Shown here: positions 1 to 42,812 of the stretch, piece by piece
How positions within the stretch are numbered: position 1 is the stretch's first letter
Layout of the letters: every line of letters starts with the position of its first letter
From: Pseudomonadota bacterium
Lineage (GTDB): Bacteria > Pseudomonadota > Gammaproteobacteria > Burkholderiales > Chitinibacteraceae
Assembly (NCBI GenBank): GCA_026399755.1
Contig: JAPLQI010000076.1
Location: 1 to 42,812 of the forward strand
Length of the DNA stretch: 42,812 nucleotides
Direction: 5' to 3'
Notes under the pieces: generated by a model
What the model was told of the DNA's origin: nothing
The model's database searches: none
What the model saw: the letters and a program-made list of their open reading frames with translations, nothing else
Translations under genes and position numbers: made by a program

Positions 1-63
1 AAACCCCTCACGCATGGGGTGCAAGGCGGGATAAAATTATAGATTTATTTAAAAAAGAAATAG

Positions 64-151
64 CAGGTCTTACATTTTGCATAAGATAAAATTGACAGTG
101 GTTTGCAAAGCAGGATGAATTGATTGCTTCATGTCAAATGTAAGACCTGAC
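64..151. repeat. Inverted repeat pair beside the T6SS cassette
   Basis: A 13-14 bp motif around 65-78 (AGGTCTTACATTTT) recurs in inverted orientation around 135-148, about 55 bp apart. The stretch is AT-rich and lies just downstream of the last cassette gene. It could be a remnant mobile-element end or a transcription-stop structure; no transposase is visible. Confidence 0.5.
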
Positions 152-159
152 CCTAAAGG

Positions 160-708
160 TTATTTACCCCCGTAAAGGCGATATGCGACAACAAAGTCAA
201 AACTCAAATTTTTAAATGCAGGATTATCCTCAAGAGTTTCTATTTCTGCTCGGAAGAACCCAGAACTCTTCCTGTCAATCGATGCTAAGTAATAATCATG
301 GTGTGCAAAATAATTACCATATGCAGTTACTGCACTAGGACTGCTTGCTGTTTTCTTTTTATCTAAAGAAGTAGACTTAGGGGAAATACTAAAATATCTA
401 AAATTAATATCTTCCTTTGAAGCTTTATCTAGTCGCGTCACTTTTACTTTTAAAGCTGGTGCAATCTCCCTGAAAATATCAGTATCAACATCTGTGTTTT
501 TTCCAACAAAAGACACTCCTATCATCAGTATGTTTTTTTCACTGCTATCACTTGGAGTTGCCCAAAAATCAATAAAGGCTTTTTGACCTGCCTTATCCAT
601 TTTAATTGGTATGGATAATGGTGGCTTAGGCTCTGGGCTGGGTGCACAACCACCAAGAATAGTAAGAAACACACTTAAAACCAATAAAAATATTTTTTTA
701 AAAATCAT
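160..708 (-). CDS. Small lipoprotein, candidate T6SS immunity protein
   Basis: This 182-residue protein begins with a basic-hydrophobic signal peptide ending in a clear lipobox (LGGC, Cys at about residue 21). A proline-rich linker (PSPEPKPPLS) follows, so it should be a periplasm-facing lipoprotein. I do not recognise the mature domain with certainty. It is the last gene of the vgrG-effector-lipoprotein order on the minus strand, 14 bp after the effector stop. By general T6SS logic, a periplasmic protein next to a putative cell-wall-degrading effector is a good immunity candidate; this is inference from position. The DNA is markedly AT-rich compared with vgrG and the core genes, which fits horizontal exchange of effector-immunity pairs. 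Alternatively it could be an unrelated accessory lipoprotein. Confidence 0.7.
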   Translation of the reverse strand: MIFKKIFLLVLSVFLTILGGCAPSPEPKPPLSIPIKMDKAGQKAFIDFWATPSDSSEKNILMIGVSFVGKNTDVDTDIFREIAPALKVKVTRLDKASKEDINFRYFSISPKSTSLDKKKTASSPSAVTAYGNYFAHHDYYLASIDRKSSGFFRAEIETLEDNPAFKNLSFDFVVAYRLYGGK

Positions 709-722
709 TAAACAACCTCAAT

Positions 723-1418
723 TTAAGAATATTTTTTCTGATCATTATTTTCATTCTGATCATTATTTTCACTTAATAATTTATGCCATATCTTTCTATC
801 TTTAGGTAATGGGTTATGTTTTTCCTTATTTAGATTGCTTTTTTTAAATGGTGGTTTTATAGACTGTATTGCGTCAACATTATGAATTGGTTTTAAATCA
901 CCCTCATGACCCAAGCCCACAAAATCCATCATTTCTGCATAAGGTAGTGTTGCTTTTAATCCCGCGAGGCGTAAAGCATTCCAAACAAAATCCACACAAT
1001 TATTTTTTACATGCTCGTAATATAGTGAGAAACCAAAAACGGTGGGGTCTTTCCCAAAGGCTCTAAAAGTATCGTATTGACTTTTTTTGATTTCCAGAGT
1101 ACGTGCATAATATGGGTTTACATAGTGAGCCTCATCAGTTTCATGAACAGAACCTGGCCCCATTATTTTCCCACTTTCTATTGGTGCAAAGCCATAGCTA
1201 AGAGATTTAGATTTAAAATCATAAACACTATAGTACAAATGGCCTGGCAACGACGTTCCTGCTGGTTTTAACTCATCATTAAGCAAAGGTGTGCCAGGTG
1301 CTGCTACATAAATAGTAACGATATAGCGTTGTACTTCTACTACTTTAATTTTATTATTGCCATTTGCCGTCAATTTTCGTTTTGCAACCAAGCTTATATT
1401 GCTAGCGCTATCCTTCAT
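723..1418 (-). CDS. Putative T6SS effector, permuted NlpC/P60-like cysteine peptidase
   Basis: The reading frame can open at GTG 1433, but ATG 1418 is preferred because GGAG sits nine bases before it; this gives about 231 residues. A GH-x-YYSVYD segment (His about residue 60) and an SYGFAP motif precede an NCVDFVWNAL motif (Cys about 141). His before Cys is the order seen in circularly permuted papain/NlpC-P60 folds, used by some amidases and lipid-linked hydrolases. No signal peptide is seen, as expected for T6SS cargo. The gene follows vgrG by about 65 bp and precedes a lipoprotein, so a peptidoglycan-peptide amidase effector is the favoured reading. The C-terminus is a polar Asn/Lys/Gln-rich tail containing a short repeat (ENNDQ twice). 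The family assignment is by motif only. Confidence 0.62.
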   Translation of the reverse strand: MKDSASNISLVAKRKLTANGNNKIKVVEVQRYIVTIYVAAPGTPLLNDELKPAGTSLPGHLYYSVYDFKSKSLSYGFAPIESGKIMGPGSVHETDEAHYVNPYYARTLEIKKSQYDTFRAFGKDPTVFGFSLYYEHVKNNCVDFVWNALRLAGLKATLPYAEMMDFVGLGHEGDLKPIHNVDAIQSIKPPFKKSNLNKEKHNPLPKDRKIWHKLLSENNDQNENNDQKKYS

Positions 1419-1482
1419 TTTTACAATCTCCACATTTCTTATTTTTATTTAATACAAAATAAATGGTCATGCCAAAAAAAGG

Positions 1483-4251
1483 CTAGTCCTTTAGATGAAT
1501 CTCTATTTCTTCCGTTGAATCAGGGTTCTTAATTTCATGGGTATAGCCATCTGCATCACTGATCCCGTATTCCTTTTCTCCAAATCCTCGCTGAATCATA
1601 TACTTTCTATTGGCTAGTACTTCACCTGTAGCTTGATCCCTTAATAAAAATTTGTCATTGAATTTAGATGTAGGCATTTCATTAAATGTTTTCCCAAGGC
1701 TTGTGCCGCCGCTGATCTCATGGCTCGCGCCCTTAATACTCACTTCCCCTGGGCAATGGATTTCAATATTGCCGCCTTTTAGCCGGATATAGCCGCCGCC
1801 CGCTGTGAAGAGCACTTCGTCCCCAGCGGCGATTTCTATTTTTTCTTTGCATGCAGTTATTTTGACGTTTTTGTCGGCGGTGATTTCAATATCGTCGCTT
1901 TGGGCTTGCATCTGTATTTTGCCCTTGGCAGCAATTAGTTTAAGTGCAACTTTGTCTTTTACCCCTGCTACAAACAAGCTGATGTGTTGGCCGACATTGT
2001 GTATCCAGCGGCGGCCAGAGGTTTGGTTACTGTCTCTTTGGGCGATAAGGTCTAAGTTTGTGCCTGCGCTGATGGTCTGGCTTTGCGGGCTGGTGATCGC
2101 TACGCCGTCCTCGCCATGCAGCATGATGATTTTTTGCTGGCCAGCTTGCTCTTTAGATTTTGTCTTGCCGTCTTTATCCGTGTTGCTGCCCGCTTCAAAG
2201 CTTTTGCTGGCGTGTACGTGGTGGTGCAAGTGGCCGATGGTGGCTTTGCCGCCTGCGCTATTGTCTGGCTTGACGGTTTTATCGCCTTCGCCGGTTTCGA
2301 TAGTATCGGCGAGTTGGTTGGTTGCCGTTTCACCTAAGCTTTGCGCTAATGCAAGCGCTGATTCGAGCTGGCTTTGGGCTGGGCTGTGGTCTAGCTGCTT
2401 GCCGCTTGCGCCGTTTTTGGCTTCGGTGCTAATCAGTAAACCATTGGCGCGGATTGCGCCTTGTTTATCCGTGCGTAATTCAAAGCCTTCGCCGCGTGGC
2501 TCGCCTTTGCCGTCGGTGCGTGGGTGGATCAGATAGCCCAGATTAAGCTGGGTTTTGCCGTGCTCGCTAGATAGCTTGGTGCGCACTTCGCCCTTGCTAT
2601 CATCGAATAGCAGTTCGCCGTATTGGCCGCCTTCATGCTCTTTGGTTTTGATGCCTGACAGTGTTTTATTGGCGGGTAAAGCACCAGCGCCGCTAAAGGC
2701 GGGTACTGGATGGCTGCCGTTATAAGCAACACCCGTCACAATTGGGCGGTCGATATCGCCTTCAATAAAATCGACCAGTACTTCCTGACCAATACGCGGG
2801 ATGAATTGATGGCCCCAGCTTGCGCCCGCTGATGGGTAGGCAGCACGTATCCAGCAAGAAGATTTATCGTCCAGATTAGCGCCAAACTCGGGGTGCTCGC
2901 TGGCCCGTTGCCAGTGTAGCTGCACCTTGATTCGCCCATATTCGTCGGTGTGGACCTCGGATCCGGCAGGGCCAACTACGGTGGCTGTTTGTACGCCCTG
3001 GCTGGTAGGTTTGGTAAATTCTTGCCCACCAAAATGGCTAAGCACCGGCTGGCCGCGCCTTTGGGCGGTAAAGTCCGCTTGATAAGGCGCGTTATCTTTG
3101 GCTGAAGTGGCAAGCAGGCTGGGCGCAACTAATCCAAGTTGCTGGGTTAAATCTGCTGGCAAGTTATTGTTTGCCGTGAATTTAAGCTCCGTGATGGCAA
3201 ATTCGCGCTGCTCGGGACTATCCCATTCGTGCGCGGGGTGATCTTCTAAGCGGAACCATTGCCCCGCTTGCAGGCTGCGTAATGTGCCTGAGCCGGTAAA
3301 TGATTTCTTTTGCCCGTCTAAAGCATCTTGGCGCAGCTTGGCATCGTGGTTAAGCTCGTCTAAATCGCTGGCGTAGTAATGCGCTTGCGGGTCGTAATAT
3401 TCCAAGCTTGATTGGATTTGTTGCCCACCTTCGCCCTGATCGATCGCGCTTTCGTTCAGGCTGTGCTGGGTAAGCGTGGCTTTATAGTCGAAGCTGGCAA
3501 GAGAAACCGAATTGCTGCCGATTTGCCGTTGGCTGTGCCATTGGGTCAGTGAATCGCTTTCTTCTGTTGCATCGGCACGGTGAAAGCGAGCGACAGGTTC
3601 TAAAGCTTCGGGAATGGAGAAAACATCATCAAAAACCACAAGCTGCACTTGCGGGGAATCGCTTGCTATATGCTCAAAACGCCACGATAAACCGCTTTCT
3701 TTCATTAGGCGGCATAGAAACGCGTAATCGTCTTCACGGTACTGCAGGCAATAAGAGCGCGGCGGGTAATCGCCCGATAGTTTGAAATCCAGCGTTTGCA
3801 CTGAGGCAAACACGGGGTTTTTGGCCTGATGCTCTGCCAGCACCTGTTTCACAATATCGACGGTGGATAAATCCTGAAAGACTCGAGAAGTGCGGCGATA
3901 TCTAAGCAGGGCAAAAGGTGGCTCTACCGTCAGTGCGTACTTTGCAAAGCCTCCGTCAGAGCCTAAAAGCTGTGCCTTGCTAATGACCCCGCAACGCTCA
4001 ATCGCATCAGCATTGGCGTTTTCTATTGCCAATACCACCGGCAAGCCTAATAACGATTTGAGTTCTAAAGCGCCATCGGGGGAGAGGCAGTCTATCTGAT
4101 AGCAATAAGCTTGATTGATCCCCTCGCTGCCTGTTACGCGCTGGGGTAATAGCTGTTCGCCCCATGCCGCACCATCGCCAAGCTGAAGAGAGATAAGACG
4201 CTGATCTTGATTAAAAGCAGCGGCGAAAGAGGCGAGCAGATCAAGGACCAT
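1483..4251 (-). CDS. vgrG: Type VI secretion system tip protein VgrG with C-terminal extension
   Basis: The 922-residue product has the normal VgrG layout. A gp27-like N-terminal part (about 1-380) contains YCLQYREDDYAFLCRLMKE. The gp5 OB-fold lies around 420-510, with the hallmark DEYGRIKVQLHW and GQEVLVDFIEGDIDRP motifs. A DUF2345-type repetitive beta-helix region follows (about 600-830). The last 60 residues (LLRDQATGEVLANRKYMI to the end) resemble a transthyretin-like adaptor often used to load a dedicated effector. The protein would form the puncturing tip of the secreted Hcp tube. No other T6SS structural genes are in the window, so this is an orphan vgrG island. Base composition is higher in GC than in the two downstream genes, suggesting that those were swapped in later. 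Confidence 0.95.
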   Translation of the reverse strand: MVLDLLASFAAAFNQDQRLISLQLGDGAAWGEQLLPQRVTGSEGINQAYCYQIDCLSPDGALELKSLLGLPVVLAIENANADAIERCGVISKAQLLGSDGGFAKYALTVEPPFALLRYRRTSRVFQDLSTVDIVKQVLAEHQAKNPVFASVQTLDFKLSGDYPPRSYCLQYREDDYAFLCRLMKESGLSWRFEHIASDSPQVQLVVFDDVFSIPEALEPVARFHRADATEESDSLTQWHSQRQIGSNSVSLASFDYKATLTQHSLNESAIDQGEGGQQIQSSLEYYDPQAHYYASDLDELNHDAKLRQDALDGQKKSFTGSGTLRSLQAGQWFRLEDHPAHEWDSPEQREFAITELKFTANNNLPADLTQQLGLVAPSLLATSAKDNAPYQADFTAQRRGQPVLSHFGGQEFTKPTSQGVQTATVVGPAGSEVHTDEYGRIKVQLHWQRASEHPEFGANLDDKSSCWIRAAYPSAGASWGHQFIPRIGQEVLVDFIEGDIDRPIVTGVAYNGSHPVPAFSGAGALPANKTLSGIKTKEHEGGQYGELLFDDSKGEVRTKLSSEHGKTQLNLGYLIHPRTDGKGEPRGEGFELRTDKQGAIRANGLLISTEAKNGASGKQLDHSPAQSQLESALALAQSLGETATNQLADTIETGEGDKTVKPDNSAGGKATIGHLHHHVHASKSFEAGSNTDKDGKTKSKEQAGQQKIIMLHGEDGVAITSPQSQTISAGTNLDLIAQRDSNQTSGRRWIHNVGQHISLFVAGVKDKVALKLIAAKGKIQMQAQSDDIEITADKNVKITACKEKIEIAAGDEVLFTAGGGYIRLKGGNIEIHCPGEVSIKGASHEISGGTSLGKTFNEMPTSKFNDKFLLRDQATGEVLANRKYMIQRGFGEKEYGISDADGYTHEIKNPDSTEEIEIHLKD

Positions 4252-4699
4252 AAGAAACCAATGACTTACAGAAAGATTTCTATATTACACGAAGCTTTGT
4301 GCTCGCTGATCTAGTCTTTGGGTAGATTTTTGGTGTGATTATGAACGAAATAAGAATTTTGTAAGGAGAATGCTGTACGAAGGTGGTGCAGCACTTAGAA
4401 AAGAGGATACCAATACCGTTGTAAGTAAGTGTTTTGATCTATATTTTCTTCTAATAAGAAGAAAGTAAGCCAGCAAAAATGCGGCTTAAAGATGTACAAA
4501 TTGATGTTCTTATATTAGAAGGTGTTTTTGTTTAGTTTAATAAAATCAATGAGCTTCAACGCTTTGAACTAGCGAAAACACAGCAGCGGGGCTGTTGTTT
4601 GGCTGAGTGAGTAAGTTTGCATCATCATTACTTTGGCGATAAGAATGGGGAAGGCTCAATGTACTTTATTTATGTAAACGCGGCAAGATATCTGAAGCA
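4252..4699. other. Intergenic region, no supported gene
   Basis: This is about 450 bp of AT-rich sequence upstream of vgrG and downstream of the yiiD-like gene. A 32-codon frame starting near 4370 follows an AAGGAG sequence, but the spacing is too short and nothing supports it as a gene. The vgrG promoter should lie near 4260-4330, but no convincing -35/-10 pair stands out. Confidence 0.5.
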
Positions 4700-5134
4700 T
4701 CAGCCCGCTACATATTGAGCATTAAAACGTGCAGCAATCTTACCTGTTGTATCGCCTACAGTGATTTCAAGCGCCATTCTGGCCCGCCCTTTACGTTGCA
4801 GCGTTTGTAAAAAACGCGCGATGTGGCTAGCGTCGGGCTGGCAAACTTTGGCCAATAGGTCGGCCTGTAAGGGGCTTAAAAAGTTCGTACTGCCGGTTTG
4901 AATCACCACTTCTACATCTGGCCCTACCAATTCAGATACCCACAACCAGCCTGCAATGGTGGCCAGCGTGCTGATGCTGCCGCCAAATGCGCTGTGATGG
5001 TCGTTTTGATTAGGGCCGTAGGGAGCGCTTAATTGCCAATCGGATTGATCTCCCAATAGCTGAACTTGCATGGCTTTTAAAAGGGGGAAGCCCTGATGTA
5101 GTCGTGTGGTCCAGTGTTGGGAGAAATCGTTCAT
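4700..5134 (-). CDS. YiiD C-terminal-type hotdog thioesterase
   Basis: This 144-residue protein matches the thioesterase half of E. coli YiiD (TIGR02447 style). It has an N-terminal helix, the segment NQNDHHSAFGGSISTLATIAGW carrying the hotdog central helix, and a TNFLSPLQADL strand. There is no N-terminal acetyltransferase domain, so it is the stand-alone form. It probably hydrolyses an acyl-CoA or acyl-ACP, but the substrate is unknown. The start lies 2 bp after the rhlE stop on the same strand, so the two are very likely cotranscribed. Confidence 0.8.
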   Translation of the reverse strand: MNDFSQHWTTRLHQGFPLLKAMQVQLLGDQSDWQLSAPYGPNQNDHHSAFGGSISTLATIAGWLWVSELVGPDVEVVIQTGSTNFLSPLQADLLAKVCQPDASHIARFLQTLQRKGRARMALEITVGDTTGKIAARFNAQYVAG

Positions 5135-5136
5135 GC

Positions 5137-6513
5137 TTACTGCGTTACTTGATACTTAGGCGGTAAAAACAATGCGGCAATTTGTGGTGTGCGCTTTAGT
5201 TTAGACAATGGTGCATCTGGCATATCGTCGTAGCTTTGCGCGCGGGCACGGCTGCTTGGCGGGGTATTCATATTCCGAGTGAGTGCTGCTACCGCTGGTG
5301 CTGCTGCGGCCCGTGCCGGAGCGCGTTCACGTCCACGGCTTGGGGTGGGTGCAACTTCTATTGGCGTAGTGCCCGGGGAGAAACCAATCACCGGAATCAA
5401 AGGCAGATCACGTTTGAGCATTTTTTGAATGCCAAGGTAAGCTTTCTCTTCTTCTGGTGCCACCAAAGAAATGGCGATACCTGTAGAGCCCGCGCGGCCA
5501 GTGCGGCCAATGCGGTGCACATAGTCTTCTGGATTGGTTGGCAGCTCAAAGTTAATCACAAAGGGCAGCTCGTTAATATCTAAGCCGCGAGCCGCTACAT
5601 CGGTCGCAACCAATACTTTAAGTGTGCCGTCTTTAAATGCAGCCAGTGTTTCTAAACGGGATTGCTGTGTGCGATCGCCATGAATGGCTTCGGCAGAAAA
5701 ACCTGCGCGTTTTAACTCGCGGCCTAATTGCTCTGCGCCTATCTTGGTGCGGCAAAATACGATCACTTGGCTCATATTGTGCGTGCGGATTAAATGCGCA
5801 ACGAGGGCTTTTTTGCGGCTGTTTTCTACCGGATGCAGCTCTTGTTTCACCGATTCATTGGCTGAATTCTGGCGCGCAACTTCGATGACTTCTGGGTCGT
5901 GCATAAAGTCTTCAGCTAGCTTTTTGATTTCTGGTGCAAAGGTCGCAGAAAACAGCAGGGTTTGCTTGCGGCTGGTACATAGCTCAAAAATCTTGCGAAT
6001 ATCGAGGATAAACCCCATATCGAGCATGCGATCGGCTTCATCTAAAATCAAGATTTCGACTTGGGATAAATTAACCGTCTTTTGCTGAATATGGTCAAGC
6101 AAACGCCCAGGAGTAGCGACAAGGATTTCAACGCCTTCTCGCAGCTTAGGGATTTGCGCCTTGATATCCATACCACCAAACACGACATGGCTACGTAGCG
6201 GCATGTATTTGCTATAGGTGGTAACGCTTTCAGAAACTTGATCGGCCAGCTCGCGTGTCGGTGTCAGGATCAACACACGAATCGGGTGGCGAGCAGGGGA
6301 GGCGCTGGTGTTCGCGTGTTTAGCGATTTTGGTGAGTATCGGTAAAGTAAACGCAGCTGTTTTACCGGTGCCTGTTTGTGCTGCACCGAGAACGTCGCGG
6401 CCTAGCAGAATGACAGGGATGGCCTGCGCTTGAATCAGCGTCGGATGTTCATAACCTTGCTCGGCGACTGCCTTGAGCACTTCCGGAGCCAGCCCGAGCG
6501 ATGCGAATGTCAT
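5137..6513 (-). CDS. rhlE: ATP-dependent DEAD-box RNA helicase RhlE
   Basis: Canonical DEAD-box motifs run in order: Q motif (GYEHPTLIQAQAIP), AQTGTGKT, PTRELA, LDEADRMLD, SATF and HRIGRTGRAG. The C-terminal tail is Arg/Ala/Pro-rich, as in RhlE proteins that bind rRNA or help the degradosome and ribosome assembly. The frame is open up to 6576, but the start at 6513 (MTFASLGL) is chosen. It matches the family N-terminus and is preceded by GGAAAG; the extra 21 upstream residues look non-coding. The protein is about 458 residues, normal for RhlE. It leads a two-gene unit with the downstream thioesterase. Confidence 0.93.
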   Translation of the reverse strand: MTFASLGLAPEVLKAVAEQGYEHPTLIQAQAIPVILLGRDVLGAAQTGTGKTAAFTLPILTKIAKHANTSASPARHPIRVLILTPTRELADQVSESVTTYSKYMPLRSHVVFGGMDIKAQIPKLREGVEILVATPGRLLDHIQQKTVNLSQVEILILDEADRMLDMGFILDIRKIFELCTSRKQTLLFSATFAPEIKKLAEDFMHDPEVIEVARQNSANESVKQELHPVENSRKKALVAHLIRTHNMSQVIVFCRTKIGAEQLGRELKRAGFSAEAIHGDRTQQSRLETLAAFKDGTLKVLVATDVAARGLDINELPFVINFELPTNPEDYVHRIGRTGRAGSTGIAISLVAPEEEKAYLGIQKMLKRDLPLIPVIGFSPGTTPIEVAPTPSRGRERAPARAAAAPAVAALTRNMNTPPSSRARAQSYDDMPDAPLSKLKRTPQIAALFLPPKYQVTQ

Positions 6514-6667
6514 GCGTGTTTCTTTCCGAAAAATAAGAACAACGTTCCAATTTACACGAAGCACAGCCTGCTGCATACCCTAATGGACTAGTGGACTACA
6601 GGCAGAGAGGCTGCAAGCCCGACTATCGGTTAAACTAGCGGCATATAAAACTTGATGAGAAACAGCC

Positions 6668-7506
6668 ATGTTTGATCACGCCTCGCAACATTTATCAACG
6701 CTTCGTGACTTACACCGCTTCGCGGTCAGCCGTTTTAATGCCGCCGAGCTTTTTTATGGCCACGGCACGGATAACGCTTGGGACGAAGCGGCTTACTTAA
6801 TCTTAGCGACGTTAAAATTACCATTGGATCGATTAGAGCCAATGTACGACGCTAAATTATTGCCACCAAAGAAGCTTGGCTGGGCGAGTATAAATTTTAT
6901 GTGGATGAGCGCACCATCGTACCGCGCTCGTTTATTGCTGAGATTATTCGTGAGGGCGGCTTAACACCGTGGATTGAATACCCAGAGCTGATTCACCGCG
7001 CTATGGACCTATGCACAGGCTCGGGTTGCCTCGCGATTGTGATGGCCGATGCCTTCCCGGATGCGGCGATTGATGCGCTCGATTTATCGCCAGACGCGCT
7101 GGATGTGGCCGAAATCAATGTGCTGGAATACAGCTTGGGCGAGCGCATTGATTTAATGGATTCAGATTTATTCAGCGCAGTTGAAGGCGAACTTTACGAT
7201 CTGATTATCTCTAATCCACCCTATGTAGACGCGCATTCGGTAGAAGAGCTACCGCCAGAATACTTGCACGAGCCAGAAATGGCCTTGGGTAGCGGTGAAG
7301 ACGGCTTAGATATTACCCGCCGTATTTTAGAAGAAGCCACTCGCTTCCTAAACCCGCTTGGCGTGTTGGTGGTAGAAATCGGCCACAACCGTGAAGAGCT
7401 GGAAGCCAGCTTCCCAGAGCTGCCGTTTGTTTGGCTAGATACCGAAAGTGGCGATGGCTTTGTATTCTTGCTGACACGCGAAATGCTGGTTGAAGCAGGG
7501 ATGTAA
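6668..7506 (+). pseudogene. prmB: prmB with internal frameshifting deletion (ribosomal protein L3 glutamine methyltransferase)
   Basis: The 5' part (from ATG 6668) reads as a normal PrmB N-terminus, including VSRFNAAELFYGHGTDNAWD, and runs well to YDAKLLP near 6870. The downstream part (TKEAWLGEYKFYVDERTIVP onward) continues in another frame to 7506 and retains the SAM-binding DLCTGSGC and the catalytic NPPY. About 24 residues expected between LLP and LTKEAW (an xxRRVxxRxPAAYL-type segment) are missing, together with the frame. That implies a deletion of roughly 70-73 bp around 6870-6875. PrmB methylates a glutamine of ribosomal protein L3. The 3' part could initiate at GTG 6901 but would lack the N-terminal helical domain. 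The gene is either truly broken or an assembly collapse removed a short stretch. Confidence 0.85.
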
Positions 7507-7562
7507 AGTAGGGGAGTAGGGAGTAGGAGTGCAAAATCTGGCGACTCCCGACTCCCGACTCA
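7507..7562. terminator. G/C-rich inverted repeat between convergent genes
   Basis: Iterated GGGAGTAGG-like units (7510-7530) are followed by iterated ACTCCCG units (7545-7560), so the transcript folds into a long imperfect hairpin. It lies between convergent prmB and the membrane-protein gene and ends in a T-rich run, so it may stop transcription from the left. It also resembles a dispersed iterated-unit repeat. Confidence 0.5.
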
Positions 7563-8066
7563 CTTTTTCTTCAAACAACGTAATAAAGCAACCGCCCCAG
7601 TAATCATCGCCATCGGGTCCAGCATGGCATCCCAGAGATTGACGCTTTCTAATACGCCAAGCGGAAACAGGGCCAAAGCGAGTAGCCAAGCGAGTGCTAA
7701 AGCTTTGTGGCCTTGCTGCCAAGCAAGGGCTAGCGAGATGGCGCACCAGATCAGTAGTACCTGTGGCGCATAGCCCAGCGCGTAGGCATCAAAAGCCCAA
7801 AATCCCAGCGCCGATGAATACAGGGCTAAGCCGCTGATAAGCAGCCAGCCTGCTAAGGCAGGGCGTAGTTTTTGCTTGAAGAGTAAGCCGCAGGCTAAGC
7901 CTGCTGTTGCCAAGCTAGGAAAGCTCAATAGGCCCAATAGCCATGGCGAGCCTAGGATAATGAGTGCGCCGATGGTGATTAAAACGCGATTTTTCTTCCA
8001 GCCAGAGCAGGCCAGCGCCGCACCGGTTGTGCCCCAAAGTAGTAATCCTGTGATTGATGCAATCAT
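7560..8066 (-). CDS. Small polytopic membrane protein coupled to the sialidase-like gene
   Basis: This highly hydrophobic product of about 168 residues has roughly five predicted membrane helices and ends CLKKK. The frame extends to 8087, but the start at 8066 is preferred: its ATG overlaps the TGA of the upstream sialidase-like gene as ATGA, a classic coupling arrangement. I do not recognise a named family. In several bacteria a sialidase-like exported protein is followed by a small membrane protein of this kind, possibly for export or anchoring, but no function is shown by the sequence. Confidence 0.75.
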   Translation of the reverse strand: MIASITGLLLWGTTGAALACSGWKKNRVLITIGALIILGSPWLLGLLSFPSLATAGLACGLLFKQKLRPALAGWLLISGLALYSSALGFWAFDAYALGYAPQVLLIWCAISLALAWQQGHKALALAWLLALALFPLGVLESVNLWDAMLDPMAMITGAVALLRCLKKK

Positions 8067-9178
8067 GGTTTTGCTCCATCTAGCCAAGCACGGTTAAAGC
8101 GCACATGGCGGATTTCAGAGCGCTCCCATGTGTAGACCAGATCCATGATTTCGTCGTTAACCAGCAGGGTGGGGTAGGAAAATTCCATGCCTCGGGTGTC
8201 TTCAATCACTTTTACTTTTTTCCAGTTTTTACCGTCAGACGATACGCTGAGCGCCAATTCACTGCGCCCGTCTGTGCGTGGGTTATGCGCCATGATCAGT
8301 CTGCCGTCCGGCATACGTTCCACAGCAATCGCTGAATCAGGGTTTTTTACATTTAGATTTTGAAGCGGTGACCAGCTGGCACCGCCATCATGCGTTTGCT
8401 GCAATAGCAACTGGCGGGACGGTCCGCTGTTTCTGAGCAGAGCGAAGGCGTCAGTGGCGCTGTAGGCAATGATGCCGGGTTGCAGGTTTTCTCCTTCGGC
8501 ATTCATACGGATTTTGCGGACCAGCTTGCCGTCTTTATCAAACTGCAGCAGCTCGCCAAATTTGCGCGCTAGTTCGTGGTAGGCGGGCAGCAAAAAGCCC
8601 CCATCTGCTAGCTGAACAGCATGGGTGCGGACCAGTGTGGATAAATTAAAGAAGGGGCTGCTGATGATTTTGCTCGCGGGGCCCCAGCTGTGACCGTTGT
8701 CGGTCGAGGTCATGCGATTGAGTGTACTGGTGGCCCAGCCACCCATCGATACCGACACATAAAACAGCTGCAAACGCCCTTGGCTATCGAGCACCGGCAC
8801 GGGATTGCCCACTTTTTTAATATAGCGCAGCTGATCTTTAGAGCTTTGTGCAGGCGTTGCCACAATCCAGGGCTTAATCCACTGGCCGTTTTGGTAGCGT
8901 GAGGCCCAAACGCTGACGTCGGTAGCGCCTTCACGGCTGCCGCCAAACCAAAAGGCGATACGTTCACCATTGGGCAGCGCAATGATGCTGGCGCTATGCG
9001 CAGCAGGCACGGGCGCGCGCAAACGTTGTACTTCCATTTGTGGCGTGCTGGCGGTGAGATGTGGCGGCTTTGCAAGCGCAAAACGCATGTCTGTAGGGCT
9101 TTTTTGGTAATTAAGCGCCAGCAAGCAGGCTGCTGCTAAGCCAAACAGTAGGGAGGGGCCTTTTAGCGTCATTGTCAT
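8063..9178 (-). CDS. Sialidase-like (BNR/Asp-box) exported protein
   Basis: The 371-residue protein has an N-terminal hydrophobic segment (about residues 7-23) that serves as a signal peptide or membrane anchor. It contains repeated Asp-box motifs typical of six-bladed sialidase propellers: STDNGHSW, THDGGASW and SSDGKNW. Conserved core stretches such as RAPVPAAHSASI, FWFGGSREGATDV and YPTLLVNDEIMDLVYTWERS match the exo-alpha-sialidase domain family. Members cleave or bind glycans outside the cytoplasm; whether sialic acid is the substrate cannot be told. It is the first gene of a two-gene unit with the membrane protein at 7560-8066 and is divergent from mtfA. Confidence 0.85.
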   Translation of the reverse strand: MTMTLKGPSLLFGLAAACLLALNYQKSPTDMRFALAKPPHLTASTPQMEVQRLRAPVPAAHSASIIALPNGERIAFWFGGSREGATDVSVWASRYQNGQWIKPWIVATPAQSSKDQLRYIKKVGNPVPVLDSQGRLQLFYVSVSMGGWATSTLNRMTSTDNGHSWGPASKIISSPFFNLSTLVRTHAVQLADGGFLLPAYHELARKFGELLQFDKDGKLVRKIRMNAEGENLQPGIIAYSATDAFALLRNSGPSRQLLLQQTHDGGASWSPLQNLNVKNPDSAIAVERMPDGRLIMAHNPRTDGRSELALSVSSDGKNWKKVKVIEDTRGMEFSYPTLLVNDEIMDLVYTWERSEIRHVRFNRAWLDGAKP

Positions 9179-9308
9179 CTGATCGATTCAGTAAGGTCCG
9201 CGAGTTTACCTGATATTGCTAAAGAGAAAATCTTTGGGAATGGTTGTCGCTTGATTTGCATAAAACCATGCCCATCTCTTTTGATATGTCTCTTGCTGGA
9301 TCTGCCCT

Positions 9309-10115
9309 ATGTTTAATTTTTTGCGTCAGCGTAGCCGGCGGCGGTATCTGGACAGCCAGCCCGTGCAAGATAGTTTGTGGCAAAAGATGCTGCTCTTGCC
9401 ATTATTACGTGGCTTAAATGAGGCTGATCTTGCCCTGCTCAAAGACCATGCCGCATGGTTTTTGCATACCAAGACAATAACGCCAGTGCATGGTTTAGAG
9501 ATTGACGACGAGCTACGTTTGCTGATTGCCGTGCAAGCCACGCTACCGATTCTTAATCTGGGCTTTGATGCTTATGATGATTGGCAGGAAGTGGTGCTGT
9601 ATCCGGGGCGCTTTATTAGTCGTGATCTCTACACCGATGCAATCGGCCTTGTGCATCAGGAAATGCGTGTTTTATCTGGGCAGGCACGGCATCAGGGAGC
9701 AGTTTTACTATCGATGATGGATGTGATTGAAGCGCCTTATCACCCAAGCAGTAATGTGGTGATACACGAGATGGCGCATAAGCTGGATATGCGCTCAGGC
9801 AGCGCCAATGGTTGCCCACCGCTGCATCAGGGCATGAACTACGCGCGCTGGAAAAAAGTGTTTTCTAAGGCGTTTCAAGCCATCAGCCGGCAGGCAGCGA
9901 TGGGTGAAACGGGCACAATTGATCTCTATGCGGCAGAAAATCCGGCAGAATGTCTGGCTGTGTGCAGCGAAACGTTCTTCGCTGCCCCCCATTTATTGCT
10001 TGAGAGTTATCCCGACGTGTATCAACAACTGAGTTTATTTTATCGCCAAGACCCCGCTGCGCGCAGGCCGCAATATCAATACAGACCCGTGTTTATGATG
10101 GGGGGCTGGGCATGA
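9309..10115 (+). CDS. mtfA: M90-family zinc metallopeptidase MtfA
   Basis: The 268-residue protein carries the HEMAHKLD zinc site (His153, Glu154, His157). A later ENPAECLAVCSETFF segment supplies the third zinc-ligand region of MtfA/peptidase M90 proteins. The upstream region (KTITPVHGLEIDDELRLLIA, then VVLYPGRF) also matches the family. E. coli MtfA binds the repressor Mlc and influences the glucose phosphotransferase system and has weak aminopeptidase activity; whether that role holds here is not shown. The stop overlaps the rsmJ start as ATGA, implying translational coupling. Length is normal for the family. Confidence 0.92.
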   Translation: MFNFLRQRSRRRYLDSQPVQDSLWQKMLLLPLLRGLNEADLALLKDHAAWFLHTKTITPVHGLEIDDELRLLIAVQATLPILNLGFDAYDDWQEVVLYPGRFISRDLYTDAIGLVHQEMRVLSGQARHQGAVLLSMMDVIEAPYHPSSNVVIHEMAHKLDMRSGSANGCPPLHQGMNYARWKKVFSKAFQAISRQAAMGETGTIDLYAAENPAECLAVCSETFFAAPHLLLESYPDVYQQLSLFYRQDPAARRPQYQYRPVFMMGGWA

Positions 10116-10906
10116 TAGGCCTATTGCAAGCAGGGGCTAGCCCTGAATTATGTGAAGAAATCGTTGCTTTAAGCTTGCCGCTTTGGAGTGAATTACCTGA
10201 GGGCGCTGGCCATTATCTTTGCTGGCAAAATGAGCGGCTGGAGCTTGTGACTATCGGCGAAAAAGGCACGGTAGCGGTCGATTTTGTTGGCGGAGCCGCC
10301 GCGCATCGCAGGCAATTTGGCGGAGGCCGTGGCCAGCCGGTAGCCAAAGCGGTAGGGATTAAAGGCGAATACGTACCCAGAGTGCTGGATGCCACGGCAG
10401 GCCTTGGCCGAGATGCTTTTGTTTTGGCTTCTTTAGGCTGTGAAGTCACGCTGATCGAGCGCTCACCTGTAGCCGTTGCCCTGCTATTAGATGGCTTACG
10501 CCGCGCACAAGCCGATGCCGCTATCGGCAAGATCGTCGGCAGAATGCGCTTGGTTTTTGGAGATGGTCATCAAGAGTTGGCTAAATTGCTGGCAGGGCAG
10601 GCGTTTAACTATTTATTTAATCCACCTGCTGCTGTACCCGAGTTTGATGTGGTGTTTTTAGACCCGATGTTTCCAGACCCCACAAAACGCGCCAAATCTA
10701 AAAAAGAAATGGCGGCGTTTCAAACCGTGATTGGCGATGATCCAGATGCGAATGATTTGTTGCTACCCGCAAGGCAAATCGCCAAAAAACGCGTGATTGT
10801 AAAGCGCCCGCGCATTGCTCCCTTGATGGCCGGAGTTAAGGCTGATTTTGTTTTTGGTGGCGAAAGCACACGCTTTGATGGCTATTTACCTTTGAGCCGA
10901 GGCTAG
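10112..10906 (+). CDS. rsmJ: 16S rRNA (guanine1516-N2)-methyltransferase RsmJ
   Basis: The 264-residue class I SAM methyltransferase has the RsmJ-typical VLDATAGLGRDAFVLASLG SAM loop, the acidic VTLIERSPVAVALL strand and the DVVFLDPMFPDPTKRAKSKK catalytic segment. The family (YhiQ) modifies G1516 of 16S rRNA. It starts inside the mtfA stop (ATGA overlap). Its TAG stop shares the palindromic CTAG with the stop codon of the convergent thioesterase gene at 10903. The product is complete and of usual length. Confidence 0.92.
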   Translation: MIGLLQAGASPELCEEIVALSLPLWSELPEGAGHYLCWQNERLELVTIGEKGTVAVDFVGGAAAHRRQFGGGRGQPVAKAVGIKGEYVPRVLDATAGLGRDAFVLASLGCEVTLIERSPVAVALLLDGLRRAQADAAIGKIVGRMRLVFGDGHQELAKLLAGQAFNYLFNPPAAVPEFDVVFLDPMFPDPTKRAKSKKEMAAFQTVIGDDPDANDLLLPARQIAKKRVIVKRPRIAPLMAGVKADFVFGGESTRFDGYLPLSRG

Positions 10907-11334
10907 CGTCGAATCACACAGGTGGCGGTGGCGTGGGCCAGTAATGTGCCATCGCTGGATTTGATTGATCCTTCCGAAACACCAATGCTCTTAGAAATAT
11001 GCAAAATCTTGCCTTCGGCCAGTAGCTCGGTGTTTTTAGGAATGGCTTTCACCATTTTTACATTTAAATCTACCGTGGCGTAGCTGGCCCCAGCTTCCAG
11101 CATGCTGTGCACGGCGCAGGCGGTCACCGAATCAAGCACGGTGGCGGCAAAACCACCGTGCACGCCTCCCATAGGGTTCAGATGTCGCTCATCGGCCTGT
11201 GCTGTAAAGCGTACCAAGCCTTCGCTGATGTGCTCCATGCGCATCGGCATTGTTTGGGTAATTGAAGGGGCGGGTAGTTTGCCATCGGCCATGGCTTGCA
11301 GTAATTGCAGGCCGGTGAATTCGTTTGGATTCAT
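10903..11334 (-). CDS. PaaI-family hotdog thioesterase
   Basis: The 143-residue protein has the PaaI/DUF4442-type core HLNPMGGVHGGFAATVLDS, with Asp/Ser at the helix start, followed by YATVDLNVKMVKAIP and the C-terminal LLAHATATCVI strand. Such enzymes hydrolyse acyl- or aryl-CoA thioesters as homotetramers. No catabolic cluster is nearby, so the substrate is unknown. The gene lies downstream of the tRNA-Asn cluster on the same strand but behind its terminator, so it should have its own promoter between 11335 and 11390. Confidence 0.85.
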   Translation of the reverse strand: MNPNEFTGLQLLQAMADGKLPAPSITQTMPMRMEHISEGLVRFTAQADERHLNPMGGVHGGFAATVLDSVTACAVHSMLEAGASYATVDLNVKMVKAIPKNTELLAEGKILHISKSIGVSEGSIKSSDGTLLAHATATCVIRR

Positions 11335-11390
11335 AGGGAGAGTGCTAAATAGGGAAGAGGCTTAAAGTAGCATGGCTAGCCAATGGCAGA

Positions 11391-11424
11391 CGAAAAAAAA
11401 CCACAGCCTAGGCTATGGTTTTTT
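11391..11424 (-). terminator. Rho-independent terminator after the tRNA-Asn cluster
   Basis: An 8 bp stem (CCATAGCC/GGCTGTGG, two-base loop, one G-T pair) is followed on the minus strand by a run of eight T. It lies 5 bp past the last tRNA-Asn 3' end. Confidence 0.85.
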
Positions 11425-11428
11425 AATT

Positions 11429-11504
11429 TGGCTCCCCGACCTGGACTCGAACCAGGGACCTGCGGATTAACAGTCCGTCGCTCTACCAACTGAGCTATCA
11501 GGGA
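11429..11504 (-). tRNA. tRNA-Asn (GTT), copy 3 in transcription order
   Basis: This is a 76-nt cloverleaf with encoded CCA. Anticodon GTT lies in GACTGTTAATC, and the T loop is GGTTCGAGTCC. The seven-pair acceptor stem begins TCCCTGA and includes one G-T pair. The gene is identical to the other two copies and is probably processed from the same transcript. Confidence 0.97.
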
Positions 11505-11548
11505 ATAAAACTTGGTTTTTTATTGCTGGGGCAATATGGCCTTCCCCA

Positions 11549-11580
11549 GAAAAAAGAAGCTGCTTTTCAGCAGCACCTTT
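11549..11580 (-). terminator. Terminator-like hairpin between tRNA-Asn copies
   Basis: On the minus strand a GCTGCT-GAAA-AGCAGC hairpin is followed by a T-rich run (TTCTTTTTT). It lies just past the middle tRNA-Asn copy. It may attenuate read-through into the third copy or help processing. Confidence 0.7.
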
Positions 11581-11587
11581 AAATATT

Positions 11588-11663
11588 TGGCTCCCCGACC
11601 TGGACTCGAACCAGGGACCTGCGGATTAACAGTCCGTCGCTCTACCAACTGAGCTATCAGGGA
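11588..11663 (-). tRNA. tRNA-Asn (GTT), copy 2
   Basis: Identical in sequence to the flanking copies: 76 nt, anticodon GTT, CCA encoded. Spacers to its neighbours are 83 and 51 bp. Confidence 0.97.
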
Positions 11664-11714
11664 ATAACAACAACTACCTACTTTCTCATCAGAGCCTTGT
11701 ATCGTAAGATTACT

Positions 11715-11790
11715 TGGCTCCCCGACCTGGACTCGAACCAGGGACCTGCGGATTAACAGTCCGTCGCTCTACCAACTGAGCTATCAGGGA
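11715..11790 (-). tRNA. tRNA-Asn (GTT), copy 1
   Basis: First of three identical tandem tRNA-Asn genes, 76 nt with encoded CCA. It sits directly behind the strong promoter at 11807-11835. Confidence 0.97.
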
Positions 11791-11806
11791 ATCGATGAAG
11801 GCCCGT

Positions 11807-11835
11807 ATGTTAGAATCCGAACTCCATTCTGTCAA
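11807..11835 (-). promoter_or_regulatory. Sigma-70 promoter of the tRNA-Asn cluster
   Basis: Minus strand: -35 TTGACA (11835-11830), exactly 17 bp spacer, -10 TAACAT (11812-11807). The -10 lies 17 bp before the first tRNA, so the leader is short. The consensus -35 and ideal spacing fit a stable-RNA promoter. Confidence 0.85.
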
Positions 11836-11862
11836 CACAAAGTATGAATCATTCGAGACGCT

Positions 11863-13122
11863 ATGATGAAAAAAATAAGAATACTGTTGTTTTGTTTACT
11901 TTTATTCTTTGTATTAATTATATCTCTGCCCCTTATTTTGCCGCTAAATAGCTACAAACCGCAGTTAGAAAAGCGGCTTTCTGCGCTACTTCAGGCGCAA
12001 GTTCAGCTAGAAAACATCGAATTTAGCTATCAACCACTGCCTATTTTTACTCTAAACGGTGTGGAAATAGATGGTGGCGCAGGAAAAATAGAGCAAATTC
12101 GCATCCCTTTAAACTTTTTTAATCTATTTAAGTACGGTAAAAGTTTAAAAAATGTGGAAGTTGGGGGCGTGCGTTTAAGTCCTGCCTTAGCTTTTTCCTT
12201 ACCAAAGCGTTTTGCCGCTCTTGAACAAGATCGGATTATCTTGGGCGATGTAGTGCTGACAAAAGCCTCTGTCGTTTCGGAACAAGGCGAGTTAGGGCCG
12301 ATTGATGGAGTGATGCGCTTTGCCAAAAATGGCGCAATGGATGATTTGCAACTGGCGGACAAGCAGGGGCATCTTGAAGTTCATATCAAACCTAAGGGCG
12401 AGAATATTGGTGTAACAATGCAAGCCACTAGCTGGGAGCTACCCTTTGGCTACCCTCTCGTCTTTGAAAGGCTCTATATGAGTGGCGAAGGCTCGCCCGC
12501 CGGATTGCTGATTGATGATATTCGCGGAGAATCATACGGTGGTGTATTAAGCGGCAAGGCACAGCTTACTTGGCAAAATGAATGGAATTTACTGGGGCAG
12601 CTGGCGCTTAAAGGCGTTCATGGCGAGCCCCTGAGTAAAGTTTTTAGCCCAGCTACTTTTGTGGTTGGACGTATGGATGCAGAGGTGAAATTTATGTATC
12701 GCGCTGCAGATTATTTAAAATTATTTGCTCACCCTAATATGGATGCCAGCTTCTTATTACGTGATGGTGCTGTGCACAATGTGGATTTGGTAGCCCAGTT
12801 ACGTGCTGGTGAAACCCCTGCTGGGCGTGGTGGCCAAACGCGCTTTGATTCTTTGAGCGGCAAAATGATCATTCGTGATCGCTCTGTGCAGCTGCAAAGC
12901 ATGGCGCTTGAGGCGGGTAAATTTAATGCGCAGGGCGCTGTGCAAATTGCCGATGGCCGCCTCAATGGCTCGGTTTCTGGGCGCTTACAAGCAGGCGTGT
13001 TAGCCATTTCGAATCAAATTCGTCTCTCAGGTGCGCTTGCCAAGCCTGTATTAAATTCGGGTAATGCGGCCAGAACAGGTGAGCAGCCTCCTGCACTATC
13101 GGTAACTGAGTTGCTTCAGTAA
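11863..13122 (+). CDS. AsmA-like inner-membrane-anchored protein
   Basis: The 419-residue protein has one N-terminal membrane helix (about residues 7-27). An AsmA-like start follows (LNSYKPQLEKRLSALLQAQV, then LENIEFSYQPLPIFTLNGVEI). The C-terminal part (about 290-400) has the beta-rich TRFDSLSGKMIIRDRSVQLQ and GKFNAQGAVQIADGRLNGSV motifs of the AsmA C-terminal/DUF3971 type. AsmA-clan proteins are thought to bridge the periplasm for lipid transport and outer-membrane homeostasis. It is shorter than E. coli AsmA (about 617 residues). Tandem ATGs at 11863 and 11866 leave the exact start open. It is divergent from the tRNA-Asn cluster, and no partner gene is apparent. Confidence 0.8.
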   Translation: MMKKIRILLFCLLLFFVLIISLPLILPLNSYKPQLEKRLSALLQAQVQLENIEFSYQPLPIFTLNGVEIDGGAGKIEQIRIPLNFFNLFKYGKSLKNVEVGGVRLSPALAFSLPKRFAALEQDRIILGDVVLTKASVVSEQGELGPIDGVMRFAKNGAMDDLQLADKQGHLEVHIKPKGENIGVTMQATSWELPFGYPLVFERLYMSGEGSPAGLLIDDIRGESYGGVLSGKAQLTWQNEWNLLGQLALKGVHGEPLSKVFSPATFVVGRMDAEVKFMYRAADYLKLFAHPNMDASFLLRDGAVHNVDLVAQLRAGETPAGRGGQTRFDSLSGKMIIRDRSVQLQSMALEAGKFNAQGAVQIADGRLNGSVSGRLQAGVLAISNQIRLSGALAKPVLNSGNAARTGEQPPALSVTELLQ

Positions 13123-13325
13123 GTTGGTCCAAGATAAATACGCCTAAGCGGATAAGCCCGCCTCATAGGGAATAGCAATTGATGGATGTTCTCTGTGGGG
13201 TTTAGCTTACTATTGCCTGTTTATATTCTTCATTAAAATTTACACAAGGAATACTTCGTCGATTCGCTTGCTCAGCAAGAAAATCTTTATAATGGCGTTT
13301 TTACTAGCAAACAGCAGGGCACATC

Positions 13326-14315
13326 ATGGCTTGGACAGATCTTTTGGCGCAGGGCGAACTGGGTGATGGCGCGAGCGAGATGCAAGCATTAGCCACCGCA
13401 GCTGTAATGAGCCCGCTTGCTGGCTTTGGCATCATTGCCTTTAGTGGTGAAGAAACTGAGCCTTTTTTGCAAGGCCAGCTTTCTAGTGATGTACGCGCCC
13501 TTGGGGACAATGCGGCGCAATACTCCAGCTATTCCACGCCCAAGGGCCGGATGTTGGCGAGCTTTTTGCTGTTTCGCCAAGGGGACGATTACTGCTTACA
13601 AATCGCAGCCGAGCTGCAAGAAGCGATTCAAAAACGCCTTTCTATGTTTGTGATGCGCTCTAAAACCAAGGCTAGAGACGCCAGCAAGGAAGTGCTTTTA
13701 TTGGGTGTGGCAGGCCCCTTAGCCGCTAAAAAATTATCAGCGGTATTAGGCGATTTACCCGCTGCTGATTTTGCCTCGCTGCATAAAGAGCATTGCACCG
13801 TGATTGCCTTGCCGGGTGAGCGTTATCAATTAGCCATCGCCAGCGACGCGGCTTTGACGCTTTGGCAGCAATTAGCAGAAGCCGGTGTCTTGCCGGTGGC
13901 AGAATCACTCTGGCGTTTATGCGATATTCGTGCGGGCAGCCCATGGATTACCGCAGCGACGAGCGATGCTTTTGTCGCGCAAATGGCCAATATGGAGCTG
14001 ATTGGTGGCGTGAGCTTTACCAAAGGTTGTTATCCGGGCCAAGAAATTGTGGCCCGTACCCAATATCTGGGTAAGCTTAAGCGTCGTATGTATCGCGCCA
14101 GTATTGCGGCAGAGCATGCAGAAGCAGGGCAAGAAGTATTTAGTAGTGAAATGAATGGTCAAGCGAGTGGTAAGGTGATGTTGGCTGCACCCGCAGATCA
14201 AGGCCGTTGGGAAGTGCTGGTGGTCGCGCAAATCGCCAGCTTAGAGCTAGGTTTGCATTTGGGCGCGGTCGATGGGCCTAAACTCGAAATTCTTGATTTG
14301 CCCTATGCTGTATAA
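13326..14315 (+). CDS. ygfZ: tRNA-modifying/folate-binding protein YgfZ
   Basis: The 329-residue protein has the YgfZ signature KGCYPGQEIVART with its conserved Cys at about residue 235. Glycine-cleavage T-like features include FLQGQLSSDVRAL and STPKGRMLASFLLF. YgfZ binds tetrahydrofolate and supports assembly or repair of certain Fe-S enzymes, including MiaB. The ATG at 13326 agrees with the family N-terminus. A TATAAT at 13288-13293 lies 32 bp upstream and may be the -10. It is monocistronic, as the next gene (fabI) has its own promoter region. Confidence 0.92.
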   Translation: MAWTDLLAQGELGDGASEMQALATAAVMSPLAGFGIIAFSGEETEPFLQGQLSSDVRALGDNAAQYSSYSTPKGRMLASFLLFRQGDDYCLQIAAELQEAIQKRLSMFVMRSKTKARDASKEVLLLGVAGPLAAKKLSAVLGDLPAADFASLHKEHCTVIALPGERYQLAIASDAALTLWQQLAEAGVLPVAESLWRLCDIRAGSPWITAATSDAFVAQMANMELIGGVSFTKGCYPGQEIVARTQYLGKLKRRMYRASIAAEHAEAGQEVFSSEMNGQASGKVMLAAPADQGRWEVLVVAQIASLELGLHLGAVDGPKLEILDLPYAV

Positions 14316-14404
14316 ATAAGATCGGTTCTCTCTTTTTAGTTTGGGCGAGTATGACTCGCTCATCAGCAGGAAAGAGGGGGCCTTGATCGTTGTCTCTGAC
14401 AAGT

Positions 14405-14448
14405 TTGGCATGTAGAGGCGCAGATTCGTTTATAATCCGCCCTCTACG
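14405..14448 (+). promoter_or_regulatory. fabI promoter with an overlapping dyad
   Basis: A perfect -10 TATAAT occupies 14431-14436; the best -35 is weak (TTGGCA at 14405-14410, spacer 20). An imperfect inverted repeat flanks the -10: GTAGAGGCG (14412-14420) and CGCCCTCTAC (14438-14447). The dyad could be an operator or a start-site hairpin. Assignment of the promoter is fairly safe; the regulator is unknown. Confidence 0.55.
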
Positions 14449-14477
14449 TCTTAATTACATATATTAAAGGTGTTTGT

Positions 14478-15266
14478 ATGGGCTTTCTCGCCGGCAAAAA
14501 AATCTTGATCACCGGTCTTTTATCAGACCGTTCTATTGCCTACGGCATTGCTCAGGCAGCGAAACGTGAAGGCGCAATCTTGGCTTTCACTTATGTAAGT
14601 GAAAACTTACGTCAGCGCGTAGTTGATCTGGCAAAAGATTTCGATAGTGATTTGGTTCTGCCCTGTGATGTGGCAAGCGATGAGCAAATTGCGGAAGTCT
14701 TTGTAGAGCTGGGTAAGCACTGGGACAAGCTCGATGGCTTGGTTCACTCGATTGGTTTTGCCCCGCGCGAAGCACTAAAAGGTGATTACCTTGATGCCGT
14801 AACGCGTGAATCTTTCCAAATTGCGCATGACATCAGCTCTTACAGCTTTGCGGCGCTGGCCAAGGCCGCCCGTCCAATGCTGAGCGATGGTGCGTCCCTT
14901 GTGACCATGACTTACCTTGGCGCTGAACGTGCGATTCCTAATTACAATGTAATGGGCTTGGCTAAAGCATCGCTAGAAGCCAATGTGCGTTACATGGCTG
15001 CTGCGCTAGGCCCAGATCGCGCTATTCGTGTGAATGCCGTTTCTGCTGGCCCAATTAAAACACTGGCTGCTGCCGGAATTGCTAATTTCAGCACGCTGCT
15101 GAAAAAAGCTGCCGAAGGCACGCCACTGAAGCGCAATGTAACGCAAGAAGAAGTCGGCAATGTAACCGCCTTCCTCTTATCGTCGCTCTCAACAGGTATG
15201 ACTGGTGAAGTAGTGATGGTGGACTGTGGCTTTAGCCACGGCGCGGGCTCAAGCACGATAGATTAA
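14478..15266 (+). CDS. fabI: Enoyl-[acyl-carrier-protein] reductase FabI (NADH)
   Basis: The 262-residue short-chain dehydrogenase-like enzyme catalyses the last reduction of each fatty-acid elongation cycle. It shows the FabI-type N-terminus [19 protein letters not shown], the triclosan-region SIGFAP (Gly93) and the catalytic Tyr146, Tyr156 and Lys163 in [20 protein letters not shown]. The C-terminal [18 protein letters not shown] is typical. The RBS AAAGGTG lies just before the ATG. Gly93 is the wild-type triclosan-sensitive residue. A clean terminator follows at 15285-15311, so the gene is probably transcribed alone. Confidence 0.97.
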
Positions 15267-15284
15267 GCTTTACATCTATCCTTG

Positions 15285-15311
15285 AAAAACGCCCGCTTGG
15301 GCGTTTTTTTG
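15285..15311 (+). terminator. Rho-independent terminator of fabI
   Basis: The stem AACGCCC-GCTT-GGGCGTT is followed by a run of seven T, 19 bp after the fabI stop. Confidence 0.9.
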
Positions 15312-15339
15312 TTTTAAGAGGCTACCCCCTCACGGCAAA

Positions 15340-15462
15340 AAGATCTGTAGACACAGAGCCAAAAGAGAACACGAAGCACACAGAGAAAAGCATGATTATT
15401 TAAGGTTTTCTCCGTGAGCTCTGTGTTCTCACTGATCTCTGTGTCTACAGGTTTAAGGTTTT
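15340..15462. repeat. CACAGAG/CTCCGTG-type dispersed repeat, inverted-pair form
   Basis: An arm CTGTAGACACAGAG (about 15345-15358) is followed by iterated ACACAGAG-like units and then the reverse arm CTCTGTGTCTACAG (about 15437-15450). Internal CTCCGTG and CTCTGTGTTCTC units match the other copies at 16645, 18420, 19300, 19620 and 41470. It fills the gap between fabI and the amidotransferase gene. Confidence 0.75.
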
Positions 15463-15507
15463 TTGAGGGGGGAGCTTTCTTGGTAATATATTAGTAAGGA
15501 TTGCCCT

Positions 15508-16269
15508 ATGTGCCAGCTACTCGGTATGAATTGCAATGTGCCGACCGACATTATGTTTTCTTTCGAAGGCTTTCGCCGTCGTGGTGGCTTGACTGATCAT
15601 CATGCCGATGGCTGGGGAATCGCTTTTTTTGAAGGTGATGGCTGTCGGATGTTTTTGGACTATCTGCCATCAGCTAGCTCGCCGATTGCCGATCTAGTGC
15701 GTGCTTACCCGATTAAATCGACCAATGTGATTGCCCATATTCGCAAAGCCACGCAGGGGCAGATTAGTCTTGCCAATACCCACCCGTTTCGCCGCGAGCT
15801 ATGGGGGCGTTACTGGATTTTTGCGCATAATGGCAATCTGCCAGAGCGGCCGGATCTAAGCAGCAGTCGTTTTTTGCCGGTAGGCAGTACGGATAGCGAA
15901 CACGCTTTTTGCTGGATTTTATCCGAGCTTGGCCAGCGTTTTTCTAGCTGCCCGCCCTTACCGGTTTTAAAGCAAGCTTTGGCGGAGCTAGCCAAGCCCT
16001 TGATGGCGGTCGGCACATTTAACTTTTTACTCTCAGATGGCCGCGCCTTATTTGCGCATTGCAGCACCGACTTACATTATTTAGTACGCCAAGCGCCATT
16101 TACGCTGGCGCATTTGAACGATACCGATGTGAGTGTGGATTTTTCTGAACTGACCACACTGAACGACCGAGTCGCCATGGTCGCCACCCAGCCGCTGACC
16201 GACAATGAAACATGGATCAAAATGCAGCCAGGTGAGTTGTTGTGTTTTGTGGATGGGATGCCGGGGTGA
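15508..16269 (+). CDS. Class II glutamine amidotransferase, YafJ type
   Basis: The 253-residue protein begins MCQLLGMN, with Cys2 as the predicted N-terminal nucleophile after methionine removal. Typical YafJ segments follow: GLTDHHADGWGIAFFEG, IAHIRKATQG, NTHPFRRELWGRYWIFAHNG and STDSEHAFCWIL. The family comprises stand-alone glutaminase domains related to GatD/PurF; the physiological acceptor is not known. A GTAAGGA RBS-like sequence precedes the ATG. It lies between two repeat blocks and has no obvious operon partner. Confidence 0.88.
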   Translation: MCQLLGMNCNVPTDIMFSFEGFRRRGGLTDHHADGWGIAFFEGDGCRMFLDYLPSASSPIADLVRAYPIKSTNVIAHIRKATQGQISLANTHPFRRELWGRYWIFAHNGNLPERPDLSSSRFLPVGSTDSEHAFCWILSELGQRFSSCPPLPVLKQALAELAKPLMAVGTFNFLLSDGRALFAHCSTDLHYLVRQAPFTLAHLNDTDVSVDFSELTTLNDRVAMVATQPLTDNETWIKMQPGELLCFVDGMPG

Positions 16270-16273
16270 TTAT

Positions 16274-16311
16274 TGTAGGACGGGTGCAACCCGCCTGTTT
16301 TGCTGCGGGCA
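16274..16311. repeat. GTAGGRCGGGTG-type palindromic element, partial
   Basis: GTAGGACGGGTGCAACCCGCC forms a small hairpin and matches one arm of the elements at 37832, 40378 and 40563. The second long arm is missing, so this looks like a partial copy abutting the larger repeat that follows. Confidence 0.55.
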
Positions 16312-16563
16312 AAAGTCAAAAAGGTCTTTTTAGTGCCTGCGGCACATGGATTTTGGAGCGGTAGCAACCGCGGGGGCCTTCCTTTCTTGAACGGCCAAGA
16401 AACGAAGCCAAAGAAGGCCGCCCCGACCAGCACGAAACCTCCTCACTGCGGACAATCGAGCGGCGGCTGCGGAACTCGCTCGCAAGCTCGCTCAAACAGT
16501 CCTCGCCGAAACCCCGCCCGCTTGTTCCTCGTTTCGGCGTGCTTCAAGGGGAGGATTTAAGCC
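16312..16563. repeat. About 240-bp dispersed repeat, copy 1
   Basis: This block matches 42428-42674 in the same orientation. Shared landmarks are TTTTTAGTGCCTGCGGCACA, CTTCCTTTCTTG, GGCCAAGAAACGAAGCCAAA, GGCCGCCCCGACCAGCACGA, CTCACTGCGGA, CCGAAACCCC and CGGCGTGCTTCAAGGGG. The middle part diverges between copies. It has no long conserved reading frame, so it is either a non-autonomous element or a structured RNA/intergenic mosaic element. Confidence 0.85.
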
Positions 16564-16644
16564 CCGTGCCACGGACAGGGATAAAAATCTAGTTTGTTGG
16601 GTGTTAAAATATTTAAAACCTATTCAAGCGCCTTAATTCAGAAC

Positions 16645-16715
16645 CTGTTTTTCTCCGTGAAACTCTGTGTTCTCCGTGCCCTCTGTGGTTCAAGATTTGG
16701 GTTTGTTTCACCACG
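16645..16715. repeat. CTCCGTG/CTCTGTG dispersed repeat
   Basis: Iterated units TTCTCCGTGAAACTCTGTG and TTCTCCGTGCCCTCTGTGG end in TTCAAGATTTGGGTTT. The same order occurs in inverse around 18480 and at 41470-41522. It lies immediately downstream of the recD stop. Confidence 0.75.
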
Positions 16716-16728
16716 CCACAAGTACTCT

Positions 16729-18411
16729 CTACCTCAACGCCGCCGCCAGCCCACTCTGCCGAATCGATTGTTTGGCAATAGCTTTGCTCAGCACATCATT
16801 GCTTCCCCAAATCTCTACTTTTTTCTTGGCTCGGGTGAGGCCGGTGTAGATCAGGCTGCGGCTGAGGAGTTCGTGAGGCTGGTCTGGCAGCAATAAAATC
16901 ACCTCGTCAAATTCCGAGCCTTGGCTTTTGTGTACCGTTAAGGCCAGTGCGGTTTCGTGGGCGGGCAGGCGGGCGGGGCTGAACCAGCGCAGGGTGTTGC
17001 CTTCGCCTTTAAAGGCCACGCGGGGCGCGCCGTTTTCAATAAAGGCCAGGCCGATATCGCCGTTATACAGCTGTACGCCGTAATCATTTTGCGTGATTAA
17101 AATGGGGCGGCCTGCGTACCAGAGGCTGTTTTCGGGGATGAATTTTTTAGCCTGCCAATGCGCTTCTAACTGCTGATTCACCCCCATCACTCCTGCATGG
17201 CCTTCGCGTAAAGCCGTTAGCACGCGGAAGGTATCGAAGGCGGCAAAAGCCGCGTCCACATCTCCAGCCAGCACGGCCTGCCAGTAAGCCGCGTAGCCTT
17301 GATCGCAGCGGCTGAGCAGGGTTTTGCTATTGGGCTGCCAGCCGAGTTCTGTTTCTGTCTCGGCAAATAAATCGTTCGGTTGCAATAGCGCCAATGCGCC
17401 CTTGGCGTCGCCCGAATTCACCAAACTCGCCAGCTTGCCAATTCCGCCGCCAGCGGCAAAGCGGTGGCTGTGTTCTAAATTCATCACGGCATTACCCACG
17501 CTGCTGGCCGGTGCTTTGCTGCTGGCGATTGTCACCCCCGTAGCACTTTTGAGCGCCTGAATAAAATCGGCGCTGGGCGATTTCAAACTGCACAGCTCGG
17601 CAAACACCGCACCTGCATCCACCGCATCCAGCTGATCTTTATCCCCGAGCAAAATCAAGCGGGCGTGCGCAGGCAGGGCTTCTACTAACTGCGCCATTAA
17701 GGCCAAGTCGATCATCGAAGCTTCATCCACCACTAGCACATCCAGCGCCAATGGATTAGCGGCATGATGCTTGAAACTGCCATCTGGCCGCGGCCCCAGT
17801 AAGCGGTGCAGGGTGGAAGCGGTTTCTGGGATGACGGCTAGAGTGGCGGGCGTGACAGCTAGGCTAGATTTTCTCTCCCGCACCGATTCACTCATTCTGG
17901 CTGCAGCCTTACCGGTGGGCGCGGCCATTTTGATACTTAGGGTGTTGCCTTCCATGATTTGCAAAGCGGCCAGAATGCGCAGCACCGTAGTGGTTTTACC
18001 CGTGCCCGGCCCACCAGAAATCACCGTCAGCTTTTGCATCACCGCAGCCGCTGCGGCTACTTTTTGTAAGTCTGGCTGAATGCTGGATGCAGGAAATAAT
18101 TCATCCAGCAGCGTGGCAAGCTTAGCCAAATCCACATCACATTTTTCCCCTGCCAATTGCCGCAGGCGCGTGGCCAGCTGCGATTCATACCACCAGTAGC
18201 GGGTGAGATAGAGGCGGTCTTTATCTTGAGTCAGCGGCTTAAACTCGCCCGGCCTGCCGATTAAGGGGCTGCTTAGCGGCGCAGTTTTAATACAACTATG
18301 CCCCGCCGCCAGCGCAGCGCAAAGCTTGGCGAGCGTGGCGTTTAGCTCATCCGATTGCGCACCGCAAAGGCGTTCAAAACTACGGCTTAATTCAAAGGCA
18401 AAGTCTGGCAT
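16729..18411 (-). CDS. recD: Exodeoxyribonuclease V alpha subunit RecD
   Basis: The frame is open to 18507, but the first 32 codons are repeat-derived sequence. The real start is ATG 18411 (MPDFAFELSRSF), preceded by AGG, giving about 560 residues. Helicase superfamily 1 motifs are clear: Walker A ISGGPGTGKTTTVL, LDVLVVDEASMIDLALM, LILLGDKDQLDAVDAG and the late ALTVHKSQGSEFDEVILLLP. RecD is the fast 5'-3' motor of RecBCD, which processes double-strand breaks and degrades linear foreign DNA. It shares strand with recB (19714-23358), but a DnaQ-like gene and repeats intervene, so a single transcript is uncertain. Confidence 0.93.
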   Translation of the reverse strand: MPDFAFELSRSFERLCGAQSDELNATLAKLCAALAAGHSCIKTAPLSSPLIGRPGEFKPLTQDKDRLYLTRYWWYESQLATRLRQLAGEKCDVDLAKLATLLDELFPASSIQPDLQKVAAAAAVMQKLTVISGGPGTGKTTTVLRILAALQIMEGNTLSIKMAAPTGKAAARMSESVRERKSSLAVTPATLAVIPETASTLHRLLGPRPDGSFKHHAANPLALDVLVVDEASMIDLALMAQLVEALPAHARLILLGDKDQLDAVDAGAVFAELCSLKSPSADFIQALKSATGVTIASSKAPASSVGNAVMNLEHSHRFAAGGGIGKLASLVNSGDAKGALALLQPNDLFAETETELGWQPNSKTLLSRCDQGYAAYWQAVLAGDVDAAFAAFDTFRVLTALREGHAGVMGVNQQLEAHWQAKKFIPENSLWYAGRPILITQNDYGVQLYNGDIGLAFIENGAPRVAFKGEGNTLRWFSPARLPAHETALALTVHKSQGSEFDEVILLLPDQPHELLSRSLIYTGLTRAKKKVEIWGSNDVLSKAIAKQSIRQSGLAAALR

Positions 18412-18419
18412 GGGGAACC

Positions 18420-18600
18420 TGTAGGGGTAAAAAATCTGTAGACACAGAGCTACAAAAAATACACAGAGAAAACCTAAATCTTGAACCACAGAGAGCACGG
18501 AGGACACGGAGTTTCACGGAGAAAATCTTTATTTCTCATGCTTTTCTCCGTGGCCCTCTGTGTTCTCCTTTTCCTCCGTGGTTAAAGATTTGGGTTTTTT
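18420..18600. repeat. CACAGAG/CTCCGTG repeat cluster between recD and the exonuclease gene
   Basis: The left half is made of AGACACAGAGC, ACACAGAGAAAACC, CACAGAGAGCACGGAGGACA and TTTCACGGAGAA units. The right half carries the complement (TTTCTCCGTGGCCCTCTGTG, TTCTCC, CTCCGTGG). The whole can fold into a long imperfect hairpin. It supplies the spurious upstream extension of the recD frame and overlaps the 3' end of the exonuclease gene. Confidence 0.8.
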
Positions 18601-19235
18601 TCTGTGTCAGTAGATTTCAGGTTTTGTTTATTTAAAAACTCTGGCACTTTGGCGGCGACTGTTTTGCTGATCTTTTCCAGCAGGTCCAAATCAATCTGCT
18701 GCATTTGGCAGGTTTGGGCTAAGTGCTGGGCGATATGGATCAGCAAGTGTGCCGAGACTTCTGCATCGGCTTCCGCCCTGTGGGCTGTGCCTTGAAAACG
18801 TATGCCTAGGCTTGCGGCCAAGGTGGCGAGTTTGTAGTTGCTCATGCCGGGGAATAAGCGGCGCGATAGTTTGAGCGTGCAGTGCAGACCTTGGTATTGC
18901 GGCAATAGATTAACGCGCTGGCTTTCGGCCAATAGAAACTTCGCATCAAAGCTGGCGTTGTGCGCCGACAGCGCATCGCTGCCGATAAATTCGATGAGCG
19001 CCGGAACCACTTCGCTGGCAGGCGGCGCCTTGTTGACCATGGCTTGGCTGATGCCGGTGAGCTGGGTAATAAAGGAGGGAATACGCACACCGCAATTAAC
19101 CAAAGAGACAAAGCGATCAGTAATCTGCCCGTCAACAATCCGCAGCGCAGCCACTTCAGTGATTCGGTCTGTATTGCAGCTGATGCCGGTGGCTTCAAAA
19201 TCCAGCATCACGATAGGGCGGTTGAATGAAATCAT
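18582..19235 (-). CDS. DnaQ-like 3'-5' exonuclease (DEDDh)
   Basis: The 217-residue protein has ExoI motif VMLDFEATG (Asp12/Glu14), ExoII around SAHNASFDAKFL and ExoIII GTAHRAEADAEVSAHLL with the DEDDh histidine and aspartate. It resembles the epsilon/PolC-type exonuclease domain without a polymerase-binding tail. It lies between recB and recD on the same strand, so a role in DNA repair or end processing is possible but only by context. The last dozen residues (KSTDTEKNPNL) are encoded by the CACAGAG-type repeat, suggesting that repeat insertion replaced the original C-terminus. The catalytic domain itself appears complete. Confidence 0.88.
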   Translation of the reverse strand: MISFNRPIVMLDFEATGISCNTDRITEVAALRIVDGQITDRFVSLVNCGVRIPSFITQLTGISQAMVNKAPPASEVVPALIEFIGSDALSAHNASFDAKFLLAESQRVNLLPQYQGLHCTLKLSRRLFPGMSNYKLATLAASLGIRFQGTAHRAEADAEVSAHLLIHIAQHLAQTCQMQQIDLDLLEKISKTVAAKVPEFLNKQNLKSTDTEKNPNL

Positions 19236-19294
19236 GGGGTCTTTTTAAAAATTGTAGGGTGGGCAGGTTTTTGTGCCCACGCGGGGTAGCTATA

Positions 19295-19385
19295 AAACCC
19301 AAATCTTGAAACACGGAGAACACAGAGAACACGGAGTTTCACGGAGAACACAGAGAACACGGAGTTTCACGGAGAAAAACATTAT
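19295..19385. repeat. Tandem CACGGAGAACACAGAGAA repeat
   Basis: AACACGGAGTTTCACGGAGA and ACACAGAG units are repeated in tandem: the unit GAACACAGAGAACACGGAGT occurs twice in succession. It is the left half of a cluster whose inverted counterpart is at 19625-19710. Confidence 0.8.
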
Positions 19386-19392
19386 TTACAAA

Positions 19393-19469
19393 CCGTCATT
19401 CCCGAGTGGTTTTGTCGGGAATCCAGTAGCGCTGCTGGACCCCCGATAAGATCACTCGGGGGTGACGAG
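19393..19469. repeat. CATTCCCG...CGGGGGTGACG palindromic element
   Basis: CGTCATTCCCGAGTG at the left pairs with CACTCGGGGGTGACG at the right, with internal GGGAATCCAG and CTGGACCCCCG arms. A second copy of the same family is at 37909-37980. The form fits a small MITE-like palindrome. Confidence 0.8.
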
Positions 19470-19473
19470 TCAT

Positions 19474-19621
19474 CGTAGGGTGGGTTAGGGCGCTCTTGAT
19501 GCTTATTAGAGCGCGGATCTATTTCGGCCGTAACCCACCATGACACTGCGCTGCGGCGGGTTACGGCCAAGATACGGCAGCGCACATATTTAATGTATTT
19601 TCTGGCCTAACCCACCCTACG
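19474..19621. repeat. CGTAGGGTGGGTTA...TAACCCACCCTACG palindromic element
   Basis: The terminal arms CGTAGGGTGGGTTAG and CTAACCCACCCTACG are perfect inverted repeats. Internal TAACCCACCATGACACTGCG and GCGGCGGGTTA arms also pair. This is a 148 bp composite palindrome without coding capacity. Confidence 0.8.
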
Positions 19622-19710
19622 GAGACTTATTCCTCATGTTTTTCTCCGTGAGCCTCCGTGTTCTCCTTTTCCTCCGTGGTTTAAGATTTGGGTTTTTTCT
19701 GTATCTACAG
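19622..19710. repeat. CTCCGTG/CTCCTTTTCCTCCGTGG repeat, inverted partner
   Basis: TTTTTCTCCGTGAGCCTCCG, TTCTCCTTTTCCTCCGTGGT and AAGATTTGGGTTTTTTCTGT match the right half of the 18420-18600 cluster. It lies directly at the 3' end of recB. Confidence 0.75.
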
Positions 19711-19713
19711 ATC

Positions 19714-22700
19714 TTAGGTTTTCACCGCATTCCCCATCAGCGCCACTTCAATATCATCCAGTAATTCCATGCTTGGCTTGCTGAAGTACACGCCGTTTTG
19801 CCCGTCTTGCTTTCCCAGCCCACGCATAAATAAGTAGTACACGCCGCCGAATTGATCGTCGGTAAAGTTGGGTAAGCGCTGGCGTAAGAAGCGGCGCACT
19901 GCGGCGCTGTAGATCAGGTATTGCAGATAATAGTGGTGCTGGGCCATGGCGGGGATGAGTTGGGTGGGGGCGTAGTCGGCCACGCTATTGCCCAGCCAGT
20001 TGCTTTTGTAATCGAGCACGTAAAATGCGTTTTCGTATTCAAACACCAGATCGATAAAGCCTCTTAAAAAGCCATTGATATGGAAGAAATCTAAGGTGCT
20101 GGCGGCGGCGCGAAACTCGATAGGCAGCGATGGATGTTGCAGCGCTGCAATCAGCCGCTCTGGCTGGCAGTGGCTTACGCTATAGGTGAATTCCATTTCT
20201 GCCACGCGGTTTTTGGGCGGGATGCTGGCTAAGGTTAGCGCATTGCCATCGAGCCGCGTAGAAACGGTGTCTCTCACAATTTGGCTGACGATTTCTAGCC
20301 AGTGCTCTGGAATGCCATGGTGCTCTAGGGCTTTGGCCGTGGTGGTGAGCAGCGTATCTGCATCTTGCCAATCCCATTCTTCTAAAATGGCGTGCAGGCA
20401 AGTACCGGCCACGGTGGCGGCGGCTTCTCTTTCGGGGAAGCTAAATACTGAGCGGCCTTCTGGCGCTGCGGATGAATCGGCTTCCGGCGCATTGCTGGCG
20501 CTGTCTCTATCCGGCCCTTCGGAATGATTGTGCGCGGTCATGCCAGAAAAGCTGGCGACTCGCCATGTGGGGTAGAGTTTTTTGCCAAGGTAAGGCTTAA
20601 ACACCAGTGGCTCGGCAGGGGTGGTTTTAAGGCCGGTTCGCGCACCGCTGGGTGCATCGTGCAGGGCAAAGACTTCTGGATGTTGCTCACACATCGCCGT
20701 AATTTCACCCAATAACGTTGCATGATCGTAAGCTTTTAAATGCTCTTTTTGCGCTTCTAATACATCGCTATGTTCACCGACGAGGGGATGCAGCAGCCAG
20801 GCCATGGCTGATTGCGATAGGCCGTCGCTGATTGCATAGCCTCGGCCATCTTTCAGTCCGATATTGCCCCATACGATATAGCAGCGATTTCTGGCACGGG
20901 TCAGGCCCACGTAAAGCAGGCGCAGCTTTTCTTCAAAGGCTTCCCGTTTGGCGCTGTCTTTATGCTCATCAAAATTTTCGCTGCCTAAATCCAGCCACGC
21001 TTTGTCATCCTGATGAAAGCGCACCGCCTCGGTGTGTTTGCCCAGCAAGCGGCCATCCCATAAAAACGGGCAAAACACGATGGGATATTCAAGGCCCTTG
21101 CTGGCGTGCAGGGTAACGATGCGCACGCGGTCTTCATCGCTTTCTAGGCGCAACAGGGCTTCGTCCCCAGCGTTTTTATTTTGGCGGCTAAACCACGCTA
21201 GGTGCTGTTCTAGGCCGGTGGCTTTGTGGGCCTGTAATAGCTCGGCCAGCTGTAACAGATTAGTCAGCCTCCGCTCGCCATCAGTCAAAGAAAGTAAGCG
21301 TTGCGCCACATTGCGCCCATCCAAACCTTGGTATTCCAGCCATTCTCTAAACATGGGGATCAAACCCTGCGTTTGCCAGAGTTTTTTCCAGTGGGCAAAG
21401 GCGTCGGCAATCTGGTCCCAACCGTTGATTTCTAGGCGCAGCAGGGTAGCGGCATTGTTGCCAAGCAGGGTGCTAATCAGCGCGGCGCGCACCAAGCCTT
21501 GCTTGGCTGGCTCGCTAATGGCGGCCAGCACGGTATAAAGCTCGACGGCCTCTTGCGATTCCCAAACGCTATCCCTTACCCGTAGCACACTCGGCACGCC
21601 TAGCTGGGTGAGCGCATCCTGCATGGCTTTGGCCCGAAAACGATCGGGCACCAGCACGGCCATATCGCCGCCCGAGAGTGGCTTATCTGCTAACTTAGCT
21701 TTGCCTTCCCCTGCCATTCGAAGCAGCCTTTCGATCTCTTGCGCGGTGATTTGGGCGGCTAGATGATTGGCGGTTTCTTTGGGCCAGCTGATTTGCACGC
21801 CTTTTTCTGAGATGCCTTCAGGTTCTGGCAAAAACTGAAAACGAAACGGTGCGCTCTTGCTATCAGCGGCATCATTCTCGCCATCAACAATTAACTCAGG
21901 CCGAGGTTTACTCGCCGCTTTTACCGCGCTAAAGCTAACATGCGGGTCAACAAAAGCCTCGCTAGGCCGCTCAAACAGGGTGTTTACTGCAGTGACTAAA
22001 GCAGGCACCGAGCGCTGATTGGTGTCCAAGCTTTCTTTGGCATCGACCAAGGCTTCGGCTTGGTGATAGGCGTGAATATCCGCGCCGCGAAAGCTATAAA
22101 TCGCCTGCTTAGGATCCCCCACCAAAAACAGCGGCGTGCTGCCATCTGCAAACACGCGCGAGAAAATATCGTATTGAATACCGTCGGTATCCTGAAACTC
22201 ATCAATCAGCGCGGCCTTATAACGGCGGCGCATGGCCATGGCGAGGCGCTCACCGCCTTCCGCAGTCAGGCCTTGCCACACGCGCAGCAACAGATCGTTA
22301 AAAGATAATTGCTGACGGCGGGCTAGGCGCTCGGGCAGCTCGATATCGCAGCGGCGGCGCAGCTCGGCCAGGCCTTGTTTTTGCCGCAATTGGCAAGCGG
22401 TGCTCAGATCATTAATTAAGCTCGCCAGTAATTCCACGGCCTCAAAAAAAGCGTGCTCGGGCGGTGTTTTGCCTTTGGCGGTGCCGCTAACTAGTTTACT
22501 GCTGCTGAGCTTAATCAGCTCCTTGCTGTCGATATCCTGCCAGCCACCATTGCCCGCGATATGGTCATCGATCAGCAAAAAGACTTTTTCTAATTGCTCT
22601 GGCTTATAGCTGTTTTGCTTTAAGGCCTTGCTGGCAGACAGCTCCAGCAACATTTTCTTAATGGCTGTTGAATGCTCACTCCAAAGCTGGCGATAGTTCT

Positions 22701-23358
22701 CGAAAGCAGCGGGTAGTGCGGCGCTTAATTCTGCGGTATCGGCAGCCGTACCCAGCTCTACGGTATGCAGCAGCGGTTGGCCTAAATGGCCATAGACCAC
22801 GCGCAGCCATTCCTCTGGGCTGGCTTTGCTTTTAAGTAAATACTCGGTGTAAATCGCATCGGCGGGGTAGACCTGCTCGCGCCAAAAATCTGCGGCAATT
22901 TCATCTAGCACCGGGCCGGTATCGCTGAGGATTTCCATACCAAAATCAGCGCCGCTTTCAAAGGCAGATTGGATAAGCACCCGCTGGCAAAAAGCGTGAA
23001 TGGTATGAATTGCCGCCTCGTCCAAGCTAGCAATGGCGCGCTGCAAGCGGCGCATTACCTCGTCTCGTCGATCTGCGTGCTGGATTAATAGCTGTTCACA
23101 AAACGGATCGAGTGCTTCTTCGCCCTCGAAAGATTCCAACACCTCGGCTAGCCGCCCACGGATGCGATCGCGCAGCTCGGCGGTGGCGGCTTCGGTAAAG
23201 GTGACCACCAGAATCTCAGGCACTTTTAAGCCGTGCTCAATCACCAGCCTTGTATATAAACCCGTAATCGTCCAAGTCTTGCCCGTGCCCGCGCTGGCCT
23301 CGATCATATGCGGGCCAGCTAATGGCATATCAAACAGATTTAAGGGGCGAAGATTCAT
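19714..23358 (-). CDS. recB: Exodeoxyribonuclease V beta subunit RecB
   Basis: The 1214-residue protein has UvrD-type helicase motifs: Walker A IEASAGTGKTWTITGLYTRL, AALIDEFQDTDGIQYDIF, FLVGDPKQAIYSFRGADI and VRIVTLHASKGLEYPIVF. The C-terminal nuclease domain contains GFIDLVFEYENAFYVLDYKS, with the Asp and Lys of the RecB nuclease motif. RecB is the 3'-5' motor and sole nuclease of RecBCD. Upstream of its start there is no recC: the next gene is a divergent metallopeptidase 315 bp away. RecC must be encoded elsewhere or be absent. Confidence 0.96.
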   Translation of the reverse strand: MNLRPLNLFDMPLAGPHMIEASAGTGKTWTITGLYTRLVIEHGLKVPEILVVTFTEAATAELRDRIRGRLAEVLESFEGEEALDPFCEQLLIQHADRRDEVMRRLQRAIASLDEAAIHTIHAFCQRVLIQSAFESGADFGMEILSDTGPVLDEIAADFWREQVYPADAIYTEYLLKSKASPEEWLRVVYGHLGQPLLHTVELGTAADTAELSAALPAAFENYRQLWSEHSTAIKKMLLELSASKALKQNSYKPEQLEKVFLLIDDHIAGNGGWQDIDSKELIKLSSSKLVSGTAKGKTPPEHAFFEAVELLASLINDLSTACQLRQKQGLAELRRRCDIELPERLARRQQLSFNDLLLRVWQGLTAEGGERLAMAMRRRYKAALIDEFQDTDGIQYDIFSRVFADGSTPLFLVGDPKQAIYSFRGADIHAYHQAEALVDAKESLDTNQRSVPALVTAVNTLFERPSEAFVDPHVSFSAVKAASKPRPELIVDGENDAADSKSAPFRFQFLPEPEGISEKGVQISWPKETANHLAAQITAQEIERLLRMAGEGKAKLADKPLSGGDMAVLVPDRFRAKAMQDALTQLGVPSVLRVRDSVWESQEAVELYTVLAAISEPAKQGLVRAALISTLLGNNAATLLRLEINGWDQIADAFAHWKKLWQTQGLIPMFREWLEYQGLDGRNVAQRLLSLTDGERRLTNLLQLAELLQAHKATGLEQHLAWFSRQNKNAGDEALLRLESDEDRVRIVTLHASKGLEYPIVFCPFLWDGRLLGKHTEAVRFHQDDKAWLDLGSENFDEHKDSAKREAFEEKLRLLYVGLTRARNRCYIVWGNIGLKDGRGYAISDGLSQSAMAWLLHPLVGEHSDVLEAQKEHLKAYDHATLLGEITAMCEQHPEVFALHDAPSGARTGLKTTPAEPLVFKPYLGKKLYPTWRVASFSGMTAHNHSEGPDRDSASNAPEADSSAAPEGRSVFSFPEREAAATVAGTCLHAILEEWDWQDADTLLTTTAKALEHHGIPEHWLEIVSQIVRDTVSTRLDGNALTLASIPPKNRVAEMEFTYSVSHCQPERLIAALQHPSLPIEFRAAASTLDFFHINGFLRGFIDLVFEYENAFYVLDYKSNWLGNSVADYAPTQLIPAMAQHHYYLQYLIYSAAVRRFLRQRLPNFTDDQFGGVYYLFMRGLGKQDGQNGVYFSKPSMELLDDIEVALMGNAVKT

Positions 23359-23673
23359 GGGTAATCCAGACGGGGCGGAGGATGAGCGGTAGGGGGATTA
23401 TAAAGGGCTAGGCTGGGCGCGTCTTAGCGATCCCTTGCGATGTGGTGCATAAAAGCAAATCGCCCGCCGCAATATTAAAACTGCGCTAGCGTGTAGTTTG
23501 TTTTTTATCACGAAGTTAGGGGTGTTTTTTGTAAGTAAAGTAATTTTAAAGTCAGTAATTATAGATTTTAATCAATAAAAACTTACTTAAATAATAAGCC
23601 TTATATGATGAAAGCATTTTTGGTAAGTTACAATATGCCGGTGTAATTTTGCACGCTGGGATTTGTAAATAAA
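23359..23673. other. AT-rich divergent promoter region between recB and the M60-like gene
   Basis: No gene is visible in these 315 bp. The 170 bp nearest the metallopeptidase gene are strongly AT-rich, with GTAAGT (23531) and ACTTAC (23581) in opposite orientation. This may mark a regulated promoter; no repeat family seen elsewhere in the window occurs here. Confidence 0.5.
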
Positions 23674-25281
23674 ATGCTAATAAAAATATTGATAATGTCA
23701 GCAATGGTTTTGACTACACCCGCTATTGCAGAGACACCCATAGCCTATGAAACTACCGTGGCAAGCAGCCCCTTTGAAGTTAGCTACAAAGAAACCAGCA
23801 ACTGGGGCAGTGGTTTTAATGGCCAATTTACGATCAAAAATACCGGCAAAACAGCGATTAATAACTGGGTGCTACGCTTTAATTGGCAGGGCAAGATCAC
23901 CAGCATCTGGGAAGGCAAACTCATTTCTAATGATGCGGTTTCTGGTCTTTACACCATCAGTGATAGCGGCTGGAACGCAAGCATTGCGCCGGGTGCTAGT
24001 GTCAGCTTTGGTGTGGCTGGCGTTGCCAGCACCACGGCTCCGATTAATTTTGATCTGAATGGCTTGTCCTTACCCCAATTTGCAAATACGGATTTTGAGA
24101 AGAATTTAAGCAGCTGGTCCATAGAGCAATGGCAGCCTCGCTCAGAGCAAATCCGTGTGGAAGAGGGCGTAGGTCGCAACAATAGCAAAGGGCTGGTGAT
24201 AGATCATGCTGGCACGCTGAATGTTACTGCCTTACATCAAACAGCGAGCGGATTGACGCAAGGCCAAGCTTATGTCGCTTCGGCATGGGTAAAAATGGAG
24301 AATGTGCAGCCCAAACAAGGGGCAAGCACAGGTGTTATTGTTAATTCATGGCGCAAATGGGCTTACGGAGAGGGATCTTCTAGCAGCGAAGGCTCTACTG
24401 GTACGAGCGATTGGCGTAAGCTGGAATACACCTTTGTTGCCGATGCGCCAACTCACGACTTAGCCATCAAGCTAGGGCAGTGGAATAGTGAGGCATCGGG
24501 CAAGGCCATTTTTGATGATTTTAAAATTGAAAAGCTGCATGAAACGCGCAATAGCGCGAAGCACTTTAGCTTTCAATTACTGACAAGTGATTTTACGGCC
24601 ATCAATGACAGCCAGTGGGGCGCGTGGATGACGCGGCTCGATTCTGCCTATGAGGCTTACCAAGAGCTGGTCGGCGGCACGCCGTTTAAAGGCGAGCGGA
24701 TGAAAGTATTAGGCGTTACGCAATACCCCGGTGGCTGGGCCGTAGCGGGTAATCCTATTTTGTGGATGGAACAATTTATTCCTGAGCAGCTAAGTAGGGC
24801 CAACGTTAATAATGATTGGATTTTTGGCATCATGCATGAAATGGGCCACAACTTTGATCTGGATTATCGCTGGGTTTGGGGTGGATCGGCCGCAGAATCA
24901 CTGGCTAATTTCAAGATGTACCATGTGGTTGAAACGCTGAACGCAGTGGTTTACCCGAACGAGCAAGGCTACCGTGGCGCGGGCTTACGCGAGTTTTACT
25001 ATGATAAATGTGATGATCTCAACCAAGACCGCGTATGCGATATTACGGGCGACACCATCACCGCCCGCCTGATCCGCATCCGCTTTAAGCTTGGCAATTG
25101 GGACGCCTATAAAAAGACCTTCCGCGAAATTCAAGCCCTGCCTGCGGCCCAAGTGCCACAGAGCAATCGAGCGAAATTTGATCTATTTGTCGACGTACTC
25201 AGCCGCCATTCCGCACTCAATATTCGCGCCGAATTTAGCCCCGAAGAGCTGGCATTTATTGCGGCGGACCATAAAGACTAA
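23674..25281 (+). CDS. Secreted carbohydrate-binding M60-like metallopeptidase
   Basis: The 535-residue protein has a signal peptide (about 1-20, ending AIAETP). A CBM2-like domain follows (about 25-130: NWGSGFNGQFTIKNTGKTAI, NNWVLRFNW, DSGWNASIAPGASVSFGVAG). The second module resembles CBM4/9 (about 135-285: NTDFEKNLSSWSIEQW, GQAYVASAWVKME). The catalytic part contains HEMGH (388-392) and Glu408, matching the HExxH-x(8-28)-E signature of M60/enhancin peptidases, which cleave mucin-type glycoproteins. CBM2 domains bind cellulose or chitin. It is transcribed alone from an AT-rich promoter region. The natural substrate is unknown; glycoproteins on chitinous or mucus surfaces are a guess. Confidence 0.85.
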   Translation: MLIKILIMSAMVLTTPAIAETPIAYETTVASSPFEVSYKETSNWGSGFNGQFTIKNTGKTAINNWVLRFNWQGKITSIWEGKLISNDAVSGLYTISDSGWNASIAPGASVSFGVAGVASTTAPINFDLNGLSLPQFANTDFEKNLSSWSIEQWQPRSEQIRVEEGVGRNNSKGLVIDHAGTLNVTALHQTASGLTQGQAYVASAWVKMENVQPKQGASTGVIVNSWRKWAYGEGSSSSEGSTGTSDWRKLEYTFVADAPTHDLAIKLGQWNSEASGKAIFDDFKIEKLHETRNSAKHFSFQLLTSDFTAINDSQWGAWMTRLDSAYEAYQELVGGTPFKGERMKVLGVTQYPGGWAVAGNPILWMEQFIPEQLSRANVNNDWIFGIMHEMGHNFDLDYRWVWGGSAAESLANFKMYHVVETLNAVVYPNEQGYRGAGLREFYYDKCDDLNQDRVCDITGDTITARLIRIRFKLGNWDAYKKTFREIQALPAAQVPQSNRAKFDLFVDVLSRHSALNIRAEFSPEELAFIAADHKD

Positions 25282-25383
25282 TTAACTTCTTTGATTAAAA
25301 GCCTAAACAATTTTTCGAAATAGAACGGTTGCTACTGGTCGGGTGGGTGAAACCCAATTTTTAACAGGGTAGAGCTGGGGTTT

Positions 25384-25438
25384 TATAGGGTGTGCAAGTC
25401 GTTTTTCTTGCGCACCGCTCTCTGTACTCTGATGCGAA
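25384..25438. repeat. ATAGGGTGTGCAAG...CTTGCGCACCG dispersed element
   Basis: ATAGGGTGTGCAAGTCGTTT followed by TTCTTGCGCACCG forms a short hairpin. The same element is found inverted at 37363-37400 and in longer form at 41388-41460. Confidence 0.75.
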
Positions 25439-25476
25439 GCACCGATTCAACTTAAGCAAAAGACTCGATGTTTTTT

Positions 25477-25541
25477 GTAGGAGCGGCTTTAGCCGCGAAA
25501 GCGCTGTGTATAAAAACATTCGCGGCTAAAGCCACTCCTAC
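25477..25541. repeat. REP-like palindrome GTAGGAGCGGCTTTAGCCGC
   Basis: The arm GTAGGAGCGGCTTTAGCCGC (25477-25496) plus GAA is repeated inverted, with one mismatch, at about 25519-25541. A 20 bp loop lies between. This is the classic shape of GTAGGAGCGGCTT-type REP elements known from Pseudomonas and relatives. Confidence 0.85.
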
Positions 25542-25617
25542 GGTTCAAATCCTCAAGTTGGCAGGATTCGGGTGAAACCCGCAGCTTACATTCGCTCTAC
25601 AATATTCAAGAGACCAA

Positions 25618-26283
25618 ATGACTTCCTTTCAGACAAGTATCCACGCTGCCATGCAGCCCCTAGCAAATGATGCCGCCGCCATCGCCATGCGTGCTTATCA
25701 GCGCGATCAGTTTGATTTTCTGGGCGTGGCCGCCCCTGCTCGGCGTGCTGCAACGATGCCTTTGATCAAAGCACTAAAGCCAGCCAACGCCGAAGCATTA
25801 ATTGCCGAAGCGCAAGGCCTGTGGAATTTGCCGCAGCGGGAATACCAATATATAGCCGTGGATTTGCTGGCAAGGCATGTCAAAGTTTTAACAGGTGCAG
25901 ACATCCCCGCCTTACTCAGCCTAGCGCAGCAGAAATCTTGGTGGGATACGGTAGATGGCTTGGTGAAAGTAATCGGCGCGATTGCGAAAGCAGACAAAGC
26001 CCAGCAAAGCCAAATGGATGCCGCGCTGCTTCACCCTGATTTTTGGATCAGGCGCATTGCCATGCTGCATCAGCTGGGCTGGAAGAGCGAAACCGACCTT
26101 GCCCGCTTACAAAATTACGCTAAACAGCTTGCGCCCGAAACCGAGTTTTTTATCCGTAAAGCCATAGGCTGGGCGCTCAGGGAATACGCATGGCACGATC
26201 CCGCCGCTATTCGAGTATTCTTGGCCGAAATGGGCGATCAATTGTCACCATTAAGCCGCAGAGAGGCGGGGAAGCATTTATAA
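25618..26283 (+). CDS. AlkD-like DNA alkylation repair protein
   Basis: The 221-residue protein is made of HEAT-like helical repeats. It shows DNA-alkylation-repair family segments: LGVAAPARRAATMPLIKAL, LWNLPQREYQYIAVDLLARH, SWWDTVDGLVKVIGAIA, HPDFWIRRIAMLHQLGW and ETEFFIRKAIGWALREYAWH. The WWDTVD motif carries the aspartate used for glycosylase action in AlkD. AlkD excises bulky or cationic alkylpurines such as 7-methylguanine. The ATG at 25618 agrees with the family N-terminus. The gene appears monocistronic, with a palindrome-rich leader. Confidence 0.9.
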   Translation: MTSFQTSIHAAMQPLANDAAAIAMRAYQRDQFDFLGVAAPARRAATMPLIKALKPANAEALIAEAQGLWNLPQREYQYIAVDLLARHVKVLTGADIPALLSLAQQKSWWDTVDGLVKVIGAIAKADKAQQSQMDAALLHPDFWIRRIAMLHQLGWKSETDLARLQNYAKQLAPETEFFIRKAIGWALREYAWHDPAAIRVFLAEMGDQLSPLSRREAGKHL

Positions 26284-26432
26284 ATAGGCTTTTTTGACCA
26301 TTATCGTCAGCAATATAACCTAAAGCTTTCAATATATTTAAATTCCATCGTCATGGTATGAAATATATAAATATGATTGGGGTAATATTTGGCTAGAATT
26401 CAGCCTTCTTTCGATGTCTATCAGCTACTTAT

Positions 26433-29400
26433 ATGATTCTTCGCGGTCCTTTTCTTCCTGAACTTTTGCGTGCAGAAACGCTGGCTGATTTGCTAGAAAG
26501 CACGGCGCAGCGTATTCCTGATCATCCGGCCATTTATTGGCAATCAGAAGTGCTGAGCTATAGCGAGCTGAACCGCCGCGCCGATCTGGCCGCTCATCAT
26601 TTAATTCAGTTTGGTGTAAAAGCGGGGCAGATTGTGGGCCTTTGCCAGCCGCGTGGTGCTGCGCTGTTGATTATGCAGGCGGCGATTGCCAAGGCGGGCG
26701 CGGCTTGGCTACCGTTTGAGGCAGATACACCCGTTGATCGTATGCAAGTTTGCCTGATCGATGCCGCTGCGCTGCTCTTGATCGGCGATGGCGATTTAGC
26801 TGGCACGGGTGTGCCGGTATTAAGTAGCGCGCAATTATCTGTGCCGTTTGAGGGCGATTTACTGCGCCGTAAGGGCTTACTGCCTAGCCATCCGGCCTAT
26901 GTGATTTACACATCCGGATCAACTGGCAAGCCTAAGGGAGTGCCGATTAGTCAGGGCAGTATTTGCCATTTCTTGCGCAGCGAAAACTCAGTGTTGGGTG
27001 TGCGTCAGGATGACAAGGTGTATCAGGGCTTCTCGTGCGCATTTGATATGTCGTTTGAAGAAATCTGGATCAGCTATTTAGTAGGCGCTTCCCTTTGGCT
27101 GGCACCTAAAATACTGACAGGCGATCCAGATGCTTTGCCTGCGGTATTAAACCAAGAAAAAGTCACCGTGCTGCACGCCGTGCCGACCTTGCTGGCGCTG
27201 TTCAGCCAAGAAGTGCCTAGCTTACGGATTATTAATCTGGGCGGCGAAATGTGCCCAGAATCACTGGTCGAGCGCTGGGCCACCCCAGAGCGACAGGTGT
27301 TTAATACTTACGGCCCAACTGAATGCACGGTATCGGCCAGCCTTGCCCAATTACGCCGTGGCGAGCCTGTTACGATTGGTAAGCCGCTGCCCAATTACGG
27401 CCTTTTAGTGCGTAGTGAAGATGGCCGCTTATTGGCGCAAGGTGAAACTGGCGAGCTGTGCATTATTGGCCCCGGCGTGGCGGATGGCTATTTGGGCCGC
27501 CCTGATTTAACCGCTGAAAAATTCTTCGACAATCCCTTTTCAAATCTCGAAGAATTCCCGCATGAGCGGCGTTTATATCGCACCGGCGATTTAGCGCGCA
27601 TCGATGAAGCAGGCCAAGTTCAATGCCTAGGCCGCACCGACGATCAAGTGAAAGTGCGCGGCTTTCGGGTAGAGCTGGGCGAAATTGAAGCCTCGCTTTG
27701 CCAGATTGCCGGTGTAGGCACGGCCGCCGTTTTGCTGCGCGAGCTAGCAGGTATCGATCAGCTGGTGGCCTTTGTGGTGGCAGAAAGCAGCGATGCAGCG
27801 GCTTTAAAAAATGAGCTAAAACGCAGCCTACCTCCCTATATGATTCCAGCTCGCTTTGAATTTATGAGCGAACTACCAAGGCTGACGTCAGGCAAAATCG
27901 ATAGAAAAACGCTGAAAGCGCGCGAGCTCATCATTCCTACGGGTAAAAACCTAGAAAGCGACGAGCCCGTTAGCGATGCAGAAAAAGCCTTATTTGCCGC
28001 ACTCAGCACCCTTTTTCCCGGCCAAGCCTTACGTTTGGTTGATGATTTCTTTGGCGAGCTAGGCGGGCATTCCTTACTGGCGGCCCGATTAGTCTCTATT
28101 TTGCGGCGTAATCCGGCTTATGCCGGTATGACGGTGCAAGAGATTTACCAGAGTCGCACCCTACAAGTGATTGCGACTCGCTTAGATGCTTTGGCTCAGC
28201 AGCAGCCGGAGCAGGTAGAAATAGAGCCGATTCGTAAAGTGCCTTTCTTACGTCGTCTGCTTTGCGGTAGTGCGCAGCTGGCTACCCTGCCATTTTTAAT
28301 TGGCCTGCGCATGTTGCTATGGCTGGCGCCATTTTTTACCTATCACTTTATGACGGGTGAAGAGGGCGACAGCTTAGGCGTGGCGGTTGGGACGGCTATT
28401 TTGGTTTATTTGGGCAGCCTCCTATGCAGCTTTGCCATTGCCATTGCTGGTAAGTGGCTGATTTTAGGGCGGCTAAAAGCAGGCCGCTATCGCCTCTATG
28501 GGCTGACTTATTTCCGCTGGTGGCTGGCCGATAGGCTGATCGATATTACGCCGCTGTATTTCCTAACCGGCTCGCCTTTGCAATCGCTTTACTTACGTGC
28601 CCTTGGTGCCAAGGTCGGCAGCAACGTAGCCCTTGCTGCAATCAGCGTGCGTGCTTACGATTTGCTTAGCATTGGCGAGGGCGCCAGCATTGGTGCTTCG
28701 GTCAATTTTGAAAACTTCCGAGTCGATGGCGATCATTGGGAAGTCGGGCCGATTACGATTGGCAAGGATGCCTATATTGGCTCCTATACCGTCTTGCAAT
28801 CAGATACCCATGTCGCCGATTTAGGCCGTTTAGAAGGCTTATCGGCCTTATCCCGTGGGCAAAAAATTGCCGAGTCTGAAGTCTGGAGCGGCTCGCCAGC
28901 AAGGTGCAGTGGCGATCCCGTGCCAGAGATGCCTGCTCGCCCCGTGCGTAATCCCGCGTTTCGAGGCTTGCATGGCTTGGCTTACGCAGGTGGATCGGCC
29001 TTGGTCGCCATCTTGTTTTTTGTGCCGGTCTTCCCTAGCTTTTTGCTCATTGACTGGTTGGATGCGCATTGGTTTGATCTCACCGAGCAAGGCGTTGCGC
29101 TGCCCGAAGCGTTTATGTTTTACCTGATGCTGGCGCTGCCTGCCAGTACGGTACTGATTGTGCTGACACTGCTTGGCTCCGCCGCCGTGCGTTGGCTACT
29201 GCTACCGCGTAATCCACTCGGCAGCTGGCCGTTGTTTGGTGCAATGTATTACCGCCGCTGGCTGACGAATCAGATTCAGGAATCCAGCTTAAACATCTTG
29301 CACGGCCTTTACGCATCGGTTTACGCAGGCTGGTGGTATCGCCTGTTAGGGGCAAAAGTAGGGCGCGGCACCGAGATCTCTAACGCCATTGGCGTGGTGC

Positions 29401-30398
29401 CTGATTTGCTAACACTGGGTGAAGACAGCTTTATTGCCGATGCCGTCATGCTAGGGGATGAAGAAATTGATAGGGGCTGGATGACGCTACGTGCCACCGT
29501 GGTCGGCAATCGTAGCTTTGTAGGTAATGGCGCTTACGTGGCTGATGGCAGCATCATCCCCAACGATGTATTGATCGGCGTGCAATCACGCGCCCCAGCC
29601 AATGATCGAATGCAATCTGGCCAAACATGGCTGGGTAGCCCAGCACTATCGCTGCCTGCCCGTGAGCACGTCAGCGGCTTTGCCGATAGACTGACTTTCC
29701 GTCCAAGCTTGGCACGTCGCCTAGCCCGCGGCTTTGTCGAAGCGCTGCGCACCGTAATGCCGCTGGCGGTAATCATTACCGTCGGCTATCTCACCGTATT
29801 AAAAGTCATGCCGCTGGCCGAAAAGGAAGATTTTCATGGCGTATTTTGGGCGCTGATGATTGCGGGTGTCTTATACGGCGTGGGCTCATTCATCTTTATT
29901 CTGGCGCTAAAATGGCTAATGATAGGCCGCTACCGCCCGCACTCAGCACCGATGTGGACCTCCTTTGTATGGCGTAGCGAAGCACTAACCAGCCTTTACG
30001 AATCCATCGCCGTGCCCAACTTCTTTAACTTCTTACGCGGCACCCCATGGCTACCCATGGCATTTCGCTGCATGGGTTGTAAGATTGGCAGCGGAGTATT
30101 TATGGATACCACCGACATCACAGAGTTCGATTGCGTCAGCATCGGCGACGATACGGTGATGCACGCATGGTCCGGCCCACAAACTCATTTGTTTGAAGAC
30201 CGCATCATGAAAATTGGCCGAGTAGAAATCGGCTCTGGCGTCAACGTCGGCCCGCGCAGCACCATCCTGTACGACGCCATCGTCGGCAACGGCGCCCGTC
30301 TCGGCCCGCTGACGCTGGTCGTCAAAGGCGAAACCATCCCCGAAGGCCAAGCATGGACCGGCAGCCCCGCCGTGCCATGGCGGACATGCCGCAGCTAA
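26433..30398 (+). CDS. Pls/PosA-family single-module membrane NRPS
   Basis: The 1321-residue protein has an adenylation domain (about 15-510: YVIYTSGSTGKPKGVP, FNTYGPTE, YRTGDLARI, LTSGKIDRKTLK). A carrier domain follows (FFGELGGHSLLAARL, Ser547). The rest contains several membrane helices alternating with three left-handed hexapeptide-repeat blocks (GAKVGSNVALAAI, GAKVGRGTEISNAI, GCKIGSGVFMD). This is the architecture of epsilon-poly-lysine synthetase-like enzymes (TIGR02353), in which C-terminal tandem domains polymerise one amino acid. A hand alignment to GrsA gives specificity residues beginning Asp-Met-Glu; the acidic third residue would suit a cationic amino acid, tentatively. The partner PPTase overlaps its 3' end. 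The product is probably an exported homopolymer, unproven. Confidence 0.88.
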   Translation: MILRGPFLPELLRAETLADLLESTAQRIPDHPAIYWQSEVLSYSELNRRADLAAHHLIQFGVKAGQIVGLCQPRGAALLIMQAAIAKAGAAWLPFEADTPVDRMQVCLIDAAALLLIGDGDLAGTGVPVLSSAQLSVPFEGDLLRRKGLLPSHPAYVIYTSGSTGKPKGVPISQGSICHFLRSENSVLGVRQDDKVYQGFSCAFDMSFEEIWISYLVGASLWLAPKILTGDPDALPAVLNQEKVTVLHAVPTLLALFSQEVPSLRIINLGGEMCPESLVERWATPERQVFNTYGPTECTVSASLAQLRRGEPVTIGKPLPNYGLLVRSEDGRLLAQGETGELCIIGPGVADGYLGRPDLTAEKFFDNPFSNLEEFPHERRLYRTGDLARIDEAGQVQCLGRTDDQVKVRGFRVELGEIEASLCQIAGVGTAAVLLRELAGIDQLVAFVVAESSDAAALKNELKRSLPPYMIPARFEFMSELPRLTSGKIDRKTLKARELIIPTGKNLESDEPVSDAEKALFAALSTLFPGQALRLVDDFFGELGGHSLLAARLVSILRRNPAYAGMTVQEIYQSRTLQVIATRLDALAQQQPEQVEIEPIRKVPFLRRLLCGSAQLATLPFLIGLRMLLWLAPFFTYHFMTGEEGDSLGVAVGTAILVYLGSLLCSFAIAIAGKWLILGRLKAGRYRLYGLTYFRWWLADRLIDITPLYFLTGSPLQSLYLRALGAKVGSNVALAAISVRAYDLLSIGEGASIGASVNFENFRVDGDHWEVGPITIGKDAYIGSYTVLQSDTHVADLGRLEGLSALSRGQKIAESEVWSGSPARCSGDPVPEMPARPVRNPAFRGLHGLAYAGGSALVAILFFVPVFPSFLLIDWLDAHWFDLTEQGVALPEAFMFYLMLALPASTVLIVLTLLGSAAVRWLLLPRNPLGSWPLFGAMYYRRWLTNQIQESSLNILHGLYASVYAGWWYRLLGAKVGRGTEISNAIGVVPDLLTLGEDSFIADAVMLGDEEIDRGWMTLRATVVGNRSFVGNGAYVADGSIIPNDVLIGVQSRAPANDRMQSGQTWLGSPALSLPAREHVSGFADRLTFRPSLARRLARGFVEALRTVMPLAVIITVGYLTVLKVMPLAEKEDFHGVFWALMIAGVLYGVGSFIFILALKWLMIGRYRPHSAPMWTSFVWRSEALTSLYESIAVPNFFNFLRGTPWLPMAFRCMGCKIGSGVFMDTTDITEFDCVSIGDDTVMHAWSGPQTHLFEDRIMKIGRVEIGSGVNVGPRSTILYDAIVGNGARLGPLTLVVKGETIPEGQAWTGSPAVPWRTCRS

Positions 30399-30892
30399 TT
30401 GTCCACGATCTATTTGAGTTGGCGCTGTTTAAAAACAGCGCCAGCCATCAATCGACCTTAGTAAGACTATGGCTGCACACCCAAGTGCAGTCAAGATCAG
30501 GCGGCCAACTGCTAGAAACCCCCACCGGCCCCGCATTCGCCACCGGCCCATGGCAAATTTCACTCTCCTACAGCAATGATTACGCCGTCTGCGCACTATC
30601 TAAATGCGCCTACCTCGGCGTTGACATCACCCCCATCCAATACTTCGCCGAACTCACGGAAGTCGCCCAACTCTACTTTTCTCCTGCTATTGCCCAAACA
30701 CTTAGCCAGTTGCCTGAATCAGAGCAAGCATTACGCTTTGCTAAGGAATGGAGCGAGCTGGAAGCCAAAACTAAGGCTTGCAAAATGGGGCTGAGGGAAT
30801 GGTCAGAAGGGCGGGAGCAAGCTTTTCAAATAGCAAAGACAAGCGATGTCGTCAGGCTGGAGAATGAATTGATTACGGTGGTGTGGGCTTGA
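30377..30892 (+). CDS. Small 4'-phosphopantetheinyl transferase-like protein
   Basis: The frame is open from 30353; starts at 30377 or 30386 are likelier, and 30377 is given tentatively. The product is about 171 residues. Sfp-type signals are visible: SYSNDYAVCALS in place of the usual SxSH, YLGVDI (metal-binding Asp) and FAKEWSELEAKTKACKMGL, matching the WSxxEAxxK motif. It would transfer phosphopantetheine from CoA to Ser547 of the upstream synthetase. The 3' end of the NRPS gene overlaps it, so translation is probably coupled. It is shorter than standard Sfp (about 220 residues), so it may be dedicated to one substrate. The missing histidine in the SxSH-like motif is notable. Confidence 0.75.
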   Translation: MADMPQLIVHDLFELALFKNSASHQSTLVRLWLHTQVQSRSGGQLLETPTGPAFATGPWQISLSYSNDYAVCALSKCAYLGVDITPIQYFAELTEVAQLYFSPAIAQTLSQLPESEQALRFAKEWSELEAKTKACKMGLREWSEGREQAFQIAKTSDVVRLENELITVVWA

Positions 30893-30997
30893 TTTTTGGC
30901 TCTAGCCATTATTAATTTACTTGATTTGCCAGTTATTGAGTCATGAGCGATTGCCAGCCAGCTACGTATTAATTACTTACTAGGAAAATAAGACTAA

Positions 30998-32101
30998 GTG
31001 TTGTTTTTTGTGTGGTTCTTGAGTTTAATAATTGCGTTATGCTTACATGCTCGTATTGACACATATTTGGCTACAATGATCCTCAAATCTCCCGATTCAA
31101 AACAAGCACAGCTTGACGAGCTTAATGGCCTGCTTGCCCAAGCAAACCTAAGCGCAAATCAGCGCGACTTAATTACCAAAGAAATTTATATGCTCAAGCA
31201 GGGTGTTCTAGGTGAGCAGAACAGCGAATATGAAATTAATTTCTATCTGAAAGACTCAACAAAATGGGCAGTGATTCACGACCTGCGCATTGAACACAAT
31301 GGCCGAGTGGCACAAATTGATCATTTGCTGATTAATCGCTTGCTGGATGTATTTGTTATTGAAACAAAAAATTTTAGTGCCGATTTGCAAATCAATGAGC
31401 AGGGCGAATTTACGGCTTGGTATAACAAAAAGCCAATCGGCATTCCCAGCCCGCTGGCACAAAATGACAAACACATTGAAGTACTAAAAGCGCTCAGCAA
31501 AACACTGCCCTTGCCTACACGCCTTGGCTTTACTTTAATGCCCAGCTTTACCAGCGTAGTAATGGTTAGCAATAAGCAACGTATTACTCGCCCTAAAAAA
31601 TTAGATACCGAAAATATTATTAAAGCAGAGAAAATTTTGGAATGGGTAACTAAGACAAATGTTGATAATGCAAGTATTGGAACTGTTTTTGGCAGCTTAG
31701 CCAAGATGGTTAGCCCTGAAACGGTCATGGAAATTGCCGAGCTATTTACCAGACACCATCGCCCCTTAAAGGCCGATTACAAAGCAAAGTTTGGCATCAA
31801 AGAGCCCACTGAGGTTCCCGTCGTTCAAAAGCCTGAAGTGCAGGCGCCTGCACCGCAGCCAGAAGTGGTGACGGCAGCTATTACAGCAGAAGAAACAACC
31901 AAGCTCACTAGCTCCAAATTAGCCGCAAAACTTGGCCTTAAGAATACTCAGGAATTAATTGATAAATTGCTTGAGAAGGGATTTGTAGAAATTGTGGATG
32001 GCAAAACAATAATAACGGATCAAGGGAAAGTAGCAGGTGGCGAGGCCAAATTCAGTCCTAGATTTGGGGCATATTTTATTTGGCCTGTTGATATCTTTTA
32101 A
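30998..32101 (+). CDS. Membrane-anchored NERD-domain protein
   Basis: The start is GTG 30998, with AGGAAA upstream. The 367-residue product has an N-terminal membrane helix (about 2-18). A NERD nuclease-related domain (about 70-185) shows GEQNSEYEI (Glu73), QIDHLLI (Asp108) and VFVIETKNF (Glu122, Lys124), the PD-(D/E)xK pattern. After a Pro/Val/Glu-rich linker (about 270-300), the C-terminal 70 residues read like a winged-helix/topoisomerase-associated module (TSSKLAAKLGLKNTQELIDK). It precedes the DUF4297 gene by at most about 20 bp on the same strand. NERD proteins occur both in housekeeping and defence settings, so membership of the neighbouring system is inferred, not shown. Base composition is intermediate between the core and the following genes. 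Confidence 0.82.
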   Translation: MLFFVWFLSLIIALCLHARIDTYLATMILKSPDSKQAQLDELNGLLAQANLSANQRDLITKEIYMLKQGVLGEQNSEYEINFYLKDSTKWAVIHDLRIEHNGRVAQIDHLLINRLLDVFVIETKNFSADLQINEQGEFTAWYNKKPIGIPSPLAQNDKHIEVLKALSKTLPLPTRLGFTLMPSFTSVVMVSNKQRITRPKKLDTENIIKAEKILEWVTKTNVDNASIGTVFGSLAKMVSPETVMEIAELFTRHHRPLKADYKAKFGIKEPTEVPVVQKPEVQAPAPQPEVVTAAITAEETTKLTSSKLAAKLGLKNTQELIDKLLEKGFVEIVDGKTIITDQGKVAGGEAKFSPRFGAYFIWPVDIF

Positions 32102-32122
32102 TTAGTTTAATTGGAAAATAAA

Positions 32123-33220
32123 TTGAACACTTCAACAAATAAAAATCCTCTTCTAAGTCCTCAAAGAGAAACTGCAGGAGCTACGACATTTGGAAAATAT
32201 GAATACCAGTATCATTGGGCATTATTTCGCGCTCTTCAGGAATATGCCGACGGTAATGAATTCGTTGTTTTTGTAGAGTTACATGAGGATGTTGTTGTTG
32301 GGGATTCATTAGATTGTAGCAAAGTTCGTTTTGAGTTTAATCAAATTAAAAATATTACAGGAAGACCTTGGACTGTAAATAAAATTACTAAACGGGATAA
32401 AAAAAATGGGAAAGAAAATAATTCTGTAGTTGGTAAAATGCTACAAGGAGTTGATGGAAAAAAATTTAAGGATAAAATTGATAAATTAAATTTAGTTGCA
32501 ACTTGTGGCTTTAATCTGAAGCTGAAGGATGAATTATTAAAATTTGATGTTATTGGTTTTGGTGATTTGCATGATGATTGTGTTAAAGAGATTGAAGATG
32601 CAATTTCAAAAGAACTAATTGGTGTAAACGTTCCAGTAATCATAAATTTTGTAACTCCTAAGTTGCCTGCAGAAGGGTTTGATCACCGTGTTGTTAGTGA
32701 AATAAGCGCCATTGTAGAGAGTAAAAATTATAATGGTTTTTCAAATGTAAGAAATATTTATAGAATACTGATGGATGATCTTAGGAAGAAAGGGGTTGTG
32801 GTATATGATTATAATGATTGGAATGACGTTTTAAAAAACAAAGGGTTGACAAGTACAGATGTTAATAAGATCACCATGTCGAATATTAGAACGGCTAATA
32901 ATATCGAGGGTGTTTCTTCTTTATTTGATGATGTTATGAATGAACTGAATGTTCACCTTGGTGAAAAATCAAAATTGAAACGCGCATTTACTTCGTATGA
33001 GAATAAGGCTTGCTTTGATAAAACTGTTATACAGTTAGAAATTTCAAATGAGTTAAAGAAAGTAGTGGCAAGCAATATTGAAATATTTGAGAAGTATGGA
33101 GTGCCTAAATTTATCGATGCGATATTTGAAAATGCTGATCATTCTTTAATAGGTAGATTTCCTGATGATACAGAATTTAAGGGTGCAGTTATTTACGAAT
33201 TAATTATGAGTATTTTGTAA
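32123..33220 (+). CDS. DUF4297/Cap4-like nuclease, putative defence effector
   Basis: The start is TTG 32123 (GGAAAA seven bases upstream) or TTG 32111; the product is about 365 residues. The N-terminal domain reads RETAGATTFGKYEYQYHWAL, then a VELHEDVVVGD acidic motif and FEFNQIKN, the D/E-QxK pattern of DUF4297/Cap4 restriction-like nucleases. The C-terminal half (about 230-365) is helical and could be the module that binds an SMC partner in ABC-three-component/Lamassu systems. The DNA is strongly AT-rich with many ATT/AAA/GAT codons, unlike the flanking core genes, which indicates transfer. It sits between a NERD gene and an SMC-like ATPase gene. The predicted role is a DNA-cutting effector held in check by the ATPase. 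Confidence 0.8.
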   Translation: MNTSTNKNPLLSPQRETAGATTFGKYEYQYHWALFRALQEYADGNEFVVFVELHEDVVVGDSLDCSKVRFEFNQIKNITGRPWTVNKITKRDKKNGKENNSVVGKMLQGVDGKKFKDKIDKLNLVATCGFNLKLKDELLKFDVIGFGDLHDDCVKEIEDAISKELIGVNVPVIINFVTPKLPAEGFDHRVVSEISAIVESKNYNGFSNVRNIYRILMDDLRKKGVVVYDYNDWNDVLKNKGLTSTDVNKITMSNIRTANNIEGVSSLFDDVMNELNVHLGEKSKLKRAFTSYENKACFDKTVIQLEISNELKKVVASNIEIFEKYGVPKFIDAIFENADHSLIGRFPDDTEFKGAVIYELIMSIL

Positions 33221-33384
33221 TGCAAAAAAAATCAGTAGAAAATTTTAAAATTCTTATAAGAAACCTGAGAAAAAAACAGCATGAAAAATTTACAATTAAA
33301 ACGCCTGCATCTACTGTCCGATTTGGACTGCTCTGCAAATCAATTCGAATTTTCGAATCGCTTCAATCTGATAACCGCCGATGA
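33220..33384 (+). CDS. Possible 54-codon overlapping ORF
   Basis: An ATG overlaps the previous stop as TAATG. A frame then runs 54 codons (MQKKSVENFKILIRNLRKKQ...), overlapping the start of the SMC-like gene in another frame. It could be a genuine small coupled protein, a leader that delivers ribosomes to the next start, or chance. It is basic and shows no known domain. Confidence 0.25.
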   Translation: MQKKSVENFKILIRNLRKKQHEKFTIKTPASTVRFGLLCKSIRIFESLQSDNRR

Positions 33385-34990
33385 CAATAGTGTTGGGAAA
33401 AGCACATTAGCAAAGATGTTGCTATGGGTATTTGGTTGTGATCCAGAGCTTGATGATGCATGGAAGTTGTTAGATTGTAAGGGGCTAATTGAGTTTTCTA
33501 TTGGGAATGTTAATTACCGAGTTGCTCGACATGGTAATTTAATGTTTTTCGCTGAGGGTAATGGTGAGCTTGTGCGCTATCCAAAAATTACAGGTGAATT
33601 TTCACGAGTAATTTCGGAGCTGGTAAATTTTAAGCCACTTTTGCCAAATAAAAAAAATAATAACGTACTAGAAATACCGCCACCAGCCTATTATTTTTTA
33701 CCTTTTTATGTTGATCAGAAACGTGGGTGGACAAAACTATGGGATGGTTTTAATAATCTGCAGCAGTTTTCTAGGTGGCATAATACAATAATTCGTTATC
33801 ACACTGGATATTTAACGGAGGAGTTCTTTGAATTTGAAGAGAAACTAGCTCTTAAACGGGCTGAGAAATTGGTTGTTTCTGATGAAATTAAAAAAATTGA
33901 AACAACTTTAGAAATTGTAGGTCAATATTTCCCAGTTGGGAGACCTGAGTTTGCAATAACATTTGTTGAATTGGATTTTATGTCTTCTCAAATTGAAGTT
34001 GATTTGACCGCACTTCAAAATGATCAGGAGCGAATATTTAGTGAGCTTGCTGACTTACAAGTTGAAGGCCAGTACCTACAAAGTCAGCTTGAGTTAGTAA
34101 AGGTTGCAAGTGAAGAGTTAGAATTAGATTATGTTTTTTCTGTCGAAAGGATTTACGGGGAAAGTATTCAGTGCCCATTGTGTGGAGTCATACATGATAG
34201 TTCGTTGGCTGAACGAGCTTCAATATTAGTAGATAAAGATCAGGCCAAAGATCAGGCGATAGTCTTAGAACGAAAATTTAAAATAAACACGAATAAAATT
34301 TCTAGTTTAAAGAATGAAGTTGAGTTGGTTAGAGATAAGATTAATAGTTTTAATATTAGATATTCAACGGATGATATGAATAGTGAAAATGGTGCTTCTA
34401 TTGTTGATTGCCTTGCAGCAAAGTCAATAGAAGGTGTTGTGTTTAAGTCGAAAAATGAAAATATATTAAAAGAAAAAGAGATAGGCAAGGTAGAGCGTAA
34501 AATTAAACAAGATCAAAAAAATATTTTAAATGCTGAAAAAATTGAAGAGTTGAACAATTTTTTTAAGGATAAGATATCTAAGTATGTTGAGCAGTTAAAG
34601 GCAACGGGAGTGAATCTTACAAGCGTTTCTTCTCCTCTTGATTATAAGAAATTGTTGGGTGGTGGTGCCGCAGAGGGGGCTCGTGGTGCATTAGCTTATT
34701 TAATGGCTACTATTCAACAAATATACAAATCGAGTAATGAGGTATGCGCACCATTTATTGTTGATACTCCAAATCAACAAGAGCAAGCTGGATTTAACTA
34801 TGAGCGTATCATCAGTTTTTTACTTAAAGAAACTCCAGCGACAGCACAAATTTTTCTTTGTGCGATGAATTCTCCATTGCTTTTACCATATGTGGAGAAA
34901 GCTAAGGTAATTGAATTAGGAGAGGATAAAATTTTTCAAAAATCGAAGTATGCAGTTGTTCGCCCTTTGTTTTATTTTTTAGAAAAATAA
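33281..34990 (+). CDS. SMC/Rad50-like ATPase of a putative defence system
   Basis: The 569-residue protein has a P-loop ADDNSVGKSTLAKML (residues 33-47; Gly39, Lys40, Ser41). Coiled-coil arms (about 185-290 and 320-450) surround a Zn-hook-like CPLCG (298-302). An ABC-signature-like GGGAAEGARGALAYLMATI follows, and Walker B reads FIVDTPNQQEQ (Asp495). It is half the length of Rad50/SMC, as in LmuB-type and ABC-three-component ATPases, which typically show the same (I/V)D(S/T)PxQQ pattern. It would sense unusual DNA and license the adjacent DUF4297 nuclease. The gap from the nuclease stop is 60 bp, with a possible small ORF in it. The DNA is very AT-rich. No terminator is obvious; repeats follow. 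Confidence 0.85.
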   Translation: MKNLQLKRLHLLSDLDCSANQFEFSNRFNLITADDNSVGKSTLAKMLLWVFGCDPELDDAWKLLDCKGLIEFSIGNVNYRVARHGNLMFFAEGNGELVRYPKITGEFSRVISELVNFKPLLPNKKNNNVLEIPPPAYYFLPFYVDQKRGWTKLWDGFNNLQQFSRWHNTIIRYHTGYLTEEFFEFEEKLALKRAEKLVVSDEIKKIETTLEIVGQYFPVGRPEFAITFVELDFMSSQIEVDLTALQNDQERIFSELADLQVEGQYLQSQLELVKVASEELELDYVFSVERIYGESIQCPLCGVIHDSSLAERASILVDKDQAKDQAIVLERKFKINTNKISSLKNEVELVRDKINSFNIRYSTDDMNSENGASIVDCLAAKSIEGVVFKSKNENILKEKEIGKVERKIKQDQKNILNAEKIEELNNFFKDKISKYVEQLKATGVNLTSVSSPLDYKKLLGGGAAEGARGALAYLMATIQQIYKSSNEVCAPFIVDTPNQQEQAGFNYERIISFLLKETPATAQIFLCAMNSPLLLPYVEKAKVIELGEDKIFQKSKYAVVRPLFYFLEK

Positions 34991-35131
34991 ATTTTGTAGA
35001 GTAGCTTTTTATCCAACTGTTAGTCATTGGAGAGATTGATTGTCAATTAACTCTTAACGGCATTGTTATTTAAAGTCTGGTAAAGGTGTTTAGAGCTCCG
35101 CTAAGCCAATCCTAATATGGGGCATGATGCT

Positions 35132-35251
35132 TTTGTAGGTTGGGTTAGCTGGTTTATTCGGCTGTTGGGGCGGATAAACCAGCGTAACCCAACATTTAGG
35201 CGAAAAAGGATGTTGGGTTACGCGATAAGGCCAGCTAACCCAACCTACAAA
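35132..35251. repeat. Composite palindrome TTTGTAGGTTGGGTTAGCTGG
   Basis: The outer 20 bp arms (TTGTAGGTTGGGTTAGCTGG and its exact reverse complement) enclose inner arms GCGTAACCCAACAT and ATGTTGGGTTACGC, giving a 120 bp nested hairpin. It lies just downstream of the AT-rich defence-like block. Confidence 0.85.
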
Positions 35252-35281
35252 GTCCCCGTAAGTTGATAGGATTGCCCGCTA

Positions 35282-35400
35282 AGCGCCCACTGGGGCGATT
35301 TGATTACTTATATGCAGGTGCGTGATGACAGGGGTCGGTTTCGGGCGGAGCAGGTTTGCTTTGTGGGGCCGCACTAGGGAGAGTCCGAATCCGGCTTTGT
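35282..35400 (+). pseudogene. Fragment of a cold-shock/DUF1294 gene
   Basis: About 110 bp match positions about 36890-37010 of the intact cold-shock/DUF1294 gene in the same orientation. The central part (35295-35370) is nearly identical and encodes GDLITYMQVRDDRGRF, then AEQVCFVG, before a stop. Flanks fade gradually. It is a non-functional partial duplicate, now about 1.6 kb from the intact gene with fic between them. Confidence 0.9.
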
Positions 35401-35455
35401 CTCTCTCTTGTGGTCCTTAGTATTTAGTACAAGCAACAAACTCAATCAGCAGCAA

Positions 35456-36574
35456 TCAAGCCGCAAGCTCATAAGACGTACTACGCCCACCCGATTCAGA
35501 TTTCTGCAGCACGCCCAGATTCAGCAATTCAGTGATGTCTCTGAGTGCGGTATCGGTGGAGCACTTTGCGATGGCGGCCCATTTTTTTGAGGTGAGTTTG
35601 CCTTCAAAGCCATCCTGTAGACGGTTGAGCAATTTGATTTGCCTTTCATTGAATGATGTTGCCGACCAGCGCTGCCAGAAATTCGCCTTTACGAGTACGG
35701 CATCTAGAGTGAGCTGGGCTTGTGCAATGGCTTGGAGCAGGGTGGCAAGAAACCAACTTAGCCAGTGTGTGATATCCAGCGTGCCTTTCTGGGTTTTTTC
35801 CAAGATGTCGTAATAGCCAGCTCGCTCGCGCTGGATTTGTGCGGACAGGCTGTAAAAGCGCTGGTTATTGCCATCCGCACGCGCCAGTAGTAAATCACCC
35901 ACCGCGCGGGCAATTCTGCCGTTGCCATCATCGAAGGGGTGCAGGGTTACAAACCATAAGTGCGCAATCCCTGCCTTTAAAATGGCGTGGTCTTCTAGGC
36001 TTCCGTGATTTAGCCAATCCAGAAAATGAGCTATTTCTTGCTGCAAGTCTTCTGCCGGAGGCGCTTCGTAGTGCACCTTTTGCCGACCAATTGGGCCGGA
36101 AACGACTTGCATGGGGCCATCTTCATCTGCTCTGAATTCGCCAATCTGGATGCGGCTCATGCCGCTAAAGCCGTTGGGGAACAGGGCGGCGTGCCAGCCG
36201 AATAGGCGCTCTAATATGAGGGCATCCGCACTGTGGCTTGTTGCATCCAGCACCATCTCGACTACTCCCTCGACGTGCCGATCTGTGGCAGCCAATGCAC
36301 CAATATCAACGCCAAGGCGCCGTGCAATTGATGAGCGCACGGTGCTGGCATCAAAGTGCTCGCCCTCGATTTCACTGGTCTTAAGTACATCTTCGGTTAA
36401 TACCAGCAGGCTGGCTTGCTCACGCAGATTCATGCCCACATCGCTTAAGCGCCCGAGCAGCATGCCTTGGGCACGGCAAACCTCTGCCAGCGGTTTTGCC
36501 AGTGCTGCCAGATCGTAATGCCAATTTGGCCAGTCGCTAGACTGCCATATATATTTATAATCGCCGCTATTCAT
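35456..36574 (-). CDS. Fic-domain AMP-transferase-like protein with N-terminal inhibitory motif
   Basis: The 372-residue protein has a DUF4172-like N-terminus (YIWQSSDWPNWHYD). A class II inhibitory motif TSEIEG (66-71) fits [ST]xxxE[GN]. The full Fic active site HPFDDGNGRIAR has His212. The C-terminal 70 residues form a winged-helix-like region (FNERQIKLLNRL, TSKKWAAIAKCSTDTALRDI), typical of chromosomal Fic proteins that can bind DNA. Such enzymes transfer AMP to target proteins and are autoinhibited by the N-terminal helix. The target is unknown. Its promoter carries an array of TTCGCCGC/GCGGTGA half-sites (36561-36655), suggesting autoregulation. It lies between a fragment and an intact copy of a DUF1294 gene, so it may be an insertion. 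Confidence 0.92.
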   Translation of the reverse strand: MNSGDYKYIWQSSDWPNWHYDLAALAKPLAEVCRAQGMLLGRLSDVGMNLREQASLLVLTEDVLKTSEIEGEHFDASTVRSSIARRLGVDIGALAATDRHVEGVVEMVLDATSHSADALILERLFGWHAALFPNGFSGMSRIQIGEFRADEDGPMQVVSGPIGRQKVHYEAPPAEDLQQEIAHFLDWLNHGSLEDHAILKAGIAHLWFVTLHPFDDGNGRIARAVGDLLLARADGNNQRFYSLSAQIQRERAGYYDILEKTQKGTLDITHWLSWFLATLLQAIAQAQLTLDAVLVKANFWQRWSATSFNERQIKLLNRLQDGFEGKLTSKKWAAIAKCSTDTALRDITELLNLGVLQKSESGGRSTSYELAA

Positions 36575-36655
36575 GCGGTGATTATGGAGTGCATTCGCCG
36601 CAAGGGCAATATAATGTCTGCAAAATATGCGGTGAATAAATATGCTATTCGCCGC
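36561..36655 (-). promoter_or_regulatory. fic promoter with five operator-like half-sites
   Basis: The half-site ATTCGCCGC or its complement GCGGTGAAT (with small variation) occurs at 36561-36567, 36575-36583, 36593-36601, 36629-36637 and 36647-36655 in alternating orientation. On the minus strand a plausible promoter lies inside: TTCACC, 17 bp, TATATT (about 36636-36608). The first pair overlaps the fic start codon. Confidence 0.65.
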
Positions 36656-36769
36656 ACTGTTACACTCTGGCGTCTCTAATGGCCTAATTACTGTGTTTGC
36701 TTACTCAGAACTTTGTATTAGTGTTCTTCAATAATCCCCACTCCTTTTTAAATTACCAAACGAGTTTCT

Positions 36770-37345
36770 ATGCGCTTTCAAGGAAAAATCAGCAGTTGGA
36801 AGGATGATCAAGGCTTTGGTTTTGTCGTTCAGAACGGCGGCGGGGAGCGGGCTTTTTTGCATATTAAGGCGTTTGAAAATCGTGCCCAGCGCCCGGCAGA
36901 GGGCGATTTGATTACTTATGTGCAGGTGCGTGATGACAAGGGCCGGTTTCGGGCGGAGCAGGTTTGTTTTGTGGGGCAGCGAAGGGTGGCTGCGGCTGAA
37001 TCTGGCTCTTGGCCTGTGATTTGGGTGCTGGTGTTTTGTGCATTTATAGTCTCTGCCTGCTATATCGGGCGTTTGCCGTGGCTGATTGCTGGTGGCTATT
37101 TGTTGATGAGCATCGTGGCTTTTATTGCCTACGCCCTAGATAAATCCGCAGCTAAGAATAATCGCTGGCGTACTCAAGAGAGCACTTTGCATTTGCTGGG
37201 GCTGTTGGGTGGCTGGCCGGGGGCTTTGTTGGCGCAAAGGTGGCTAAGGCATAAATCTAAGAAGACTGCGTTTTTGCTGGTGTTTTGGGTGACGGTGCTG
37301 ATTAATTGTGCGGCTTTGGTGTGGGTTTTGCTGCGCTGGCGTTGA
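36770..37345 (+). CDS. Cold-shock domain/DUF1294 membrane protein
   Basis: The 191-residue protein begins with a cold-shock-like OB domain (MRFQGKISSWKDDQGFGFVV, then RAFLHIKAFENRAQRPAEGD). It continues with about four membrane helices in a DUF1294 module (YALDKSAAKNNRWRTQESTL, HLLGLLGGWPGALLAQRWLR). The fusion is widespread in proteobacteria. The nucleic-acid-binding part suggests RNA binding near the membrane; no precise function is known. A partial duplicate lies at 35282-35400. Confidence 0.88.
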   Translation: MRFQGKISSWKDDQGFGFVVQNGGGERAFLHIKAFENRAQRPAEGDLITYVQVRDDKGRFRAEQVCFVGQRRVAAAESGSWPVIWVLVFCAFIVSACYIGRLPWLIAGGYLLMSIVAFIAYALDKSAAKNNRWRTQESTLHLLGLLGGWPGALLAQRWLRHKSKKTAFLLVFWVTVLINCAALVWVLLRWR

Positions 37346-37362
37346 GTTGCTTAAGGCCAAAG

Positions 37363-37400
37363 GCGGTGCGCAAGAAGAACGACTTGCACACCCTATATAA
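37363..37400. repeat. CGGTGCGCAAGAA...CTTGCACACCCTATA element, inverted copy
   Basis: This is the reverse complement of the 25384-25438 element. It lies directly after the DUF1294 gene and forms a short hairpin through GTGCGCAAG/CTTGCACAC. Confidence 0.75.
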
Positions 37401-37458
37401 GCCCGTATTCATCATCTAAGCCCAGTTCAATACGCACAGCGATATCGCATCTTTATCG

Positions 37459-37566
37459 TTATTCCACGTCACCATCTAAGTAATCCAGCCAAAGTTGAAT
37501 CCAGATGGGTTGCTGCGGGATGATGTTTTGGGTGCGGGTTAGATAGTCGGTTTCATGAAAGGACAT
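37459..37566 (-). CDS. Possible 35-codon small ORF or gene remnant
   Basis: On the minus strand an ATG at 37566, with GGAAAA six bases upstream, opens a frame encoding MSFHETDYLTRTQNIIPQQP and then WIQLWLDYLDGDVE. The composition is protein-like but no family is recognised; it may be the truncated start of a lost gene. Confidence 0.3.
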   Translation of the reverse strand: MSFHETDYLTRTQNIIPQQPIWIQLWLDYLDGDVE

Positions 37567-37831
37567 GGTTTTTCCAAAAGAGATAATTAATCTAGCCAAC
37601 ATCCTCTTAATGCTGCACTGCAACATTGATGCTTATCAATCTGCTTACAGCTTTTCCCTGTTTTATCGCTGAAATATCAATGCTTTTTTATGTGTATGTA
37701 TTCGTGTAATTGGCGTGTAAAAAAGTGCTAGTTTATTTGAAAAATCATGTAACGAGACTATCAGTATCTTGCGTGGTTTGTTTGTCTTTAGGGGGGATTA
37801 ACAATCCTTTCAACTTAAGCGAAATGTTTTT

Positions 37832-37896
37832 CGTAGGGCGGGTGAAACCCGCGAGCAATGCTGAAAAGAACGCGGGTTGTTGCTCCCACCCTACGG
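37832..37896. repeat. CGTAGGGCGGGTGAAACCCGC palindromic element
   Basis: The left arm CGTAGGGCGGGTGAAACCCG and right arm CCCACCCTACG pair at the ends, with internal AACGCGGGTTG complementing AACCCGC. It is the same family as 40378 and 40563. Confidence 0.8.
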
Positions 37897-37908
37897 TGAT
37901 TCAATTCC

Positions 37909-37980
37909 TGCCATTCCCGTGTGCTTTTGGCGGGAATCCAGAGCAGCTAGATCCCCGATAAAAGCACTCGGGGATCACGG
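37909..37980. repeat. CATTCCCG...CGGGGATCACGG palindromic element
   Basis: CCATTCCCGTGTGCTTTT, GGGAATCCAGAGC and AGATCCCCGATAAAAGCACT fold on themselves as an imperfect palindrome. It shares layout and sequence with 19393-19469. Confidence 0.8.
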
Positions 37981-38052
37981 TTTTGTGTTGATTAGCTATC
38001 CCGTGATTTATTTCGAGCCACATTATCCTTGGGGTGGATCTGTTGTTAGCCC

Positions 38053-39327
38053 TTAGCGCATGGCAAATGCTTCGTGGTGAAAGCGCGGTGGCTGGTTCAT
38101 TTTGGCGATGTGTTGGCTGATGGCTTTGCCTAGGCTTTGTGGGCCGCAGTACCAGATATCATCGAGTGTTTCCATTCTGATTTCGGCGATATTGAGGCGC
38201 TGCCCAGCGTCGCTTTCTATCAGGTGCAGGCGCAGGTTTTTGGCGTGGCAGGCGGCTTGGATTTCTTCTAGGCGGGCGGCGTTTTTTGCGCTTGTTACGC
38301 AGTAGTAAAAGTCGATTTGTTGGCCTTTAAAATCTGGGCTTTCTAGCCAAGCTAAAAAGGGCGTAACGCCGATGCCGCCTGCTATCCAAGCTTGGCGTGG
38401 GCTATTGGCCTCGCCATCAAAGCAGCCGTAAGGGCCTTCTACTTTTACTTTGCCGCCTACTTTTAAATCTTGGGCCAGCGTGTGGGTGTAATCGCCTAGC
38501 GCTTTAATGATAAAGCGCAGCTCGCCATTTTGGCGCGGGGCCGAGGCGATGGTGTAGGGGTGTGCGCCTTCGCTTTGATTAAAGTTGACTAGGGCAAATT
38601 GGCCAGCTTGGTGGCCGTGCCAGTTGCTATTCATTTGGCAAATCACTTCTAGCTGATTGGCGGGCAATGCGGTGATTTGGCTGATATGGCCATTCACTTG
38701 GCGGCTTTTGCCGATTTTGCCGAGCAGTGAGTAGATCGCGCAGATTGATCCGCTAATGAGTAGTGCCGCCAGTAGTGCGCCTACAGGCGTCAGCCACATG
38801 CTGCGTGGCATAAGGATCAGGCCGTGAAACGCGCCCATTAAGAATAGTGGGGCAAAGAGTTTATGCACTTTGCGCCAAAAGCGGTAAGGCACGGCACGTA
38901 GCAGCGCCAGTATCACCATCGCCAGTACGGCCCAAGCGGCCCATTCGCCCACATCTTTGGCAAAAGAAACCAGCGGGTCTTTTACTCCGCCGCTGCGTTT
39001 GATGCGCGGGGCGGCCCATTCCATCGCGATGACTAATTTAGGGGATAGTCTAATCAGCCAGTGTGTTGCCAGTAAAATGCCCGCCGCAATGCCCAGTTGC
39101 CTATGCAGGCCGTACATTTTATCTAGCCCACGCAGTGGTTTTTCTAGCCAAGCGGGGCGGGTGGCGAGCAGCATGGCAGCAGACATCACGGTCATTAGTT
39201 GCACGCCACTCAGCAGCACTAATTCATGCCGCCAATCCCAATAGCTGGCGGGGATGCCGTTTTGAAAGTAACTGCACAGGCTGTAGAGCAGGGTGCTGAT
39301 CAGCAGGAGTATCGGTAAGGGTTTCAT
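38053..39327 (-). CDS. Ferric-reductase-like transmembrane flavoprotein
   Basis: The 424-residue protein has an N-terminal ferric-reductase-type membrane domain of about six helices. Heme-ligand-like histidines occur in LHRQLGIAAGILLATHW and VHKLFAPLFLMGAFHGL. A ferredoxin-NADP-reductase module follows: FAD-binding HPYTIASAP, nucleotide-binding AGGIGVTPFLAWL and the C-terminal IWYCGPQSLGKAI. It should pass electrons from NAD(P)H through FAD and heme across the inner membrane. Iron reduction is the usual assumption, but oxygen or other acceptors are possible. A TonB-family gene lies divergently next to it, a weak hint at iron metabolism. The first 20 residues form a membrane segment. Confidence 0.88.
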   Translation of the reverse strand: MKPLPILLLISTLLYSLCSYFQNGIPASYWDWRHELVLLSGVQLMTVMSAAMLLATRPAWLEKPLRGLDKMYGLHRQLGIAAGILLATHWLIRLSPKLVIAMEWAAPRIKRSGGVKDPLVSFAKDVGEWAAWAVLAMVILALLRAVPYRFWRKVHKLFAPLFLMGAFHGLILMPRSMWLTPVGALLAALLISGSICAIYSLLGKIGKSRQVNGHISQITALPANQLEVICQMNSNWHGHQAGQFALVNFNQSEGAHPYTIASAPRQNGELRFIIKALGDYTHTLAQDLKVGGKVKVEGPYGCFDGEANSPRQAWIAGGIGVTPFLAWLESPDFKGQQIDFYYCVTSAKNAARLEEIQAACHAKNLRLHLIESDAGQRLNIAEIRMETLDDIWYCGPQSLGKAISQHIAKMNQPPRFHHEAFAMR

Positions 39328-39502
39328 AATGGCTTACTCGTCTTTAATTCTTGTTAATGCCCATATTGAATGCTTTGAATATGAATTGAAACTTAAGGCG
39401 CTTGGGTATTAATGGCACGCGGGCTAAGGAATGAAATAAGTTTACTGCCATACAGGCTGTGCCTTATGTAGAATGCCTCGCACAGTTTTCTATCCGAGCG
39501 CT

Positions 39503-40306
39503 ATGAATATTGCCGTATCACACGATTCTCAAAGACATTCGTCCTGGCTATGGTACGGCTTAGCGGCTTCTATCCTTGTGCATCTCTTGTTTTTGCTGCT
39601 ACCCGCTGCCGAGCCAAAGGCATTGCCACAGCAGGCGGGCAGTCAGGAGATTCAGCTGCAATTGCAGCCCAAGCCTGCTCCGGCCCCAAAGCCCACGCCC
39701 GAACCCACGCCTATTCCTACCCCGCCACCAGTCATGACGAAAGCACCGCCTAAAGCGCCGGTGAAGCAAGATTACTCGGTGCCTGCACGCCCAGCCAGCC
39801 AAGTTGCGACTAAAGCCGTGCCAAGCAAAGAAGTGGTGATTGATGATCTGGGTGACGCGCTAAGTGGCAAGCCGAGCAAACAGCCTACCGAGCTTATTAC
39901 TCGTTATGCCGATCTAAAGCCTAGAGAAGAAGATCAGCAGGAAAATGGCGCAACGCGCGCGCAGCAAAGTGTGGATACCCAAGCGCTGTTTAATATCTGG
40001 GAGCCGCAAATTCGCAAGAAGGTAGAGCGAATCGGGCAAATGAATTTCCCTAAGGATGAATATGGGCGCTCGATGTTCGGCACTTTGCAGTTTCGCCTTG
40101 TGCTCAATGGCGATGGCAATATTGCATCGCTCACCTTAGAGCAAACATCGGGTAACCCGGCTTTGGATGCGGCGGCTTTGCAAATCGTAAGACGCTCCGC
40201 CACCTTCGGCCCCGTGCCTGTGCCACTCTTGGATAAGCGCGGCCAGATTATGCTGCTGCGCTATTATCAGTTTATTAATGAAAGAGCGGTGTGGGGTAGG
40301 TCTTGA
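39503..40306 (+). CDS. TonB-family energy transducer-like protein
   Basis: The frame is open from 39473, but ATG 39503 (MNIAVSHDSQRH) is preferred because the extra ten residues look unrelated; the product is about 267 residues. It has one N-terminal membrane helix (WYGLAASILVHLLFLLLP). A long Pro/Lys/Ala-rich periplasm-spanning segment follows (PAPAPKPTPEPTPIPTPPPV). The C-terminal TonB-type domain includes FGTLQFRLVLNGDGNIASLT and SGNPALDAAALQIVRRSATF. Such proteins couple proton-motive force to outer-membrane transporters or belong to related envelope machines. No exbB/exbD is adjacent. It is divergent from the flavoprotein gene. Confidence 0.85.
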   Translation: MNIAVSHDSQRHSSWLWYGLAASILVHLLFLLLPAAEPKALPQQAGSQEIQLQLQPKPAPAPKPTPEPTPIPTPPPVMTKAPPKAPVKQDYSVPARPASQVATKAVPSKEVVIDDLGDALSGKPSKQPTELITRYADLKPREEDQQENGATRAQQSVDTQALFNIWEPQIRKKVERIGQMNFPKDEYGRSMFGTLQFRLVLNGDGNIASLTLEQTSGNPALDAAALQIVRRSATFGPVPVPLLDKRGQIMLLRYYQFINERAVWGRS

Positions 40307-40377
40307 GGTCAAGCTAGGCTGGGTATTGTGCTCACGAGAGGCCGTAATTTTAAGCGAAGGGTACGCAATGCATCTTT

Positions 40378-40450
40378 TGTAGGGCGGGTGAAACCCGCCA
40401 GACTTTGCCACAACATGCTAGAAAAACGGCGGGTTTCACCCGCCCTACAA
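40378..40450. repeat. TTGTAGGGCGGGTGAAACCCGCC palindromic element
   Basis: The terminal arms TTGTAGGGCGGGTGAAACCC and GGGTTTCACCCGCCCTACAA are exact reverse complements around a 30 bp loop. It is the cleanest copy of the family. Confidence 0.9.
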
Positions 40451-40562
40451 TGATTCAATGCTTGCAAGCGCGTAGTCGTATAATGACGAAAGCTTAACTT
40501 GATGCGTATAGAGCACGCTTTTATGCCCACGCTGGCAATAACGCTAGGCTGATGCATTTTTG

Positions 40563-40629
40563 GTAGGGCGGGTGAAACCCGCCTTTATGGCATGATAGAT
40601 TACAAATCGGCGGGTTTCACCCGCCCTAC
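40563..40629. repeat. GTAGGGCGGGTGAAACCCGCC palindromic element, second copy
   Basis: It has the same arms as the element 113 bp upstream and a different loop. Two full copies flank about 110 bp without a gene. Confidence 0.9.
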
Positions 40630-40678
40630 GAATTGCGCTGTACCTGTGTGCAATAGCCACATTCTGAGATATACAGAC

Positions 40679-40706
40679 GAAAAAAAACAGGCTGAGCGCC
40701 TGTTTA
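40679..40706 (-). terminator. Rho-independent terminator of tRNA-Tyr
   Basis: On the minus strand the stem AAACAGGC-GCTCA-GCCTGTTT runs into further T residues, 9 bp after the tRNA 3' end. Confidence 0.88.
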
Positions 40707-40715
40707 GTTGGTTTC

Positions 40716-40801
40716 TGGTGGGGGGGGAAGGATTCGAACCTTCGAAGGCTAAGCCGCCGGATTTACAGTCCGGACCCGTTGACCGCTGGGGTAACCCCCC
40801 C
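40716..40801 (-). tRNA. tRNA-Tyr (GTA)
   Basis: An 86-nt tRNA with encoded CCA, a long variable arm and anticodon GTA in GACTGTAAATC. The acceptor stem is seven consecutive G-C pairs (GGGGGGG/CCCCCCC), which is unusually uniform. The T arm GAAGGTTCGAATCCTTC is canonical. Confidence 0.96.
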
Positions 40802-40813
40802 ACAGAGGCCCGA

Positions 40814-40842
40814 ATAATACGATCCCTCTGGCCGCTTGTCAA
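40814..40842 (-). promoter_or_regulatory. Promoter of tRNA-Tyr
   Basis: Minus strand: -35 TTGACA (40842-40837), 17 bp spacer, -10 TATTAT (40819-40814). The -10 is 12 bp from the tRNA 5' end, so the leader is very short. Confidence 0.85.
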
Positions 40843-41010
40843 CGCCCTTTCCATAAAATAGTCATTTTTTATTCATAAATCAGTCAGAAATAGCTAGGCC
40901 ACTTGGTTTTGATGCGTTTCTTTGCCCGTTTACCTCAATCAGCGCAATGAACACTAAAGCCTAACAGGCTGTTAGACTGCCGCTGTCCAGTTTCTACCTT
41001 CAAAAATATC

Positions 41011-41367
41011 ATGATGAAAAATGCTTTAGGTGGCCTTGTTTATTCCACCGAACACGGCACGATGTGCCCAGATTGCAGCCAGCCCAAAGACGCGTGCATT
41101 TGCAAAAAGCAGCCTCGCCCAGCAGGTGATGGCGTGGTGCGCGTATCTAGGGAAACCAAGGGCCGCAAGGGTAAGGGCGTTACGCTGATTAAAGGTGTGC
41201 CGCTGGATGATGATGAATTAGCCGTACTGGCCAAGCAGCTGCGAACTCGTTGCGGCTCTGGCGGCACAATCAAAGACGGCGTGATCGAAGTGCAAGGGGA
41301 CCATTGCGATGTGGTGCTGGAATTCTTAAAGCCTAAGGGCTGGGTGGTGAAGCGAGCAGGTGGCTAG
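41011..41367 (+). CDS. yciH: SUI1/YciH-family translation factor
   Basis: The 118-residue protein shows an N-terminal Cys-rich stretch (CPDCSQPKDACIC) followed by the SUI1/eIF1-like domain (RKGKGVTLIKGVPLDDDELA, CGSGGTIKDGVIEVQGDH). E. coli YciH is the bacterial eIF1 homologue, influencing start-site fidelity and stress translation. Two consecutive ATGs at 41011 and 41014 leave the exact start open. It is flanked by tRNA-Tyr upstream and a repeat downstream and is probably monocistronic. Confidence 0.92.
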   Translation: MMKNALGGLVYSTEHGTMCPDCSQPKDACICKKQPRPAGDGVVRVSRETKGRKGKGVTLIKGVPLDDDELAVLAKQLRTRCGSGGTIKDGVIEVQGDHCDVVLEFLKPKGWVVKRAGG

Positions 41368-41387
41368 GCTGTTTGTTGCTGGTTTTG

Positions 41388-41460
41388 TATAGGGTGTGCA
41401 AGTTGTTTTTCTTGCGCACCGTTTTCTGCGCTCCGACTTCGTCGTTGTACACCCTATAAA
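41388..41460. repeat. ATAGGGTGTGCAAG element, long form
   Basis: The outer arms TATAGGGTGTGCAA and TTGTACACCCTATA are inverted repeats. Inside is the TTTTTCTTGCGCACCG segment shared with 25384-25438 and 37363-37400. This is the most complete copy. Confidence 0.82.
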
Positions 41461-41469
41461 ACCTAATTC

Positions 41470-41522
41470 ATAAGCTGTTTTCTCCGTGAAACTCTGTGCC
41501 CTCTGTGTTTCAAGGTTTGGGT
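41470..41522. repeat. CTCCGTG/CTCTGTG repeat copy
   Basis: GCTGTTTTCTCCGTGAAACT, CTGTGCCCTCTGTG and TTTCAAGGTTTGGGTTTA reproduce the unit order at 16645-16715, with the same TTGGGTTT end. It abuts the 3' end of the LysR gene. Confidence 0.78.
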
Positions 41523-41535
41523 TTATTCCGTATTT

Positions 41536-42405
41536 TTATTCCGCCAATAAAGCCGCTTTCAAGTATTCAATAAAGCGGCTGACTTTGGGCGGGATAAAGC
41601 GGCTGCGGGGAGCGATGGCCCAGATGCCGTCTGTGAGTGCAAAAGGCTCGAGCACGCTGATCAGCTGGCCGCTTTGCAAATAAGCATCGACGTAATAATC
41701 CGGCAATTGCACCAGCCCCAAGCCTTTTAAAGCCGCTTGCACTAGGCTGCCTCCGCTATTACAGCGCAAACGCCCGTTGACGGATATTTCGCGATGCTGA
41801 GTACCTTCCTTAAATCGCCACATATTCATCGCGCCAATTAAGCATTGCTGCTGCTTTAGCTCGGCCAGCGTATGCGGTGTGCCGTGTTGATCTAAATATT
41901 GCGGCGATGCGCATACATGGTGAATACGGCTGCCTAGCTGCGTCACCATCAGGGATGATTCATCCATCGGCCCCAGCCGAATTGCCAGGTCGATATGATC
42001 TGCCACCAGATCGGCCTTGCGGTTATCAAGCAGTAATTCAGCATTGAGCTGGGGAAAGTCAATCAGGTATTGGTGCAGGATGGGGGCCACTACGGTTTCG
42101 CCATAGTAAACCGGCGCGGTGATGCGTAATTTACCAACTGGCTTATCTTGCGTTTGCAGCAGCGCTAGCTCGGCCTCGTGTAGGCCATCAAGTAGCGGGC
42201 GACAGTATTGATAATAGAGCTGGCCTTGCTCGGTAAGGCTGACTTTACGTGTGGTGCGGTGCAATAAACGCGCGGCAAGGCGCTGCTCCAGCGCGCTGAC
42301 TTGGCGGCTAACTTGCGCCACTGACATTTCTAGCTTTTGCGCCGTTAGCGTAAAGCTTTGCGTTTCTGCCACGCTGATGAATTCAACAATTCCTTGCCAT
42401 TGCAT
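41536..42405 (-). CDS. LysR-family transcriptional regulator
   Basis: The 289-residue protein has the LysR N-terminal winged helix (VAETQSFTLTAQKLEMSVAQ, then SRQVSALEQRLAARLLHRTT) and a substrate-binding domain (KPVGKLRITAPVYYGETVVA, DLVADHIDLAIRLGPMDESS). It belongs to the large subgroup near DsdC/AaeR-like regulators of unknown effector. No divergent target gene lies upstream; a repeat occupies that position, so the target is probably elsewhere or the native neighbour was lost. Confidence 0.92.
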   Translation of the reverse strand: MQWQGIVEFISVAETQSFTLTAQKLEMSVAQVSRQVSALEQRLAARLLHRTTRKVSLTEQGQLYYQYCRPLLDGLHEAELALLQTQDKPVGKLRITAPVYYGETVVAPILHQYLIDFPQLNAELLLDNRKADLVADHIDLAIRLGPMDESSLMVTQLGSRIHHVCASPQYLDQHGTPHTLAELKQQQCLIGAMNMWRFKEGTQHREISVNGRLRCNSGGSLVQAALKGLGLVQLPDYYVDAYLQSGQLISVLEPFALTDGIWAIAPRSRFIPPKVSRFIEYLKAALLAE

Positions 42406-42427
42406 GGTTTGATTCTCGGTTTAACTT

Positions 42428-42674
42428 AAGTCCAAAAACTATTTTTAGTGCCTGCGGCACATTGATTTAGGTGCGGGCGTCCCGCTGGACCTTCCTTTCT
42501 TGCGCGGCCAAGAAACGAAGCCAAAGAAGGCCGCCCCGACCAGCACGAAGGCCCCTCACTGCGGATAATCGGCTCGGCGAAAAAGGCTGCTCGCTCGCTG
42601 CCTCGCTACCCCTTTTCCGAAACCCCGAGCCACTTATTCCTCGCTTCGGCGTGCTTCAAGGGGGGATTTAAGCC
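42428..42674. repeat. About 240-bp dispersed repeat, copy 2
   Basis: This is a second copy of the block at 16312-16563 in the same orientation, sharing its ends and several conserved blocks; the central part differs. It is followed by AATCCTATCAACTTAAGC, a short motif also seen near 35265 (inverted) and 37803. Confidence 0.85.
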
Positions 42675-42812
42675 AATCCTATCAACTTAAGCCGCTTGCC
42701 TTTATTCAAGGCATGCGGCAACATCTTTAATCAATCGCAACTCACTGATTTATAATTACAATATGATTAAGCGCCTTAACTGACATAATTGGTAATTTAT
42801 CGACTCTTTTGC
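42675..42812. other. Window end, no gene seen
   Basis: The final 138 bp contain an AT-rich tract and a small GCCTT...AAGGC inverted repeat (about 42698-42713). No coding frame or RNA gene is supported. Confidence 0.5.

Follow-up and report, generated by a model that had tools for sequence, protein, structure and literature searches.

A two-gene Lamassu system beside a resident NERD gene in a chromosomal defence hotspot

Genes and features of the locus

The window analysed here, i.e. the whole stretch of 42,812 nucleotides, contains three consecutive genes encoding a NERD-domain protein, a Cap4/DUF4297 nuclease (LmuA) and an SMC/Rad50-like ATPase (LmuB) (Table 1). As the original prediction had it, all three lie on the same strand with tight or short spacing: their coordinates were confirmed, with gaps of 9 nt between the NERD gene and lmuA and of 60 nt between lmuA and lmuB, the latter without any open reading frame. 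The QxK motif of the nuclease, and the CPLCG hook and Walker B motif of the ATPase, were likewise found where they had been described. The GC content is 31.2% in lmuA and 34.7% in lmuB, against 52-54% in the five neighbouring genes that were measured. The strong AT-richness claimed for the last two genes therefore stands, whereas extending that label to the NERD gene, with a GC content of 41.8%, was only half right. The trio is followed by a palindromic dispersed repeat, a gene fragment and a Fic gene, and the whole is enclosed by an NRPS-like gene on the left and a cold-shock/DUF1294 gene on the right.

Table 1. Features of the locus, in positions of the window.
Feature	Position	Strand	Basis or remark
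NRPS-like gene, left border of the slot	26433..30398	+	In 9/9 genus genomes searched, 90-100% identity
NERD-domain protein, 367 aa	30998..32101	+	PF08378, E 1.7e-19; resident neighbour, outside the Lamassu system
Approximate insert bearing lmuAB	32088..35292		Left end sharp; right end between 34991 and 35292
lmuA, Cap4/DUF4297 nuclease, 369 aa	32111..33220	+	Pfam, PADLOC; TTG start per ORF list
LmuA Asp60	32288..32290	+	Kept in 74/76 aligned LmuA proteins
LmuA QxK, Gln78-Ile79-Lys80	32342..32350	+	Gln78 in 75/76, Lys80 in 74/76
lmuB, SMC/Rad50-like ATPase with hook, 569 aa	33281..34990	+	PADLOC, match to 9ux7
LmuB Walker A region ADDNSVGKST	33377..33406	+	Lys40 in 72/79 (6 gaps, 1 Arg)
LmuB CPLCG hook, Cys298-Gly302	34172..34186	+	Both Cys in 74/79, remaining 5 gaps
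LmuB Walker B, Asp495 and TPNQ (DTPNQ, Asp495-Gln499)	34763..34777	+	Asp495 in 74/79, 5 gaps
Palindromic dispersed repeat, 21-nt perfect arms	35132..35251		Near the right end of the insert
Fragment of a second cold-shock/DUF1294 gene copy, internal stop	35294..35428	+	Sequence match
Fic-domain protein with DUF4172, accessory slot content	35456..36574	-	PF02661, PF13776
Cold-shock/DUF1294 gene, right border of the slot	36770..37345	+	Match in 8/9; partial in G031, G033, G035

Identification of the pair as Lamassu type I

A number of arguments identify the nuclease and ATPase genes as lmuAB, in agreement with the original proposal that such a pair belongs to Lamassu. First, both proteins match the PADLOC-DB models over nearly their full length (LmuA over residues 7-367 of 369, E 9.4e-125; LmuB over residues 1-565 of 569, E 6.3e-207). 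LmuA also matches the Pfam family Cap4_nuclease (PF14130, E 1.2e-44), and none of the Pfam families matches LmuB up to E 1. Second, among solved structures the chain 9ux7, a Lamassu LmuB, is matched by a profile made from six LmuB proteins (E 3.4e-27), the nine other structure matches having E values of 0.048 or worse and being mostly coiled-coil proteins; the LmuA profile gave no match to solved structures up to E 1. Third, the order of the two genes is conserved. The scan of genome contigs with the single LmuB protein as query returned no relatives, and an alignment was therefore used, which gave 68 loci on genome contigs and five on viral contigs. Upstream of LmuB, LmuA was detected in 70 of these 73 loci, and the three others (L094, L107 and L108) hold fragments of LmuB, two of them at contig starts. 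In 65 of the 70 loci, no more than 52 nt separate the open frames of the two genes, or these overlap; the distances of 308-941 nt in L047, L068, L083, L095 and L097 are likely due to broken frames, because one frame is short in each. Fourth, the residues of the nuclease, Walker A, hook and Walker B are conserved across the aligned proteins (Table 1), a hook being a feature of many LmuB members. Neither a lack of nuclease-ATPase linkage in other genomes nor a loss of the nuclease residues, either of which would have told against the proposal, was thus observed.

The position after Asp495 is occupied by Thr in 67 and by Ser in 7 of 79 LmuB proteins, and by Glu in none. This fits the description, in passages of a review, of LmuB as devoid of the catalytic glutamate, although Gln is reported there at that position (PMC10586767).

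The system has no middle component, which is ordinary, since type I, the form in which Lamassu was originally identified, has two genes, clusters of three genes such as DdmABC being assigned to type II (PMC12409362), and since LmuC is given for about 10.2% of the Lamassu systems detected by the authors of PADLOC (PMC8565338). As in type I, a Cap4/DUF4297 gene is closely followed by a gene for an SMC-like ATPase, with none between them and the motifs kept; nothing essential differs, except that here an unrelated NERD gene lies 9 nt upstream. A nuclease domain and an SMC-like ATPase are also shared with type II (DdmABC) and with ABC-three-component systems, but these have a LmuC/DdmB middle component, whereas the pair in the window has none: the next gene downstream is the Fic gene, on the opposite strand. 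The locus is thus a new copy of a known system, Lamassu type I.

LmuB matched in 7 of 398 sampled genomes of the phylum, in 5 of 43 genomes of the family and in one of the nine genomes searched in the genus. More distant relatives occur in 30 of 72,556 plasmid records, seven of which align with at least 80% of the query, and partial matches in 13 of 50,697 phage records. The possibility that a known plasmid carries a near-identical copy was rejected, as a near-identity search of the plasmid collection with 14 kb of the window gave no match. Searches of an open-access library, made without a confirmed species name, showed nothing on this locus.

The NERD gene is a resident neighbour

The original prediction also suggested that the NERD gene makes the system a variant, which would then be a three-gene Lamassu in which NERD is an added nuclease or a stand-in for LmuC. 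Its position on the same strand, 9 nt from lmuA, is in favour of such a role, and NERD domains are part of other defence systems, Mokosh type I and Nhi-like (PMC10952713). Yet several observations make this reading extremely improbable. The NERD protein matches no LmuC model of PADLOC up to E 1, and its gene has a GC content of 42% against 31-35% for lmuAB. In addition, the congeneric genomes G030, G032 and G029 have no LmuB match, yet the NERD gene lies behind the NRPS-like gene there as well, at the corresponding site. At the DNA level the window is 93.1%, 86.9% and 86.4% identical to the loci of these three genomes (L018, L019 and L020), and the NERD frame in G030 has a stop near the N-terminus. 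Within the family, the NERD protein was matched in 12 of the 43 genomes, together with LmuB in only three, the source genome, G005 and G006; in the latter two the genes are on one contig each, about 1.6 and 2.1 Mb apart. The wider search at the level of the order found NERD in 27 of 300 genomes.

The association was further assessed with the Pfam NERD model in the entire genomes to which the 68 named LmuB loci belong (67 genomes, since L068 and L107 share one). NERD is present somewhere in the genome for 23 of 34 and 21 of 34 loci in the two batches. There are 70 distinct NERD places with coordinates, of which 11 could be inside a LmuB locus; ten of these, along with ten others, were compared with the Lamassu loci by exact match, and the eleventh, in the genome of L085, is on a different contig from the Lamassu locus. 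NERD genes are inside the Lamassu locus in only two cases, L054 and L085, both of another subtype, and have no place in the 66 other loci. The feature tables of the plasmid loci L035 and L036 contain no feature named NERD. A home-made NERD profile, which caught L054 and missed L085 (the Pfam model caught both), would by itself understate the linkage, and it is the one used for the five viral loci. What counts as nearby also varies between loci, because flanks of 8 kb were requested and many contigs end before that.

The two NERD proteins of L054 and L085 are encoded just upstream of lmuA and share 33% identity. They match the NERD protein of the window in part (31% over 81 aa and 25% over 190 aa), their C-terminal end was read by eye as a zinc ribbon, and both have a weak PglW match in PADLOC. 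Even if two of 68 loci probably exceed random placement, such an excess fits genes that gather in defence islands. NERD was therefore rejected as LmuC or as a third component, given the lack of a LmuC match, the three sites free of Lamassu and the co-occurrence in 2 of 68 loci. It is at most an occasional neighbour of Lamassu, the histories of NERD and lmuAB are separate, and the question raised by the original prediction is answered: NERD gives no new variant here.

Two side observations concern the NERD protein itself. Its C-terminal tail (residues 301-366, window 31898-32095) gave an E value of 2.3e-10 against the PADLOC candidate PDC-S69 and is also found in proteins that have no NERD part (L012, L141 and L142), the one in L012 having a weak PLD-like match; this tail could represent a mobile accessory domain. 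At L025:3597-10260, from another genus, a NERD protein closely related to that of the window (79% identity) is preceded by a gene for a type I restriction R subunit and followed on the same strand by a CTD12/DUF2326 ABC-3C pair.

Recent arrival of lmuAB

The homology of the window to L018, L019 and L020 breaks off at base 32087, in the final codons of NERD, and resumes at 35293 with L020 and, as a long match, at 35436 with L018. The NERD protein ends in YFIWPVDIF in the window and in YFIWPEGLI plus one residue in its relatives, and this loss of homology implies that the insertion replaced the NERD tail. The low GC content of lmuAB relative to the surrounding genes, together with the presence of LmuB in a single genome of the genus, indicates that the pair was acquired recently, as judged by composition and synteny. 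The palindromic repeat near the right end has 30 matches in the source genome and is present in all nine genomes of the genus. The repeat and the adjacent fragment of the border gene may be traces of repeated exchange. A fragment of such a second copy also occurs in the slot of G029 (G029:C1:831188-831412).

A slot with exchangeable defence modules

The interval between the NRPS-like and cold-shock/DUF1294 genes (window 30399-36769) was compared with that of the eight other genomes of the genus (L018, L019, L020 and L193-L197). Both borders are on one contig in seven of the nine genomes; the two exceptions, G033 and G034, have contigs that break off within the slot. The slot contains 1) NERD, Lamassu and Fic in the source genome; 2) NERD, Dsr1 and Fic in G030; 3) NERD and Dsr1 in G032; 4) NERD, PDC-M36A, two PDC-M36B and a Fic fragment in G029; 5) type I-F CRISPR-Cas genes in G035 and G033; 6) the I-F variant genes Cas3fv, Cas7f, Cas5fv and Cas6f in G034, where no cas1 was seen before the contig stops; 7) type I-E CRISPR-Cas in G031; and 8) PDC-S02, PDC-S04 (Fic/Doc-like), a weak match to KwaB (E 7e-6) and a transposase recognised by eye as IS110-like in G028. 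The Fic gene is intact in L018, is a fragment in L020 and has no match in L019. In five genomes the assignments come from a scan of part of the slot genes (three in G035, two in G033, three in G031, four in G034 and four in G028). Next to the CRISPR-Cas genes of G035 (I-F) and G031 (I-E), the commonest 28-mer is repeated 48 and 20 times, respectively, as in CRISPR arrays. Overall, seven of the nine slots hold a named defence system (Lamassu in one, Dsr1 in two, I-F in two, the I-F variant in one and I-E in one) and two hold PADLOC candidates only. With its conserved borders and differing defence modules, including those in the eight other genomes, the slot is a defence hotspot, this being the one slot scanned, in nine genomes.

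In all four genus genomes with NERD at this site, the next genes are a same-strand defence module, namely Lamassu in one, Dsr1 in two and the candidate PDC-M36 in one, and the ABC-3C pair behind NERD in L025 is a comparable case from another genus. NERD could thus be the constant opening gene of a defence operon whose other genes are exchanged, in which case it might provide a shared promoter or a DNA-processing activity used by several unrelated effectors. We regard this as unlikely, no module having been seen by eye behind NERD in the other NERD loci L023, L026 and L027.

Discussion

Taken together, the profile and structure matches, gene order and conserved residues make it very likely that the two genes are the lmuAB of a type I Lamassu, the two-gene form of this abortive-infection system, horizontally acquired into a chromosomal defence hotspot beside a NERD gene whose Lamassu-free sites in three genomes of the genus mark it as resident.

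In the Lamassu systems that have been studied, LmuB senses abnormal DNA and releases LmuA, which forms a tetramer and cuts DNA and thereby aborts the infection (PMC12409362, PMC10586767). By analogy, the LmuB of the window would dimerise through its hook and sense abnormal DNA, such as ends, hairpins or replication intermediates, from an invading phage or plasmid. LmuA would then be freed, assemble into a tetramer and cut double-stranded DNA indiscriminately, so that the infected cell would die and the phage would not be propagated. The most detailed knowledge of this mechanism comes from the three-gene (type II) forms of Lamassu, whereas the system described here is without LmuC.

A scan for promoters and terminators found nothing above the shuffled background. 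Since only 9 nt separate NERD from lmuA, lmuAB is probably expressed by read-through from NERD or from a promoter inside the 3' end of that gene. The short gap and the lack of a promoter above background could also mean that the insertion cost the system its own promoter region and left lmuAB as a decayed or silent passenger. Such a fate is very unlikely for genes whose frames are both intact and nearly full length by profile, whose key residues are kept, and whose position on the same strand just behind NERD makes read-through possible.

The Lamassu itself is ordinary, and the modest interest of the locus comes from the hotspot. Within a bounded slot, one genus swaps CRISPR-Cas of types I-E, I-F and I-F variant with Lamassu, Dsr1 and the uncharacterised PDC-M36, PDC-S02 and PDC-S04, which makes this sharp-bordered site convenient for finding new defence genes and for studying the exchange of immune systems. 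The arrangement resembles cDHS1 and cDHS2 of Pseudomonas aeruginosa, where fixed core genes flank interchangeable immune systems (PMC10250203). It differs from them in genus and flanking genes, and in that the slot is small, holds mostly one main system each time and is described from nine genomes. Its left side contains, in addition, a phosphopantetheinyl-transferase-like gene behind the NRPS-like gene (window 30353-30892), which has a full-length match in L195, is truncated next to a transposase-like gene in L193, and is matched only in its first part in L018, L194, L196 and L197.
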